From assembly GCF_026967805.1 (NCBI RefSeq), contig NZ_JAPVBG010000002.1, forward strand, positions 1,190,238 through 1,254,237: a stretch of 64,000 nt of DNA, written 5' to 3'. A program made the position numbers and the translations under genes. How positions within the stretch are numbered: the stretch's first letter is position 1; each line of letters starts with the position of its first letter. Shown here in pieces: positions 1 through 64,000 of this stretch. The stretch is from Blastococcus sp. VKM Ac-2987. Its GTDB lineage: Bacteria; Actinomycetota; Actinomycetes; Mycobacteriales; Geodermatophilaceae. Under the pieces are notes generated by a model. That model saw only the letters and a list, made by a program, of their open reading frames with translations. It was not told where the DNA came from and searched no databases.

Positions 1-57
1 GCCCGCGGTCACCGGCTGCTCGACGAACTGGGCGCGAAGGAGAACACCGCTTCATGA
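1..57 (+). CDS. C-terminal tail of an upstream gene (perhaps gatA), cut by the window edge
   Basis: Eighteen codons are open from base 1 and end in a TGA at 55-57 that overlaps the gatB ATG at 54 in an ATGA junction, so the two genes are translationally coupled. The tail reads [18 protein letters not shown]. Context suggests GatA, which usually precedes GatB, but in mycobacteria pfkA lies between them. The tail alone is too short to decide. The identity is inference. Confidence 0.45.
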
Positions 58-1556
58 GCACCGACACCCTGGTCGAGTACGGCGAGCTGCTCACCCGGTA
101 CGAGCCGGTCATCGGCCTGGAGACCCACGTCGAGCTGGGCACCGCGTCGAAGATGTTCTGCGGCTGCTCGACCACCTTCGGCGCCGAGCCCAACACCCAG
201 ACCTGCCCGGTGTGCCTGGGCCTGCCCGGGTCGCTGCCCGCCGCCAACGCCGCCGCCATCGAGGCGACCATCCGCATCGGGCTGGCGCTGGGCTGCCGGA
301 TCGCCACCTGGTCGCGCTTCGCGCGGAAGAACTACTTCTACCCGGACATCCCCAAGGGCTTCCAGACCAGCCAGTACGACGAGCCGCTCTGCACCGCCGG
401 GCACCTCGACGTCGAGGTCGAGGGCGAGACCTACCGCGTCGAGATCGAGCGGGTGCACCTGGAGGAGGACACCGGCAAGAACCTGCACGTCGGTGGCTCG
501 ACCGGGCGCATCCACGGCGCCGACCACTCGCTGGTCGACTACAACCGCGCCGGCATCCCGCTGGTCGAGATCGTCACCCGGCCGATCCCGGGCGCGGGGG
601 CCAAGGCCCCCGAGGTGGCCAAGGCCTACGTCACCGAGCTGCGCGAGATCCTGCTCGCCCTCGGCGTCTCCGAGGTGCGCATGGAGCAGGGCAACCTGCG
701 CTGCGACGTCAACACCTCGCTGGCGCCCATCGGCAGCCTCGAGTGGGGCACCCGCACCGAGACCAAGAACGTGAACTCGCTGCGTTCCGTGGAGCGCTCG
801 GTGCGCTTCGAGATGCGCCGCCAGGCCGCCGTGCTGGACGCCGCCGAGCGCGTCGTGCAGGAGACCCGCCACTTCCACGAGGACACCGGCAGCACCTCGT
901 CGGGCCGGAGCAAGGAGGAGGCCACCGACTACCGGTACTTCCCCGAGCCCGACCTGGTGCCCATCGCCCCCGACGAGGCGTGGGTCGAGGAGCTGCGGGC
1001 CGGCCTGCCCGAGCTGCCCGCTGCCCGCCGGACCCGCCTCTCCGACGAGTGGGGGATCTCGCCGACGGAGATGGCGTGGCTGGTCAACGCCGGCGCCGTC
1101 GAGCTGGTCAGCGACACGGTCGCCGCGGGCGCCTCGCCGGGGGATGCGCGCAAGTGGTGGCTCGGCGAGCTGGCCCGCCGGGCCAACGACGCCGGGACCG
1201 ACCTGACCGAGCTCGCCGTGACCCCGGCGCAGGTCGCCGAGCTCATCGGCCTGATCTCCGCAGGCACGATCAACGACCAGCTGGCCCGGCAGGCGCTGGA
1301 CGGCGTCCTGGCCGGCGAGGGCGACCCGTCCGCCGTCGTCGAGGCCCGCGGCCTGGCGGTCATGGGCGACTCCGACGAGCTGGTGGCCGCCGTCGACGCG
1401 GCGATCGAGGGCAACCCCGACGTCGCCGACAAGGTGCGCGGCGGCAAGGTGCAGGCGATCGGGGCGCTGGTCGGCGCGGTCATGAAGACCACCCGCGGCA
1501 AGGCCGACGCCGCCACCGTGAAGCGCATGCTGGAGGAACGGTTGATCAGCAGCTGA
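54..1556 (+). CDS. gatB: Aspartyl/glutamyl-tRNA(Asn/Gln) amidotransferase subunit B
   Basis: GatB is the kinase/transamidase-coupling subunit of the cytoplasmic GatCAB complex. It turns misacylated Glu-tRNA(Gln) and Asp-tRNA(Asn) into Gln-tRNA(Gln) and Asn-tRNA(Asn). The 500-residue protein has the usual length. It shows the N-terminal [11 protein letters not shown] signature near residue 20, the [13 protein letters not shown] motif near 165, [11 protein letters not shown] near 210, and a C-terminal YqeY-like helical tail that binds tRNA. The ATG at 54 overlaps the previous stop, so it is probably the last gene of a gat operon. It ends before a hairpin shared with a convergent gene. A GluRS gene, one tRNA-Gln and two tRNA-Glu genes lie 20-25 kb downstream, in keeping with the indirect pathway. 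Confidence 0.97.
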
Positions 1557-1641
1557 TCGTCGCGCCGAGTGGGGCCCGGAGGGCTCCGCGCAGGCGCGAC
1601 TCAGCGGCTCAGCTCAGCAGGGGGACGGCACCTGGCCGCGG

Positions 1642-1660
1642 TGCGGTCCGGAGGACCGCA
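1642..1660. terminator. Hairpin between convergent gatB and the LppZ-like gene
   Basis: A perfect 8-bp stem (TGCGGTCC/GGACCGCA) with a GGA loop sits 3 bases from the minus-strand stop and 85 bases after the gatB stop. There is no U tract, as is common for actinobacterial terminators. It could serve both strands. Confidence 0.5.
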
Positions 1661-1663
1661 GTG

Positions 1664-2794
1664 TCAGAGCGGGGAGTTCGGCTGGCCGCCGGGCGGGCGG
1701 ATGCGCAGCACCTTGTCGTCGTCCTCGGCCGGCGTGCCGAGGCCGTCGCGGTTGGACGTCGTGATCCAGAGCGCGCCCTCGGCGTCCAGGACGACGGTGC
1801 GCAGGCGGCCGTACCGGTCGCCGAGCACCGCGTCGACGGCGCCGTCGATCGGCACGCCGCTCTCGTCCAGCGTGATCACGTGCACCTGCCGCCCGTCCAG
1901 CGCACCCAGGAACACCGTCCCGTTCGCGACCGCGCAGCCGCCCAGGCCGCCCTCCTCGGCCGGGATGGTCACCACGGGGACACCGGGGCCGTCCTCCTGG
2001 ACGCGGTCGAGCTCGTCGGGGCCCTGGGACGCCTCGTCGGTCGCGTAGACCCGCTCCCCGTCCAGGCAGAGCGCCGTGACGTCGCGGTAGCCCCAGCTGT
2101 GCACGGGGGTGAGGCTCCGCACCGGGTCGCCGAAGACGTCGATGCGCAGCACCTTGCCCGCCAGCGATGCCGGGTCGGCCGCGAGCGCGGGGTCCCCGGT
2201 GTCCCCGGTGCCGACGTAGAGGTGGCCGTCGGCGCCGGTCACGAGGCCGCCGCCGTTGCCGGTCGCGCCGCGCGGGATGCCGGTGAGCACCGGGTTCGGC
2301 GTCCCCCCGATCGGGAACCGCACCACCCGGTTGTCGGTCGCCGTGGTGACGTAGGCGAACAGCAGCCCGTCCTCGGCGAAGGTGGGGGAGAGGGTCAGCC
2401 CCAGCAGCCCGCCGTCGCCGGAGGTGTCCAGCCCCGGCACGGTCATGAGCTCCTCGGCCGGCGAGCGGTCCGGGAACACCTGCAGCAGGCGCCCGGTGTC
2501 CCGCTCGCCGACGATCGCCGAGCCATCGGGGAGCAGCACCAGACCGGTGGGCACGCTGAGCCCGGAGGCGACGACGTTCGGATCGCCGGCCTCCTCCTCG
2601 CCGCCGGGCTGGGCGGGCTCGCCCGGCGGGGGCAGCGTGGCCGAGGGCGGCCCGACCTGCGGGGGCGGGCCCTCGGGCAGCGGGCGGAACGGGCCGGCGG
2701 GCTCGTAGCCGCCGCTGCCGCAGCCGGTCAGCAGCACCGCGGTGAGCAGGGCGGCGACTCCCTGCGACGCGCGCAGCGCCCTCGTCCGCCTCAC
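1664..2794 (-). CDS. lppZ: LppZ-like lipoprotein with a glucose/sorbosone dehydrogenase beta-propeller
   Basis: This is an exported lipoprotein of 376 residues. The signal peptide (basic start, hydrophobic core, lipobox LLTGC with lipidated Cys25) is followed by a Pro-rich linker to about residue 70 and then a six-bladed propeller of the soluble PQQ glucose/sorbosone dehydrogenase family. Conserved pieces are VPTGLVLLPDG near 82, GERDTGRLLQV near 96 and ADGHLYVGTGDTG near 188. The position by gatB and upstream of a Cfp6-like gene matches M. tuberculosis lppZ (Rv3006). Where the Acinetobacter enzyme has its catalytic His (motif starting HxxG before RLV), this protein has Gly179, so PQQ-dependent sugar oxidation is doubtful. 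The GTG at 2794 is chosen because a -10 box lies 7 bases upstream. An extended reading frame upstream has no support. Confidence 0.82.
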   Translation of the reverse strand: MRRTRALRASQGVAALLTAVLLTGCGSGGYEPAGPFRPLPEGPPPQVGPPSATLPPPGEPAQPGGEEEAGDPNVVASGLSVPTGLVLLPDGSAIVGERDTGRLLQVFPDRSPAEELMTVPGLDTSGDGGLLGLTLSPTFAEDGLLFAYVTTATDNRVVRFPIGGTPNPVLTGIPRGATGNGGGLVTGADGHLYVGTGDTGDPALAADPASLAGKVLRIDVFGDPVRSLTPVHSWGYRDVTALCLDGERVYATDEASQGPDELDRVQEDGPGVPVVTIPAEEGGLGGCAVANGTVFLGALDGRQVHVITLDESGVPIDGAVDAVLGDRYGRLRTVVLDAEGALWITTSNRDGLGTPAEDDDKVLRIRPPGGQPNSPL

Positions 2795-2801
2795 CGGGCC
2801 C

Positions 2802-2807
2802 AGAGTA
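2802..2807 (-). promoter_or_regulatory. -10 box of the lppZ-like gene, leaderless spacing
   Basis: On the minus strand TACTCT (TANNNT type) ends 7 bases before the GTG at 2794. That would place the transcript start on the start codon. Confidence 0.5.
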
Positions 2808-2856
2808 CGTGCGGCCGACCGGCCGGCCGCCGGTCGTCGCCGGCGCCCGGGCTGGT

Positions 2857-2862
2857 TAGCGT
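2857..2862 (+). promoter_or_regulatory. -10 box of the 2-hydroxyacid dehydrogenase gene, leaderless spacing
   Basis: TAGCGT lies 7 bases before the GTG at 2870. This favours that start over the in-frame GTGs at 2861 and 2864. Confidence 0.5.
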
Positions 2863-2869
2863 GGTGCCC

Positions 2870-3817
2870 GTGACGACTCTGGAACTGCCGGCGGACGAGA
2901 CGCTGCACGTGCTGGTGCCCTCCCGCGCCGTCGGCGCCGCCGTGGAGGCGGTCTCCCCCCGGGTGCGGGCGCACCGGTGCGATCCCGCCGACGGCCCCCC
3001 CGGTGGCGACGCCGCCCGCGCGCGGGTCTGGGTGCCGCGCTCGGCCGGCGCCACCGCGCCGGACGCAGGGTTCTTCGCCGCGCTGCCCGACCTGCGCCTC
3101 GTGCAGCTGCTCACCGCGGGGGCGGAGAAGTTCATCGGCCGGCTGCCCGAGGGCGTGGTGCTGTGCAACGCCCGGGGGGCGCACACCCCGTCGACCGCCG
3201 AGTGGGCGGTCGCCGCGACGCTCGCGGCGCAGCGCGGCATCCCCTTCTTCGTGCGCGAGCAGGACGCCGGCCGCTGGTCGTTCGGCACGCACCGGTCCCT
3301 GGTCGGGGCCCGCGTCCTCGTGGTCGGCGCCGGCGACATCGGCCGGGCCATCGGCCGGATGCTCGCCGGGTTCGACGTCGAGCTGACCTACGTCGCGCGC
3401 ACCGCCCGCGAGGGGGTCCGCGCCATGGACGAGCTGCCCGACCTGCTCCCGCACGCCGACGTCGTCGTCCTCATCGTCCCCGTGACGCCGGAGACCCGCG
3501 GCATGGTCGACGCGCGCTTCCTCGCCGCGATGCCCGACGGGGCGCTGCTGGTCAACGCCGCCCGGGGCGTCGTCGTCGACACCGACGCGCTCGTCGCCGA
3601 GCTGGCGAGCGGCCGGCTGCGCGCGGCGCTGGACGTCACCGACCCCGAGCCGCTGCCCGAGGGGCACCCGCTGTGGTCGGCGCCCGGGCTGCTGCTCACG
3701 CCGCACGTCGGGGGCGCGGTGCCCGAGACCGGCGCGCGGGCGGCCGCCGCCGTCACCGACCAGCTCCGCCGCGTCCTCGCCGGCGAGCCGCTGGTCAACG
3801 TCGTCGACGACTACTGA
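2870..3817 (+). CDS. D-isomer-specific 2-hydroxyacid dehydrogenase
   Basis: A cytosolic NAD(P)-dependent dehydrogenase of 315 residues. It has the nucleotide-binding motif VVGAGDIGRAIG near residue 147, the catalytic Arg in NAARGVVVD near 230, the acidic DVTDPEPLPEGHPLW segment and the catalytic His in TPHVGGAVPE near 285. This set is typical of the phosphoglycerate/glyoxylate/hydroxyphenylpyruvate reductase superfamily, and the substrate cannot be read from sequence. It is distinct from serA at 14.4 kb, which carries the long C-terminal domains this protein lacks. It is divergent from the lppZ-like gene and overlaps the tail of the PH-domain gene by 7 bases. Confidence 0.88.
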   Translation: MTTLELPADETLHVLVPSRAVGAAVEAVSPRVRAHRCDPADGPPGGDAARARVWVPRSAGATAPDAGFFAALPDLRLVQLLTAGAEKFIGRLPEGVVLCNARGAHTPSTAEWAVAATLAAQRGIPFFVREQDAGRWSFGTHRSLVGARVLVVGAGDIGRAIGRMLAGFDVELTYVARTAREGVRAMDELPDLLPHADVVVLIVPVTPETRGMVDARFLAAMPDGALLVNAARGVVVDTDALVAELASGRLRAALDVTDPEPLPEGHPLWSAPGLLLTPHVGGAVPETGARAAAAVTDQLRRVLAGEPLVNVVDDY

Positions 3818-4194
3818 GCCGCCGGGCCGGTCGGGATCTCCAGCCGCCCGCCGGAGACCGCGGCCAGCCGCGGCAGGTCGCGGGTCCGCAGCACCGGCAG
3901 CTGGACCTCCGTGGCGGCGGTGGTGACCAGCCAGAGGTCGCCGCGCCGGCCGACGCGGATGCCGGCCAGCTCCGGCCAGCGCACCGTCCGGGAGCCCAGG
4001 AGGGCGCGCACGGTGATGCCGTCGTCGGCGACGTCGACGCCCCGGCGCAGCACCGCGACCGCCATGGCCGCGGGGACCAGCAGCAGCACCGGCGTCCACC
4101 AGGCGATCGCCGCCGTCGGGACGATGCAGACGGCCAGCACGGCCAGGGGCAGCAGCGCGCTGCGGTCCATCCGGAAGCGGGCGGAAGGGCTCAC
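3811..4194 (-). CDS. PH-domain membrane protein, Cfp6-like (bPH_6 type)
   Basis: A small membrane protein of about 127 residues. After a short FRMDRSALL start come two closely spaced hydrophobic helices (about residues 13-45, with [19 protein letters not shown] between and within them). A compact soluble domain follows with the bacterial PH-6 pattern ([23 protein letters not shown], then [15 protein letters not shown]). M. tuberculosis has a family member, Cfp6 (Rv3004, low-molecular-weight antigen 6), at the equivalent place beside ilvB. The function of the family is unknown. The GTG at 4194 gives the usual FR-rich N-terminus; the ATG at 4170 is the alternative. The stop overlaps the convergent dehydrogenase by 7 bases. 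Confidence 0.78.
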
Positions 4195-4244
4195 GGACGG
4201 CCATGATCCCACCCCGGGCCGGTCGGCCGGGCGGGTCGACGGCC

Positions 4245-4250
4245 TACCAT
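4245..4250 (+). promoter_or_regulatory. -10 box of ilvD, leaderless spacing
   Basis: TACCAT ends 8 bases before the ilvD GTG at 4259. No Shine-Dalgarno sequence is visible, so a leaderless transcript is likely. Confidence 0.5.
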
Positions 4251-4258
4251 CCCCGCTC

Positions 4259-5983
4259 GTGACGATCGGCGAGGACCTCATCCCCGGCAACGAGCCCGCG
4301 AGCCAGACCCACAGCCCGCTCAAGCCGCGCAGCTACGAGGTGACCGACGGGGACGCCAAGGCGCCCGCCCGGGCCATGCTGCGCGCCGTCGGCATGGGTG
4401 ACGACGACTTCGCCAAGCCGCAGATCGGCGTCGCCTCGTCCTGGAACGAGATCACCCCCTGCAACCTGTCCCTGGACCGGCTGGCCAAGCGGGCCAAGGA
4501 GGGCGTGCACGCGGCCGGCGGCTTCCCGCTGGAGTTCGGCACCATCTCGGTGTCCGACGGCATCTCGATGGGCCACGAGGGGATGCGCGCCTCGCTGGTG
4601 TCCCGCGAGGTCATCGCCGACTCGGTCGAGACCGTCATGTTCGCCGAGCGGCTGGACGGCTCGGTGCTCCTCGCCGGCTGCGACAAGTCGCTGCCCGGGA
4701 TGCTGATGGCCGCCGCCCGCCTCGACCTGGCCAGCGTGTTCCTGTACTCCGGCTCCACGATGCCGGGCAAGCTCGGCGACCGGGACCTCACGATCATCGA
4801 CGTCTTCGAGGCCGTCGGCGCCTGCGCCCGCGGGCTGATCAGCCGCGACGAGCTGGTCGAGATCGAGAAGGCCGCCTGCCCCGGCATGGGTTCCTGCGGC
4901 GGCATGTACACCGCCAACACCATGGCCAGCGTCGCCGAGGCGCTCGGCATGGCGCTGCCGGGCAGCGCCGCCCCGCCGGCGATCGACAACCGCCGCGACG
5001 CCTACGCCGTCGCCTCCGGCGAGGCGGTGGTCAACCTGCTCCGCCGGGGCATCACCGCCCGGCAGATCATGACCCGCGAGGCGTTCGAGAACGCCATCAC
5101 CGTCGTCATGGCCCTCGGCGGCTCGACCAACGCGGTGCTGCACCTGATGGCGATCGCGCACGAGGCGCAGGTCGACCTCTCGCTCGAGGACTTCAACCGC
5201 ATCGGGGACCGGACCCCGCACCTGGCCGACGTCAAGCCGTTCGGCCGCTACGTCATGACCGACGTCGACCGCATCGGTGGCGTGCCGGTGGTGCTCCGCG
5301 CGCTGCTGGACGCCGGGCTGCTGCACGGCGACGTCCTCACCGTGACCGGGAAGACGATGGCCGAGAACCTCGCCGAGATCGCCCCGCCGGACCCCGACGG
5401 CGCGATCATCCACGCGATGAGCGCACCGATCCACAAGAGCGGCGGGCTCACCATCCTGCGCGGCTCGCTCTCCCCGGAGGGCGCGGTCGTGAAGTCGGCC
5501 GGGTTCGACACCGACGTCTTCGAGGGCACCGCCCGCGTCTTCGACGGCGAGCAGGGCGCCATGGACGCCGTCACCGAGGGGACGCTCGAGCCCGGCGACG
5601 TCGTGGTCATCCGCTACGAGGGCCCCCGGGGCGGGCCGGGCATGCGGGAGATGCTCGCCGTCACCGGCGCGATCAAGGGCGCCGGGCTGGGCAAGGACGT
5701 CCTCCTGCTCACCGACGGGCGGTTCTCCGGCGGGACCACGGGCCTGTGCATCGGCCACGTCGCGCCCGAGGCCGCCGACGGTGGCCCGATCGCCTTCGTG
5801 CGCGACGGCGACCGGATCCGGCTGGACCTGGCGAACCGCACGCTGGACCTGCTGGTCGACGCCGACGAGCTGGCCCGCCGGGCCGACGGCTGGACGCCGC
5901 TCCCGCCCCGGTACACCACCGGCGTGCTCGGCAAGTACGCCAAGCTCGTCGGCTCGGCCGCCCAGGGCGCCATCTGCGGCTGA
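4259..5983 (+). CDS. ilvD: Dihydroxy-acid dehydratase
   Basis: IlvD dehydrates 2,3-dihydroxy-isovalerate and 2,3-dihydroxy-3-methylvalerate to the 2-oxo acids, the third common step of valine and isoleucine synthesis. The protein has 574 residues, close to the 575-residue mycobacterial type. Iron-sulfur ligands are visible as Cys in TPCNLSL (C68), GCDKSLPGM near 141 and [16 protein letters not shown] near 210. The Mg-binding and C-terminal LTDGRFSGG motifs are also present. Its promoter looks leaderless. It is separated from ilvBNC only by the GGDEF-EAL gene. In M. tuberculosis ilvD lies elsewhere (Rv0189c), so its presence here completes the local pathway. Confidence 0.96.
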
Positions 5984-6006
5984 CCCCGACGGGTGAGCCC
6001 GGGGCT

Positions 6007-8877
6007 GTGGAACTCCACCGTCCCGGTTCAGGTGCCGACCAGAGGGCCGTGGACCTGCATGCGCAGCGACGGGACGGCGGTGCGCCGACCCTTTCCGAGC
6101 CGTTCGCCGGGCCGATCCTCGCCGCGCCGCCGCGCACCGAATCCCCGGTCGCTCCTCCGCCGGCCGCGTCCGCGGCGGAGCGGCGGGAGTCGCGCACCCT
6201 CTACGTCCTGCTCGCCGTGCTCGCCCTCTCCGGCGGGCTGGCGCGACCCGACCTCGGTGCGGTGGCCGAGCGCCTGCTCACCGTCCTGCTGGCGGTCGCC
6301 GCGATCGGCACCGCGGTCGTCGTCCACACCCACGCCGCCCGGCTGGACCGCGCCGAGCGCCGGCCGTGGCGGGCCCTCGCGGCGGTCGCCGTGCTCCAGG
6401 CGGCCGGCCGCCTGCTGAGCGCGGTGGACGGCGCGGTGCCCGGCGTCGTGGCGCACGTCGTCCAGGTGCTCGCGCTGCCGCTCGGGCTCGCGGCCTGCCT
6501 CCTGCTCCTGCCGCGCCGCGGAGGGCGGATCGGGGTGCGAGAGCTGCTCGACGGCGCCATCGTGGTGGTCGCGGTGGTGCTGCTGGCCGGGCTGGTGCTG
6601 TCCCGGGCGGGCGCCCGGAGCGGCAGCGGCGTCGTCGGCGTGCTGCAGAACATGGGCTACCCCGCCGCCGGCGCAGTGCTCTGCGCGGTGGCGCTCATGG
6701 TCGTCTCCCGCGGGCCGGAGTCCCGCCGTCGGCCGGCGGTGTGGCTGCTGGTGTCGATGGTGGCGTCGGCGGTCGTCGCGCTCGCTGCCGCCATGGCCCG
6801 CGTGCTGGGTGAGGCGCCCTCGGACCTGCTGATCAGCGTCGCCTGGTCGGCGATGCTGGCCGCCGGCGTCCGGGCGGTCGACACCGACTCCGGGCACCGG
6901 CCGCGGGCGGGCCGGCACGCCGACGCCCTGCCGCTGTTCGGCCTGGCCGTCAGCCACGCGACGGCCTACGGGGTGGCCGGGGTGGTCATCGCGGTGCTGA
7001 ACGCCGGGCACACGTTCACCCGGCTCGAGCAGGTGGCCGTCGGGGTCCTCATCCTCTGCACCTCGCTGCGCAGCCTCCTGTGGGTCGTCGACGGCGGCCG
7101 GCTCACCCGCCGGCTCCAGCAGACCGAGGCCTACTTCCGCGCGCTGGCCGCCAGCGCCGAGGACGTCACCGTCGTCCTGGACGACGGTGGGCGGGTGCGC
7201 TGGGTCTCCGGTGCCGCCGACGGTCAGCTCGGGTGGTCCGCGCGCGACCTGACCGGCCGCCGGCTGGCCGACCTGCTCGACCCCGCCGACCGCGGCGTCC
7301 TGGACCGGTTGGTGGGCGCGCCCGGGGGTGCGGCACCCGCCGCGCTGCCGCCCACCGTGCGGCTGCGCACCCGGGACGGGAAGTGGCGCGACGTGGAGCT
7401 GTCCGGTGCGGCCCGCGCGGGTGTTCCCGGGACCGGCCTCGGGGAGGGGCTGGTGCTCCACCTCCGCGACGTGACCGCGCGCCGGTCCGACCAGCGGGAG
7501 CTGGAGCGGCTGGCCTACACCGACCACCTGACCGGCCTGCCCAACCGGGCCCGCTTCCTCGCCGGGCTGGAGGAGGCGCGGACACACGCCGCCGCGGGGC
7601 GGCCGAGCTGCGTCCTGCTGGTCGACCTCGACGGGTTCAAGGCGGTCAACGACGTGGCCGGGCACGACGCCGGCGACCAGCTGCTGACCCAGGTCGCCGA
7701 CCAGCTCCGGGCCGGGGCCCGGGAGCAGGACCTCGTCGCCCGGCTCGGCGGCGACGAGTTCGCGATCCTGGTGCCGGCCGGCCTCGCGGAGGCGACGGGG
7801 CTGGCCGAGCGGCTGGTCGAGGTGCTGGACCGGCCGTTCCAGGCGCCGTCCCCGGACGGGCGGGGCGCCGGTCCGCGGTTCCCCGTCTCCGGCAGCATCG
7901 GCCTGGCCGAGCTCGCCCCCGCCGAGGACGCGTCGGCCACCGTCCGGCAGGCCGATCTGGCCCTGCGCGCGGCCAAGGCGGCGGGCAAGCGCTGCGTGCG
8001 TTCCTCGGGCGAGGGCATCGACGCCGCCGTGGACCGGCGGACCCGGCTGGCCCGCGACCTGCCGGCCGCGCTCGCGGAGGGCCAGCTGCACGTCCTCTAC
8101 CAGCCCGTCGTCGGCGTGCACGACCGCCGCGTGCTGGGTCTCGAGGCGCTCGTGCGCTGGGACCACCCGCTGCTGGGCGCCGTGCCGCCGGACGAGTTCA
8201 TCCCGCTGGCGGAGGAGGACGGCCTCATCGTCCCGCTCCAGCGCTGGGTGCTCGGGGTGGCGACGGAGCACGCGGCCGTGCTCCTCGCCGACGGGTGGGA
8301 CGTGCAGATGGGCGTGAACGTGTCGGTGCGCCACCTCCAGGCCGGCTGCCTGGCGCCCGACGTGGTCGCCGCGCTGACCGCCGCGCAGCTGCCCGCGGAC
8401 AAGCTGATCCTCGAGATCACCGAGTCGGTGCTGCTGGATGTGCACGACCGGGTGCTCAGCGACCTGGAGACGCTGCGCGGCATGGGCGTCGTGCTCTCGC
8501 TCGACGACTTCGGGGCGGGCTGGTCCTCGCTCGCCTACCTGGCCCGGTTGCCGGTGCAGATCCTCAAGATGGACCGGGCCTTCGTGGCCGGCATCGACAC
8601 CGATCCCCGCGGGCGGGCCCTCGTGGCCAGCGTCGTGGAGCTCGGCCGCACGCTGGGCATGGACGTCGTCGCGGAGGGCGTGGAGACCGAGGGGCAGATG
8701 GCCGAGTTGCGCGCCATGGACTGCCGGTACCTGCAGGGCTACCTGTTCGGCCGGCCGATGCCGTTCCCCGAGCTGCGGGCGCTGCTCGCCTCGTTCGACG
8801 ACTCCATCCTCGACGTGGACGGGCCGGGCCCGCGGAATCTGGACCTCGAAGTCCACCTGGTGGGACGGGACGGTTGA
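6007..8877 (+). CDS. Membrane PAS-GGDEF-EAL cyclic-di-GMP protein
   Basis: A protein of about 956 residues. The N-terminal third holds roughly eight hydrophobic helices (about 60-350), then a PAS domain (about 375-500), a GGDEF domain and an EAL domain. The diguanylate cyclase motif GGDEF is intact at about 581-585, with an RxxD inhibitory site (REQD) exactly five residues upstream. The phosphodiesterase domain has EAL at about 713-715, NVSVRHLQ, EITES, DDFGAGWSS, KMDRAFV and AEGVETE, so all main metal and catalytic motifs appear present. Both activities are possible, with the GGDEF domain under product inhibition. The start is uncertain: in-frame GTGs lie at 6007 and 6049. It sits between ilvD and the ilvB leader with no obvious metabolic link. 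Confidence 0.9.
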   Translation: MELHRPGSGADQRAVDLHAQRRDGGAPTLSEPFAGPILAAPPRTESPVAPPPAASAAERRESRTLYVLLAVLALSGGLARPDLGAVAERLLTVLLAVAAIGTAVVVHTHAARLDRAERRPWRALAAVAVLQAAGRLLSAVDGAVPGVVAHVVQVLALPLGLAACLLLLPRRGGRIGVRELLDGAIVVVAVVLLAGLVLSRAGARSGSGVVGVLQNMGYPAAGAVLCAVALMVVSRGPESRRRPAVWLLVSMVASAVVALAAAMARVLGEAPSDLLISVAWSAMLAAGVRAVDTDSGHRPRAGRHADALPLFGLAVSHATAYGVAGVVIAVLNAGHTFTRLEQVAVGVLILCTSLRSLLWVVDGGRLTRRLQQTEAYFRALAASAEDVTVVLDDGGRVRWVSGAADGQLGWSARDLTGRRLADLLDPADRGVLDRLVGAPGGAAPAALPPTVRLRTRDGKWRDVELSGAARAGVPGTGLGEGLVLHLRDVTARRSDQRELERLAYTDHLTGLPNRARFLAGLEEARTHAAAGRPSCVLLVDLDGFKAVNDVAGHDAGDQLLTQVADQLRAGAREQDLVARLGGDEFAILVPAGLAEATGLAERLVEVLDRPFQAPSPDGRGAGPRFPVSGSIGLAELAPAEDASATVRQADLALRAAKAAGKRCVRSSGEGIDAAVDRRTRLARDLPAALAEGQLHVLYQPVVGVHDRRVLGLEALVRWDHPLLGAVPPDEFIPLAEEDGLIVPLQRWVLGVATEHAAVLLADGWDVQMGVNVSVRHLQAGCLAPDVVAALTAAQLPADKLILEITESVLLDVHDRVLSDLETLRGMGVVLSLDDFGAGWSSLAYLARLPVQILKMDRAFVAGIDTDPRGRALVASVVELGRTLGMDVVAEGVETEGQMAELRAMDCRYLQGYLFGRPMPFPELRALLASFDDSILDVDGPGPRNLDLEVHLVGRDG

Positions 8878-8924
8878 CGGCGGGCCGGAGCGGGGCGCAC
8901 AGTGTGGTCGTGCCTCGCACCAGC

Positions 8925-8969
8925 ATGCTCGCCGACGTCCGCACCCGCGGCGTCCTCGTAATCGCGTAG
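8925..8969 (+). CDS. ilvB leader peptide (MLADVRTRGVLVIA)
   Basis: A 14-residue ORF ends in VLVIA followed by TAG. Four consecutive branched-chain codons, GTC CTC GTA ATC, precede the stop, including GTA, which is unusual in this GC-rich genome. The TAG is the first part of the following hairpin. In-frame GTG codons at 8904 and 8910 could extend it to about 19 residues. Actinobacterial ilvB leaders of this kind are known. A regulatory role, not a product role, is expected. Confidence 0.75.
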   Translation: MLADVRTRGVLVIA

Positions 8970-8997
8970 CGCGTCCGGTCACCGACCGACGCGCTGA

Positions 8998-9029
8998 CCC
9001 TTCGTGCCTCGTGGCACGAGGGGTTTTTT
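8998..9029 (+). terminator. Attenuator terminator of ilvB
   Basis: An 11-bp stem (CCCTTCGTGCC with GGCACGAGGGG, one G-T pair) closes a TCGT loop and runs directly into six T residues. It lies 84 bases before the ilvB ATG and after the leader-peptide stop, so it cannot be the end of a normal operon. Confidence 0.88.
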
Positions 9030-9113
9030 GTTGGCCGTGACCTGCCGCACAGCGAGCACGCCGCCCGTCGCACCAGCCCGTACCACCGCCGCAAGGCACA
9101 GGAGATCCGCGCG

Positions 9114-12618
<3,505 letters not shown>

Positions 12619-12628
12619 GCCCGGACCG

Positions 12629-12667
12629 ACGACGGCCCCCGCTGCCTCGGGCAGCGGGGGCCGTCGT
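12629..12667. terminator. Strong bidirectional hairpin after ilvC
   Basis: A perfect 18-bp stem (ACGACGGCCCCCGCTGCC and its complement) with a TCG loop lies 10 bases after the ilvC stop and 15 bases before the stop of the convergent gene. No U tract is present. Confidence 0.75.
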
Positions 12668-12682
12668 ACGTCGTGCCGCGGG

Positions 12683-13411
12683 TCAGACCGCGTGGCCGCG
12701 GGAGGCGAAGTACTCCCGGGACGGCGGCTGCCGGAGCAGGAACACGATGAGGACGGCGACGACCAGGCTCAGGATGCCCGCGGCGCTGAACTCGTAGCCC
12801 TGCACGAGCAGGGAGAGGATGCCGAGCAGCCACAGCGCCGCCTGGGCGTAGGCGGCGTAGAGCAGGAGCTTGGGCGCCTTCCCCTGGAGGACCTGCGCGC
12901 CGCCGACGGCCATCGCGAGGGAGACGGCGACGCCCACGATGCCCAGCAGGATGTCGAGGCCGGAGATCTCGACCCCGAGGTCGTCGATCACCGAGGCGCC
13001 CAGCAGGCCGAGCAGGCCCAGCAGGGCGCCGAGGCCACCCCACACGAGGCCGATGACCGCCGCAGCGGTCACCTGCCCCGGGCGCTGGCCCTGCGGGGCC
13101 TGGCCGTAGCCGGGAGGAGCGGCGGGGTAGCCGCCCGGGCCGTAGCCCTGGGGGGGCTGGCCGTAGCCCTGGGGGTGCTGGCCGTAGCCCTGGGGGTGCT
13201 GGCCGTAGCCCTGGGGGTGCTGGCCGTAGCCCTGGGGGTTCTGGCCGTAGCCCGGAGGGTTCTGGCCGTAGCCCTGGGGGTCCTGGCCGTAGCCGCCCTG
13301 GCCGTAGCCCGGTGCGGGCTGCTGGCCGGGGGGCGGACCCCAGCCCGGCTGGCCCTGCGGCGCGCCGCCCTGGGGCTGGTCGGGGTCGGAACCGGGGGTG
13401 GGGCTGGACAT
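12683..13411 (-). CDS. YGQ-repeat integral membrane protein, copy 1
   Basis: A protein of 242 residues. The first 110 or so are low-complexity Pro/Gly/Gln/Tyr sequence with a seven-residue unit of GYGQxPQ type repeated about seven times. Four hydrophobic helices follow ([20 protein letters not shown]-like start, then [45 protein letters not shown] and [17 protein letters not shown]), with a short charged C-terminus. The ATG at 13411 has AGGAGG at good spacing. The function is unknown. The domain resembles DUF4064/DUF4190-type tetraspan proteins common in Actinobacteria. It is a paralogue of the next gene, in the same orientation. Confidence 0.75.
13141..13307. repeat. 21-bp minisatellite encoding the GYGQxPQ repeat
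   Basis: The unit GTAGCCCTGGGGGTGCTGGCC, given here as GTAGCCCTGG plus GGGTGCTGGCC, recurs about seven times with small changes. It is in phase with the reading frame, so it adds or removes seven residues at a time and is probably prone to copy-number change. Confidence 0.8.
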
Positions 13412-13534
13412 CGCAGCGTCCTCCTGGTCAGGGGGGCCGACGTGGCCCCCTGCTGACCGATCGTAGGGACCGGACGTCGGCCCGGGGTCCCGGCGGCGGG
13501 TGCGGCACCGGGACCCGCGCACCGGTCACCCGGT

Positions 13535-14287
13535 TCAGCGACCGGTGCGCCGGAACCGGTGCGCGGCGAAGAACTGCGCGGCCGGCTTCATCGAGAGCAG
13601 CACGACGATCGCCAGGGCGGCGAGGAAGAACAGCAGGTTCGCCACGAGGTCGCCGGCACCGCCCTCGACCAGGCTGCCCAGGACGCCGAACGCGGTGAAG
13701 GCCAGCGCGATGGAGGCGCCCACCAGCAGGAGCACGCGGCTGCGGCCGCTGAGGGCCCAGACCGAGCCCCAGATCATCACCACGGTCCAGATCAGGGCCA
13801 GCAGCCCGACGACGAGGAACACGCCGCCGACGGCCCCGGCGACGGGACCGAGGCCGGGGATCTCCTCCTCCAGCCCCGAGTCGGCGCTGCTGGCGGCCGC
13901 TCCCACGACGATCGCGAAGAAGCTCAGCAGCAGGCCGAAGGCGCCGTAGATGAAGCCGAGCACGGCCGCGGTGACGACGCCGCCCGGCTTGGTCGGGACG
14001 CCGGTCGGGCCGTACTGCCCGTACTGCTGCGGGTACTGCTGGCCGTAGGGCGACGGCGTCCCGTACTGCTGGCCGTAGGCGGGGTCGCCGTACTGCTGCC
14101 CGTACGCCGGCTGGCCGTACGAGGGCTGCCCGGACGGCGCCTGCCCGTACTGCCCCTGCCCGTACCCGGGCTGCCCGTACTGCTGCGAAGGGTCCTGCTG
14201 CCCGTACGGGGGCTGGCCGTGCTCCGGGCCGCTCCCGCGGCCGTACGGGTCGGACTCGGAACGACCCTGGTCGTCGGACTGGCTCAC
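13535..14287 (-). CDS. YGQ-repeat integral membrane protein, copy 2
   Basis: A 250-residue paralogue of the preceding minus-strand protein. Its N-terminal 110 residues are rich in YGQ triplets but irregular ([16 protein letters not shown]). Four membrane segments follow: [62 protein letters not shown] and [14 protein letters not shown]. The tail is basic ([12 protein letters not shown]). The GTG at 14287 has GGAGGAG four bases upstream. The function is unknown. The tandem duplicates are divergent from serA. Confidence 0.72.
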
Positions 14288-14398
14288 TGTTCTCCTCCGT
14301 GGGCGCCGGGTCGTCCCCGGCTGTCGACGGTCAGGATGTCCCCGGCTCCACACCGGGGCAAGGACCCGGGCGGTGGGTCCGGCCCCCGGGAGCCTCCC

Positions 14399-14404
14399 TA
14401 GGCT
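14399..14404 (+). promoter_or_regulatory. -10 box of serA, leaderless spacing
   Basis: TAGGCT ends 8 bases before the serA GTG at 14413, and no ribosome binding site is visible. Confidence 0.5.
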
Positions 14405-14412
14405 GTGGCACC

Positions 14413-16014
14413 GTGACCACGACCGCGCCCGTCGTCCTGATCGCCGAAGAGCTCGCGCCCAGCGTGCTGGAGGTGCTCGGGACCGAGGTCGAGATCCGGC
14501 ACGTCGACGGCGCCGACCGGGCCGCGCTGCTGCCGGCCCTCGCCGACGCCGCCGCGGTCATGATCCGCAGCGCCACGCGGATCGACGCCGAGGCGCTGGC
14601 CGCGGCGCCGAACCTCCGGGTCGTCGCCCGCGCGGGCATCGGTCTCGACAACGTCGACGTCGCCGCCGCCACGGAGCGCGGCGTCATGGTGGTGAACGCG
14701 CCCACCTCGAACATCGTCAGCGCCGCCGAGCACGCCGTCGCCCTGCTCCTGGCCGCCGCCCGGCACATCCCGGCCGCCGACGCCTCGCTGCGCGAGGGCA
14801 CCTGGAAGCGGTCGAAGTTCACCGGCGTGGAGGTCACCGAGAAGACCGTCGGCGTCATCGGCCTCGGGCGCATCGGCGTGCTCGTCGCCCAGCGCCTGGC
14901 GGCCTTCGGCGTCGAGCTGATCGCCTACGACCCCTACATCCAGCCGGGGCGCGCCGCGCAGCTGGGCGTCCGGCTGGTCTCGCTGGAGGAGCTCCTCGAG
15001 GAGTCGGACTTCATCACCATCCACCTGCCCAAGACCCCCGAGACCCTCGGCCTTATCGGCGCCGACGAGCTGGCCACCACCAAGCGGGGCGTGATCATCG
15101 TCAACGCCGCCCGCGGCGGGCTGGTCGACGAGGCCGCGCTGGCCGACGCGCTGAAGACCGGTCAGGTGGGTGCCGCGGGCATCGACGTCTACGCGACGGA
15201 GCCGTGCACCGACAGCCCGCTGTTCGGCCTGCCGAACACCGTCGTCACCCCGCACCTGGGTGCCTCCACGACGGAGGCGCAGGACAAGGCCGGCGCCGCG
15301 GTCGCCCGGTCGGTGCGCCTGGCGCTGCAGGGCGAGTTCGTGCCGGACGCGGTGAACGTGCAGGCCGGCGGTGTGGTCGCCGAGGACGTCCGGCCGGGGC
15401 TGCCCCTGGCCGAGAAGCTGGGCCGGGTCTTCACCTCCGTCGCCGGCGGGCTGGCCCAGTCGGTCACCGTCGAGGTGCGGGGCAAGCTCGCCGAGTTCGA
15501 CGTCTCGGTGCTCTCCCTGGCGGTGCTCAGAGGCGTCTTCGCCGACGTCGTGGAGGAGCAGGTCACCTACGTCAACGCGCCGCTGCTCGCGGAGCAGCGG
15601 GGTCTGGAGATCACCCTGACCAGCGACCCGGAGAGCCCGACCTACCGCAACTACGTCCGGGTGTGCGGCGCCATGTCCGACGGCACGCAGGTGACCGTCG
15701 CCGGCACGCTGTTCGGCAAGAACCAGGTGCCGCGGCTGACCGAGGTCGACGGCTTCGAGATCGACCTGGCCGCCTCCGGCTACCTGCTGTTCTTCGTCTA
15801 CGCCGACCGCCCCGGCGTCGTGGGGACCGTCGGTGCGGCGCTGGGCGAGGCCGGGGTCAACATCGCCGGTGCCCAGGTGAGCCGGGCCGACGAGGGCGGT
15901 GAGGCGCTCATGGCGGTCACCGTGGACAGCCCGGTCGGCCCGGAGCTGCTCGACGACATCGCCGGGCGGATCGGTGCCCGGGCAGCCCGGTCCGCCGACC
16001 TCACGACGCTCTGA
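14413..16014 (+). CDS. serA: D-3-phosphoglycerate dehydrogenase
   Basis: SerA oxidises 3-phosphoglycerate to 3-phosphohydroxypyruvate, the first step of serine synthesis. At 533 residues it is the long actinobacterial type. The catalytic NAD domain has [13 protein letters not shown] near 158, [13 protein letters not shown] near 235 and [12 protein letters not shown] near 280. An allosteric substrate-binding insert follows from about 315, and the C-terminal ACT domain ([21 protein letters not shown]) lies from about 460. In the mycobacterial enzyme this arrangement gives serine feedback. The start was chosen for its leaderless -10 box. leuB follows 16 bases later but has its own -10 box. Confidence 0.96.
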
Positions 16015-16016
16015 CC

Positions 16017-16022
16017 TAGGGT
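16017..16022 (+). promoter_or_regulatory. -10 box of leuB, leaderless spacing
   Basis: TAGGGT lies immediately after the serA stop and 8 bases before the leuB ATG at 16031. Confidence 0.48.
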
Positions 16023-16030
16023 CGCTTCCC

Positions 16031-17053
16031 ATGCGCCTGGCAGTGATCCCTGGAGACGGCATCGGCCCCGAAGTCGTGGCGGAGGGGCTCAAGGTCCTCC
16101 GCGCGGTCGCGCCCGACCTGGAGACGACCCCGTACGACCTCGGTGCCGACCGGTGGCAGCGGACCGGCGAGCTGCTGCCGGACACCGTGCTCGACGAGCT
16201 GCGCGGGCACGACGCGATCCTGCTCGGCGCGATCGGCGACCCGAGCGTCCCGCCGGGCATCCTCGAGCGCGGCCTGCTCCTGCGGCTGCGCTTCGAGCTC
16301 GACCACCACGTCAACCTGCGCCCGGCGAAGCTCTTCGACGGCGTCCGCAGCCCCTTGGCCGCGCCCGGTCCGATCGACATGCTCTGCGTCCGCGAGGGCA
16401 CCGAGGGCCCCTACGTCGGCAACGGTGGCGTGCTGCGCAAGGACACCCCGCAGGAGGTCGCGACCGAGGTCAGCCTCAACACGGCCTTCGGCGTGGAACG
16501 GGTCGTCCGCTACGCCTTCGAGCGCGCCGTGGCCCGCCCCCGCAAGCACCTGACGCTGATCCACAAGACCAACGTGCTCACCTACGCCGGCGGCCTCTGG
16601 TCGCGGGTGGTGGAAGAGGTGTCGGTCGAGTTCCCCGAGGTCACCGTCGCCTACCAGCACGTCGACGCCGCCTCGATGTTCTTCATCACCGACCCGGGCC
16701 GCTACGACGTGATCGTCACCGACAACCTCTTCGGCGACATCGTCACCGACGTGGCTGCCGCGGTGACCGGCGGCATCGGCCTGGCCGCCAGCGGGAACCT
16801 CGACGCCTCCGGCACGAACCCGAGCATGTTCGAGCCGGTGCACGGGTCCGCCCCCGACATCGCGGGCCAGGGCGTCGCCGACCCGACGGCCACCGTGCTG
16901 TCGGTCGGGCTGCTCCTGGAGCACCTCGGCCGCAGCGAGCAGGCGCGCAAGGTGGACGCCGCGGTCGCCTTCGACCTGTCCACGCGGGACCCGCAGGCGA
17001 CGATCAAGACCACCGACGTCGGCGACCGGCTCGCGGCCCTCGCCGGCGGCTGA
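16031..17053 (+). CDS. leuB: 3-isopropylmalate dehydrogenase
   Basis: LeuB oxidatively decarboxylates 3-isopropylmalate in leucine synthesis. Many LeuB enzymes also take 3-methylmalate on the citramalate route to isoleucine. The 340-residue protein starts with the isocitrate/isopropylmalate dehydrogenase motif [17 protein letters not shown]. It has the substrate-binding Arg/Lys/Tyr residues ([40 protein letters not shown]) and the metal-site signature [16 protein letters not shown] near 228. The serA-leuB pair is the same as in M. tuberculosis (Rv2996c-Rv2995c), and cimA lies less than 1 kb downstream. Confidence 0.95.
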
Positions 17054-17062
17054 CCTCCCCCG

Positions 17063-17671
17063 GTGGACCTCTCCTGGGACGGGTCCCGCCGGGCGTTCGC
17101 CGACGCCGCGGGGTGGTTCGTCGCGGTCGTCGCGGTCGTCGACGACCGCTGGACGGCGCCCGGGCTGGGGGAGTGGGACGTGCGCGCCCTCACCGGCCAC
17201 ACCAGCCGGTCGCTGCTGACGGTCGAGGAGTACCTCGCCCGGCCGGCGCGGACCGTCGAGGTGGCCTCCGCCGCCGACTACTTCCGGGCCACCCGGGCCG
17301 TCGCGGCCGGCCCGGGGGTGGCGGCCCGGGGACGGGCCGCCGGCGAGGCCCTGGGCGACGACCCGGCCGGCGCCGTGGCGCGGATCGCGGCCCGGGTGCG
17401 GCCGCTCGTGGACGCCTGCGACGGGACCGAGCTGCTGACCACGGTGGCCGGCGGCATGCGGCTGGCCGACTACCTGCCGACGCGCACGTTCGAGCTCGCC
17501 GTCCACACCGCCGACCTCGCGGTGGCCCTCGGGCTGCCGCCGGACGTACCCGCGGCCCCCGCGCGCCAGGCGCTGGCGCTCGCGGCCGAGCTCGCGGTGG
17601 CCGACGGCTCGGCCGGTGCGCTGCTGCTGGCCGCCACCGGACGCGCGGCGGCGCCGCGCTCCGTCCTCTGA
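17063..17671 (+). CDS. DinB/maleylpyruvate-isomerase-like protein
   Basis: A 202-residue protein of the mycothiol-dependent maleylpyruvate isomerase N-terminal / DinB-like four-helix fold. The start SWDGSRRAFADAAGWFV, the His-containing GEWDVRALTGHTSRSLLTVEEYL and the late TFELAVHTADLAVALGLP carry the three His positions typical of the metal site. The substrate is unknown, and many such actinobacterial paralogues are only known to use mycothiol or remain uncharacterised. The GTG lies 9 bases after leuB, so it may be cotranscribed. It ends 150 bases before the cimA leader peptide. Confidence 0.72.
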   Translation: MDLSWDGSRRAFADAAGWFVAVVAVVDDRWTAPGLGEWDVRALTGHTSRSLLTVEEYLARPARTVEVASAADYFRATRAVAAGPGVAARGRAAGEALGDDPAGAVARIAARVRPLVDACDGTELLTTVAGGMRLADYLPTRTFELAVHTADLAVALGLPPDVPAAPARQALALAAELAVADGSAGALLLAATGRAAAPRSVL

Positions 17672-17823
17672 GCCGGCGTCAGCCCGCCGGAGGCTGCTCG
17701 CGCAGCAGGTCGCCGCCGGTGGGGATCACCGGGAGTGGATACCAGGCCGGGCACCGGTCCGTTGCCCGCTTTCCCGGAACAGGGGTGCCGCGCACCGCAC
17801 CTCCCGTGCTTTCATGGTCGGCG

Positions 17824-17856
17824 ATGCACACCAGCGGCACGATCATCATCGCCTAG
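17824..17856 (+). CDS. cimA leader peptide (MHTSGTIIIA)
   Basis: A 10-residue ORF with three consecutive ATC (Ile) codons just before a GCC-TAG end. It is in the place and form of an attenuation leader: its stop codon begins the first hairpin, and a terminator follows 28 bases later. The Ile-only content matches the downstream gene's pathway product. It looks unannotatable by size and would be missed by gene finders. Confidence 0.72.
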   Translation: MHTSGTIIIA

Positions 17857-17883
17857 CGCGCAGTCACCTCCCCGACTGCGCGC

Positions 17884-17911
17884 AGACCTCCCGTACCCGG
17901 GGGGTCTTTTT
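17884..17911 (+). terminator. Attenuator terminator of cimA
   Basis: A 10-bp stem (AGACCTCCCG with CGGGGGGTCT, one T-G pair) closes a TACC loop and leads into five T residues. It lies 35 bases before the cimA GTG. Confidence 0.85.
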
Positions 17912-17946
17912 CGTGTCCGGCCCTCTTGCCCTCCCCGGGAGACACC

Positions 17947-19533
17947 GTGAGCACCACCGAGCCCGACTTCCACGTCTTCGACACCACGCTGCGCGACGGC
18001 GCCCAGCGGGAGGGGGTCAGCTACTCGGTCGCCGACAAGCTGGCGGTCGCCCGGCTGCTGGACGAGATCGGGGTCGGGTACATCGAGGGCGGCTGGCCCG
18101 GGGCGCTGCCCAAGGACACCGAGTTCTTCTCCCGGGCACGCACCGAGCTGCAGCTCAAGCACGCCCAGCTGGTGGCGTTCGGGTCGACCCGCAAGGCCGG
18201 CGTCGCGGTGGCCGACGACCTGCAGGTCCGCGCCCTGCTCGACGCGCAGACCCCGGTGGTCTGCCTGGTCGCGAAGTCCGACGTGCGGCACGTGCGGGAG
18301 GCGCTGCGCACCACCCTGGAGGAGAACCTGGCGATGGTGGCCGACACCGTCGCCTTCCTCGTCGCCGCCGGCCGGCGGGTGTTCCTCGACTGCGAGCACT
18401 TCTTCGACGGCTACGCCGCCGACCGCGACTACGGGGTGCGCGTGCTGCAGGCGGCGTTCGACGCCGGCGCCGAGGTCGGCGTCCTCTGCGACACCAACGG
18501 CGGGATGCTGCCCATGGGCGTGGGCCGGGTGGTGGCCGACGTGCGGGCGCGGGTGAGCGGCCGGCTGGGCATCCACTGCCAGGACGACACCGGCTGCGCG
18601 GTGGCCAACACCCTCGCGGCGGTGGAGGCCGGCGTCACCCACGTGCAGGGGACGGCGAACGGCTACGGCGAGCGCGCCGGCAACGCCGACACGTTCGCGC
18701 TCATCGGCAACCTGGTCACCAAGATGGGCATCCCCGCGGTGCCGGCCGAGTGCATGCCCGAGCTGCAGCGGGTCAGCCACGCCATCGCCGAGCTGGCCAA
18801 CATCGCCCCCGACGACCACCAGCCGTTCGTCGGCGCCTCGGCGTTCGCGCACAAGGCCGGGCTGCACGCCAGCGCGATCAAGGTGAGTCCCGAGCTCTAC
18901 AACCACCTCGACCCGGCGGTCGTGGGCAACGACATGCGCATCCTGGTCACCGAGATGGCCGGCCGGGCCTCGGTCGAGCTGAAGGGCCGGGAGCTGGGTG
19001 TGGACCTCACCGGCCAGTCCGACGCCATCGGCCAGGTGGTGGACCAGGTCAAGGTGCTCGAGGCCGACGGCTGGTCGTTCGAGGCGGCCGACGCCTCGTT
19101 CGAGCTGCTGCTCCGCGCGCAGCTGCCCGACGCCCCGCCCCCGCTGTTCGCGCTGGAGAGCTACAAGACCTCGGTGGAGCACTGGGGCAACGGCGTCGTC
19201 GTCAGCGAGGCGACCGTCAAGGTGCACGTCGACGGGCAGCGGATCCTCAGCACCGGGGAGGGAAACGGCCCGGTCAACGCCCTGGACAACGCGCTGCGGC
19301 AGGCGCTGGTGCACCGCTACCCGCAGCTGGCGGACGTCTCCCTGGCCGACTACAAGGTGCGCATCCTGGGCTGGAAGGGCGGCACCAGCGCCACGACCCG
19401 GGTGCTCATCGACACCACGGACGGGCAGGGGGAGTGGACCACCGTCGGGGTGCACGCCAACATCGTCGAGGCGTCCTGGCACGCGCTGGTCGACGCCTTC
19501 GCCTACGCCGTCCTGCGCCGTCCTCAGCCGTAG
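17947..19533 (+). CDS. cimA: (R)-citramalate synthase
   Basis: CimA condenses pyruvate and acetyl-CoA to citramalate, giving a threonine-independent entry to isoleucine through LeuCD and LeuB. The 528-residue protein has the DRE-TIM motif TTLRDGAQREG near residue 14, metal ligands in HCQDDTGCAVANTLAAVEAG near 213, the GTANGYGERAGNAD segment and a C-terminal LeuA-like allosteric domain (from about 400). The N-terminal DGAQREG...GVGYIEGGWPG pattern separates CimA-type proteins from LeuA. The GTG at 17947 follows GGGAGA; a TTG at 17926 is the only alternative. It is a single gene behind an Ile-codon attenuator and overlaps the convergent gene by 10 bases. I recall no counterpart in the M. tuberculosis locus. 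Confidence 0.93.
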   Translation: MSTTEPDFHVFDTTLRDGAQREGVSYSVADKLAVARLLDEIGVGYIEGGWPGALPKDTEFFSRARTELQLKHAQLVAFGSTRKAGVAVADDLQVRALLDAQTPVVCLVAKSDVRHVREALRTTLEENLAMVADTVAFLVAAGRRVFLDCEHFFDGYAADRDYGVRVLQAAFDAGAEVGVLCDTNGGMLPMGVGRVVADVRARVSGRLGIHCQDDTGCAVANTLAAVEAGVTHVQGTANGYGERAGNADTFALIGNLVTKMGIPAVPAECMPELQRVSHAIAELANIAPDDHQPFVGASAFAHKAGLHASAIKVSPELYNHLDPAVVGNDMRILVTEMAGRASVELKGRELGVDLTGQSDAIGQVVDQVKVLEADGWSFEAADASFELLLRAQLPDAPPPLFALESYKTSVEHWGNGVVVSEATVKVHVDGQRILSTGEGNGPVNALDNALRQALVHRYPQLADVSLADYKVRILGWKGGTSATTRVLIDTTDGQGEWTTVGVHANIVEASWHALVDAFAYAVLRRPQP

Positions 19534-20252
19534 CGGGCGACGAAGTTCGCCAGCAGGCGCCCGGGGTGGGTCACGACCGCGGGCGTCAGCCGCCCGATGA
19601 CCGCCTCGAGCTCCGCCGGCGGGAAGTAGCCGGCGTGCTGGTAGATGCGCACCCGCTGCACGATCCCGGGGACGTCGAGCTCCGGGTGGAACTGGGTGGC
19701 GTAGACGTTCTGCCGCACCTTGAACATCTGCACCGGGCAGCCGGCCGACGATGCCAGGAGCACCGCGTCCGGTGGCAGCACCCGGCAGGCCTCCTTGTGC
19801 CCCACGAACGCCTGGAACCGGTCGGGCACCCCGGCCAGCAGGGGGTCGTCGCGGCCCTCCGGCGTCAGCGCGACCTCGACCGCCGACACCGGTTCGCCGT
19901 AGGTCCGGTCCACGACGCCGCCCCGGCGGGTGCCGAGCGTGCCGATGCCGTAGCAGGCGCCGAAGAACGGCCGGTCGCGCGCCACCACCTCGTCGAGCAG
20001 CGCGCCGACCTCGCGCTCGACCCGCACCTGGACGGCGGACTTCTCCGCGGGGTCGTCGCTGGAGTTGAACGGCCCGCCGCCCAGGAACACCCCGGCGTAG
20101 GCGTCGAGGTCCAGCGGCGGCAGGGGGCCGGCCTCCAGGCGGATCCGGTGCAGCCGCTCCGCGGGCAGGGCGGTGAACCGCAGGAACGAGGCGTACTCCT
20201 CGTCGGCGGCCTCGTCCTCCGGACGGGTGGAGAGCAGCAGGAACGGCAGCAC
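19524..20252 (-). CDS. Class I glutamine amidotransferase-like protein
   Basis: A 242-residue protein with the GATase class I fold. The nucleophile Cys lies in FFGACYGIGTLG, the catalytic His-Glu in ATQFHPELD, and the oxyanion-side Gly-rich FLGGGPFNSSDDP comes earlier. It stands alone without a synthetase domain, like GMP-synthase-related GATases annotated as glutamine amidotransferases of unknown partner. The GTG at 20252 is 8 bases after the stop of the upstream monooxygenase-like gene, so the two are probably one operon. Longer in-frame readings run through that gene in the wrong frame and are rejected. Confidence 0.8.
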   Translation of the reverse strand: MLPFLLLSTRPEDEAADEEYASFLRFTALPAERLHRIRLEAGPLPPLDLDAYAGVFLGGGPFNSSDDPAEKSAVQVRVEREVGALLDEVVARDRPFFGACYGIGTLGTRRGGVVDRTYGEPVSAVEVALTPEGRDDPLLAGVPDRFQAFVGHKEACRVLPPDAVLLASSAGCPVQMFKVRQNVYATQFHPELDVPGIVQRVRIYQHAGYFPPAELEAVIGRLTPAVVTHPGRLLANFVARYG

Positions 20253-20260
20253 CGGAGGGG

Positions 20261-20587
20261 TCAGCGGGGCTGGATCTCGCCCATCGGGCCCCAGCCGGGG
20301 ACGTCGGGCGCGTCGACGTAGATGATCTGCGGCTGCGCCGACACCAGGTCCGGCGCCTGCTCGACGAAGCGCGCGAAGGCGTCGGTGGACACGTGCGCCG
20401 CGCCCGCGGCGGCGTCCCGGAAGCCCTCGACGCAGACGTAGGTTTCCGGCTCCTCCAGGCTCCGCGACCACTCGAAGAACAGCGAGCCCTCCTCGGCGTT
20501 CACCGCGCGGGCGTAGTCGGCGGCCAGCCCGGTCCACTCGTCGGCGCGCTCGGGACGGACGGGGAACTTCACGACGATGAGGATCAC
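20261..20587 (-). CDS. Antibiotic biosynthesis monooxygenase-fold (ABM) protein
   Basis: A 108-residue single-domain protein of the dimeric alpha/beta-barrel ABM superfamily. The start MILIVVKFPVRPERADEW is followed by EEGSLFFEWSRSLEEPETYVCVEGFRDAAAGAAH and ARFVEQAPDL, which match the pattern in putative quinol monooxygenases of the YgiN type. No cofactor site can be read. The GTG at 20587 is chosen because upstream codons run into a GC-rich palindrome with no coding character. It is upstream of the GATase-like gene in the same direction. Confidence 0.78.
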   Translation of the reverse strand: MILIVVKFPVRPERADEWTGLAADYARAVNAEEGSLFFEWSRSLEEPETYVCVEGFRDAAAGAAHVSTDAFARFVEQAPDLVSAQPQIIYVDAPDVPGWGPMGEIQPR

Positions 20588-20679
20588 CGTGACATTGTCG
20601 GCCTCCGGCCGACACCGCGGCCAGTTGCCCTCCTGCTGTCGCGCGGAGCCGCTTCGCCGTCCCGCGGCGAGGTGTCCTG

Positions 20680-20728
20680 CGGGCAGTCCGTCTCTGCCCA
20701 CCTCAGCTGGGCAGAGACAGACTGCCCG
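20680..20728. repeat. Long palindrome between two minus-strand genes
   Basis: Arms at 20680-20700 and 20708-20728 pair over 20 of 21 positions around a 7-base loop (CCTCAGC); the only mismatch is C20689/A20719. No U run follows on either strand. It lies 31 bases downstream of the VOC gene's stop and 93 bases upstream of the ABM gene, so it may end the VOC transcript. The length is unusual for a simple terminator. It could be a member of a dispersed palindromic repeat family. Confidence 0.75.
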
Positions 20729-20758
20729 CGGAACAGGTAGTGCGCCGGCGGCCGCCCG

Positions 20759-21139
20759 TCAGACGGGGTCGAGCCGGGTGCGCAGCAGGCAGAACTCGTT
20801 GCCCTCCGGATCGGCCAGGACGTGGAAGCTCTCGTCGCCGGACTGGCCGACGTCGGCCGGCGCCGCACCGAGGTCGAGCAGCCGCTGCAGCTCGGCGTCC
20901 TGGTCGCGGTCGGTCGGGTTCAGGTCGATGTGCAGCCGCACCTTGCCCGGAGTGGGCTCGGCGACCGGCTGGAAGATCAGCGTGGGCGCCGGCCCGCCGA
21001 ACCCCGCCTCGGGCCCGATCTCGACCTCGCCGTTCCCCTCGCGGCCCAGCACCCGGTAGTCCAGGACCGCGGCCCAGAAGGCGGCCAGCGACTCGGCGTC
21101 GCGGCAGTCGATCACGAGCTCGGAGAAGCGGCAGGCCAT
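20759..21139 (-). CDS. VOC-family glyoxalase-like protein
   Basis: A 126-residue protein of the vicinal oxygen chelate fold. The start FSELVIDCRDAESLAAFWAAVL and the end FHVLADPEGNEFCLLRTR are the standard actinobacterial Glyoxalase-like pattern, with His in VRLHIDLNPTDRD and Glu in GNEFCLL as likely metal ligands. The substrate is unknown. The ATG at 21139 has a -10-like TACCGT 8 bases upstream, so the transcript may be leaderless. It is divergent from the FAH gene. Confidence 0.82.
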   Translation of the reverse strand: MACRFSELVIDCRDAESLAAFWAAVLDYRVLGREGNGEVEIGPEAGFGGPAPTLIFQPVAEPTPGKVRLHIDLNPTDRDQDAELQRLLDLGAAPADVGQSGDESFHVLADPEGNEFCLLRTRLDPV

Positions 21140-21147
21140 GGGGGCAG

Positions 21148-21153
21148 ACGGTA
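21148..21153 (-). promoter_or_regulatory. -10 box of the VOC gene, leaderless spacing
   Basis: On the minus strand TACCGT ends 8 bases before the ATG at 21139. Confidence 0.42.
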
Positions 21154-21182
21154 GGCCGGGAGGCGACCGCCCGCGCGCCGAC

Positions 21183-21188
21183 TAACCT
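21183..21188 (+). promoter_or_regulatory. -10 box of the FAH-fold gene, near-leaderless spacing
   Basis: TAACCT ends 6 bases before the GTG at 21195. It is divergent from the VOC promoter 30 bases away. Confidence 0.45.
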
Positions 21189-21194
21189 CGTCAT

Positions 21195-22007
21195 GTGCGC
21201 ATCGTCCGTTTCGCCTCCCCCCAGGGCATGTCCTTCGGCGTCCTCGACGGAGACGGCCAGGTGGCCCAGATCGAGGGCCACCCCTTCGGCCAGATCTCCT
21301 TCACCGGCACGCGCTTCGCGCAGGCCGACATCCGGCTGCTCTCGCCGATCCTGCCGAGCAAGGTGGTGTGCGTCGGCAAGAACTACGCCGAGCACGTCAA
21401 GGAGATGGGCACCGGTGACGCGCCGGGGGAGCCGCTGCTGTTCCTCAAGCCGTCGACGTCGGTCATCGGCCCCGGCGACGCCATCCGGATCCCGTCGGGC
21501 AGCACCAACGTGCACCACGAGGTCGAGCTCGGCGTCGTCATCGGCGCCCGGGGCGCCCGCAACGTGACGCCGGAGCAGGCGCTGGGCAGCGTCTTCGGCT
21601 ACACGATCGGCAACGACGTGACCGAGCGGGACATGCAGAAGAACGACGGGCAGTGGACCCGCGCGAAGGGTTTCGACTCCTTCTGCCCCCTGGGCCCGTG
21701 GATCGAGACCGACCTCGCCGGCATCGGCCTCGACGCCGCCGACCTGGAGGTCACCTGCGACGTCGACGGCGAGCGCCGCCAGACCGGGCGGACCAGCCAG
21801 CTGCTCTTCGGCATCCCCCTGCTCATCTCCTACATCTCGCAGGTGATGACCCTGCTGCCCGGCGACGTCGTGCTCACCGGCACCCCGTCCGGCGTGGGCC
21901 CGATCCGCCCCGGCCAGACCGTCTCCTGCACCATCCAGGGCCTCGGCACGCTGACCAACTCGGTCTCCGCGGCCGATGCCGTCTCCACGGCCGGCGGCGC
22001 CCGGTGA
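21195..22007 (+). CDS. Fumarylacetoacetate hydrolase-fold protein
   Basis: A 270-residue cytosolic enzyme of the FAH superfamily (2-hydroxyhepta-2,4-diene-1,7-dioate isomerase / acylpyruvase type). It has [15 protein letters not shown] near 57, the metal Glu pair in [11 protein letters not shown] near 98, the Asp-containing [11 protein letters not shown] near 125, the catalytic Lys in [15 protein letters not shown] near 155, and [16 protein letters not shown] near 225. The exact substrate is not deducible; oxaloacetate decarboxylase or acylpyruvase are options. It precedes gltX with stop and start almost touching, the same pair as M. tuberculosis Rv2993c-gltX. Confidence 0.88.
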
Positions 22008-22012
22008 CGGCC

Positions 22013-23515
22013 ATGGCTGTCCCACCCACCGCCCCGACCGCATCCGTCCGCACCCGCTTCTGCCCGTCGCCGACCGGGCTCGTCCACGTCGGGCTGATCC
22101 GCACCGCCCTGTTCAACTGGGCGCACGCCCGTCACTCCGGCGGCACGTTCGTCTTCCGCATCGAGGACACCGACGCCGCGCGTGACTCCGAGGAGTCCTA
22201 CCGGCACCTGGTCGACAGCCTGCGCTGGCTGGGCCTGGACTGGGACGAGGGGCCGGAGGTCGGCGGCCCGAACGGGCCGTACCGGCAGTCCGAGCGGCAC
22301 GACGTCTACCGCGAGGTGGCCGCGAAGCTGCTCGCGTCCGGGCACGCGTACGAGTCGTTCTCCACCAACGAGGAGGTCGACGCCCGGCGCCGGGCGGCGG
22401 GCCAGGACCCGAAGCTCGGGTACGACAACCACGACCGCACCCTCACCGAGGCCCAGAAGGCGGCGTTCCGCGACGAGGGCCGCCAGCCGGTGCTGCGGCT
22501 GCGGATGCCCGACGAGGACCTCACCTGGACCGACCTGGTCCGGGGCGAGGTGCGCTTCGCCGCCGGCGCGGTGCCCGACTTCGTGCTGGTCCGCGGGAAC
22601 GGCGCGCCGCTGTACCCGTTCGTCAACCCGGTCGACGACGCCCTGATGGGCATCACCGACGTGCTGCGCGGCGAGGACCTGCTGCCCTCGACGCCGCGGC
22701 AGCTGGCCCTCTACGCCGCGCTCACCGACATCGGCGTCGCGTCGGGCACGCCCCGCTTCGGCCATCTGCCCCTGGTGACGGGCGAGGGCACCAAGAAGCT
22801 CTCCAAGCGCGACCCCACGTCGAACCTCGACGTCTACCGGGAGCGCGGCTTCCTGCCCGAGGGCCTGGTCAACTACCTGGCGCTGCTGGGCTGGTCGATC
22901 GCCGAGGACCGGGACGTCTTCTCGACGGCAGAGCTGGTCGAGGCCTTCGACGTCACGCGGGTCAGCGCGAACCCGGCACGCTTCGACCTGAAGAAGGCCG
23001 AGGCGATCAACGCCACCCACCTGCGCGCGCTGCCGGTGGAGGAGTTCACCGCCCGCGTGGTCCCGTACCTCGCCGCCGCGGGCCTGGTCGGCGAGCCGCC
23101 CACCGCCGAGCAGGACGCCGTGCTCCGGGCCATCGCGCCGATGGCGCAGGAGCGCATGGTCGTGATGTCCGAGGCGGTCGGGCTGCTCGGCTTCCTCTTC
23201 GTCGACGAGGTGGCCATCGACCCCGCGGCGGCTGAGAAGCAGCTGGCCGGGGAGACCGCGGTCGAGGTGCTGGACGCCGCGACGACGGCGCTGCGCGAGC
23301 TGCCGGAGTGGACCACGCCGGCCATCGAGCAGGCGCTGAAGGACGCCCTGGTCGAGGGGCTCGGGCGCAAGCCGCGCCAGGCGTTCGGCCCGGTGCGGGT
23401 CGCGGTCAGCGGCCGGACCGTGTCCCCGCCGCTGTACGAGTCCATGGAGCTGCTCGGCCGCGAGCGGACACTCGACCGGCTCGCCGCGGCGCGCACGCTC
23501 GCCGGCGCGGGATGA
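22013..23515 (+). CDS. gltX: Glutamyl-tRNA synthetase (likely non-discriminating)
   Basis: GluRS charges tRNA(Glu) and, in organisms using GatCAB, also tRNA(Gln). The 500-residue protein has the class I HIGH-type motif HVGL in [19 protein letters not shown] near residue 22, the substrate-specificity FRIEDTD near 49, the KMSKS-type KKLSKRD near 263 and a C-terminal helical anticodon-binding domain. The ATG at 22013 is used; a GTG at 22004 that overlaps the previous stop is an alternative and would add three residues. tRNA-Gln and two tRNA-Glu genes follow within 2 kb, and gatB is at the window start, which supports the non-discriminating role (inference). Confidence 0.96.
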
Positions 23516-24753
23516 CGTCCCAGTGGGCCGGTGGCGGCCCCGACGACGAGCCGTACACCGGTCCGCCGCCGACCCTGCGCCCCGGACCGGGGCAGGCCCC
23601 GGTGGTCCCCTGGGGGGCGCCCTGGTCGTCGCCGTACGGGGCGCCGCCCGTCTGGGCGCCCTCTCCGCCACCACCCGGCTGGGGACCGCCACCACCCGGC
23701 TGGGGACCGCCACCGCCGCCCTGGGGGTCGCCGCCGCCCGCATGGGGGCCGCCGCCTTGGGGGCCCCACCCGGCGCCGTACCCGGTGCCCCCGGCGGGCT
23801 GGGGGGTGCCGCCGGACGCGCCTCCGCACGACGAGCCCCGGCCCTACCTGCACGTGATGCGCACCCGCGACTGGGCGTGGTGGCGGCCGCTGCTGGGCCT
23901 GTTCCTGCTCGGGGTGGTCTTCGTGGTGGGCAGCGCGGTGCTCGCGGTGGTCGGCATCGTCACCGGGATCAGCCCCGACCTCGCCCTCCTGGAGCTCACC
24001 GACCCCGGCACGCTCCTGGTCACCAACCTGACGCTGATCGTGGCGATCCCGGTGGTCTGGCTGGCGTGGGCCGTGGCCCACGGCATGCGCACCGGCTGGT
24101 CGTCGTCGGTGCTCGCCCGCTTCCGCTGGCGGCTGCTGCCCCGGCTGACGCTGTTCGCCCTCGCCACCCTCGGGGTGGCCATCGGCGTGTCGGTGCTGCT
24201 GGTCTTCACCGTGGGCGACGCCGACGTCGACGGGCCGGTCCGCTCGTGGGGGTGGCTGCTCGTCGTGGTCCTGCTCACCACGCCGCTGCAGTCCGCGGCC
24301 GAGGAGTACCTGTTCCGCGGCTACCTCAGCCAGGCGATCGCCGGCTGGATCCGCGGCCCGCAGGCCGGCGCCGTGGTGGCCGGTGCGGTCACCGCGACGT
24401 TGTTCTCGCTCGCGCACCTGCCGCCGGACCTGCTGACCTTCCTCGACCGGTTCCTGTTCGCCCTGGCCGCCTCGGCCGTGGTGTGGCTGACCGGGGGCCT
24501 GGAGGCGGCGGTCGTGCTGCACGCGGCGAACAACGTGGTGCTGTTCGTCCTCGCCGCGCTGCTGGGGGAGGGCGTGGCCACCGAGGTCCTGCCCGCCGGG
24601 CTGGCGGCGGCCTCGGTCGCGCTGGGCCTGGCCGCGTTCGGCGGCTACGTCGCCCTGGTCGCCCGGTGGCGGCGGCGGGCCGAGCTGGAGACGCGCACCC
24701 CCGCGCTCGACCTCCGGTTCCCGCCCGTCGCGGCGCCCACCCCGGCCCGCTGA
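23512..24753 (+). CDS. CPBP-family intramembrane metalloprotease with Pro-rich N-terminus
   Basis: A 413-residue membrane protein. The first 115 residues are a Pro/Gly/Trp tract with WGPPPPG-type repeats. About eight membrane helices follow, with the CAAX-protease/bacteriocin-processing (CPBP, Abi) motifs: EEYLFRGYL (motif 1, EExxxR), SLAHLPPD (motif 2 His) and [11 protein letters not shown] (motif 3 HxxxN). Family members are glutamic-type intramembrane proteases or act in processing and immunity; the target here is unknown. The ATG overlaps the gltX stop (ATGA), so it is translated from the gltX message. Confidence 0.86.
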
Positions 24754-24796
24754 CCCGCCGACGGGGGGTGGTGCCACCTGCTCCCGACCCGTCGGG

Positions 24797-24802
24797 TAGA
24801 GT
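24797..24802 (+). promoter_or_regulatory. -10 box of the tRNA-Gln gene
   Basis: TAGAGT lies 28 bases before the mature 5' end of tRNA-Gln. That puts the likely transcript start about 21 bases upstream of the tRNA. Confidence 0.45.
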
Positions 24803-24830
24803 CTTCTCCGGCGCCGCGAGGTGCCACCCA

Positions 24831-24902
24831 TGGGGTATGGGGTAATTGGCAGCCCGACGGTTTCTGGTTCCGTTAGTCTAGGTTCGAGTCCTGGTACCCC
24901 AG
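24831..24902 (+). tRNA. tRNA-Gln (CTG anticodon)
   Basis: A 72-base cloverleaf. The acceptor arm TGGGGTA pairs with TACCCCA with discriminator G. The T arm is GGTTCGAGTCC-like, and the anticodon CTG at 24864-24866 lies in the loop TTCTGGT. The base pair closing the anticodon loop is T24861-T24869, a mismatch where a pair is usual. CCA is not encoded. It stands downstream of gltX and the CPBP gene. Confidence 0.93.
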
Positions 24903-24943
24903 CGAGGAATCCTGGTTCCTCTCGCAGTACCGCACCACAGCAC

Positions 24944-25016
24944 GGCCCCGTCGTCTAGCGGCCCAGGACGCCGCCCTCTCACGGCGGTAGCGAGGGTTCG
25001 AATCCCTTCGGGGCTA
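24944..25016 (+). tRNA. tRNA-Glu (CTC anticodon), copy 1
   Basis: A 73-base cloverleaf. The acceptor GGCCCCG pairs with CGGGGCT (G1-T72 wobble) with discriminator A. The anticodon stem CCGCC/GGCGG encloses loop CTCTCAC, anticodon CTC at 24978-24980, and the T loop is TTCGAAT. It differs from copy 2 by one base in the D loop (CCCAGG here, CCTAGG there). CCA is not encoded. A terminator follows at once. Confidence 0.95.
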
Positions 25017-25022
25017 CGCGAC

Positions 25023-25056
25023 CGAGAGCCCCCGACCACCAGGTCGGGGGCTCTCG
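25023..25056 (+). terminator. Terminator after tRNA-Glu copy 1
   Basis: A perfect 15-bp stem (CGAGAGCCCCCGACC and complement) with an ACCA loop starts 6 bases after the tRNA. There is no U tract. Confidence 0.75.
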
Positions 25057-25117
25057 CCGTTCCCGGGGGTCCCCTGCGACCTGCCGACGGCGGCATGGCA
25101 ACATGGCATCCGCACAC

Positions 25118-25190
25118 GGCCCCGTCGTCTAGCGGCCTAGGACGCCGCCCTCTCACGGCGGTAGCGAGGGTTCGAATCCCTTCGGGGCTA
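25118..25190 (+). tRNA. tRNA-Glu (CTC anticodon), copy 2
   Basis: The same 73-base structure as copy 1, with anticodon CTC at 25152-25154. A single T/C difference in the D loop separates them. A gene-conversion or recent-duplication origin is likely. Confidence 0.95.
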
Positions 25191-25196
25191 CGTGAG

Positions 25197-25230
25197 CGAG
25201 AGCCCCCGACCACCAGGTCGGGGGCTCTCG
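25197..25230 (+). terminator. Terminator after tRNA-Glu copy 2
   Basis: The same 15-bp stem and ACCA loop as the copy after the first tRNA-Glu. It separates the tRNA from galT, which starts 26 bases later. Confidence 0.75.
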
Positions 25231-25255
25231 CCGTCAGCGGGGGAAGGTGGTCGCG

Positions 25256-26347
25256 GTGATCCGGACCAGCCGTCGGCTGGCCGACGGCCGGGAGATCCTC
25301 TACTTCGACGACGACCGGCACCCCGTTCCGCGGGACGCCGTGGACGGCCGCGACCTGCCGGCGGTGGTTCCCCGCTCGCAGCTCCGGTTCGACCCGCTGC
25401 TGGCCGAGTGGGTCGTCGTCGCCGCCCACCGGCAGACCCGCACCCACCTGCCCCCGGCCGACCGGTGCCCGCTCTGCCCCTCCAGGCCGGGCCGGCCGAC
25501 CGAGGTGCCGGAGAGCGACTACCAGGTGGTCGTCCTCGAGAACCGGTTCCCGTCGCTGGCGACCGGTGCCGCGCGGGAGGTCGCACCCGCCGTGGAGGGC
25601 AACCCGCTGGCGGAGCTGCGGCCGGGCATCGGCCGCTGCGAGGTCGTCTCCTTCACCAGCGAGCACGACCGCGACTTCGCCGGGCTGGGCGCCGACCGGG
25701 CCCGGCTGGTGGTCGACGTCTGGGCCGAGCGCACCGCGGAGCTCGCGGCGCTGCCGGGCGTGGCGCAGGTGTTCTGCTTCGAGAACCACGGCGAGGAGAT
25801 CGGCGTGACGCTCGCCCACCCGCACGGACAGATCTACGCCTACCCGTTCGTCCCGCCGCGGGTGGAGCGGATCATGGCGTCCGTGCGCCGGCACCGGGAC
25901 GCGACCGGCGGGGACCTGTTCGGCGAGGTGCTCGCCGCCGAGCGGGCCGGCCCGCGGGTGGTGGCGGCCAACGAGCACTGGACGGCGTTCGTGCCGGCGG
26001 CGGCCCGGTGGCCCTACGAGGTGCAGCTGTTCCCCGCCCGCAAGGTGCCCGACCTGCCGGCGCTCACCGGCGCCGAGCGGGACGCCTTCGTCGCGGTCTA
26101 CCTGGACGTCCTCGGCCGGTTCGCGCACCGCTTCGACACCCCGATGCCCTACATCGCCTCCTGGAACCAGGCGCCGGCGGCCGGGGGCCGCGACGACTGG
26201 TGGCTGCACCTGCAGCTCTTCTCGCTGCGCCGCGCCCCCGGCAAGCTGAAGTACCTGGCCGGTTCCGAGTCCGGGATGGGCGCGTTCATCACCGACACCG
26301 ACCCCGAGGACGTCGCCGAGCAGCTGCGGGCCGTGGTCCTGCCGTGA
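25256..26347 (+). CDS. galT: Galactose-1-phosphate uridylyltransferase
   Basis: GalT exchanges galactose-1-phosphate and UDP-glucose in the Leloir pathway. The 363-residue protein shows a zinc-site CPLCP near residue 71, the first conserved block VVLENRFPSL, the FENHGEEIGVTLAHPHGQIYAYPF region with the nucleophilic His of HPHGQ near 190, and WNQAP and WWLHLQ blocks at the C-terminus. The GTG at 25256 is preferred over 25247 because GGGAAGG lies 8 bases upstream. It overlaps galK by four bases. No galE is nearby. Confidence 0.93.
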   Translation: MIRTSRRLADGREILYFDDDRHPVPRDAVDGRDLPAVVPRSQLRFDPLLAEWVVVAAHRQTRTHLPPADRCPLCPSRPGRPTEVPESDYQVVVLENRFPSLATGAAREVAPAVEGNPLAELRPGIGRCEVVSFTSEHDRDFAGLGADRARLVVDVWAERTAELAALPGVAQVFCFENHGEEIGVTLAHPHGQIYAYPFVPPRVERIMASVRRHRDATGGDLFGEVLAAERAGPRVVAANEHWTAFVPAAARWPYEVQLFPARKVPDLPALTGAERDAFVAVYLDVLGRFAHRFDTPMPYIASWNQAPAAGGRDDWWLHLQLFSLRRAPGKLKYLAGSESGMGAFITDTDPEDVAEQLRAVVLP

Positions 26348-27513
26348 CGGACGACCGTGCGGCCGCCGCGCGGGCGGCCACCGCCTTCGCCGCGCGCTTC
26401 GGCCGGGAGCCGGAGGGGGTCTGGGCGGCACCGGGGCGGGTCACCGTCATCGGCGAGCACACCGACTACAACGGCGGCTTCGTGCTGCCCGTCGCGCTGC
26501 CGCACACCACCCGCGCGGCGCTGGCGCGGCGGGACGACGGGCTGCTCGTGCTCACCTCGGTCCAGCACCCGGGCGAGGACGCCGAGGTCGCCGTCGCCGG
26601 GCTCCGGCCCGGCCGGCCGGGCGGCTGGGCGGCCTACCCGGCCGGGGTCGTGCACGCGCTGGCCGACCGGGTGCCCGGCGGGCTGAGCGTCCTGGTCGAC
26701 GGCGACGTGCCGGTGGGCGCGGGGCTGTCCTCGTCGGCGGCGCTCTGCTGCTCGGTGGCGCTCGCCGTCCGGGACCTGCTCGGCCTCGAGCTGGACGCCG
26801 ACGCGCTGGTCGACGTCGCCCGCCGGGCCGAGAACGACTTCGCCGGCGCGCCGACCGGGATCCTCGACCAGTCCGCGTCGGTGCTCTGCACGGCCGGGCA
26901 CGCGCTCTTCCTCGACACCCGCGACGGCACGCGCGAGCAGGTGCCGCTGGACCTCGCCGCGGCGGGTCTCGCGCTGCTGGTGATCGACACCGGCACCACC
27001 CACGAGCACGCCGCGGGCGGGTACGCCGACCGGCGCCGGGAGTGCGAGGAGGCCGCCCGGCGGCTCGGGGTCGGGCTGCTGCGAGAGGTCGGCGACGTCG
27101 CCGGGCTGGCCCCGCTGGCCGACGGCAGCGCCGAGGGCGACCTGCTGCTCCGGCGCGCCCGGCACGTGGTCACCGAGGACGCCCGCGTGCTCGAGGTGGT
27201 GGCCGCGCTGCGCGGCGCCGCCGACCCGAGGGCCATCGGCCCGCTGCTCACCGCGGGCCACGAGTCGCTGCGCGACGACTTCGCGGTCTCCGTGCCGCTG
27301 GTCGACGCCTGCGTCGACGCCGCGCTGGCCGGTGGCGCCCACGGAGCCCGGATGGTCGGGGGCGGCTTCGGCGGCAGCGTCGTCGCCCTGGTCGACAGCG
27401 GGGGCGTCGACGCCGTCACCGCCGCCGTGACCGCGCGTTTCGCCCGCGAGCGTCGGCCCGCGCCGCGCACCGTCGTCGTCGTCCCCTCCGCCGGCGCGCG
27501 CCGGCTGGCCTGA
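26344..27513 (+). CDS. galK: Galactokinase
   Basis: GalK phosphorylates galactose at C1 with ATP. The 389-residue GHMP-family protein has the galactokinase signature GRVTVIGEHTDYNGGFVLP near 31-50, the GHMP ATP motif PVGAGLSSSAAL near 120, the catalytic Asp region GILDQSASVL near 173 and the C-terminal GGGFGGSVVAL motif near 340. The GTG overlaps the galT stop (GTGA), so the two are coupled. A hairpin lies just after the stop, between galK and convergent ndgR. Confidence 0.95.
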   Translation: MTDDRAAAARAATAFAARFGREPEGVWAAPGRVTVIGEHTDYNGGFVLPVALPHTTRAALARRDDGLLVLTSVQHPGEDAEVAVAGLRPGRPGGWAAYPAGVVHALADRVPGGLSVLVDGDVPVGAGLSSSAALCCSVALAVRDLLGLELDADALVDVARRAENDFAGAPTGILDQSASVLCTAGHALFLDTRDGTREQVPLDLAAAGLALLVIDTGTTHEHAAGGYADRRRECEEAARRLGVGLLREVGDVAGLAPLADGSAEGDLLLRRARHVVTEDARVLEVVAALRGAADPRAIGPLLTAGHESLRDDFAVSVPLVDACVDAALAGGAHGARMVGGGFGGSVVALVDSGGVDAVTAAVTARFARERRPAPRTVVVVPSAGARRLA

Positions 27514-27522
27514 CCGCTGCCG

Positions 27523-27541
27523 GCCCGCGCGGGGCGCGGGC
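27523..27541. terminator. Hairpin between convergent galK and ndgR
   Basis: A perfect 8-bp stem (GCCCGCGC/GCGCGGGC) with a GGG loop abuts the ndgR stop and lies 9 bases after galK. There is no U tract. Confidence 0.5.
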
Positions 27542-28243
27542 TCAGCGGGCGGCGCGGGCGATCGCCGCCGAGGCGTCGAGCACGGCGCCGATGACCTCCG
27601 CGCCGGGGCGCCGCCCCAGCCGCTCCACCGGGCCGGAGATCGAGACGGCGCCCAGCACCGCTCCGCTGCCGTCCCGGACCGGCGCCGACAGCGACGCGAC
27701 GCCCGGCTCCCGCTCGGCGACGCTGTGCGCCCATCCCCGGCGGCGCACGTCGAGCAGCGTCCGGGCGGTGAAGCTGGCCTGCGGCAGCAGCCGGGTGACC
27801 TCGTCCGCGGGCGTGAACGCCAGCAGGGCGTGCGCGGCCGACCCCGCGGTCATGGGCAGCCGGGCGCCGACCGGCACGGTGTCGCGCAGGCCGCTGGACC
27901 GCTCGGCCGCGGCGACGCAGACGCGGGTGGCCCCGTCGCGCACGTAGAACTGCGCGCTCTCGCCGGTCGCGTCGCGCAGCGTGGCCAGGTGGCGGGAGGC
28001 GATCTCGCCGATGTCGGCGGTGCTGCGGCCGAGCTCGGCGAGCGCCGGCCCCGGCGCCCAGCTGCCCGAGTCGGTGCGGCGCACCAGGCGGTGCCCCTCA
28101 AGCGCGACGGCCAGCCGGTGGGCCGTCGCCCGCGGCAGGCCGGTGCGCGCGACCAGCTCGGCGAGGGTGGCCGGTTCGTGCGCCACGGCGTGCAGGATCG
28201 ACACCGCTTTGTCCAAGACCGCTACCGGGTTAGGCTGTCCCAC
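27542..28243 (-). CDS. ndgR: IclR-family regulator of leucine genes (NdgR/LtbR type)
   Basis: A 233-residue DNA-binding regulator. The N-terminal winged helix-turn-helix (VLDKAVSILHAV, LAELVARTGLPRATAHRLAVAL, residues about 8-60) is followed by the IclR effector domain (GESAQFYVRDG, CVAAAERSSGLRDTVPVG, MTAGSAAHALLAF, REPGVASLSAPV). These are the hallmark phrases of NdgR in Streptomyces and LtbR in Corynebacterium. Both are encoded divergently from leuCD and control leucine genes, as here. The GTG at 28243 overlaps a -10-like element for leuC on the other strand. The effector is unknown; amino acids are likely. Confidence 0.88.
   Translation of the reverse strand: MGQPNPVAVLDKAVSILHAVAHEPATLAELVARTGLPRATAHRLAVALEGHRLVRRTDSGSWAPGPALAELGRSTADIGEIASRHLATLRDATGESAQFYVRDGATRVCVAAAERSSGLRDTVPVGARLPMTAGSAAHALLAFTPADEVTRLLPQASFTARTLLDVRRRGWAHSVAEREPGVASLSAPVRDGSGAVLGAVSISGPVERLGRRPGAEVIGAVLDASAAIARAAR
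28209..28236 (+). promoter_or_regulatory. Candidate leuCD promoter
   Basis: TTGTCC (28209-28214) and TAGGCT (28231-28236) are 16 bases apart. A transcript would start near 28243, giving a leader of about 74 bases and placing the promoter inside the 5' end of divergent ndgR. Confidence 0.4.
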
Positions 28244-28261
28244 ACAGCAATACTTGCATCC

Positions 28262-28273
28262 CGCAGAGTGAGA
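28262..28273 (+). promoter_or_regulatory. Candidate NdgR/LtbR operator for leuCD
   Basis: CGCAGAGTGAGA matches 10 of 12 positions of the LtbR motif CA(T/C)ATAGTG(A/G)GA reported for Corynebacterium glutamicum (recalled from the literature). It lies between ndgR and leuC, about 20 bases after the likely leuC transcript start. Confidence 0.42.
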
Positions 28274-28316
28274 CAGCTACTCCGGGATCGACCAGTCACC
28301 CGAAGGGGACGAGACC

Positions 28317-29723
<1,407 letters not shown>

Positions 29724-29726
29724 GCC

Positions 29727-30326
29727 ATGGATGCCTTCACCACGCACACCGGCACCGCCGCGCCCCTGCGCCGCAGCGCCGTCGACACCGACCAGATCAT
29801 CCCGGCGGAGTACCTGAAGCGGATCACCCGGACCGGCTTCGAGGACGGCCTCTTCGTCGCCTGGCGGACCAACGAGCCGGACTTCGTGCTGAACAAGCCG
29901 GAGTACGCCGACGCGTCGATCCTGGTGGCCGGCCCCGACTTCGGCACCGGCTCCTCCCGCGAGCACGCCAACTGGGCGCTGCTCGACGGCGGCTTCCGGG
30001 TGGTCATCAGCTCCCGGTTCGCCGACATCTTCCGCAACAACTCGACCAAGTCGGGCCTGCTGACGGTCGTGCTCCCGCAGGCCGACGTCGAGGCGCTGTG
30101 GACGGCGATCGAGGCCGACCCGGCGACGCCGGTGACGGTGGACCTGCAGGCGAAGCAGGTCACCTACGGCGACGTGTCGGTGCCGTTCGACGTCGACGAC
30201 TACACCCGCTGGCGGCTGCTGGAGGGGCTCGACGACGTCGGTCTCACCGAGCGGCACCTCGACGACGTCGCGGCCTACGAGGCGGCGCGCCCCTCCTGGC
30301 TGCCCGCCGCGCTGCCCGCGCGCTGA
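29727..30326 (+). CDS. leuD: 3-isopropylmalate dehydratase, small subunit
   Basis: The 199-residue partner of LeuC forms the swivel domain. It has [20 protein letters not shown] near 13, [17 protein letters not shown] near 72 with the conserved Ser-Ser-Arg, and [17 protein letters not shown] near 95. It starts 3 bases after leuC, so the two are one operon. In mycobacteria hupB follows leuD; here the convergent mutT1 reading frame overlaps its last 52 bases and no hupB is present. Confidence 0.96.
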
Positions 30327-31255
30327 CGCACCGGGGCGTCCGGGTCGGGCTCGAAGTCGCGGTAGTAGTCCGCGACGAGCGCGCCCGGCCGGCCGCCGAG
30401 GGCCCACACGCTGCCCTTGGCGGCCGGTGGCAGCAGGCCGCGGACGCCGTGGCCGTGCACCCCGAGCGCCTGCAGCACCGACGGGATCACCCCGCCCTGG
30501 CTGCACAGGACGGTGACCCCGCTGCGGGCCCCGGGGTCCAGCAGCTCCTCGACGAGCGCCAGGCCCGCCTGCGGGTCGTCGGCGAAGGCCTCCTCGCCCA
30601 TCGCGGGTGACGGGCGCACGTCCAGGCCCGACCGCTCCGCCAGCGGCTCGACGGTCTGCGTGCAGCGCAGCTTCGGCGCGCTGAGCAGGTCCGCGGGCGC
30701 GAACCACGCGAGCGCGTCGGCCAGCTGCTCCGCCTGCCGCAGCCCCCGGTCGTCCAGCGGGCGCAGGTCGTCCGGGCCGTCGAACTCCTGCTTGCTCCCG
30801 GCGCGGCCGTGGCGCACCAGCAGGAGGCCGACCTCGCGCGGCACGTCGGTGCGGGCGGCGTCGGTGATCACCAGCCGGTCGTGGTCGTGGGTGACCAGCG
30901 CGGTCGCCTCGTCGGGGTCGAGCCAGCGCAGCTCGTCCACCTCGTCGTTGGCGACGAACGAGCCCCCGGCGCAGCGCATGAGCCAGTAGTCCACGTGCTT
31001 GGGCACGCCGTCGACCGCGTACTGCGTGGTCGGCCCCCGGCGTCCGGCGACGACGCGGAGCCCGGTCTCCTCGACCACCTCGCGGCACGCGGCGGCCAGC
31101 GCGTGCTCGCCGGGGTCGAGCTTCCCCTTCGGCAGCGACCAGTCGTCGTAGCGCGGTCGGTGGACGACGGCGATCTCGATGCCGTCGTCCCCGGCCGGCC
31201 GCCACAGGACCCCGCCGGCGGCCGCGATGGGCCGCGCCTCAGCCGGCGAGCTCAT
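30275..31255 (-). CDS. mutT1: MutT1-like Nudix hydrolase fused to a histidine phosphatase domain
   Basis: A 326-residue two-domain protein. The N-terminal Nudix domain (residues about 9-140) has a complete Nudix box, GKLDPGE then REVVEETGL, near 46-68. The C-terminal histidine-phosphatase (RHG) domain begins with LLVRHGRAG near 150 and has a second His in [16 protein letters not shown]. Mycobacterial MutT1 has this layout and sanitises 8-oxo-dGTP and diadenosine polyphosphates. It follows ppk in the same operon with a 17-base overlap. Its 3' end overlaps leuD by 52 bases tail to tail. Confidence 0.9.
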
Positions 31256-33311
31256 GGATCCGGCGCGTCAGCTCTGCCTGGTAGTCCCGCCCCTCCAGCC
31301 GGTCCCACTGCCCGTCGCTGCGCAGCTCCCAGCACCGGACGCCCGGGGCCATGGCGGGGCTCAGGGACTCCTCCAGCTGGGTCCGGGCCGACTCATCGCA
31401 GACCCGCAGCAGCACCTCGACGCGGCGGTCGAGGTTGCGGTGCATGAGGTCGGCGCTGCCGATCCACCACTCCGGCTCCCCGCCGTTGAGGAAGGAGATC
31501 ACCCGCGAGTGCTCGAGGAACCGGCCGACGATCGAGCGCACCCGGATCGTCTCCGACAGGCCGGGGACACCGGGCCGCAGGGCGCAGATGCCCCGCACGA
31601 ACAGCTCCACCGGCACCCCGGCCTGCGAGGCCTCGTAGAGCGCGTCGATGACGCGCTCGTCGACGATCGAGTTCGCCTTGATCCGGATGCCGGAGGGGCG
31701 CCCCTCGCCCGCGTGCCGGGCCTCGCGGCGGATCTTCTCGACCAGGCCGTTGCGGATGCTGTGCGGCGCCACCATGAGCGTGCGGTAGTTGGTCTGCCGC
31801 GAGTAGCCGGTGAGCACGTTGAACAGGTCGGTCAGGTCCGCGCCCACCCGCGGATCGGCGGTGAGGATGCCGAGGTCCTCGTAGATGCGGGCGGTCTTGG
31901 GGTTGTAGTTGCCCGTGCCGATGTGGCAGTACCGCCGGATCACGCCCTGCTCGCGGCGGACCACGAGGGCGGTCTTGCAGTGCGTCTTCAGGCCCACCAG
32001 CCCGTAGACGACGTGGCAGCCCGCCCGCTCCAGCGAGCGGGCCCAGCTGATGTTGGCCTCCTCGTCGAACCGGGCCTTGATCTCGACCAGGACCACGACC
32101 TGCTTGCCGGCCTGGGCGGCCTCGATCAGCGCCGAGACGATGGGCGAGTCGCCGGAGGTGCGGTACAGCGTCTGCTTGATGGCCAGCACGTCCGGATCGG
32201 CGGCGGCCTGCTCGATGAACCGCTGCACGCTCGTCGCGAACGAGTGGTACGGGTGGTGGACCAGCACGTCGCCCTCGCGGAGGGTGGCGAACACGCTCTT
32301 GGGCGTCTCGCCCTCGGACAGGCGCGGGTGCGTGGTGGGCACGAACGGCTCGTCCTTGAGCTCGGGCCGGTCGAGGTCGTAGAGCGCCATCAGCGAGGCC
32401 AGGTCGAGCAGCCCGGGCACGTGGACGACGTCGGCGGGGGAGACCTCGAGCTCGGAGATGAGGACGTCGAGGATCCGCGGGTCCATCGGCTCGGCGACCT
32501 CCAGGCGCACCGCGGGCCCGAACCGGCGCCGGGCGAGCTCGCGCTCCAGCGCCTGCAGCAGGTCCTCGTCGCGGTCCTCCTCGACCTCGACGTCGGCGTT
32601 TCGGGTGACGCGGAAGAAGTGGTGGTCGAGCACGTCGAGCCCGGGGAAGAGCTGGGGCAGGTGCGCGGCGATCAGGTCCTCGAGCGGCAGGAAGATGACC
32701 GTGTCGTCCGGCGAGGCGACCGGCACGAACCGCGGCACGTTGTTGGGCACCTTGAGCCGGGCGAAGCGGGGGGCGTTGGTGTCCGGGTCGTGCACCGAGA
32801 CCGCGAGGTTCAGCGACAGGCCGCTGATGTAGGGGAACGGGTGCGCCGGGTCGACGGCGAGCGGGGTGAGCACCGGGAACACCTGGTCGCGGAAGTAGTC
32901 CCGGAGCCGGCGCATCGCGTCGTCCTCCAGGTCCTCCCAGTGGACGATCCGGATGCCGGTCGCCTCCAGCCGGGGCAGCACGTCCTTGTTGAAGACGTCG
33001 GAGTGCCGCTGCACCAGCTCCCGCGTGCGGGCGGTGACCCGCTCCAGCTGCTCGCGGATGGTGAGCCCGTCGGGGGAGCGGACGGTGAGGCCGGTGCTCT
33101 GCCGGCGCTTCAGCCCGGCGATGCGCACCATGTAGAACTCGTCCAGGTTGCTGGCGAAGATGGCGAGGAACTTGACCCGCTCGAGCAGGGGGAGCGAGTC
33201 GTCCTCCGCCAGCTCCAGCACGCGGGAGTTGAAGTCCAGCCAGGACACCTCCCGGTTCAGGTACCGGTCGGCGGGCAGGGCACTGGTCCGGGAAGCACTC
33301 TCGGAAGGCAC
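31239..33311 (-). CDS. ppk: Polyphosphate kinase 1
   Basis: PPK1 makes inorganic polyphosphate from ATP at the membrane periphery. At 690 residues it is a normal length. It has the N-terminal [20 protein letters not shown] block near 17, the four PPK domains, the autophosphorylated His (about H463) in [13 protein letters not shown], and the second phospholipase-D-like half ([40 protein letters not shown]). The GTG at 33311 sits 5 bases before the fbiD stop. Gene order fbiD-ppk-mutT1 matches mycobacteria. Confidence 0.95.
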
Positions 33312-33315
33312 GGCC

Positions 33316-33966
33316 TCATCGTGCCGTAAGCCGGCCGCTGAGACCGGGTGACCCCCGGACCAGCTCCGCGGTGCGCGGGCCGGCCCCGAGCGCGAGGGCC
33401 GCACGGAGGTCGTCGGGCGTGTCGACGTCCCTCAGCAGGCCGGGCCAGGCGCCGGTCAGGGGCACGGTGCCGTCCGCCGCGTGGGCGCGCGCCGAGCCGC
33501 GTCCGAACCGGGGGCGCAGGGGCACCCCGACGGCGGTCAGCAGGGTGGTGCCGGTGCCCTGGGCATCGGCGACGAAGCAGCGCGGGACCGCCTCCGCGGC
33601 GGTCAGCGCGGCGGCCAGCTCCGCGGGGCGCAGCGCGGGCAGGTCGGAGGAGAGCGCGGCCACGTGGTCGCCGCCGGCCCGCCGCGCGCCGTGCTCGAGC
33701 GCCGGGTTCAGCCCCCGGTCCGGCTCGTCCGGCACGGTGCGGGCCCCCAGGCCCTGCACCAGGTCCGCGGCGTCCGGGTCGTCCGTGACGACGACGACCG
33801 ACGCCACCCGGGAGCAGGCCAGGGCCGCCGACACCGTGTCGGCGAGGAGCGCCAGGACCAGCGCGCCGTGGTCGGCACCGGGCGCGCCGGTGAGCGGCCG
33901 CAGCCGGGTCTTGGCCACGGCGAGCCGCTTCGCCGGGACCACGACCGACCAGCTGGGCACGGCCAC
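33316..33966 (-). CDS. fbiD: Phosphoenolpyruvate/2-phospholactate guanylyltransferase
   Basis: FbiD (CofC) activates phosphoenolpyruvate or 2-phospho-L-lactate with GTP in coenzyme F420 synthesis. The 216-residue nucleotidyltransferase has the N-terminal [14 protein letters not shown] motif near 9, [12 protein letters not shown] near 60, [11 protein letters not shown] near 83, [16 protein letters not shown] near 106 and [12 protein letters not shown] near 178, all standard for the family. This implies an F420 pathway elsewhere in the genome. It is upstream of ppk with a four-base gap and divergent from the acyltransferase. Confidence 0.88.
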
Positions 33967-34071
33967 AATGTGAGCACACGGCCGCCCCGCGGGCCCCCGG
34001 CCGGGACCCGGTGCCCCGCGGGCGGGCGGACGGGTCGATCATGGGCTGGCTCACGGGAGGGAGGCGCGGCG

Positions 34072-34908
34072 GTGACGGCAGAGACGTCCTCGGGCGGAGC
34101 GGCGACGGGCGGGACGACCGCGGTCCGGGGCCGCCGGGCCCGCCGGCCCGGCAGGTGGGGCACCCGCGGCCGCATCTCGCCCGCCCTGTGGCTGTGCATC
34201 GTGGTGATCTACCCGGTGTCGTCCCTGCTCTTCCGGCTGCGCTACCTGCACGCCGAGCGCATCCCCGTGCGCGGGCCGGTGCTGCTGGTCGTGAACCACG
34301 TGTCGGTGCTCGACCCGCTGGCCTGCGCCCGGCTGGTGTTCGACCAGGGCCGGATCCCGCACTTCCTGGCCAAGGAGGCGGTCTTCACCGGACCGGCCGG
34401 CACGATCCTGCGGGCGGCCGGCCAGATCCCGGTGGCCCGGTACTCCAGTGCCGCGCGGGGGTCGCTGGACGCCGCCCGGGCCGACCTCGACGCGGGCAGC
34501 ATCGTGGTCGTCTACCCCGAGGGCTCGGTCACCCGCGATCCGGACTGGTGGCCCATGCAGGCCCGCACGGGCGCGGCACACCTGGCGCTGACCAGCGACG
34601 CCGTGGTCGTCCCGGTGGCGCAGTGGGGGCCGCAGCGCGTGCACGACTACCACACCGGGAAGCTGCACCTGCGGTTCCGCGCGCCCGCCGACCACCTGGT
34701 CGGCGAGCCGATCGACCTCTCCGCCCTCCGGGCCGAGGTGCGGGCGGGCCGTCCGCTGAACGCCGACCTGCTGCGGGAGACGACCGATCTGATGATGTCG
34801 AAGGTGCGCGACCAGCTGGGCGAGCTGCGGGACGAGCACCCGCCGCTCGCCGTCCACCCGGGCCCGGGGCGCCGGCGCCCCGACGGTCTCTCGGGGAGCG
34901 CGGCGTGA
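34072..34908 (+). CDS. PlsC-type 1-acylglycerol-phosphate acyltransferase
   Basis: A 278-residue membrane-associated acyltransferase. A basic N-terminus and one hydrophobic helix ([15 protein letters not shown]) come first. The PlsC motifs follow: NHVSVLDPL (H-x4-D) near 77, a middle block with GQIPVAR, and YPEGSVTRD near 145. The family makes phosphatidic acid or related acyl lipids; the acyl-acceptor is not certain. The GTG at 34072 is preceded by GGGAGGGAGG. It overlaps gpsA by four bases, so acyltransferase and glycerol-3-phosphate synthesis are coupled. Confidence 0.87.
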
Positions 34909-35900
34909 CCCGCGCCGCGGTGCTCGGGGCCGGCTCCTGGGGGACGACGTTCGCCAAGGTGCTCGCCGACGCCGGGTGCGAGGTCGTGCTGCACGCCCGG
35001 CGTCCCGAGCTGGCCAAGGCCATCAGCGACGACCGCGAGAACGCCGACTACCTGCCGGGGGTGCGGCTGCCGGAGCGGCTGCGGGCGACGGCCGACCCGG
35101 CCGAGGCACTGCTCGACGCCGACGTCGTCGTGCTCGCCGTGCCCTCGCAGTCGCTGCGCGACAACCTCGGCGCCTGGCGGGAGCTGCTGCCACCGGACGC
35201 GACCCTGCTGTCCCTGATGAAGGGCATCGAGCTCGGCACCACCAAGCGCATGAGCGAGGTGATCTGCGAGATCACCGGTGCCGGCCCGGAGCGGGTGGCC
35301 GCCCTGTCCGGGCCCAACCTGGCGCGCGAGATCGCGGAGGAGCAGCCCGCCGCCACGGTGATCGCGTGCTCCGACGCCGACCGCGGGGCGGTGCTCCAGG
35401 CGGCGTGCCACACCCGGTACTTCCGGCCGTACACGAACCCCGACCTCGTCGGCTGCGAGCTCGGCGGGGCCGTGAAGAACGTCATCGCCCTGGCCTGCGG
35501 CATCGCCGAGGGGCTGGGCTTCGGGGACAACACCCGCGCCTCGCTGATCACCCGCGGGCTGGCCGAGACGGCCCGCCTGGGGCTGGCCCTGGGCGCCGAG
35601 CTGACCACCTTCGCCGGGCTGGCCGGGCTGGGCGACCTGGTGGCCACCTGCAGTTCGCCGCTGTCGCGCAACCGCACCTTCGGCGAGAAGCTCGGCCGCG
35701 GCATGACGGTCGAGGAGGTGCAGCAGAGCACCCGGCAGACCGCGGAGGGCGTGAAGAGCTGCCGCTCGGTGCTCGACCTCGCCCGCGCGCACGGGATCGA
35801 CGTGCCGATCACCGAGGCCGTCGTGCGGGTGTGCCACGAGGGCGAGGCGCCCGGCCGGATGGTGCGGGAGATCATGTCGCGGGAGGCGAAGTCGGAGTGA
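34905..35900 (+). CDS. gpsA: Glycerol-3-phosphate dehydrogenase (NAD(P)+)
   Basis: GpsA reduces dihydroxyacetone phosphate to sn-glycerol-3-phosphate for phospholipids. The 331-residue protein has the Rossmann motif [12 protein letters not shown] near 6, [14 protein letters not shown] near 107, [14 protein letters not shown] near 130 and the catalytic Lys in [26 protein letters not shown] near 180. The GTG at 34905 overlaps the plsC-like stop. Its place after fbiD-ppk matches M. tuberculosis gpsA2. Confidence 0.95.
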
Positions 35901-35912
35901 GCGGACAGGGGC

Positions 35913-35955
35913 GTGAGCATCGCAGCGAGCAACGAGCGAGGAGCGGAGCGCCCCG
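35913..35955. repeat. GAGC-rich intergenic tract
   Basis: Between gpsA and the PLP gene the DNA reads as repeated GAGC/GAGCG words (GAGCATCGCAGCGAGCAACG then AGCGAGGAGCGGAGCGCC). It has low complexity and no coding phase. Such tracts recur between genes in high-GC actinobacteria; no function is assigned. Confidence 0.4.
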
Positions 35956-35974
35956 CGGGAGCGAACAGGGTGCA

Positions 35975-37111
35975 GTGACGCATGCTCAGTGGGGGGACGG
36001 CACGCGGTCGGTGCGTGCGGGGGAGGACCCGGCCGTGCCGGGTGCGCCGTTGCGCCCCTCGCCGGTGTTCGCGGCGCCGTTCCACCTCGGGGACCTACCG
36101 CCCCGGACCGGTGGCGCCGACGCCTACGCGCGCACCGAGCACCCCACGTTCCGGCACTTCGAGGACGCCGTCGGCGAGCTGGACGGCGGCCGCTGCCTGT
36201 CCTTCGCCACCGGGATGGCGGCGCTGACGGCGGCCGTCCTGGCGTGCACCCGCAACGGCGACCGCGTCGTGCTGCCCTCGGACGGCTACTACACGACCCG
36301 GCTGCTCGCGGCCGAGGAGCTGGCACGCTTCGGCATCGCGGTGCAGTACGTGCCGACGCCGGAGATCGGCCGGGTGGCGGCCGACGGCGGGCTCGCCGGG
36401 GCCCGCATGGTCCTGCTGGAGACCCCCAGCAACCCGCAGCTCGACGTCTGCGACATCGCCGCCGTCGCCGGGGCCGCCCACGCGGCCGGCGCGCTGGTGG
36501 CGGTCGACAACACCACCGCCACGCCGCTGGGCCAGCGCCCGCTGGCGCTCGGCGCCGACCTCACCGTCGGCAGCGACACCAAGGCGCTCACCGGGCACAG
36601 CGACGTGCTGCTGGGGCACGTGACCGTCACCGACGACGACCTGTACGCGGCGGTCAAGGGCTTCCGCGACCGGACGGGGAGCACGCCGGGGCCGTTCGAG
36701 GCGTGGCTGGGCCACCGCTCGATGAGCACGCTGGACCTGCGGCTGGCCCGTCAGGCGGAGAACGCGGCCGCCGTCGTGGAGCTGCTCGCCGGGCATCCCG
36801 CCGTCACCGGCCTGCGCTGGCCCTGGCGCGCGGCCGACCCGTCGTTCGCGCTGGCCACGCGCCAGATGCTCCGCCCCAACGGTGTGGTGTCCGCGGAGCT
36901 GCCCGACGAGGCCGCGGTCTCCCGGCTGCTCGGGGCCAGCCGGCTGTGGGCGGCGGCGACCAGCTTCGGCGGCGTGCACAGCACCGTCGATCGGCGGGCG
37001 CAGTGGGGCGGGGACGCCGTCCCCGCGGGCTTCGTCCGGCTGTCCTGCGGGATCGAGGACACCGCCGACCTGGTGGCCGACCTATCCCGCGCGCTGGACG
37101 CCCTCGGCTGA
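35975..37111 (+). CDS. Cystathionine gamma-lyase/synthase-family PLP enzyme
   Basis: A 378-residue Cys/Met-metabolism PLP enzyme. It has the phosphate-binding FATGMAALTAAVLACTRNGDRVVLPSDGYY region near 75-105, the PLP-stacking and pyridine-binding ETPSNPQLDVCDIA near 150 and VAVDNTTATP near 178, and the Schiff-base Lys in GSDTKALTGHSDVLLG near 206. It could act as cystathionine gamma-lyase, gamma-synthase or methionine gamma-lyase; these cannot be separated by eye. The GTG at 35975 is chosen; the 74-base gap to gpsA is an odd GAGC-rich tract. Its 3' end overlaps the convergent pcs-like gene by 30 bases. Confidence 0.85.
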   Translation: MTHAQWGDGTRSVRAGEDPAVPGAPLRPSPVFAAPFHLGDLPPRTGGADAYARTEHPTFRHFEDAVGELDGGRCLSFATGMAALTAAVLACTRNGDRVVLPSDGYYTTRLLAAEELARFGIAVQYVPTPEIGRVAADGGLAGARMVLLETPSNPQLDVCDIAAVAGAAHAAGALVAVDNTTATPLGQRPLALGADLTVGSDTKALTGHSDVLLGHVTVTDDDLYAAVKGFRDRTGSTPGPFEAWLGHRSMSTLDLRLARQAENAAAVVELLAGHPAVTGLRWPWRAADPSFALATRQMLRPNGVVSAELPDEAAVSRLLGASRLWAAATSFGGVHSTVDRRAQWGGDAVPAGFVRLSCGIEDTADLVADLSRALDALG

Positions 37112-37885
37112 GCCGGCCCGGCGGCTGCCGGCCACGGTGAGCCAGATGCTCACGCCGAAGTAGTAGGCGAGGTAGACCATGCTCAGGACGACGACCAGCG
37201 GGTTCGGGTCGGGGTACTGGACGACCAGCACCGCGGAGGCGGCCAGCCAGACCGCCGCCAGCCCCAGGTTCACGCTCCGCAGCAGCTTGGTGCGCGACGG
37301 GTAGACGTACTTGACGGGCACGAAGACCAGCACGGTCAGGACGGCGAGCGCGATGCCGACGCCGATGGTCCCGACGTCCAGGACGATCGCGTAGAAGGCC
37401 ACCACGTTCCAGTAGCTCGGGAAGCCGAGGAAGTAGTGGTCCTCGGTCTTCGCGTCGACCCGGCAGAACTGGTAGCAGGAGGCGAGCAGCGGCAGCGCGG
37501 CCAGGAGCCAGCCCAGCGCGCCGCCGGGCAGCCGGTCGGTCGTCCAGAGCAGCACGACCGGGGCGAAGACGTAGGTCAGGTAGTCGACGATGTCGTCCAT
37601 CCGGGCGCCGTCGAACCAGGGGATCGTCTCCTTGACCCGGAACCGCCGGGCCAGCATCCCGTCCGTGCCGTCGATGAACAGCGTCGCGAGGATCAGCCAC
37701 AGGGCGGTCTCCACGGCGCCGTCGAAGGCCGCCAGGACGATGAGCAGGCCGAGCACCGAGCCGCTGGCCGTGTACAGGTGCACCGCCGCGCCGGCCAGGC
37801 GCAGCCGCCGGGAGTGGTGGGGAGCGGCCGGCTCCGGGGCCGCTGCCGGCTCGGTCGCCGAGGGGTTGGCCGAGTTCTCCTGCAC
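37082..37885 (-). CDS. Phosphatidylcholine synthase-like CDP-alcohol phosphatidyltransferase
   Basis: A 267-residue membrane protein with about eight helices. The CDP-alcohol phosphatidyltransferase motif is extended as in bacterial Pcs: [20 protein letters not shown] then [20 protein letters not shown], near residues 65-105. It also has the Pcs-type cytosolic segment [20 protein letters not shown] near 152. Pcs condenses CDP-diacylglycerol with choline to phosphatidylcholine. Substrate choice in actinobacterial homologues is not well established, so choline use is inferred. The GTG at 37885 overlaps CAGGAGAAC; no clean ribosome site is visible. It lies between the PLP gene and ddl, with a 30-base antisense overlap with the former. 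Confidence 0.8.
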
Positions 37886-37968
37886 GCGACGAGGCTGCCA
37901 CACCGCGGTGCGACCGGCGCCACGGCGCGTGCCCGACGTCGCGGCGGGAGCCGGGAACCGGCCTCGGT

Positions 37969-37974
37969 TAGGGT
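37969..37974 (+). promoter_or_regulatory. -10 box of ddl, leaderless spacing
   Basis: TAGGGT, preceded by GT, ends 7 bases before the ddl ATG at 37982. Confidence 0.52.
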
Positions 37975-37981
37975 TCCCGCG

Positions 37982-39118
37982 ATGAGCGGACAGGCGGGCA
38001 GGGTGCGTGTGGCGGTCCTCTTCGGAGGGCGCAGCGAGGAGCACGCGATCTCCTGCGTGTCGGCCGGCAGCGTGATGGCGGCGCTGGACCCCGAGCGGTA
38101 CGAGGTCGTGCCCGTCGGCATCGCGCGGGACGGCCGCTGGGTGCTGCCAGACGCCGACCTCCGGCTCACGATCACCGACGGCGCGCTGCCCGAGGTCACC
38201 GGCGGCACGGCGGTCTCGCTGGTCGGCGACCCGGCGGCGCGGGGGCTGGCCGTCCTCGACCCCGGTCAGGGCATCGGGCGGGCGCTGACCGAGGTCGACG
38301 TCGTCTTCCCCGTGCTGCACGGGACCTTCGGCGAGGACGGCACGGTGCAGGGCCTGCTGGAGATGACCGGGCTGCCCTACGTGGGGTCCGGGGTGTTCGC
38401 CAGTGCGGCCTCCATGGACAAGGAGTTCACCAAGAAGCTGCTCGCGGCAGCGGGTCTGCCCCAGGGCGACCACGTCGTCCTGCGCGACGAGCACGGTGCC
38501 GTGTGCGCCGACCCGGCCGTCCTGGACGACGCGGCGCGCGAGCGCCTCGGCCTGCCGGTCTTCGTGAAGCCGGCGCGTGCCGGGTCGAGCATCGGCATCA
38601 CCAAGGTGGCCGACTGGGACCAGTTCCCGGCCGCCGTCGCCGCGGCCGCCGCGGTCGACCCGAAGGTGATCGTGGAGGCCGCCGTCCCCGGCCGGGAGAT
38701 CGAGTGCGGCGTGCTCGCCGCCCGCGGCTCCGGGCTGCCGGAGGCCAGCCTGCCGGCCGAGATCCGGCTGCGCCCCGGCGTCGACTGGTACGACTTCGCC
38801 GCGAAGTACCTCGACGACGCGGCGGAGTTCGACATCCCGGCCGACCTCACCCCCGAGCGGATCGCCGCCGTGCAGGACGCCGCCCGCCGCGCCTACCTCG
38901 CGCTGGACTGCCGCGGCCTGGCCCGCGTGGACTTCTTCCTCGGCACCGGCCCCGACGGCGCGGACCGGCTGGTGATCAACGAGGTCAACACCATGCCGGG
39001 GTTCACGCCGATCTCGATGTTCGCCCGCATGTGGGGGGCCACCGGCGTCGACTTCGCCGAGCTGGTGGACCGTCTCGTCAGCGGGGCGTTGGCCGACGGC
39101 GCACGGCCGGGCCGGTGA
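37982..39118 (+). CDS. ddl: D-alanine--D-alanine ligase
   Basis: Ddl joins two D-alanines with ATP for peptidoglycan. The 378-residue ATP-grasp protein has the N-terminal [20 protein letters not shown] near 10, the serine-loop [16 protein letters not shown] near 115, the ATP-grasp [17 protein letters not shown] near 195 and the metal/substrate site [16 protein letters not shown] near 332. A leaderless promoter is likely. It overlaps the next lipoprotein gene by four bases. Same position after gpsA as mycobacterial ddlA. Confidence 0.96.
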
Positions 39119-39786
39119 CCCCGGGGCGGCCCGCCCGCCGTGGCGCGGTCGCCGCCGGCGGCCGGCTCGCCCTCCTCGTCGCCGCGTCCCTGCTGCTCGG
39201 CTGCGGGCGGGCGGTCGACGGCGTCCCGACGGCCGCGCCGCCGTCCGGCCGGCCCACCTCGGCGGCGGAGCTCGAACGGCTGGTCGTCGGCGAGGTCCCC
39301 TCCGGGCTGCCCCGGCTGCCCGACGACGAGGTGCACCCCCCGGCCGGCCACAAGCGGCTGGAGGACGTCGCCGCCTACGCCCCCGATCCGGAGCGGGAGC
39401 TCGACGTGCTGGACAGCTACGGCTACCGGTTCGGCTGGGAGCGCTTCTGGGGGCGGGAGTCCGGGCCGATCACCGGGGTCTTCGTCGACCAGTTCGAGCA
39501 GCGCGCCGGCGCCGGCGCGTACGCCGAGGACCTGGCCCGCAACGACGCGGAGCTCTACGGCGGGATGCTGAGCGACGACCCGCCCGAGCTACCCGCCAAC
39601 TGCCGGCTGCTCACCGTGGACACCCCCGTGCCCGAGACGGGGCTGACCGATCCCGCCGCCTTCGCGTGGTGCTGGCACGGCGTCTTCAGCGTGTCGGTGA
39701 CCGCCGTGGCCGCGACGCGCGACGACGCGGTCCAGGAGGTGGGCGCCGTGCTCGAGGAGCAGCTGGCGCTCCTGCCGCCCGCGTGA
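39115..39786 (+). CDS. Putative lipoprotein of unknown function
   Basis: A 223-residue exported protein. A basic N-terminus (GRPARRGAV), a hydrophobic core and the lipobox SLLLGC end the signal at about Cys30. The mature part has no recognisable domain and is rich in acid residues ([55 protein letters not shown]). Two Cys late in the chain ([16 protein letters not shown]) may form a disulfide. The GTG overlaps the ddl stop, so it is cotranslated with ddl; a cell-envelope role is only a guess. Confidence 0.7.
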
Positions 39787-39800
39787 GCGCGGCTGCGGGC

Positions 39801-40373
39801 TCAGGGGGCGGGCGTGGGGTCCTGGTAGGGGAGCGCCTCGGCCAGCGGCACGGTGAGGGCGGTGACCGGGGCGCTGTCGACGCCGGAGGGCAGCCGCACC
39901 TCGACGTAGACCGGCCGGTCGACCGCCGTCCACACGGTGGTGCCGGGGTCGCTGGTGTCCACGTGCCACTGCACGCCGTTGATCTGGATGGCGGAGGCGC
40001 CGACGGTCCAGCCGGCGGGCCGCTCGACACCGCACGTCAGCACGACCGGCGGCTCGCCCCAGGCGTAGACGTACGGCGTCTCCGACTGCACGCGGCGGGA
40101 CGGCTGCCCGGCCAGCTCCAGCGGCAGGTTGCCCATCAGGTCCGGGCAGGACGCCTCGGCCTCCGGGGTGACCGGCGGGGTGGGCAGCTCCAGGACCGGG
40201 AGGTCCTCGGGGCGGACGGGAGCCGCGCCCTGGATGTCGGCCGGGAGGTCCTCGTCGGCCGACGGTGTGCCGGCGTCCGGGTCGCCGACCACGTTGACCA
40301 GGACGATGAGCGCGATCACCACCGGGAGCGTGACCGCCGTGATCAGGATCGCGGCCCGGCGCAGCGGGTCCAC
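39801..40373 (-). CDS. DUF3515 membrane-anchored protein
   Basis: A 190-residue protein. One N-terminal membrane helix (AAILITAVTLPVVIALIVLVNVV) is followed by an acidic Pro-rich linker and a small extracytoplasmic domain with two Cys (SCPDLMGNLP, VLTCGVERP) and YVEVRLPSGVDSAPVT. This is the DUF3515 pattern; M. tuberculosis Rv2980, in the same neighbourhood, belongs to it. The function is unknown. It starts 11 bases after the RAM-domain gene and is likely its operon partner. Confidence 0.8.
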   Translation of the reverse strand: MDPLRRAAILITAVTLPVVIALIVLVNVVGDPDAGTPSADEDLPADIQGAAPVRPEDLPVLELPTPPVTPEAEASCPDLMGNLPLELAGQPSRRVQSETPYVYAWGEPPVVLTCGVERPAGWTVGASAIQINGVQWHVDTSDPGTTVWTAVDRPVYVEVRLPSGVDSAPVTALTVPLAEALPYQDPTPAP

Positions 40374-40384
40374 GGGGCGACCGT

Positions 40385-40618
40385 TCAGATGTTGACGACC
40401 GGGCAGGTCAGCGTCCGGGTGATCCCGTCGACCGACTGCACGCGGGCGACCACCAGGCGACCGAGGTCGTCGACGGTGTCGGCCTCGGCGCGGACGATCA
40501 CGTCGTACGGGCCGGTCACGTCCTCGGCGCGGGTGACGCCGCTGATCTCGCTGATGGTCGAGGCGACCTGGGCGGCCTTGCCGACTTCGGTCTGGATGAG
40601 GATGTAGGCGTGGACCAC
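40385..40618 (-). CDS. Stand-alone Lrp/AsnC ligand-binding (RAM) domain protein
   Basis: A 77-residue protein consisting only of the RAM domain of Lrp/AsnC regulators: HAYILIQTEVGKAAQVASTI, then VTGPYDVIVRAEADTVDDLGRLVVARVQSVDGITRTLTCPVV. No helix-turn-helix is present, so it should bind small molecules or partner proteins but not DNA. Such SraA-type proteins bind amino acids in thermophiles. The GTG at 40618 has AGGAAGGA upstream. It is divergent from thiL and upstream of the DUF3515 gene. Confidence 0.85.
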   Translation of the reverse strand: MVHAYILIQTEVGKAAQVASTISEISGVTRAEDVTGPYDVIVRAEADTVDDLGRLVVARVQSVDGITRTLTCPVVNI

Positions 40619-40710
40619 GGGAGATCCTTCCTCCGGCAACAGTGCCGAGACGTCGTCCCCGCCGGGTGGCGGACTCGTCGGCAACCTACCGCAGCGACTG
40701 GAGTGCACCG

Positions 40711-41751
40711 ATGAGCCGACCCCGCCCGCTGGTCCCGCGCGGCGATCCGGCCGACACCGTGCGGGTGGTGGGCGAGTTCGGCGTGATCGCCCGCGTGCTG
40801 GCCCGGTCCGGGACCGCCGCGGCGGCCGACGTCGGGCCCGGGGACGACGCGGCCGTGGTTCGCACGCCCGACCAGCGGGTCGTCGTCACCACCGACGTCC
40901 TCGTGGAGGGCCGCCACTTCCGGCGGGACTGGTCCTCCGCCGAGGACGTCGGGCACAAGGCGGCGGCCGCCAACCTGGCCGACGTCGCGGCGATGGGGGG
41001 CCGGACCACCGCGCTGGTCGTCGGGCTCGCCTGCCCGGCCGACACGCCCACCAGCTGGCTGGAGGGCGTCGCGACCGGACTCGCCGACGAGTGCGCCCCG
41101 CTGGGTGCCGCCGTCGTCGGAGGGGACACCGTGGCCGCTGCGCCGGACAGCGCCGGCGTCGTCCTGTCGGTCACCGCCCTCGGCGACCTGGCGGGCCGGG
41201 CGCCGGTGCTGCGCTCCGGCGCCCGGCCGGGGCACGTGATCGCGCTGGCCGGCCGCCTCGGGTGGTCGGCGGCCGGCCTGGCGGTGCTGCGCCGCGGCTT
41301 CTCCAGCCCGCTGGCCGTCGTGGCGGCGCACCGGCGGCCGACCCCGCCCTACGCGGCCGGGCCGGCGGCCGCCGACGCCGGCGCCACCGCGATGTGCGAC
41401 GTGAGCGACGGTCTGCTGGCCGACGCCGAGCACATCGCGAGCGCCAGCGGCGTGGTGCTGGACCTCGATCGCGCCGCCCTGGCGCAGGCGTGCCTGGAGC
41501 CGGTCGGCCCGCTGCAGCAGGTGGGCTCGGCGCTCGGGGTGGACCCGATGGCGTGGGTGCTCACCGGCGGGGAGGACCACGCCCTGCTGGCGACGTTCCC
41601 GCGGAAGGTGCCGCTGCCGGAGGGGTGGACGGCGATCGGGGTGGTCCGCCAGGGCAAGCCGGGGCCGGGGGTCCGGGTGGACGGTGTGGCCGCGGCGGAT
41701 GCGCTGCTGTCGGTGGGAGCGGAGAAGGCGGGGCATGTCCACTTCGGCTGA
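40711..41751 (+). CDS. thiL: Thiamine-monophosphate kinase
   Basis: ThiL phosphorylates thiamine monophosphate to the active diphosphate. The 346-residue PurM/AIRS-fold protein has GEFGVIARV near 17, DVGPGDDAAVVRTPDQRVVVTTD near 38, GHKAAAANLADVAAMGG near 82, VGGDTVAA near 137 and CDVSDGLLADAEHIA near 230, the usual family signatures. The ATG at 40711 is used; an upstream in-frame extension is possible but weak. The gene following thiL in M. tuberculosis (ung) is replaced here by an acetyltransferase that overlaps thiL by 17 bases. Confidence 0.94.
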   Translation: MSRPRPLVPRGDPADTVRVVGEFGVIARVLARSGTAAAADVGPGDDAAVVRTPDQRVVVTTDVLVEGRHFRRDWSSAEDVGHKAAAANLADVAAMGGRTTALVVGLACPADTPTSWLEGVATGLADECAPLGAAVVGGDTVAAAPDSAGVVLSVTALGDLAGRAPVLRSGARPGHVIALAGRLGWSAAGLAVLRRGFSSPLAVVAAHRRPTPPYAAGPAAADAGATAMCDVSDGLLADAEHIASASGVVLDLDRAALAQACLEPVGPLQQVGSALGVDPMAWVLTGGEDHALLATFPRKVPLPEGWTAIGVVRQGKPGPGVRVDGVAAADALLSVGAEKAGHVHFG

Positions 41752-42265
41752 GCGGGTGCTGCGTGACGGGTCGGTGGTCCGGCTGCGTCCGCTGCCCTAC
41801 GACGACCCGCTGGCGCAGGAGATGGTCGAGGCGGTGCAGCAGGAGTACGTGACCCGGTACGGCGGCCGGGACGCGGCCGTCGTCGACCCGGCGGAGTTCC
41901 TGCCGCCGGTCGGGCTCTTCCTGGTCGCGGAGGTGGCCGGGGAGGCCGCGGGCTGCGGCGCGTGGCGGGTCTACCCGCCCGGCGGCGTCGAGATCAAGCG
42001 GGTGTACGTGGGGCCGGGGTTCCGCCGCCGCGGGCTGGCGCAGGTGCTCATGGCGGAGCTCGAGTCCACCGCCGCGCTGGCCGGCCACCGGTCGGTGGTG
42101 CTGAACACCGGGCAGAAGCAGCCCGAGGCGGTCGCCCTGTACCGGGAGCTGGGCTACGTCCCCGTTCCGGGTTACGGGGTGTACGCGTGCGCGCCGGACG
42201 CGGTGTTCCTCGGCAAGGATCTTGCTCCGCTGGTGGACGAGGAGGAGGCGACGTGGGCATCGTGA
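41735..42265 (+). CDS. GNAT-family N-acetyltransferase
   Basis: A 176-residue GCN5-type acetyltransferase. The acetyl-CoA P-loop is VYVGPGFRRRGLAQVLM near 90, with LFLVAEVAGEAAGCGAWRV before it and the closing strand LNTGQKQPEAVALYRELGYVPVPGYG after it. The substrate is unknown. It starts inside the end of thiL, 17 bases before that stop, and overlaps the kinase-like gene by 13 bases, so all three are one translation unit. Confidence 0.88.
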   Translation: MSTSAERVLRDGSVVRLRPLPYDDPLAQEMVEAVQQEYVTRYGGRDAAVVDPAEFLPPVGLFLVAEVAGEAAGCGAWRVYPPGGVEIKRVYVGPGFRRRGLAQVLMAELESTAALAGHRSVVLNTGQKQPEAVALYRELGYVPVPGYGVYACAPDAVFLGKDLAPLVDEEEATWAS

Positions 42266-42879
42266 CGATCTCGGCCCCCTACGGCGCCGCGGGTCCGGAG
42301 GTGGGGCCCGCGGTCGCCGCGCGGCTCGGTCTCCCGTTCCACGACCGGGCGATCCCGGCGCAGGTGGCCGGCCGGCTCGGCGTCCCGGTGGAGGAGGCCG
42401 AGGCCAACGACGAGACCGTCGTCCGCGGGCTGTGGCGCCTGGTGGAGTCGCTGGGGACCATGCCCGACCCGGTGGGCGCCGTGGTGCCGGGGGCGCCGCT
42501 GCCCGACGCCCGGGCCTACCGGGACCAGACCGAACGCGTCCTGGCCGAGATCGCGGCCGGCGACGGCGGGGTGGTGCTCGGCCGGGCCGGGGCGATGGTG
42601 CTGCGGGACCGGACCGACGCGCTGCACGTCCGGCTCGACGGCCCGCGCGACCGGCGGCTGGCCGCCGCGGTGGCGCGGTCCGGGCGGCCCCGCGACGAGG
42701 TGGCGAGCGAGATGGCGGCCAACGACCGGGCCCGGGAGGCGTACGTGCGGCACTTCTACCGCGTCGACCCGGCTGCGGCGGCTCACTACCACGTGGTCGT
42801 CGACGCCACCGCGCTGCCGCTGGACACGGTCGTGGACATCGTCGTGACCGCCGCGAGGGGACGCGGGCTCGGGCGATGA
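42253..42879 (+). CDS. Cytidylate kinase-like family protein
   Basis: A 208-residue P-loop protein of the cytidylate kinase-like type (Cytidylate_kin2). The start VTISAPYGAAGPEVGPAVAARLGLPFHDR replaces a classic GxxGxGKS with the family's YGxxG pattern. GGVVLGRAGAMVLRD, LHVRLDGPRDRRLAA and NDRAREAYVRHFYRVDPAAAAHYHVVVDAT follow. The substrate is not known to be CMP in this family. The GTG at 42253 lies in the tail of the acetyltransferase gene. Confidence 0.8.
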   Translation: MGIVTISAPYGAAGPEVGPAVAARLGLPFHDRAIPAQVAGRLGVPVEEAEANDETVVRGLWRLVESLGTMPDPVGAVVPGAPLPDARAYRDQTERVLAEIAAGDGGVVLGRAGAMVLRDRTDALHVRLDGPRDRRLAAAVARSGRPRDEVASEMAANDRAREAYVRHFYRVDPAAAAHYHVVVDATALPLDTVVDIVVTAARGRGLGR

Positions 42880-42891
42880 TGCTCCCGCGGC

Positions 42892-42916
42892 CGGCACTCG
42901 GCACTCGGCACTCGGC
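42892..42916. repeat. Short tandem repeat, three copies of GGCACTC
   Basis: Three 7-bp units follow the kinase-like gene. The 223-base gap 42880-43102 holds only this, an ill-defined GC-rich stretch and the terminator near its end; no gene is seen. Confidence 0.55.
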
Positions 42917-43045
42917 TGCGACGCCGCGGCGCTGCACCGGCTGCGGGAGGCGGGGGCCCGCCGGATGTCCGGAGCGGGGCTCCGGCAGTGGCGGCCCGGT
43001 GAGGTGGGCGAGGGCCGACCCGGATGACCGGCACCGCCGGACGTG

Positions 43046-43088
43046 CGGTGGCGGGGTCCCCGAGTCTGCTCTCGGGACCCCGCCACCG
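43046..43088. terminator. Hairpin between the kinase-like gene and the convergent secreted hydrolase
   Basis: A 15-bp perfect stem (CGGTGGCGGGGTCCC and complement) with a 13-base loop lies 15 bases past the stop of the minus-strand hydrolase. It is likely its terminator and perhaps that of the plus-strand operon too. Confidence 0.7.
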
Positions 43089-43102
43089 TCACTCGGTCGC
43101 GC

Positions 43103-45295
43103 TCAGGCTCCAGACCTGGAGTAGTCGAGCCAGGTGTCCTCCAGAGGCTGTTCACCGATCCCGGGCACCTCGTAGTTGCACACGCCCTGCGGGAAGACCT
43201 CCCGCAGCCGGTCGAGCTGGCCCTCGGTCAGTGACTCGACGTAGTCCGCGGCCTCCACCGGCTTCAACGCACACTTGATGATGTCGTCGGCGACCGGTGC
43301 ACCCGCCGCGATGCGCGGGTCGGCATGGGCCGGGTACAGCTCGCCGCAAACGCCGGATCCTTCATAGGGGATCGGCTGGACGATCTTCCAGTCGTACGGG
43401 GTCCAGCAGGTGTCCACGGCCTCGTCGGGCTTGTTCTGGACGACCTTCTCCGCGGCGCTCGCCGCAGAGGTGTCCGCAGTGATGGCGCGCAACCACTCGT
43501 CCATCACGCGGACCGCCTCCGGTGCGCGCGAGGGCAGCACGCTCGGCCCTTCTTCGACCCAGATGACCTGGTTGTCGGCGTGGCCGTTGGCCTCGATGAG
43601 CCGCTCCCGGACGGAGAAGGACCGGACGAAGTCGTGGATGTCCGGGTTCAGGTCGGTGTAGCTGCGCAGGTCGATGATGGGCAATGTGGCGAGTCCACCG
43701 CCGCCGCTGTTGACCCGCCCGGTGGCGTACGCGAGCTCGAGCGCCTGTGCGTCGGCAACGGTTCGCTCAGCCACGTAGTTGGCGTCGATGTCGAACCCGC
43801 CGACCAGCTCGTTGAACTCGACGAACTGCTCGAAGCTGATCACTCCCTGATTGAGAGCTTCGAGCCCGTACTGCACTCCGACGTTGTCCAACAGCCCGGG
43901 TGCGAACCCGGTTCCGGGGTCCGTGCCGAGCACGTTGATCCAGTCATCCTGGAGTGTGCAGCGCACGCCGTCGGGGTTCGTCACGGGATCGTAGATGAGC
44001 TCCTCCGGGATAGCCGGGTTACAGCTCTGCGGGAGGATGTAGCCGATTTCGAAGCCCACACCACTGAACGTTTCTCTCGGTGCCGACCACTCCTCGGGGC
44101 ACACGTCCCACGTCCCGAAGCCGCTGACTGCGGTCATCTGCTCCGGTGACCACGGCTGTTCGCTCGCCGCGAATGCGCGCTCCAGGAGCCCACAGTCCGA
44201 GGCGGGCCCGATAAGCGATGCAACGTCGGCGTAGCTGCACAGCGGAATGATCCCATCGAGGATCCCGGGGTAGTTCTGGGCGACCAGATGCACCTGCATC
44301 GCCCCGCCGGAGCACCCGTACCCGATCGTGTAGTCCTCAGCGCCGAAGGACTCGATGAAGTGTTCCTTGACCATCATCGCTGTCTCGGCCGACGTCACGT
44401 CGTTGCATCGGTTGCCGAACACGTTCTGGGACGACGAAGCCACGGCGAAGCCCGGCTCGAGGAGGTCCGCGTTCAGCACACCGCCGGTGCTGGCGCCCTG
44501 GTGGAAGCCGGCGTTGCAGCCGCCGCCGAAGGTGTAGACGAGCCGGCCGTTCCAGCCTGGCGTCGAGGTCCACGGGTCCGGTGCCGGCTCCCCCGGCGAG
44601 TGCAGGAAGGCGATCTCGTAGACCGCGCGGTTGATGGTGCCGGTCTCGCGCCGCACGATGGAGTCGACGGTGTCGCCCTCGATGGTGGTAGTCCGTGCCA
44701 GGTCGTCCGGCCGTGGTCCGGCCGGATCGAACGGCTCGAAGGCCTCCGTCGCCGAGGACAGGTAGAAGTACTCGACCTTCGTCTCCGCGCTGCAGTCGTC
44801 GTCGAGCGGGGGTCCGAGACCGAAGGCTTCAGTCTCACAGAGGAACGGCTCCTGGTGCGGCCCGGAGAAGACCGGCCCGGTGATCGGATGGTTGGTCAGC
44901 TCCATCGTCGCGGTCGGGCGGCCGTTGCCCCGGCCGTCGGCCCTGACCTGCAGCGTGTTCTTGCCGACCGACAGGCCCTCGACCAGCCCCACCAGCCTGC
45001 GGGGGTCTTCAGGTGCGGGTGCGAACGCGTCACTGATGTCCCTCCCGTCGACGGACACGTGCACTTGGTGGGCTGGCACGGTGGGGGGCACGGCGATCGC
45101 GACCAGCACCTCCCCGCCGGTCACGTACTCAGGCTCCGTCGACAACGTCGTGACCTCGAACTCGTTCGCGGACGGTTCATTCTGCCGCGGCGGTCCCGCA
45201 TGCGCTGTGGACACTCCGACCAAAGCAGAACTCACCGACAGTGCGGCGAAAAGCGCCAGGATTTTCCCCCGTCGGCGCACACCGGACACGTGCAT
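43103..45295 (-). CDS. Secreted DUF6351/tannase-like alpha/beta hydrolase
   Basis: A 730-residue exported protein. The signal peptide has RRRGK, a hydrophobic core and an AHA cleavage site near residue 33. An N-terminal Ig-like domain (about 45-150) precedes a catalytic alpha/beta-hydrolase region. The nucleophile is probably Ser329 in YGCSGGAMQVHL, with neighbouring Cys328 as in tannases and feruloyl esterases. FGGGCNAGFHQGA precedes it, and several other Cys (CNDVTS, PLCSYA, SDCGLL, DVCPEEW) suggest disulfides. The length and Cys content fit DUF6351; the substrate is unknown, perhaps an aromatic or aliphatic ester. GC is clearly lower than around it: the 60 bases from 44341 hold 35 G/C. The ATG at 45295 follows GGGGCAGGT. 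Remnants of two insertion sequences lie immediately upstream, which suggests acquisition by transfer. Confidence 0.8.
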   Translation of the reverse strand: MHVSGVRRRGKILALFAALSVSSALVGVSTAHAGPPRQNEPSANEFEVTTLSTEPEYVTGGEVLVAIAVPPTVPAHQVHVSVDGRDISDAFAPAPEDPRRLVGLVEGLSVGKNTLQVRADGRGNGRPTATMELTNHPITGPVFSGPHQEPFLCETEAFGLGPPLDDDCSAETKVEYFYLSSATEAFEPFDPAGPRPDDLARTTTIEGDTVDSIVRRETGTINRAVYEIAFLHSPGEPAPDPWTSTPGWNGRLVYTFGGGCNAGFHQGASTGGVLNADLLEPGFAVASSSQNVFGNRCNDVTSAETAMMVKEHFIESFGAEDYTIGYGCSGGAMQVHLVAQNYPGILDGIIPLCSYADVASLIGPASDCGLLERAFAASEQPWSPEQMTAVSGFGTWDVCPEEWSAPRETFSGVGFEIGYILPQSCNPAIPEELIYDPVTNPDGVRCTLQDDWINVLGTDPGTGFAPGLLDNVGVQYGLEALNQGVISFEQFVEFNELVGGFDIDANYVAERTVADAQALELAYATGRVNSGGGGLATLPIIDLRSYTDLNPDIHDFVRSFSVRERLIEANGHADNQVIWVEEGPSVLPSRAPEAVRVMDEWLRAITADTSAASAAEKVVQNKPDEAVDTCWTPYDWKIVQPIPYEGSGVCGELYPAHADPRIAAGAPVADDIIKCALKPVEAADYVESLTEGQLDRLREVFPQGVCNYEVPGIGEQPLEDTWLDYSRSGA

Positions 45296-45337
45296 ACCTG
45301 CCCCTTCCCACCGCGACCGCCTGGTCATGTCAGAGAC

Positions 45338-45554
45338 TCACGTAGGCGCGCCGAGCCTCCTCACCTCGCTCCGCAGCGTCAAGAGGGTGGCGAACAAACG
45401 CACCGCACTCACCGATGATCCGCCACGCAATCTCCGGGCAAGCGTCTTTGTTGTCTTTCGGGCCGCTGACCGCTCGTTGGAGTACCCGTCGTGGGCTTCT
45501 TTGTGGTGTCTTGTGGTCCAGCCCGGAGTGCAACCTGTGAAATTGCAGGCGCAT
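45338..45554 (-). pseudogene. IS3-family transposase (OrfB) C-terminal remnant
   Basis: The minus strand reads LQFHRLHSGLDHKTPQ and then, after a one-base shift, EAHDGYSNERSAA, the end of the IS3 OrfB integrase domain (family pattern RLHSGLxxxTPQEVHDxY). A single inserted A after the CAA codon breaks the frame. Only the last 30 or so residues of the transposase are present, so the element is dead. It abuts the ISL3 remnant at about 45555. Confidence 0.72.
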
Positions 45555-45559
45555 TGAGA

Positions 45560-46093
45560 TCAACCATGCTCGATCTCGAAGAGCCTCTTGTCGATGATGG
45601 CGGTCCTCGAGGACAGCCGGATGTGCTCGTCGACCCGATCGGTTTTCACCCCGCCGGCCGGTCACCCGCGCCCAGCAGGTCGGTGGCGGCGGCGGTCACG
45701 GCGCTCAACACCGTGCCCCAGGCGACTCCTGGCCGACGAGCCGGCGCTGAGACCGGTGTGTCGTCATGACGCGAGCCGGCCACGGCCCACGCCACCGCGC
45801 GGGTGGTGAGCTCGGCCCGAGGGCCGGCGTAGGGGTGGGCTTCGGTCCAGGTCGACCGCGGGCAGCCCTGGTCCGCGCAGCGCCAGATCCGCTTGCGCCG
45901 ACGGACCAGGACCGGGCGACAGGAGCAGGGAGCGTCGTGCAGCAGCTGCACCCGCCGCCCGTGCCCGACCGCGACGATCCCGCAGTCCGGGCAGCCGGTC
46001 ATCGTCCATCGGTTCCACATCCACATCCACGGTCAGCGGCTCGGCGTCCCGGCCGGTCACGGCCAGGAGGTGGACACCGTCGACACCGAACAA
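45560..46093 (-). pseudogene. ISL3-family transposase remnant, frameshifted and truncated
   Basis: Three reading-frame pieces on the minus strand line up as an ISL3 transposase. MFGVDGVHLLAVTGRDAEPL is the N-terminus; a shift near 46000 leads to TGCPDCGIVAVGHGRRVQLLHDAPC with the zinc-finger CPDC and CxC, then RRKRIWRCADQGCP and the HTH. A second shift near 45650 leads to VKTDRVDEHIRLSS, the start of the DDE domain, which stops at 45560. The rest of the transposase is missing. No terminal inverted repeats were identified. Confidence 0.75.
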
Positions 46094-46489
46094 GTCATCG
46101 GCCCGGACGCACCGAAGCGCCGGACCAGCGCGTGGAGTCGAGCACGCGAGGCCTCGAGGAACGGAGTTGCTTGGTCGCTCCCGATCCGGAAGGCCTCGAC
46201 CTCGTCCACGGCCCGTCACGCCGACGATCAACCCGGCCACCCAAGCTCGACTGGAAAGAGCCGCGGCCTGTGGCCGGCACCACCACCGGCTCAGCCACCA
46301 GGCACCGGGCTGACGCATGCGCCGGCTGCGCGACGGTGGCCTGCAGTGGACCCATCCCGGGTGGTGAGCGACTGCGGTCGAACGGGGGCCAGCGGCTGGG
46401 AAGCCGCCGACCCGATGCTCGGCAGACCGCTGCGCCCGCGAGAGGAGCCGGCGCCCTCGTGAGCGCCCGGCCGGCGTCCGGGCACACGA
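46094..46489. other. Non-coding stretch between the ISL3 remnant and the rpmB terminator
   Basis: About 400 bases contain open frames in several phases but none with a recognisable protein, start signal or family motif. It is probably decayed DNA belonging to the same foreign segment. Nothing else is seen. Confidence 0.5.
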
Positions 46490-46522
46490 AGAACCCCGGA
46501 GGTCGGAGACCTCCGGGGTTCT
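46490..46522 (-). terminator. Terminator of rpmB
   Basis: A perfect 15-bp stem (AGAACCCCGGAGGTC and complement) with a GGA loop lies 27 bases after the rpmB stop. Confidence 0.8.
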
Positions 46523-46549
46523 GTCGTCAGTGGGGGCGGGCCCCTCAGC

Positions 46550-46741
46550 TCAGGCGCGAACGACCTTGCCGGCGCGGATGCACGAGGTGCACGCGTTGAT
46601 CCGGCGACGGTTGCCGGGGGCGATCAGCGCCCGCACGGACTGGATGTTCGGGTTCCAACGGCGCGGCGTGCGGCGGTGCGAGTGCGACACCGACATACCG
46701 AAACCGGGGCCCTTGCCACACACATCGCAGTTGGCAGCCAC
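46550..46741 (-). CDS. rpmB: 50S ribosomal protein L28 (zinc-binding form)
   Basis: The 63-residue ribosomal protein has the L28 sequence MAANCDVCGKGPGFGMSVSH, SHRRTPRRWNPNIQSVRA and RRRINACTSCIRAG. Cys pairs CDVC and CTSC are intact, so this is the C+ zinc form; bacteria that respond to zinc starvation usually keep a C- paralogue under Zur control elsewhere. The GTG at 46741 is standard for this gene. It is divergent from the fakA-like gene. Confidence 0.95.
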   Translation of the reverse strand: MAANCDVCGKGPGFGMSVSHSHRRTPRRWNPNIQSVRALIAPGNRRRINACTSCIRAGKVVRA

Positions 46742-46913
46742 GGTTGATCACTCCCAGAAAGAATCGTTCACAGCGGCGGGGCAAGGCAGCACCCGCATCA
46801 AGACCGTCCAGCAGTCTAACCGTTCCTCGGACCGGACGTCGCGGTGCCCTCCGGACGACCCCCTGCGAGCGGCAGGGAGGTGCGTGATGGTCGGTCGTGT
46901 CGGTGCGGGTGGG

Positions 46914-46919
46914 TAGCCT
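46914..46919 (+). promoter_or_regulatory. -10 box of the fakA-like gene, leaderless spacing
   Basis: TAGCCT ends 7 bases before the GTG at 46927. This favours that start over in-frame GTGs at 46897-46909, which would lie upstream of or inside the promoter. Confidence 0.55.
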
Positions 46920-46926
46920 GCCACCC

Positions 46927-48534
46927 GTGCTGCTGGCGCTGGATGACGCCGCGGTCGGTCAGTGGTGCCGGGCCGCGGTCGAGGCGCTGTCCGACTCCCG
47001 GGGCCGGCTCGACGACCTGAACGTCTTCCCGGTGCCCGACGGGGACACCGGCACCAACCTGCTGCACACCGCGGAGGGTGCCCGCGCCGCGCTCGACGCG
47101 GCCGGCGAGGGCGAGTCCGCCTGGGCCGTCGTCGCCCGGGGCGCGGTCCTCGCCGCGCACGGCAACTCCGGCACGATCCTCGCCCAGCTCCTGCGCGGCC
47201 TCGCCGACCAGCTGGCCGACCAGCCCCCGGCCGACGGGCCCGCCTTCGCCGGCGCGCTGCGGAAGGCCGCGGAGAGCGCCTACTCCGCCGTCGCCGACCC
47301 GGAGGAGGGCACCTTCCTCACCGTCGCCCGGGCGAGCGGGGAGGCGGCCGTGGCCGCCGTCGACGAGGGTCGCACCACGCTCGCCGACGTCGTCCTCGCC
47401 GCCGCCGACGGCGCCCGCGCCGCCCTGGAGCGCACCCCCGGCCAGCTCGCCGTCCTGCGCGAGGCCGGCGTCGTCGACGCCGGCGGCGCCGGGCTGTCGC
47501 TGGTCCTCGACGCCCTCGTGCGCACCGTCACCGGCGTCCAGCCGGTCCGGCCGGCCCTGGACGGTCCCGACCGGCACCGCCGGCGCCACGGCTCCGAGCA
47601 CGCACCGCACCAGCCCCCGCCCGGCCCCGGCAGCGAGGTCCAGTACCTGCTCGCCGACGCCGACGAGACCTCCGTCGCCCGGCTGCACGAGCGGCTGGCC
47701 GCGCTCGGGGACAGCCTCGTCGTCGTCGGCGTGGACACCCCGACCGGCCGGGAGTGGAACGTCCACGTCCACGTCTCCGACGTCGGCGCCGCCATCGAGG
47801 CCGGCATCGAGGCCGGGCGCCCGCACCGCATCTCGGTCACCCCGCTCGCGCCGGTGCGCCCGGCCGCACCGGTCCCCGGGCGGCGGTCGGTGGTCGCCGC
47901 CGTGCACAGCGAGGGCCTCGCCGAGCTCTTCCGGGCGGAGGGCGTCGGCGTGGTCGTCTGCGACGCCGACGGCGTGACCGAGGACGACCTGTTCGACGAG
48001 ATCGTCGCCTCCGGCGGGCAGGAGGTCATCGTCCTGCCGAACGACGCCGGTCTGCTGCCGGTCGCCTCCCGGGCGGCCACCCGCGCCCGCGAGGCCGGTG
48101 GTCGCGAGATCGCCGTGGTGCCCACCCGCTCCCCGGTGCAGGGGCTGGCCGCCGTGGCCGTCGCGGAGGCCGGGCGGCGCTTCGGGGACGACGTCATCGC
48201 CATGGCCGAGGCCGCCGCCGCCACCCGCTGGGCCGAGCTGACCGTCGCCGACCAGGAGGCCCTCACCTCCGCCGGCCGCTGCCGGCCGGGCGACGTCCTG
48301 GGCTCCGCGGAGGGCGACGTCGTCGTCATCGGCGCCGAGCCGGCCGCCGTCGCCTGCGACCTGCTGGACCGGCTGCTCTCCGCCGGAGGGGAGATGGCCA
48401 CCCTGGTCGTCGGCCCCGCCGAGGCGCTCGGCGACGCGGTGTGCCGCCACCTCTCGACGGCGCACCCCACCATCGAGGTGGTCCGCTACGGCGGCGGCCC
48501 GAGCTCGCTGCTCCTGCAGATCGGGGTCGAGTGA
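46927..48534 (+). CDS. DAK2-domain fusion protein (FakA/YloV-like)
   Basis: A 535-residue cytosolic protein. The N-terminal DhaL-type ATP-binding domain has NVFPVPDGDTGTNLLHT near 33 (Mg-binding Asp residues) and AAHGNSGTILAQLLRG near 77. The middle and C-terminal parts match the YloV/FakA extension (VVVGVDTPTGREWNVHVHV near 265, EVIVLPNDAGLLP near 366). FakA with FakB (DegV) phosphorylates fatty acids. The C-terminus also carries the VVRYGGGPSSLLLQIGVE end common in actinobacterial members. recG overlaps its stop, the same pairing as mycobacterial Rv2974c-recG. Confidence 0.87.
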   Translation: MLLALDDAAVGQWCRAAVEALSDSRGRLDDLNVFPVPDGDTGTNLLHTAEGARAALDAAGEGESAWAVVARGAVLAAHGNSGTILAQLLRGLADQLADQPPADGPAFAGALRKAAESAYSAVADPEEGTFLTVARASGEAAVAAVDEGRTTLADVVLAAADGARAALERTPGQLAVLREAGVVDAGGAGLSLVLDALVRTVTGVQPVRPALDGPDRHRRRHGSEHAPHQPPPGPGSEVQYLLADADETSVARLHERLAALGDSLVVVGVDTPTGREWNVHVHVSDVGAAIEAGIEAGRPHRISVTPLAPVRPAAPVPGRRSVVAAVHSEGLAELFRAEGVGVVVCDADGVTEDDLFDEIVASGGQEVIVLPNDAGLLPVASRAATRAREAGGREIAVVPTRSPVQGLAAVAVAEAGRRFGDDVIAMAEAAAATRWAELTVADQEALTSAGRCRPGDVLGSAEGDVVVIGAEPAAVACDLLDRLLSAGGEMATLVVGPAEALGDAVCRHLSTAHPTIEVVRYGGGPSSLLLQIGVE

Positions 48535-50729
48535 CCGTGGCGGTGACGCTGGAGACGCCGCTGGCCCGGGTGCTCGGCCCCAAGACCGCCACCGGCATGG
48601 CCGAGCAGCTCGGGCTGCACACGGTCCGCCACCTGCTGCGGCACTACCCCCGTCGCTACGCGCGGCGCGGCGAGATGGCCCGGCTGGACGACCTCCAGGC
48701 CGGGGACCGGGTGACGGTGCTCGCCCAGGTGAAGACCGTGAGCACCCGGCCCATGCGGCAGCGCCGCGGCATGATCACCGAGGTGACCGTCGGCGACGGC
48801 GCCAGCACCATGAAGCTCGTCTTCTTCAGCCACAAGCACGCCCGGCTGGCCCCCGGCGTCTGGGGCATGTTCGCCGGGACCGTCGGCACCTACCAGGGCA
48901 AGCTGCAGTTCACCCACCCCGACATGCAGCTGCTCAGCGGCGACGATGACGACGACGACTGGGCGCGCGAGCTGGTGCCGATCTACCCGGCCAGCAAGGA
49001 CGTCTCGAGCTGGGTGATCCAGAAGTCGGTGAAGCTGCTGCTCGGCGGTGCCGGCAACCTCGCCGACCTCGTCACCGACCCGTTGCCTGAGGAGATCCGC
49101 ACCCGCCACGGGCTGCTCTCCCTGCCCGCCGCGCTGCTCGACATCCACCGGCCCACCAGCAGCCAGGACGTCGAGCGGGCCGAGCGCCGGCTCAAGTGGG
49201 ACGAGGCGCTCACGCTCCAGCTCACCCTGGCCGCCCGCCGCCGGGCCGCCGCGCTCGAGCCGGGCACCGCCCGCCCCCGGAAGGCCGGCGGCCTGCTCGA
49301 CGCCGTCGACGCCGCCCTGCCCTTCGCCCTCACCGACGGCCAGCGGGCCGTGGGGGAGGAGCTGGCCGTCGAGCTCGACCGCGACCAGCCGATGCACCGG
49401 CTGCTCCAGGGCGAGGTCGGCTCGGGCAAGACCGTCGTCGCGCTGCGGGCCATGGCCCAGGTCGTCGACGCCGGGGGGCAGGCCGCGCTGCTGGCCCCCA
49501 CCGAGGTGCTCGCCGCCCAGCACGCCCGCGGCATCCGCGCGCTGCTGGGCCCGCTGGGTCGCGCCGGCGAGCTCGACGGCGACCCCGCCGGCACCCGGGT
49601 CACGCTGCTCACCGGCTCCCTCAAGGCCGCTCCCCGCCGCCAGGCCCGCGCCGAGGTGGCCGAGGGGCGGGCGGGCATCGTCATCGGCACGCACGCGCTG
49701 CTGCAGGAGGGCGTCGACTTCGCCGACCTGGGTCTGGTCGTCGTCGACGAGCAGCACCGCTTCGGCGTCGAGCAGCGCGACGCGCTGCGGGCCAAGGGCA
49801 GCCGGCCCCCGCACGTGCTCGTCATGACCGCCACCCCGATCCCGCGCACCGTGGCGATGACCGTCTACGGCGACCTGGAGATCTCCACCCTCCGGCAGCT
49901 GCCCAGCGGCCGCGGGGGCGTCTCCAGCTCCGTCGTCCCGGTCGTGGAGAAGCCCGGCTGGCTCGACCGGGCCTGGGAGCGGCTGCGCGAGGAGATCGCC
50001 GCCGGCCGGCAGGCCTACGTCGTCTGCCCCCGCATCGGTGACGTCACCGGCCCCGACGACGAGCCCGAGGACGCCGACGGCGCGCCTCCCGACGAAGAGG
50101 GCCGCAGCGACCGCCGTCCCCCGCTGGCCGTGCTCGACGTCGCCGAGGCCCTGCGCAGCGGCCCGCTGGCCGGGCTGCGGCTCGACGTCCTGCACGGGCG
50201 GATGACGCCGGAGGAGAAGGACGCCGTCATGCGCGCCTTCGCCACCGGCGAGACCGACGTGCTCGTCGCCACCACCGTGGTCGAGGTGGGCGTCGACGTC
50301 CCCAACGCCACGGTGATGGTGGTCATGGACGCCGACCGGTTCGGCGTCAGCCAGCTGCACCAGCTCCGCGGCCGGGTGGCCCGGGGAAAGCACGCCGGCC
50401 TGTGCCTGCTGGTCACCGACGCCCCGTCGTCGTCGCCGACCGGGCAGCGGCTGGCCGCCGTCGCGTCCACGTCCGACGGCTTCGAGCTGGCCCGGCTGGA
50501 CCTGGAGACCCGGCGCGAGGGCGACGTCCTCGGCGCGGCGCAGTCGGGCCGCCGGTCGGGCATCAAGCTGCTGTCCCTCCTGGAGGACGAGGAGCTCATC
50601 GCCGAGGCGCGCGGCGAGGCGACCGCCCTGCTGTCCACCGAGCGCGGGCTCGCCGACCACCCCGGGCTCGCGGCCGAGGTGGCTGCCCTCGCCAGCGACG
50701 AGCGAGCCGAGTGGCTGGAGAAGGCGTGA
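48531..50729 (+). CDS. recG: ATP-dependent DNA helicase RecG
   Basis: RecG remodels stalled forks and branched DNA. The 732-residue protein has the N-terminal wedge/OB region (residues about 50-150), Walker A GEVGSGKTVVALRAMAQ near 293, LLAPTEVLAAQHA near 322, the DEQH box VVDEQHRFGVEQRDAL near 403, VMTATPIPRT near 428 and the C-terminal motifs VVEVGVDVPNA and QLRGRVARG, followed by the TRG segment. An acidic insert (DDEPEDADGAPPDEEG) near 505 is longer than usual. The GTG overlaps the previous stop; 48537 is an alternative. Confidence 0.96.
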   Translation: MTVAVTLETPLARVLGPKTATGMAEQLGLHTVRHLLRHYPRRYARRGEMARLDDLQAGDRVTVLAQVKTVSTRPMRQRRGMITEVTVGDGASTMKLVFFSHKHARLAPGVWGMFAGTVGTYQGKLQFTHPDMQLLSGDDDDDDWARELVPIYPASKDVSSWVIQKSVKLLLGGAGNLADLVTDPLPEEIRTRHGLLSLPAALLDIHRPTSSQDVERAERRLKWDEALTLQLTLAARRRAAALEPGTARPRKAGGLLDAVDAALPFALTDGQRAVGEELAVELDRDQPMHRLLQGEVGSGKTVVALRAMAQVVDAGGQAALLAPTEVLAAQHARGIRALLGPLGRAGELDGDPAGTRVTLLTGSLKAAPRRQARAEVAEGRAGIVIGTHALLQEGVDFADLGLVVVDEQHRFGVEQRDALRAKGSRPPHVLVMTATPIPRTVAMTVYGDLEISTLRQLPSGRGGVSSSVVPVVEKPGWLDRAWERLREEIAAGRQAYVVCPRIGDVTGPDDEPEDADGAPPDEEGRSDRRPPLAVLDVAEALRSGPLAGLRLDVLHGRMTPEEKDAVMRAFATGETDVLVATTVVEVGVDVPNATVMVVMDADRFGVSQLHQLRGRVARGKHAGLCLLVTDAPSSSPTGQRLAAVASTSDGFELARLDLETRREGDVLGAAQSGRRSGIKLLSLLEDEELIAEARGEATALLSTERGLADHPGLAAEVAALASDERAEWLEKA

Positions 50730-50748
50730 CCAGCTCGGCGGTGCGGGT

Positions 50749-51303
50749 GTGACACGCCTGATCGCCGGCGTCGCCGGGGGCCGGCGGCTCCAGGTGCCCC
50801 CGGCCGGGGTGCGGCCGACCGGCGACAAGGCCCGCGGCGCGCTGTTCAACTCGCTCGGCTCGCTGGTCGACCTCGACGGCGCCGCGGTGCTCGACCTCTA
50901 CGCCGGCTCCGGTGCGCTCGGGCTGGAAGCGCTGTCCCGCGGTGCCGCGAGCGTCGTCTTCGTCGAGTCCGGACCGAGGGTGCTGCCGGTGCTGCGGGCG
51001 AACCTCGCCGCGGTCGGCCTGCCGGGCGGCCGGGTGGTCGCCGGATCGGTGGCCACCGTCATCGCCTCTCCCGCGCCGGCACCGTTCGACGTCGTGCTCG
51101 CCGACCCGCCCTACGCCGTGCCCGCCGACGAGGTGCGCGACGTGCTGCGGGCCCTGGTCACGGGGGAGTGGCTGACCCCCGGGGGCGTCGTCGTGGTCGA
51201 GCGGTCCAGCCGCGAACAGGGGTGGGAGTGGCCGACACCCTTGGAAGGACTGCGCGAGCGACGCTACGGCGAGGCCGTGCTCCGGTACGGTCGGCGTCCG
51301 TGA
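50749..51303 (+). CDS. rsmD: 16S rRNA (guanine(966)-N(2))-methyltransferase
   Basis: RsmD methylates G966 of 16S rRNA with S-adenosylmethionine. The 184-residue protein begins LIAGVAGGRRLQVPPAGVRPT. It has the SAM motif VLDLYAGSGALGLEALSRG near 46 and the catalytic motif LADPPY near 119. The pair with coaD, whose GTG overlaps its stop, is conserved across Actinobacteria. Mycobacteria have pca between recG and rsmD; it is absent here. Confidence 0.94.
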   Translation: MTRLIAGVAGGRRLQVPPAGVRPTGDKARGALFNSLGSLVDLDGAAVLDLYAGSGALGLEALSRGAASVVFVESGPRVLPVLRANLAAVGLPGGRVVAGSVATVIASPAPAPFDVVLADPPYAVPADEVRDVLRALVTGEWLTPGGVVVVERSSREQGWEWPTPLEGLRERRYGEAVLRYGRRP

Positions 51304-51785
51304 GACGTGCCGTCTGCCCAGGTTCCTTCGACCCGGTCACCAACGGGCACGTCGACGTCATCAACCGGGCCGCCGGGCTGTACGACGAACTGGTCGTCGC
51401 GGTGCTGGTCAACCCGGGCAAGGCCGGGCTCTTCTCGGTCGAGGAGCGCATGGACCTCCTGCGGGAGTCCGTCTCCGACCTGCCCAACGTCACCGTCGAC
51501 AGCTTCCAGGGGCTGCTGGTCGACTACTGCCGCACCCACGACATCCCGGTGATCGTCAAGGGGCTCCGGGCGGTCAGCGACTTCGAGTACGAGCTGCAGA
51601 TGGCGCAGATGAACCGCGAGCTCGCCGCCATCGACACCCTGTTCGTGCCCACGGCGCCGCAGGTCGGTCACCTGTCCTCCAGCCTGGTGAAGCAGATCGC
51701 CACCTTCGGCGGGGACGTCTCCCGGCTGGTGCCCAAGGCCGTCAACGACCGGCTGGCCGAGCACGCCCGGCGGGCGGACACGTGA
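51300..51785 (+). CDS. coaD: Phosphopantetheine adenylyltransferase
   Basis: CoaD transfers AMP to 4'-phosphopantetheine in coenzyme A synthesis. The 161-residue protein has the nucleotidyltransferase motif CPGSFDPVTNGHVDVINRA near 6 (TxGH type), VNPGKAGLFSVEER near 38, KGLRAVSDFEYELQMAQMNR near 87 and the ATP-site LSSSLVKQIATFGGDVS near 129. It is coupled at both ends by four-base overlaps to rsmD and to the sepIVA-like gene. Confidence 0.95.
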   Translation: MRRAVCPGSFDPVTNGHVDVINRAAGLYDELVVAVLVNPGKAGLFSVEERMDLLRESVSDLPNVTVDSFQGLLVDYCRTHDIPVIVKGLRAVSDFEYELQMAQMNRELAAIDTLFVPTAPQVGHLSSSLVKQIATFGGDVSRLVPKAVNDRLAEHARRADT

Positions 51786-52477
51786 CCCGCCCGCCCCGGG
51801 GTGGGCCGCCCCGCGGCGCGACGACCGAGGTCGTCTACCGCCTGTACGAGACCGTCGACGAGCTGACCACGGTCATCGAGAACGCCCGCAGCGTGCCGAT
51901 GTCCAACTCCTGCATGGTGCCGCGCGATCACGTGCTGGACCTGCTCGACGACCTGCGCGAGTCGCTGCCCGAGGACGTGCAGGCCGCAGGCGCGATCGTC
52001 GAGCAGCGGACCGAGATCCTGCAGCAGGCCCAGGCCGAGGCCGAGCGCCTCACCGGCCGCACCCGCGCCGACAGCGAGCAGCTGCTCACCCAGGCCCGCC
52101 GCCAGCGCGACGAGATCATCGGCACCGCGCGGCGGCAGCGCGACGAGCTGCTCGCCGCCGCCCAGGCCGACGCCGAGCAGATCCTGCTGGAGGCCGAGGC
52201 GGAGGCCGAGGCGCTGATCGACGAGGGCCGGCAGCACCGGGCCGCGCTGATCGCCGAGGCGCAGGCCGAGCACGAGCGGCTGATCACCGAGACCGAGGTC
52301 TACCGCACCGCTGTCGCCCGGGCCGACGAGCTCGGCGAGCAGTCGCACGCCGAGGCCGCGCAGATGCGGGCGGAGGTCGACGAGTACGTCGACAGCCGGC
52401 TGGCCGAGTTCGGGGGAACGCTCGAGCGGATGCTGCGCTCGGTGGACAAGGCCCGCTCCACCCTGCGGGAGCCCTAG
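51782..52477 (+). CDS. sepIVA: SepIVA-like DivIVA-domain coiled-coil protein
   Basis: A 231-residue cytosolic protein. A DivIVA-like N-terminus (EVVYRLYETVDELTTVIENA, then SNSCMVPRDHVLDLLDDL) is followed by about 140 residues of alternating Ala/Glu/Gln/Arg coiled coil (AQAEAERLTGRTRADSEQLL and similar). Position after coaD and sequence style match mycobacterial SepIVA (Rv2927c), an essential cell-division and polar-growth factor. The role here is inferred. The GTG overlaps the coaD stop, so it is expressed from the recG-rsmD-coaD unit. Confidence 0.78.
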   Translation: MTRPPRGGPPRGATTEVVYRLYETVDELTTVIENARSVPMSNSCMVPRDHVLDLLDDLRESLPEDVQAAGAIVEQRTEILQQAQAEAERLTGRTRADSEQLLTQARRQRDEIIGTARRQRDELLAAAQADAEQILLEAEAEAEALIDEGRQHRAALIAEAQAEHERLITETEVYRTAVARADELGEQSHAEAAQMRAEVDEYVDSRLAEFGGTLERMLRSVDKARSTLREP

Positions 52478-52574
52478 GAGGACCACCGTCCTCCCCACCC
52501 CTCGCACGCTCGGGGCGGGTCCCTGGACGGCGGGCGTTCGGAGTCCCTCACCTCGGTCGGCGGCGGGGATCGGG

Positions 52575-52580
52575 TAGTCT
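52575..52580 (+). promoter_or_regulatory. -10 box of the DUF177-rpmF-rnc-mutM operon
   Basis: TAGTCT lies in the 176-base gap before DUF177, predicting a transcript start near 52587 and a leader of about 67 bases. Confidence 0.42.
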
Positions 52581-52653
52581 CGATCCCCGGTCCTCCTCCC
52601 GTGGCTTTCCGCCCGGGCCGGCCGCCCTCCCGCTCCCGACCGCGAGTACTGAC

Positions 52654-53289
52654 ATGCCTGCTGCTTCGCCGAACCGCTCCGGCGCCGCTCCTCACGAGGA
52701 CCGGCGTCCCGCCGCCAACCCCTGGAAGGTCGACCTCCGGGAGCTGGGCCGTCGGGCGGGGTCGATGCAGGAGCTGGACCGCACCGCGCCGGCCCCTGGT
52801 GACTGGCGGGTGGAGCTGCTCGGTGTGCCCGAGGCCGCTGACGTCCACCTGCACCTGCGGCTGGAGTCGGTCATGGAGGGCGTGCTGGTCACCGGCGAGT
52901 TCTCCGTCCCGGTCGCCGGCTCCTGCGCGCGCTGCCTGGAGCCGATCGAGGACGTTCTCCGCCTCGACGTCCAGGAGCTCTACGCCTACTCGGGCAGCAC
53001 CACGGAGGCGACGAGCGAGGAGGACGAGGTCCGCCGGATCGAGGGCGACTTCCTCGACCTCGAGCCGCTCGCGCGCGACGTCGTCGTCCTGAGCCTCCCG
53101 CTGGCCCCGGTCTGCACCGAGGACTGCTCCGGCCTGTGCGTCGACTGCGGTCAGCGACTGGACGACCTCCCCGCCGACCACTCGCACGAGGTCGTCGACG
53201 CCCGCTGGGCGGGCCTCGCGGCGAAGTTCGGCACCACTGCTTCCTCGTCGGGCACCCCCGGCGAATCCACCACCCCAGAGGAGAACTGA
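52654..53289 (+). CDS. YceD/DUF177-family protein (23S rRNA accumulation)
   Basis: A 211-residue protein of the DUF177 family, usually beside rpmF as here. It has a Cys-rich central part ([21 protein letters not shown] near 89) and a second Cys cluster [16 protein letters not shown] near 150 that may bind zinc, with WAGLAAKF near the end. Members are needed for 23S rRNA accumulation and ribosome assembly. The ATG at 52654 is the first gene of a DUF177-rpmF-rnc-mutM operon with short gaps. Confidence 0.88.
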
Positions 53290-53291
53290 TC

Positions 53292-53471
53292 GTGGCCGTC
53301 CCGAAGCGGAAGATGTCGCGCGCCAACACCCGCATGCGCCGGTCGCAGTGGAAGGCCACCGCGCCGACCCTGTCGCCGTGCCCGAACCGCGCCTGCGGCG
53401 AGCTCAAGCCCCCGCACCAGGCGTGCCCGACCTGCGGCCAGTACGACGGTCGCCAGGTCCTCTCGGTCTGA
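53292..53471 (+). CDS. rpmF: 50S ribosomal protein L32 (zinc-binding form)
   Basis: The 59-residue L32 protein begins [20 protein letters not shown] and carries a zinc ribbon of two Cys pairs (CPNRAC and CPTC). It starts 2 bases after DUF177. As with rpmB in this window, the form is C+. The stop is 10 bases before rnc. Confidence 0.95.
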
Positions 53472-53481
53472 ACCACCGGAC

Positions 53482-54267
53482 GTGACCGCCGGAGGGACGA
53501 CGGCCGCCGAGCACCCTCCCGAGGGTGCCGCCGACGGCCGTCCCCCGGTGGCCGCCCCGGGTGGGGCGGAGCACGCGGAGCGGGCCGCCGCCTGGCTGAC
53601 CGACGCCCTGGGCGTCGAACTGCCCGACGGCCTGCTCTCCCTGGTGCTCACCCACCGGTCGTTCGCGTACGAGAACGGCGGCCTGCCGACCAACGAGCGC
53701 CTGGAGTTCCTGGGCGACTCGGTGCTCGGCCTGGTCGTCACCGACGAGCTCTACCGCAGCCAGCCCGACCTGCCCGAGGGGCAGCTGGCCAAGCTGCGCG
53801 CCTCGGTGGTCAACATGACCTCGCTGGCCAAGGTCGCCCGACGGCTCGGCGACGGCGGGCTCGGCCCGCACCTGCTGCTCGGCCGCGGTGAGGAGACCAC
53901 CGGTGGCCGGGAGAAGGACTCGATCCTGGCCGACGCCCTCGAGGCGCTGATCGGCGCGATCCACGTCGGCTGCGGGCTGGACACCGCCTCCTCGGTCGTG
54001 CACCGGCTGTTCGACCCGCTGCTGGTCGAGTCGGCCACCCGCGGCGCCGGCCTGGACTGGAAGACCAGCCTCCAGGAGCTCGGCGCAGCCCAGGGGCTGG
54101 GTGCCCCGATCTACCGGGTGGACGACGAGGGCCCCGACCACGCCAAGACGTTCAGCGCCGCCGTGCTGCTCGCCGGCCTCGTCCGGGGCACCGGCACCGG
54201 ACGGACCAAGAAGGCCGCCGAGCAGGAGGCCGCCGAGGCCGCCTGGCGCGCCCTGTCCGAGGAGTAG
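53482..54267 (+). CDS. rnc: Ribonuclease III
   Basis: RNase III cuts double-stranded RNA in rRNA processing. The 261-residue protein has a disordered 35-residue N-terminus. The catalytic domain has the signature [12 protein letters not shown] near 74 and the second acidic site [14 protein letters not shown] near 148. The double-stranded-RNA-binding domain runs from about 182 ([16 protein letters not shown] to [17 protein letters not shown]). It is followed by mutM after 4 bases, the order known from mycobacteria. Confidence 0.95.
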
Positions 54268-54271
54268 GCCC

Positions 54272-55150
54272 GTGCCGGAGCTGCCCGAGGTCGAGGTGGT
54301 GCGCCGGGGACTGGCGCAGTGGGTCGCCGGCCGGACCGTGGCCACCGTCGAGGTGCACCACCCGCGAGCCGTCCGGCGGCACCTCGAGGGCGCCGACCAC
54401 TTCGTGCAGGCGGTCACCGGGCGCACCTTCACCGCCGCGCACCGGCGCGGCAAGTACCTGTGGCTGCCGCTCGCCGAGCCGGACGGGACGCCGTCGGGCC
54501 GGGCGCTCGTGGGCCACCTGGGCATGAGTGGGCAGCTGCTGGTCGAGAAGCGCTCGGCTCCCGACGAGACGCACCTGCGGGCCCGGTTCACCTTCACCGA
54601 CGGCGGCCGCGAGCTGCGCTTCGTCGACCAGCGGACGTTCGGCGGGCTGGCGGTCGAGGAGTCGGACGGCGAGGCGATCCCCGCCCGGCTCGCGCACATC
54701 GCCATCGACCCGCTCGACCCGGCCTTCGACGTCGACGGGTTCACCGCGGCGCTGCGCCGGCGGCGGACAGAGGTCAAGCGGGCGCTGCTCGACCAGACCC
54801 TGATCGGCGGGGTCGGCAACATCTACGCCGACGAGTCGTTGTGGCGCGCCCGGCTGCACGGCGCCCGGCCGACCGACAAGCTCACCCGTCCGCAGGTCGC
54901 CGAGCTGCTGGAGGGGGTCCGCGACGTGCTCGGCGAGTCGCTGGCCCAGGGCGGGACGTCCTTCGACTCCCTCTACGTCGACGTGAACGGCCAGAGCGGC
55001 TACTTCTCCCGCCACCTGGCTGTCTACGGCCAGCAGGACCGGCCCTGCCCGCGGTGCGGCACCGCCGTCGTCCGGGAGCACTTCATGAACCGCTCCAGCT
55101 ACAGCTGCCCGGTCTGCCAGCCCCGGCCGCGGGCCCGGCGGAAGGGCTGA
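54272..55150 (+). CDS. mutM: Formamidopyrimidine-DNA glycosylase
   Basis: MutM removes 8-oxoguanine and FapyG. The 292-residue protein starts with the catalytic [13 protein letters not shown] (Pro2 nucleophile, Glu3) after the initiator. It has HLGMSGQLL near 90, the void-filling loop and the helix-two-turn-helix [13 protein letters not shown] near 175, and ends with the zinc finger CPRCG..CPVCQ near 260-285. The GTG at 54272 is fixed by the catalytic Pro at position 2. Confidence 0.95.
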
Positions 55151-55318
55151 CCTCGTTCCCTCGACGTGACGAAGACGACATCACCCGGACACGGTCGCCT
55201 CGCGCCGCCGCCGTTGACCTGCGCATCGGTGGCTGTCACCCTGGGATCACCCAGCCGCGCCGACCGTTCCCCGGGGCGCCGGTTCACCCCCTCTCGTTTG
55301 CGAAAGGCCGTCACAGCC

Positions 55319-55510
55319 ATGGCCAAGGCCCTGTTCGGTTCGGTCGTCACCTCCGCGGAACTCCGAGTTGTCGAGGAGAACGCCGTCCTCCGCGCCAAGG
55401 TCCGCCGGCTGGAGCTGGAGCTCTCCGAGCTGCGCGCCCAGCGGGACGCCGCGATCGCCCACGAGCTGCTCTCCCTGGCCGGCGACAGCGCCGAGCCCGC
55501 GCTCGCCTGA
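55319..55510 (+). CDS. Small coiled-coil protein of unknown function
   Basis: A 63-residue protein, MAKALFGSVVTSAELRVVEE followed by NAVLRAKVRRLELELSELRA and a QRDAAIAHELLS end. The middle is a clear heptad-pattern coiled coil with Leu every seventh residue. The ATG is preceded by GAAAGG. It lies alone in the 450-base mutM-smc gap, which otherwise holds nothing recognised. The identity is unknown; it is small, basic-acidic and probably self-associating. Confidence 0.6.
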   Translation: MAKALFGSVVTSAELRVVEENAVLRAKVRRLELELSELRAQRDAAIAHELLSLAGDSAEPALA

Positions 55511-55588
55511 CGCACCGCGCCGGCTGACGGACCGCGTCCCACCCGCACCACCGGCCCCGCGACTCCCCTGAGCAGGCCGTTCGGGCGC

Positions 55589-55594
55589 TAGAGT
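55589..55594 (+). promoter_or_regulatory. -10 box of smc, near-leaderless spacing
   Basis: TAGAGT ends 9 bases before the smc GTG at 55604. Confidence 0.45.
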
Positions 55595-55603
55595 CCTCTT
55601 CCC

Positions 55604-58600
55604 GTGCACCTGTCGAGCCTCACGCTGAAGGGCTTCAAGTCCTTCGCGTCCGCCACCACGCTGCGGCTCGAGCCCGGGATCACCGCCGTCGTCGGCCCCA
55701 ACGGGTCGGGCAAGTCCAACGTCGTCGACGCCATCTCGTGGGTCCTCGGCGAGCAGGGCGCGAAGAGCCTGCGCGGCGGCAAGATGGAGGACGTCATCTT
55801 CGCCGGCACCGCCGGGCGCCCCGCGCTGGGCCGCGCCGAGGTGACGCTCACCATCGACAACTCCGACGGCGCACTGCCGATCGAGTACACCGAGGTGTCG
55901 ATCACCCGCCGCATGTACCGCTCAGGGGAGAGCGAGTACGAGATCAACGGCGACAAGGTGCGGCTGCTCGACGTCCAGGAGCTGCTCAGCGACTCCGGCA
56001 TCGGCCGGGAGATGCACGTCATCGTCGGGCAGGGCCAGCTCGACGCGGTCCTCTCCGGCCGCCCGGAGGACCGGCGCGCGTTCGTCGAGGAGGCCGCCGG
56101 CGTCCTGAAGCACCGCAAGCGCAAGGAGAAGGCGCTCCGCAAGCTCGACGGGATGCAGGCCAACCTCGACCGGCTGGCCGACCTCACCGCCGAGCTGCGC
56201 CGCCAGCTCAAGCCGCTGGGCCGGCAGGCCGAGGTGGCCCGCCGCGCGGCCGGGGTCCAGGCCGACCTGCGCGACGCCCGCCTGCGGTTGCTGGCCGACG
56301 ACCTCGTGCAGCTGCGCGACGCCCTGGACCGGGACGTCGCCGACGAGACGGCGGCCCGCGAGCGCCGGGCCGTGGTGGAGCGCGACCTCGCCGTCGTCGC
56401 CCGGCGGGAGTCGCAGTTGGAGAGCGAGCTCGCCGGCGGCGCTCCGCGGCTGCAGACGGCGTCGGACACCTGGTACCGGCTCTCCGCCCTCGGGGAGCGC
56501 TTCCGCAGCGTCTCCCAGCTGGCCGTCGAGCGGCACCGCCACCTCTCCGCGGCCGCTCCCGCGACGGCGACCGGCCGCGACCCCGAGCAGCTCGACGCCG
56601 AGGCCGAGAAGGTCGCCACCACCGAGGCCGAGCTCGCCGCCGGGCTCGCGGCCGAGCGGGAGCGGCTGGCGCGGGTCGTGGCCGGCCGCGCCGACCTGGA
56701 GCGGTCGCTGGCCGAGGCGGAGAAGGCCTGGGTCGCGGCGGCCCGCGCCCTCGCCGACCGCCGGGAGAGCCTGGCCCGGCTGTCCGGCGAGGTCGCCGCG
56801 GCGCGGTCGCGGGTGGGCGCCGGCGAGGCCGAGATCGACCGGCTGACCCTCGCCGCCGCGGAGGCCGCCGAGCGCGCGGAGGTGGCGGCCGAGCAGCTGG
56901 CCGACCGCCGGGGCCGGGTCGCCGACCAGGAGGACGGCGACGTCGCCCTCGTCACCGCGCACGAGGACGCCCTCGCCGCCCACGCCGCCGCCGCCCGCCG
57001 GGTGACCGAGCTCGCCGAGGCCGAGCGGGCCGCCGAGCGCGACCGCGCCTCCTGGCAGGCCCGCCAGGACGCCCTCGCCCTCGGGCTCACCCCGGCCGAC
57101 GGCGCCGCCGCGGTGCTCGGCGCCGGGCTGGCCGGCGTCGTCGGGCCGCTGCCCGAGCAGCTGACCGTCTCTCCCGGGGACGAGGTCGCCGTGGCCGCTG
57201 CGCTCGGGGGCATGGCCGACGCCGTCGTCGTCTCCGGGGTGGCCGAGGCCGCCGCCGCGCTGGCCCACCTCACCGGCACCGGCGGCGGCCGCGCCGGTCT
57301 CCTCGTCACCGGCGGCCTGCCGCCGGTCCCGCGCGACGGCTGGCCGGAGCTGCCGGACGGCGCCCGCTGGGCGCTGGACGCGGTGCAGGCCGCAGGGCCG
57401 CTGCGGCCCGCGCTGGCCCGCGCCCTCGAGCGGGTCGCACTGGTGCTCGACCTGGACGCCGCCGTCCGGGTGGTGCGCACGCACCCCCGGGTCCGCGCCG
57501 TCACCGCCACCGGTGACCTCCTCGGCGCCGACTGGGCCCTGGGCGGGCAGACCGACGCGCCGTCGAACCTGGAGCTGCGGGCGCGGATCGACGAGGCGGG
57601 CGCCGAGCTGGCCGCCGCCACCGCGCACGCCGCACGGCTCGCCGACGACCTGGCCGCGGCCCGCGGCGCGGCGCAGGACCGCTCCGCCGACGTCGAGACC
57701 GCCCTCGCCGCCCGGCAGGCCGCCGACCGCAGCCGCTCGGCGGAGGCCGCGGCCCTGGCCGAGCTCGGCGCCGCCGCGCGGTCGGCCGCCGCCGAGGCCG
57801 ACCGGCACGCCGCCGCCCGCGTGCGCGCCGAGGAGTCGCTGGAGCGTGCCACCACCGCGCTGGCCACCCTGGAGGGCCGGCTCGCCGAGGCGCAGGCCGC
57901 CCCCGTCGAGGACGAGCCGCCCACCGGGGACCGGGACCGGCTGCGGGCCGAGGTGGCCGCGGCCCGGCAGGCGGAGACGGAGGCGCGGCTGGCCGTGCGC
58001 ACCGCCGAGGAGCGGGCGCGGGCGCTGCAGGGCCGCGCCGAGTCGCTGCGCCGCCAGGCCCGGCAGGAGCGGGCGGCCCGGGAGCGGGCCGCCGCGGCGC
58101 GGGCCGCGCGGGAGCGCGGCGCGGCCGTGGCCGCCCGGGTGCGCGCCGACGCCGACGTCGCCCTGGGAGCGCTGGGCTCCTCGCTGGCCCGGGCCGCGGC
58201 CGAGCGGGACGCCCTCGCCGCGGCCCGCAGCTCGGCGGAGGCGGAGCTGCTGGAGGTGCGCGGCCGGGTGCGCGCGGCCACCGCCGAGCTCGACCGGCTC
58301 ACCGACGAGGTGCACCGCGACGAGGTGGCCCGTACCGAGCAGCGGTACCGCATCGAGTCGCTGGAGGGCCGCGCCGCCGAGGAGTTCGGCGTCGACCTGC
58401 CGACGCTGGTGGGGGAGTACGGCCCGGCGACGCCGGTGCCGCCGGCGCCCCAGCTCGTCGCCGAGGCAGAGGCCGCCGGGCAGCCGGTGCCCGAGCCGCA
58501 GCCCTACGACCGGGCGGTGCAGGAGCGGCGGGTCGCCCGCGCCGAGCGGGACCTCGCCACTCTCGGCAAGGTGAACCCGCTGGCCCTGGAGGAGTTCGCC

Positions 58601-59170
58601 GCCCTGGAGGAGCGGCACACCTTCCTCGCCACCCAGTTGGAGGACCTGAAGAACACCCGCCGGGATCTGCTGACCGTCGTCCGGGAGGTCGACGGGCGCA
58701 TCCACGACGTCTTCGCGGCGGCCTTCGCCGACGTCGCCCGCGAGTTCGAGCAGGTCTTCGCCACCCTCTTCCCCGGGGGCTCGGGCCGCCTGGTGCTCAC
58801 CGACCCGGAGAACATGCTGACCACCGGCGTGGAGGTGGAGGCCCGTCCGCCCGGCAAGAAGGTCAAGCGGCTGTCGCTGCTCTCCGGCGGGGAGCGCTCG
58901 CTGACCGCGGTCGCGCTGCTCGTGGCGATCTTCCGCGCCCGCCCGTCGCCGTTCTACGTGCTCGACGAGGTGGAGGCGGCGCTCGACGACGTCAACCTCG
59001 GCCGGCTGCTGGTGCTCGTGGAGCAGCTGCGGTCCACCTCGCAGCTCATCGTCATCACCCACCAGAAGCGGACGATGGAGATCGCCGACGCCCTCTACGG
59101 CGTGAGCATGCGCGGCGACGGCATCACCGGCGTCATCAGCCAGCGGCTGCGGGAGGCCGAGCCGGCCTGA
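55604..59170 (+). CDS. smc: Chromosome segregation protein SMC
   Basis: SMC with ScpAB forms the condensin that organises the chromosome. The 1188-residue protein has the Walker A motif GPNGSGKSN near 31-39, a long Ala/Glu/Arg-rich coiled coil, a hinge near 490-660 (VVGPLPEQLTVSPGDEVAVA region), a second coiled coil, and the C-terminal ABC signature LLSGGERSLTAVALLVAIF near 1091 with Walker B FYVLDEVEAALDD. It ends TGITGVISQRLREAEPA-like. Its stop is 7 bases before an AT-rich inverted repeat. ftsY follows beyond two unrelated minus-strand genes. Confidence 0.97.
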   Translation: MHLSSLTLKGFKSFASATTLRLEPGITAVVGPNGSGKSNVVDAISWVLGEQGAKSLRGGKMEDVIFAGTAGRPALGRAEVTLTIDNSDGALPIEYTEVSITRRMYRSGESEYEINGDKVRLLDVQELLSDSGIGREMHVIVGQGQLDAVLSGRPEDRRAFVEEAAGVLKHRKRKEKALRKLDGMQANLDRLADLTAELRRQLKPLGRQAEVARRAAGVQADLRDARLRLLADDLVQLRDALDRDVADETAARERRAVVERDLAVVARRESQLESELAGGAPRLQTASDTWYRLSALGERFRSVSQLAVERHRHLSAAAPATATGRDPEQLDAEAEKVATTEAELAAGLAAERERLARVVAGRADLERSLAEAEKAWVAAARALADRRESLARLSGEVAAARSRVGAGEAEIDRLTLAAAEAAERAEVAAEQLADRRGRVADQEDGDVALVTAHEDALAAHAAAARRVTELAEAERAAERDRASWQARQDALALGLTPADGAAAVLGAGLAGVVGPLPEQLTVSPGDEVAVAAALGGMADAVVVSGVAEAAAALAHLTGTGGGRAGLLVTGGLPPVPRDGWPELPDGARWALDAVQAAGPLRPALARALERVALVLDLDAAVRVVRTHPRVRAVTATGDLLGADWALGGQTDAPSNLELRARIDEAGAELAAATAHAARLADDLAAARGAAQDRSADVETALAARQAADRSRSAEAAALAELGAAARSAAAEADRHAAARVRAEESLERATTALATLEGRLAEAQAAPVEDEPPTGDRDRLRAEVAAARQAETEARLAVRTAEERARALQGRAESLRRQARQERAARERAAAARAARERGAAVAARVRADADVALGALGSSLARAAAERDALAAARSSAEAELLEVRGRVRAATAELDRLTDEVHRDEVARTEQRYRIESLEGRAAEEFGVDLPTLVGEYGPATPVPPAPQLVAEAEAAGQPVPEPQPYDRAVQERRVARAERDLATLGKVNPLALEEFAALEERHTFLATQLEDLKNTRRDLLTVVREVDGRIHDVFAAAFADVAREFEQVFATLFPGGSGRLVLTDPENMLTTGVEVEARPPGKKVKRLSLLSGGERSLTAVALLVAIFRARPSPFYVLDEVEAALDDVNLGRLLVLVEQLRSTSQLIVITHQKRTMEIADALYGVSMRGDGITGVISQRLREAEPA

Positions 59171-59177
59171 CCCGCCC

Positions 59178-59241
59178 TAGGCATAGGAAGCTATGCCTAC
59201 GTTTCTGGGCCCGAATCCATAGGCATAGCTTCCTATGCTTA
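59178..59241. repeat. Inverted repeat of a TAGGCATAG-type element
   Basis: Two 22-base arms, 59178-59199 and 59220-59241, are reverse complements at 21 of 22 positions and flank a 20-base spacer. Each arm is itself nearly palindromic (TAGGCATAG...CTATGCCTA). The arms are AT-rich in a GC-rich region. It separates convergent smc and the EEP gene; the right arm contains the EEP stop codon. A shared terminator is likely, and a protein-binding or dispersed repeat role is possible. Confidence 0.85.
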
Positions 59242-60054
59242 GACGCCGCTGCGGACCTCCAGGTCGACGACGACCGGCAGGTGGTCCGAGGCGCCTCCGG
59301 CGTCGAGCACGGAGGCTGCGGCCACGGCGACCCCTGAGGAGACCCACACCTGGTCGATGCGCCGGTGCGGGGACCGGGCCGGGTGCGTCTTCCCTGCGTC
59401 GGACTGCCAGAACCGCCAGCCCGCCCGGTCGTCCCGGGCCCGGGCCAGCCGCCAGGCGTCGGTGAACCGCTGCCGCAGCACGTCGAGCTCCGGGGCGTCG
59501 GGCTCGGTGTTGAAGTCGCCGACCAGGACGCCGGTCTCCATCGCCTCGGTGTGCAGCCCGGCCAGGGTGGCGACCTGTGCGGCCCGCTCCTGCGCCGACC
59601 GCGTGGTCAGGTGCGTCGCGGTGATCCACAGCGCGCCGCCGTCGAGCTCCACCATCGTCCGCAGCGCGCTGCGCGGCTCCCCGCTGCCGGGCAGCCGGTG
59701 GACGTCGCTGATCAGGATCGGCAGCCGCGAGAGCAGCGCGTTGCCGTACTGCCGGGGCGGCTGGTCACCGGGCCGTTCCTCGTCGATGGCCGGCCCCCAC
59801 GCCAGCTGCATGTCCAGGGCACGGGAGAGCAGGAGCGCCTGGTCGACGTCCTCGCTGCGGTCGCCGAAGTAGCGGTCCACCTCCTGCAGGCAGATGACGT
59901 CGGCATCCACCGCGGCCAGCAGCTTGGCCAGCCGCGGCAGGTCGTGCCGCTCGTCGTCACCCACGCCGTGGTGGGTGTTGAAGGTGACCAGCCGCACCGG
60001 GATCGGCGGCTGGTCGGGACCGGGGGCCGGCTTCCCCCCGTGCGCACCAGTCAT
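59239..60054 (-). CDS. Endonuclease/exonuclease/phosphatase (EEP) family protein
   Basis: A 271-residue metal-dependent phosphoesterase. The EEP motifs are LVTFNTHHGVG near 22, DVICLQEVDR near 52, ATHLTTRS near 140, GDFNTEPDAPELDVL near 170 and the C-terminal RIDQVWVS and SDHLPVVVDLEV. No signal peptide is visible, so it should act in the cytosol. Substrates in the family range from DNA to phospholipid head groups. The ATG at 60054 follows GGGAGGC. It is downstream of the PhoD-like gene in the same direction. Confidence 0.87.
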   Translation of the reverse strand: MTGAHGGKPAPGPDQPPIPVRLVTFNTHHGVGDDERHDLPRLAKLLAAVDADVICLQEVDRYFGDRSEDVDQALLLSRALDMQLAWGPAIDEERPGDQPPRQYGNALLSRLPILISDVHRLPGSGEPRSALRTMVELDGGALWITATHLTTRSAQERAAQVATLAGLHTEAMETGVLVGDFNTEPDAPELDVLRQRFTDAWRLARARDDRAGWRFWQSDAGKTHPARSPHRRIDQVWVSSGVAVAAASVLDAGGASDHLPVVVDLEVRSGV

Positions 60055-60067
60055 GCCTCCCAGCCTG

Positions 60068-61741
60068 TCACCCGGCGGACAGCGGCTCGTCGAGCACCTG
60101 GCGCAGGTGCTCGTCGCCCTTGTCCGACACCGACAGCAGGAAGCGGGCCTCCCGGCCGCTCAGCACGAGCTCGCCGATCTGGTTGCCGAAGTAGGGCCCG
60201 GCCTTCTTGTCCCACGCCAGGCCGGTGGGCTCGGCCGTGACCAGGCGCGCCAGGCGCTCGGTCCACCGGCGCGCGGCCCGGCTCCAGCCGATCTTGAAGC
60301 CGACGCGGATCGGGTGCGGCGCCTGGTTGTGCAGGGGGGAGACGGTGAGCTGGTGCACCCGGGCCTCGAGCCCGCCGGGACTCACCAGCTCGGCGGCGTA
60401 GGCGTGGTGGACGTCGCCGGAGAGGACCAGCGCCGTGGCGGGAGCCCGGCCGTGCTCGCCCCGGGCCACCGCGGTCAGCGCCGCCCCCAGCCGCTCGAAG
60501 GAGTGGCCGAAGGCCGACCAGTGCTCCAGGTCGGCGGCCTGGCGGATCGCCTCGGCGACCTTGCCGCGCCAGCGGCCGTGGTGCCGCACGTTGAGCGTCT
60601 CGTTCCACCGCTCCAGGTTGTGGATCGCGTGCGGCAGCAGCCAGGGCAGCGAGGTGCCGATGATCAGGTGCTCCACGCCCTCGTCCACGGCGCGGCGCAT
60701 CGCGGCCTCGACCCAGGCGAACTCGTCCTCGTCGAGCATCCGGCGGTGCTGCTCCTCCAGGACCCGGCCGGCCCGGGTGTCGACCATGATCAGCCGCGCG
60801 TCGCCCCAGTGCCGCACGTAGCTCCAGCGGATGGTCGCCGGCTCGGCGTCGGCCAGCTCGGCCATCTCGCGCAGCATCGGCTGGGCGTCCCGGGTGGGGT
60901 CGTCGTCGCTCAGCCCCTGGATCGCCTGCCAGGTCTTGTTCTCCGCCAGCTCCCGCGGGCTGAGGTTGCCGAGGTGCTGGTAGACCCAGTAGCTGACCAG
61001 CCCCCCGGTGATCCGCCCGTGCCACCAGGGCTGCCGGGAGGCCTTGGCCCGCCACGCTGCCGAGGTGTTCCAGTCGTCGATCATCTCGTGGTCGTCGAAG
61101 ATCATCGAGGACGGGATGGTCGACAGCAGCCACCGCACCTGGGGGTCCTGCCAGGACTCGTAGTAGAGCCGGGTGTACTCCTCGAAGTCGGCCACCTGGT
61201 CGTCCATGGCGCGGCGCTCGGTGCTCCGGCCGCGCCGGCGGTGCAGCAGCGACTTCGTGTGCGCGCTCAGCTCGTCGGCGTACACCTGGTCGCCGAGGAG
61301 GACCAGCGCATCGGGCCACCGGTCCTCCGGCAGGCCCGCCACCTGCTTGGCGTAGAGGTCCAGGGCGTCCGGGGGGATGCCCTCCGAGGCCTCGACGGTG
61401 CCCGGGCTGGCGTAGCGGCAGGAGCCGAAGGCAAGCCGGAAGGGCCCGGGGCGGCCGGGCGTCCGGATCCGGCTGGCCGGGAACGCCGTGTCCTCGGGCG
61501 GCCAGACCCGGACGTCGTCGAGCCGGACCTCGTACGGCGTGGTGCTGCCGGGCTCGAGGTCCTCCACGACGACCAGCGCGTAGTGGTGCTCGCCGACGCA
61601 GAAGGTGCGGGCGCTCCGGCCGAGGACGTCGACGGTGCACGGCCGGTCGGTCTCGACCCACACCGTGGCGGAGACCGGGTCGACGTGCCGCAGCAGGGGG
61701 CCGAGCAGGAGCGCCGGGGACGGCGGGTCGGGGACGGGCAT
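60068..61741 (-). CDS. PhoD-like alkaline phosphatase/phosphodiesterase
   Basis: A 557-residue protein of the PhoD family. An N-terminal Ig-like domain (about 10-100) precedes the calcineurin-fold metallophosphatase part, with FGSCRYASPGTVEA near 106, LLGDQVYADELS near 145, FDDHEMIDDWN near 212 and VLSGDVHHAYAAEL near 432 supplying the metal ligands. No Tat signal is visible, so it may act in the cytoplasm, unlike secreted PhoD. The ATG at 61741 is chosen; 61759 is an in-frame alternative. It is divergent from ftsY and 13 bases upstream of the EEP gene. Confidence 0.86.
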   Translation of the reverse strand: MPVPDPPSPALLLGPLLRHVDPVSATVWVETDRPCTVDVLGRSARTFCVGEHHYALVVVEDLEPGSTTPYEVRLDDVRVWPPEDTAFPASRIRTPGRPGPFRLAFGSCRYASPGTVEASEGIPPDALDLYAKQVAGLPEDRWPDALVLLGDQVYADELSAHTKSLLHRRRGRSTERRAMDDQVADFEEYTRLYYESWQDPQVRWLLSTIPSSMIFDDHEMIDDWNTSAAWRAKASRQPWWHGRITGGLVSYWVYQHLGNLSPRELAENKTWQAIQGLSDDDPTRDAQPMLREMAELADAEPATIRWSYVRHWGDARLIMVDTRAGRVLEEQHRRMLDEDEFAWVEAAMRRAVDEGVEHLIIGTSLPWLLPHAIHNLERWNETLNVRHHGRWRGKVAEAIRQAADLEHWSAFGHSFERLGAALTAVARGEHGRAPATALVLSGDVHHAYAAELVSPGGLEARVHQLTVSPLHNQAPHPIRVGFKIGWSRAARRWTERLARLVTAEPTGLAWDKKAGPYFGNQIGELVLSGREARFLLSVSDKGDEHLRQVLDEPLSAG

Positions 61742-61822
61742 GCCCACAGCCTGGCCCATGGACCTGCATCCCGCCGCAGTGCCCGCTGTGAGGCCGTCCG
61801 GAGGGCTGGAAGACTCACGGCC

Positions 61823-63052
61823 ATGGAATTCGTGCTGATCGCGATCGCGATCCTGGTCGTCGCACTGATCCTCGGCGTCAGCCTCCTCGTCGGCCGCGGC
61901 CGGCGAACCACGCGCCTCGACGACGACGCCGTCAGCGGCACGACCCTCACCCGCCCGCGGCCGCCCGCGCCACCGGTCGACCAGCGGCGGCCCACCGGGG
62001 CCACCGCCTCGGGGCTGGGCCTCCCGCCCGCCGCCGACCAGCCCGACGCGGTCGTGCCCGAGGCGCCGCCGGGCGTGGACCTGCCCCCGGCCGAGCCCGA
62101 GCCGGGGCTGGTCTTCGACACCCCGCTGCCCTCGGCCGGCCGGCTCGTGCGGCTGCGCTCCCGGCTGGCGCGGTCGCAGTCCTCGCTCGGCCGCGGCCTG
62201 CTGACCGTCCTGGCCCGCGAGCAGCTGACCGAGGACGACTGGGAGGAGATCGAGGACACCCTGCTCGCCGCCGACGTCGGCGTCGCCGCCACCACCCAGA
62301 TCGTGCAGCGGCTGCGCACCCAGTCGATGGTGCTGGCGACCGCGTCCGGCGCGGACCTGCGCGAGCTGCTGGTGCGCGAGCTGACCGCCGTGCTCGGCCC
62401 GGACATGGACCGCTCGCTGGGGACCTCGCGTTCCGAGGGGCGGCCCGGTGTCGTGCTGGTCGTCGGGGTCAACGGCGCCGGCAAGACCACCACCGTCGGC
62501 AAGCTCGCCCGCGTGCTCGTCGGTGACGGCAAGAGCGTGATCCTCGGCGCCGCCGACACCTTCCGCGCCGCCGCCGCCGACCAGCTGGAAACCTGGGGCG
62601 AGCGGGTGGGCGTGCTCACCGTCCGCGGCCGGGAGGGCGGGGACCCCGCCGCCGTCGCCTTCGAGGCGGTGCGCACCGGCGTGGAGGCGGAGGCGGACAC
62701 CGTCGTGATCGACACCGCCGGGCGGCTGCACACCAAGTCCGGGCTGATGGACGAGCTGGGCAAGGTCAAGCGCGTCGTGGAGAAGCAGTCACCGGTCACC
62801 GAGGTGCTGCTGGTGCTCGACGCCACCACGGGGCAGAACGGCGTCGTCCAGGCTCGGGTGTTCACCGAGGCGGTCACCGTCACCGGCGTCGTCCTCACCA
62901 AGCTCGACGGGACCGCCAAGGGCGGCATCGTCGTCTCGGTGCAGCGCGAGCTCGGCATCCCGGTCAAGCTCATCGGTCTGGGCGAGGGCCCCGACGACCT
63001 GGCGCCGTTCGAGCCGCGGGCGTTCGCCGAGGGGCTCGTCGGGGAGGTCTGA
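61823..63052 (+). CDS. ftsY: Signal recognition particle receptor FtsY
   Basis: FtsY docks SRP-ribosome complexes at the membrane. The 409-residue protein has an N-terminal membrane helix (VLIAIAILVVALILGVSLLV), a Pro-rich acidic A-domain to about 95, the N domain (LRSRLARSQSSLGRGL..) and the NG GTPase. G1 is GVNGAGKTTTVGKLA near 215, followed by GAADTFRAAAADQLETW, DTAGRLHTKS near 296, and the specificity motif TKLDGTAKGG near 353. The ATG at 61823 fixes the membrane helix start. Confidence 0.96.
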   Translation: MEFVLIAIAILVVALILGVSLLVGRGRRTTRLDDDAVSGTTLTRPRPPAPPVDQRRPTGATASGLGLPPAADQPDAVVPEAPPGVDLPPAEPEPGLVFDTPLPSAGRLVRLRSRLARSQSSLGRGLLTVLAREQLTEDDWEEIEDTLLAADVGVAATTQIVQRLRTQSMVLATASGADLRELLVRELTAVLGPDMDRSLGTSRSEGRPGVVLVVGVNGAGKTTTVGKLARVLVGDGKSVILGAADTFRAAAADQLETWGERVGVLTVRGREGGDPAAVAFEAVRTGVEAEADTVVIDTAGRLHTKSGLMDELGKVKRVVEKQSPVTEVLLVLDATTGQNGVVQARVFTEAVTVTGVVLTKLDGTAKGGIVVSVQRELGIPVKLIGLGEGPDDLAPFEPRAFAEGLVGEV

Positions 63053-63073
63053 GCCGGCGGCCGCTGCCGGCTC
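63051..63073. terminator. Hairpin between convergent ftsY and cbiO
   Basis: An 8-bp stem (GAGCCGGC/GCCGGCTC) starts in the ftsY stop and ends in the cbiO stop. There is no U tract, so the support is modest. Confidence 0.4.
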
Positions 63074-63818
63074 AGGTGGGTGTCGGGTCGAAGCCGTAGG
63101 GCAGCTCCAGCCGGTGGGCGGCCAGCAGGTCGGCGTCGGTGAGCAGCTCGCCCGTCGGCCCGTCGGCCACCACGGTGCCGCCGTCGAGGATCACCGAGCG
63201 GGGGCACAGCTGGGCGGCGTAGGGCAGGTCGTGGGTGACCATCAGCAGCGTCACCGGGAGCTCGGCCAGCACCTCCGCGAGCTCCCGGCGGCCGGCCGGG
63301 TCGAGGTTGGACGACGGCTCGTCGAGGACGACGATCTCCGGCTGCATCGCCAGCACCGTGGCGACGGCGACCCGGCGGCGCTGCCCGAAGGAGAGGTGGT
63401 GCGGCGGTCGGTCGGCGGCGTCGGACATGTGCACCTGCTCCAGCGCCGCGGCCACGCGGGCGGTCACCTCCGGCTCGGGCAGGCCGAGGTTCCGCGGACC
63501 GAACGCGACGTCCTCGCCGACGGTCGGCATGAACAGCTGGTCGTCGGGGTCCTGGAACACCACGCCGACGCGGCGGCGGATCTCCTGCAGCGACCGCTTC
63601 TCCACCGGCAGGCCGGCGACCGCCACCCGCCCTCGGCCCGCCCGCAGGATGCCGTTGAGGTGCAGCACCAGCGTCGTCTTGCCCGCGCCGTTGGGGCCCA
63701 GCAGCGCCACCCGCTCGCCGCGCTCCACGCGCAGGTCCACGCCGAACAGCGCCTGGTGCCCGTCGGGGTAGGCGTAGGCGAGGTCCTCGACGAGGAGGGA
63801 CGGCGGGGGTGCGGTCAC
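63072..63818 (-). CDS. cbiO: Energy-coupling-factor transporter ATPase (CbiO-like)
   Basis: A 248-residue ABC ATPase of the ECF type, which powers cobalt, nickel or vitamin uptake. It has Walker A LLGPNGAGKTTL near 37, the Q loop VFQDPDDQLFM near 85, the signature HLSFGQRRRVAVATVLA near 138, Walker B EIVVLDEPSSNLD near 160 and the switch His in MVTHDLPYA. The Q-loop DPDDQLF pattern is specific to CbiO. The GTG at 63818 overlaps the upstream cbiQ stop. No substrate component (CbiM/NikM) is visible in the window. Confidence 0.92.
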   Translation of the reverse strand: MTAPPPSLLVEDLAYAYPDGHQALFGVDLRVERGERVALLGPNGAGKTTLVLHLNGILRAGRGRVAVAGLPVEKRSLQEIRRRVGVVFQDPDDQLFMPTVGEDVAFGPRNLGLPEPEVTARVAAALEQVHMSDAADRPPHHLSFGQRRRVAVATVLAMQPEIVVLDEPSSNLDPAGRRELAEVLAELPVTLLMVTHDLPYAAQLCPRSVILDGGTVVADGPTGELLTDADLLAAHRLELPYGFDPTPT

Positions 63819-64000
63819 CCCAGCAGGATCCCCGCCAGCAGCACCGCGGCCGCCGCCAGGGGCAGGCTGAGCGCTACCGCCCACGACCGCGTCCCGACCG
63901 GGACCGACGGCCCGGTCGGCATGCTGCCGCGGTAGCCGCGGCTGAGCATCGCCAGGTGCACCCGCTCGCCGCGCTCGTAGGACCGGACGAACAGGGCGCC
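63815..64000 (-). CDS. cbiQ: ECF transporter T component (CbiQ-like), C-terminal part
   Basis: The 61-residue C-terminus, continuing beyond the window edge, reads GALFVRSYERGERVHLAMLS and then RGYRG. This is the CbiQ coupling-helix region with the conserved ERGERVxLAMLSRGY motif. One final membrane helix follows (WAVALSLPLAAAAVLLAGIL). It is cotranslated with cbiO through a GTGA overlap. Confidence 0.86.
   Translation of the reverse strand, partial: GALFVRSYERGERVHLAMLSRGYRGSMPTGPSVPVGTRSWAVALSLPLAAAAVLLAGILLG

Follow-up and report, generated by a model that had tools for sequence, protein, structure and literature searches.

An isoleucine-codon leader and two abutting hairpins lie upstream of cimA

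The window, a 64,000-nucleotide stretch of the Blastococcus sp. VKM Ac-2987 genome, carries a gene for citramalate synthase, cimA, that is preceded on the same strand by a short open reading frame (ORF) and two adjacent hairpins, here termed HP1 and T (Table 1). Threonine-independent isoleucine synthesis begins with CimA. A reading of the sequence alone had proposed a leader-peptide attenuator in front of this gene, with a perfect 10-bp hairpin beginning in the leader stop codon and a U-tailed terminator between a complete upstream gene and cimA. These features and the gene assignment are borne out, with cimA scoring above the TIGR00977 cut-off. The leader reads ATG CAC ACC AGC GGC ACG ATC ATC ATC GCC TAG, with the stop codon at 17854-17856; the run of three Ile codons is present as described, except that the peptide does not end on it, since one Ala codon stands before the stop.

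HP1 starts at the G of TAG, and its arms (17856-17865 with 17874-17883) pair at 10 of 10 positions around the loop ACCTCCCC. The arms of T (17884-17893 with 17898-17907) are followed by TTTTT (17907-17911), the end of which is 35 nt from the cimA start. The complete same-strand ORF upstream of the leader (17063-17671) matches TIGR03083 and TIGR03086, in both cases below cut-off. Folding of the RNA from 17780 to 17960 gave z = -4.21, with none of 200 shuffles equally stable, and a terminator pattern scan returned three overlapping calls, all of one terminator, where 0.1 were expected. At gathering score, Rfam annotated three tRNAs only in the 64-kb window and nothing at the site, where two permissive matches fell far below their gathering scores.

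Table 1 Features of the cimA and ilvB leader regions in the window.
Feature	Position	Strand	Details
Extended -10-like element, TG-C-TTTCAT	17807..17815	+	8 nt before the leader ATG; pattern match, start site predicted
cimA leader peptide ORF, MHTSGTIIIA-stop	17824..17856	+	sequence read directly
Three regulatory Ile codons, ATC ATC ATC	17842..17850	+	first lies 14 nt before HP1
HP1, proposed antiterminator	17856..17883	+	10 bp, loop ACCUCCCC at 17866-17873, -19.8 kcal/mol
T, intrinsic terminator	17884..17911	+	10 bp, loop UACC, U-tract 17907-17911; linker to HP1 0 nt
GGGAG, likely cimA Shine-Dalgarno	17937..17941	+	read from sequence
cimA, citramalate synthase	17947..19533	+	TIGR00977, 618.9 bits (cut-off 450); GTG start
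ilvB leader peptide, MPRTSMLADVRTRGVLVIA-stop	8910..8969	+	V-L-V-I codons (...GVLVIA-stop); read from sequence
HP1 of the ilvB element	8968..8995	+	inside the R2 match 8953-9032
T of the ilvB element, with U-tract	8996..9029	+	abuts HP1; read from sequence
ilvB, acetolactate synthase large subunit	9114..11000	+	NF005860, 1110.7 bits

The leader is probably translated from a leaderless transcript

A pattern corresponding to the extended -10-like element of the window (TGN[TC]NNNNT, ending 5-8 nt before the leader start) occurs in 82 of 91 Geodermatophilaceae elements and in 52 of 57 other distinct elements, compared with means of 10.3 and 4.3 in shuffled controls (pooled, 134/148 vs. about 15). 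A Shine-Dalgarno-like word precedes the leader in 6 of the 148 distinct elements, and a scan of the site for sigma-70 consensus promoters found none. Judged by sequence, the leader transcript is probably leaderless and would start at about 17824, at or beside the ATG.

The element is conserved before cimA

Searches for CimA gave matches in all 23 genomes of the genus and in 102 of 112 genomes of the family, and the best 80 loci were kept from a further search of named genome contigs. Cases left out were the truncated cimA matches in two genomes (G031, G094) and the second piece of a match in a third (G033). The resulting 181 loci, from family and named sets that overlap, reduce to 167 distinct upstream regions. 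Ile codons, HP1 and T were found together by script in 151 of them and 14 gave nothing; in two further regions (L129, L157), which the script missed or misassigned, the element is present by eye, in addition to the 151. Counted by locus, it precedes cimA in 23/23 genomes of the genus, in 96 of 100 family loci whose upstream sequence was long enough (of 101 fetched, L126 fell short; absent from L164, L172, L176 and L178), and in 70 of 78 named loci (80 minus two too short), among them 12 Streptomyces loci (L103-L109, L111-L115). The sequences of L044, L054 and L126 end too near cimA to be judged. Recurrence of an Ile leader, HP1 and T in 151/167 distinct regions argues for more than chance.

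Across the 151 elements, two to four Ile codons lie within the four codons before HP1, with ATC used 266 times, ATT 107 times and ATA never. In the loci without an element that were inspected, the upstream reading frame extends, by eye, nearly to cimA, which suggests an operon arrangement. In one locus outside the class (L227, genome G273), inspection by eye showed an Ile leader (VIIIP) upstream of two genes, the first leuB-like and the second aminotransferase-like. An attenuator placed at the front of such a leuB-like operon may account for the absence of one directly before cimA in operonic lineages.

Both helices covary and the element reaches across the class

The alignments were non-redundant choices from the 151 elements (A1, 36 sequences; A3, 15 sequences; and a set of 41). 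Thirteen forms with a long HP1 (12 from Streptomyces and L100 from Yinghuangia) were left out of A1 to A3, and five of them entered the 41-sequence set. RNAalifold on A1 returned HP1 only, with short-stem terminators misaligned, and the cleaner A3 was used. In A3, 95.2% of cells are paired vs. 87.9% in shuffles, and 10 pairs have changed on both sides; none of 500 shuffles reached either value. The double changes fall in 7 of 10 pairs of HP1 and 3 of 11 pairs of T, five T pairs being invariant. The number of further pair types was unexceptional (18 vs. 15.9 in shuffles, 51/500), and partners slid out of register were 37-59% paired. Among the 41 elements, the six outer pairs of HP1 are paired in 242/246 cells and the lower eight of T in 328/328. 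Both the HP1 and the T helix covary.

A covariance model built from A3 (R2), whose 15 cimA leaders carry the names of other families or of unplaced Actinobacteria and exclude Geodermatophilaceae, matched the window at 17840-17913 with 65.2 bits (E 1.4e-19, on a rough calibration). A further R2 match at 19977-20056 (+; 19.5 bits, E 4e-4) falls within an opposite-strand ORF and was treated as chance. In a sample of 148 genomes of the class, which may share species with the R2 training set (Geodermatophilaceae are absent from that set), R2 matched 96 genomes at E <= 0.01 and CimA matched 120. In 83 of these 120 genomes, representing 24 of 29 families, the element was located upstream of cimA at a distance of no more than 400 nt. 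The other 37 had no R2 match near cimA, including 14/14 genomes of family f16 and 13/13 of f21, and one of the 37 (G148) does have, by eye, a leader (MTSVAMIII-stop), HP1 and T. The sequence-only reading had proposed to align cimA 5' regions from Geodermatophilaceae and relatives, and to look for covariation of both hairpins and conservation of the ORF and Ile codons; ORF, codons and hairpins are conserved, covariation is present, and the conservation extends beyond those taxa.

In a sample of the phylum, R2 at a threshold of E <= 1e-4 matched 20 of 119 genomes, of which 15 lie outside the class. When 16 places from these 15 genomes were compared by tblastn with five reference proteins, ten lay with ilvB, one with cimA, one with leuA and four with none. 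The sole cimA case outside the class (L237) carries four Ile codons.

The breadth of this distribution bears on a simple reading of the locus, in which T is the terminator of the upstream gene and the leader a chance ORF without regulation. A complete same-strand ORF does lie upstream in the window. Against this reading, cimA is preceded by the element in 24 families, and the longest same-strand upstream frames, not all of which are necessarily genes, vary among ten distant loci (three with Aminotran_4, one with HTH, one with PD40 and five without a Pfam match). We give it almost no weight. Equally, a structured and conserved 5' leader of an isoleucine gene might be a ligand- or tRNA-binding riboswitch, either a T-box or a new class, that contains an ORF by chance. 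Rfam, however, gave no gathering match at the site or in 12 related loci, and conservation resides in the helices, the spacing and the codons, while the HP1 loop is as short as 3 nt in some elements and in Streptomyces extends to a long insert, so that no candidate aptamer is apparent. We consider a riboswitch very improbable.

Ribosome geometry favours HP1 as an antiterminator

Among the 151 elements, the first Ile codon lies 14 nt before HP1 in 104, 11 nt in 34, 13 nt in nine and 16-20 nt in four; the linker between HP1 and T is 0 nt in 132, 1 nt in 12 and 2 nt in seven; and the stop codon stands at -2 or -1 relative to HP1 in 127 and at +10 to +23 in 24. By convention, the leading edge of the ribosome was set at the first nucleotide of the A site plus 12. 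With this edge, a ribosome that has the first Ile codon in its A site covers no nucleotide of HP1 in 117/151 elements and 2 nt in 34/151, and one with the last Ile codon there covers 2-8 nt. With the stop codon in the A site, at least 11 nt of HP1 are covered in 151/151, despite the shifting position of the stop. That the stop position shifts while masking at the stop is constant is our main argument for HP1 as the structure that forms when isoleucine is short.

We consider it likely that the element is a ribosome-mediated transcription attenuator that senses the charging of Ile-tRNA and controls cimA, with HP1 as the antiterminator. In the proposed sequence of events, a ribosome would translate the ten-codon leader from a transcript that starts at or beside the ATG. 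When isoleucine is plentiful, it would reach the stop codon, its leading edge would mask the 5' strand of HP1, T would form and transcription would end before cimA. When isoleucine is short, a stall at the Ile codons would leave HP1 free, T would be prevented and cimA would be transcribed. We infer the direction of the switch from two things, the geometry and the way in which a biosynthetic gene would be expected to respond; most likely, cimA is switched on when the cell is short of isoleucine.

How HP1 would prevent T is a separate matter. The two hairpins share no nucleotide in 149/151 elements, and in the other two an extended HP1 overlaps T by 1-2 nt. In folding calculations on the 151 elements, T forms with a mean probability of 0.98 (minimum 0.95) when HP1 is formed, and the 5' arm of T, before its 3' arm exists, is paired with a mean probability of 0.02. 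A classical antiterminator that captures the 5' arm of T was sought with HP1 formed, and none was found. Because T forms in the presence of HP1 and the hairpins share no nucleotides, base pairing alone predicts no switch. Given this lack of sharing, we propose that HP1 excludes T physically: its helix would abut the base of T, so that the lower pairs of T could not close at the exit of RNA polymerase.

The 4-nt linkers of distant members speak against a strict form of such steric exclusion. Outside the class, where 14 of 16 elements were parsed, the linker is 0 nt in ten, 1 nt in two and 4 nt in one (L229), and L227 was misparsed; in total, three of the 16 have a 4-nt linker (L229 by script, L227 and L237 by eye), and that of L240 is 0 nt by eye. 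The spacing scripts left L206, L220, L237 and L240 unparsed; L220 and L237 were inspected by eye instead.

The failure to find a classical alternative structure is also what a mere pause hairpin would predict, with HP1 synchronising ribosome and polymerase and the leader acting through coupling or Rho; the short linker between HP1 and T and the constant spacing from the Ile codons are not obviously needed for that, and we regard it as quite unlikely.

A more substantial alternative assigns HP1 the opposite role, as for Corynebacterium ilvB-II, for which an equivalent model has been published (PMC10272879). HP1 would be an anti-antiterminator, HP1 plus T would be the OFF state, and stalling at the last Ile codon would let the ribosome open the base of HP1, freeing its loop to pair with the 3' arm of T. 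The 2-8 nt of HP1 covered at the last Ile codon would suit this, and in the window the loop ACCUCCC can pair with GGGGGGU. Among 55 distinct loop/arm pairs from Geodermatophilaceae, shuffled loops did as well in only 2/300 trials. Masking the 5' arm of HP1 also lowers T below 0.8 in 13/151 elements, seven of them around Modestobacter sp. VKM Ac-2985 (g9). However, partner specificity is absent, with permuted loops pairing equally well or better in 495/500 trials, and 41 distinct pairs from outside the family show no enrichment (181/300), some loops being only 3-4 nt long; the 13 long-HP1 forms were left out of this test. With the 5' arm of HP1 masked, T exceeds 0.8 in 138/151 elements, and the window sequence keeps T as its minimum-energy fold. 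Moreover, HP1 is masked most at the stop codon, that is, when isoleucine is plentiful. We rejected pairing between the HP1 loop and T as a general mechanism, for want of partner specificity and of enrichment outside Geodermatophilaceae, and retain it as a rival that we think improbable.

In six loci of the Modestobacter sp. VKM Ac-2985 group (L046, L133, L140, L141, L145, L162), T falls to about 0.18 when the 5' arm of HP1 is masked. On these folding models, it is possible that in this group the HP1 loop captures the 3' arm of T as a lineage-specific second antiterminator.

Related elements precede ilvB, leuS, leuA and ilvA-like genes

Models of the cimA leader also found the ilvB element of the window at 8953-9032 (37.7 bits with R1 and 37.9 bits with R2, the latter at E 2.4e-10). 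A third R1 match in the same genome (23.3 bits, E 0.06) is, by eye, a leuS leader (L185; G000:C1:266617-266692, -) that encodes MTGRLLLLRPC-stop, with four Leu codons and the same abutting hairpins; its leuS was named from the opening residues of the protein.

Class matches away from cimA numbered 58, including the ilvB element of the window, and 20 were fetched: eight before ilvB, five before leuS, two before leuA, three before ilvA-like genes, one before cimA on a split contig, and one other (L193). The reference leuA and leuS proteins score above NCBIfam cut-off, and the ilvA-like ones match threonine ammonia-lyase models best, below cut-off; all of these references were themselves taken from the fetched class set. 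Bacterial-type leuA is preceded by a Leu-codon version in L195 and L200 (family f11) and in L241. L193 (near 1602-1727, -, in G188) has an Ile-only leader, MFTPRIII, before an ORF of about 98 codons that by eye resembles an ACT-type regulatory subunit.

The ilvA-like elements have just one Ile codon, 8 nt ahead of HP1, and are therefore weaker cases; they occur in 3 of 14 f16 genomes (L194, L196, L197). In f16, where cimA has no element, the switch may instead be placed at the other isoleucine entry, the threonine ammonia-lyase-like gene. Of the 23 elements in the related set, 21 were parsed (two unparsed), and 20 of these have a linker of 0 nt, including the ilvB element of the window and the leuS element of the same genome.

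By sequence and layout, the cimA element belongs to a set of related attenuators, before ilvB, leuS, leuA and ilvA-like genes, with matching codons. More tentatively, and with less than even confidence, we suggest that these may form one widespread, modular class of minimal leaderless attenuators (cimA/Ile, ilvB/Leu-Val-Ile, leuA/Leu, leuS/Leu, ilvA-like/Ile), in which a non-overlapping antiterminator blocks T mechanically and the sensed amino acid is set by swapping the codons before the hairpin.

Comparison with known attenuators

With an Ile-specific switch, the cimA branch would have a sensor to itself, in addition to the mixed-codon ilvB switch that the window also carries. Among the open-literature matches listed, we found no report on the control of cimA in Actinobacteria. 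CimA had no match in any of the 13 genomes listed for family f2, which we take to be the family of the corynebacterial and mycobacterial models, so the models that have been studied may have kept a cimA switch hidden.

In the classical trp-type attenuator of four segments, a codon-dependent stall decides which hairpin forms, and the antiterminator has a strand segment in common with the terminator. The cimA element would likewise depend on a codon-dependent stall. Unlike in the trp type, no 1:2 hairpin was seen, the two hairpins do not overlap and the element probably lacks a 5' leader before the ORF. With the ilvB/leuS type it has in common a run of codons for the sensed amino acid (here Ile), an HP1 that by geometry can be masked, a terminator before the gene and similarity to an ilvB element. 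The non-overlapping hairpins, mostly with no linker, pose the physical question of how one hairpin stops termination by its neighbour, and this mechanistic question is common to the whole ilvB/leuS kind.

The literature on these systems speaks on both sides of the codon-stall model. For Mycobacterium tuberculosis ilvB1, the same logic of stall and stop has been described, an LVVI-to-AAAA change abolished induction, and the direction of the switch is the one that we favour for the cimA element (PMC13236596). In Streptomyces coelicolor, changes to the codons of the ilvB leader are reported to be without effect, and mutants of the leuA leader to have behaved unlike classical attenuation (PMC1262725), results that count against a codon-stall model. 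For C. glutamicum ilvBNC, adjacent antiterminator and terminator overlap in their bases at GCC, and an anti-antiterminator hairpin has also been proposed (PMC11857589); by contrast, 149/151 cimA elements share no nucleotide between the hairpins. The ilvB-II motif (PMC10272879) resembles the cimA element in having P1 and a P2 terminator, a uORF over P1 and two covarying helices. Its P1-loop:P2a antiterminator is unenriched in cimA elements outside Geodermatophilaceae: complementarity between loop and the 3' shoulder of T can arise in the window and is favoured in that family, without partner specificity.

The survey of Seliverstov and colleagues in 2005 (PMC1262725) describes trp, cys, leu/ilv and ileS elements and gives other amino acid pathways as without conserved structures; its text contains neither 'cimA' nor 'citramalate', although the gene may go under another name in older annotation. 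Of the eight leader peptides in the S. lividans table (PMC8079986), none stands before cimA, and 'cimA' is absent from the text. Open-literature matches listed in our searches, which do not extend to subscription papers, include no cimA attenuator in print, in keeping with the sequence-only suggestion that this is a new member. The Ile-only cimA element is unreported in the literature searched, and it is of the known actinobacterial ilvB/leuS attenuator kind. The leuS attenuators (PMC1262725; S. lividans leuL2, PMC8079986) have the same layout of HP1 and T, found in the Blastococcus genome with four Leu codons; they differ in carrying Leu codons and in acting on an aminoacyl-tRNA synthetase. 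Leaders of ilvB in Streptomyces, Mycobacterium and Corynebacterium likewise combine a short leader with branched-chain amino acid codons, a hairpin after the codons and an adjacent U-tailed terminator (PMC1262725, PMC13236596, PMC11857589). The cimA element is distinguished from them by the gene it would control and by codons for isoleucine only, instead of a mixture of Leu, Val and Ile.
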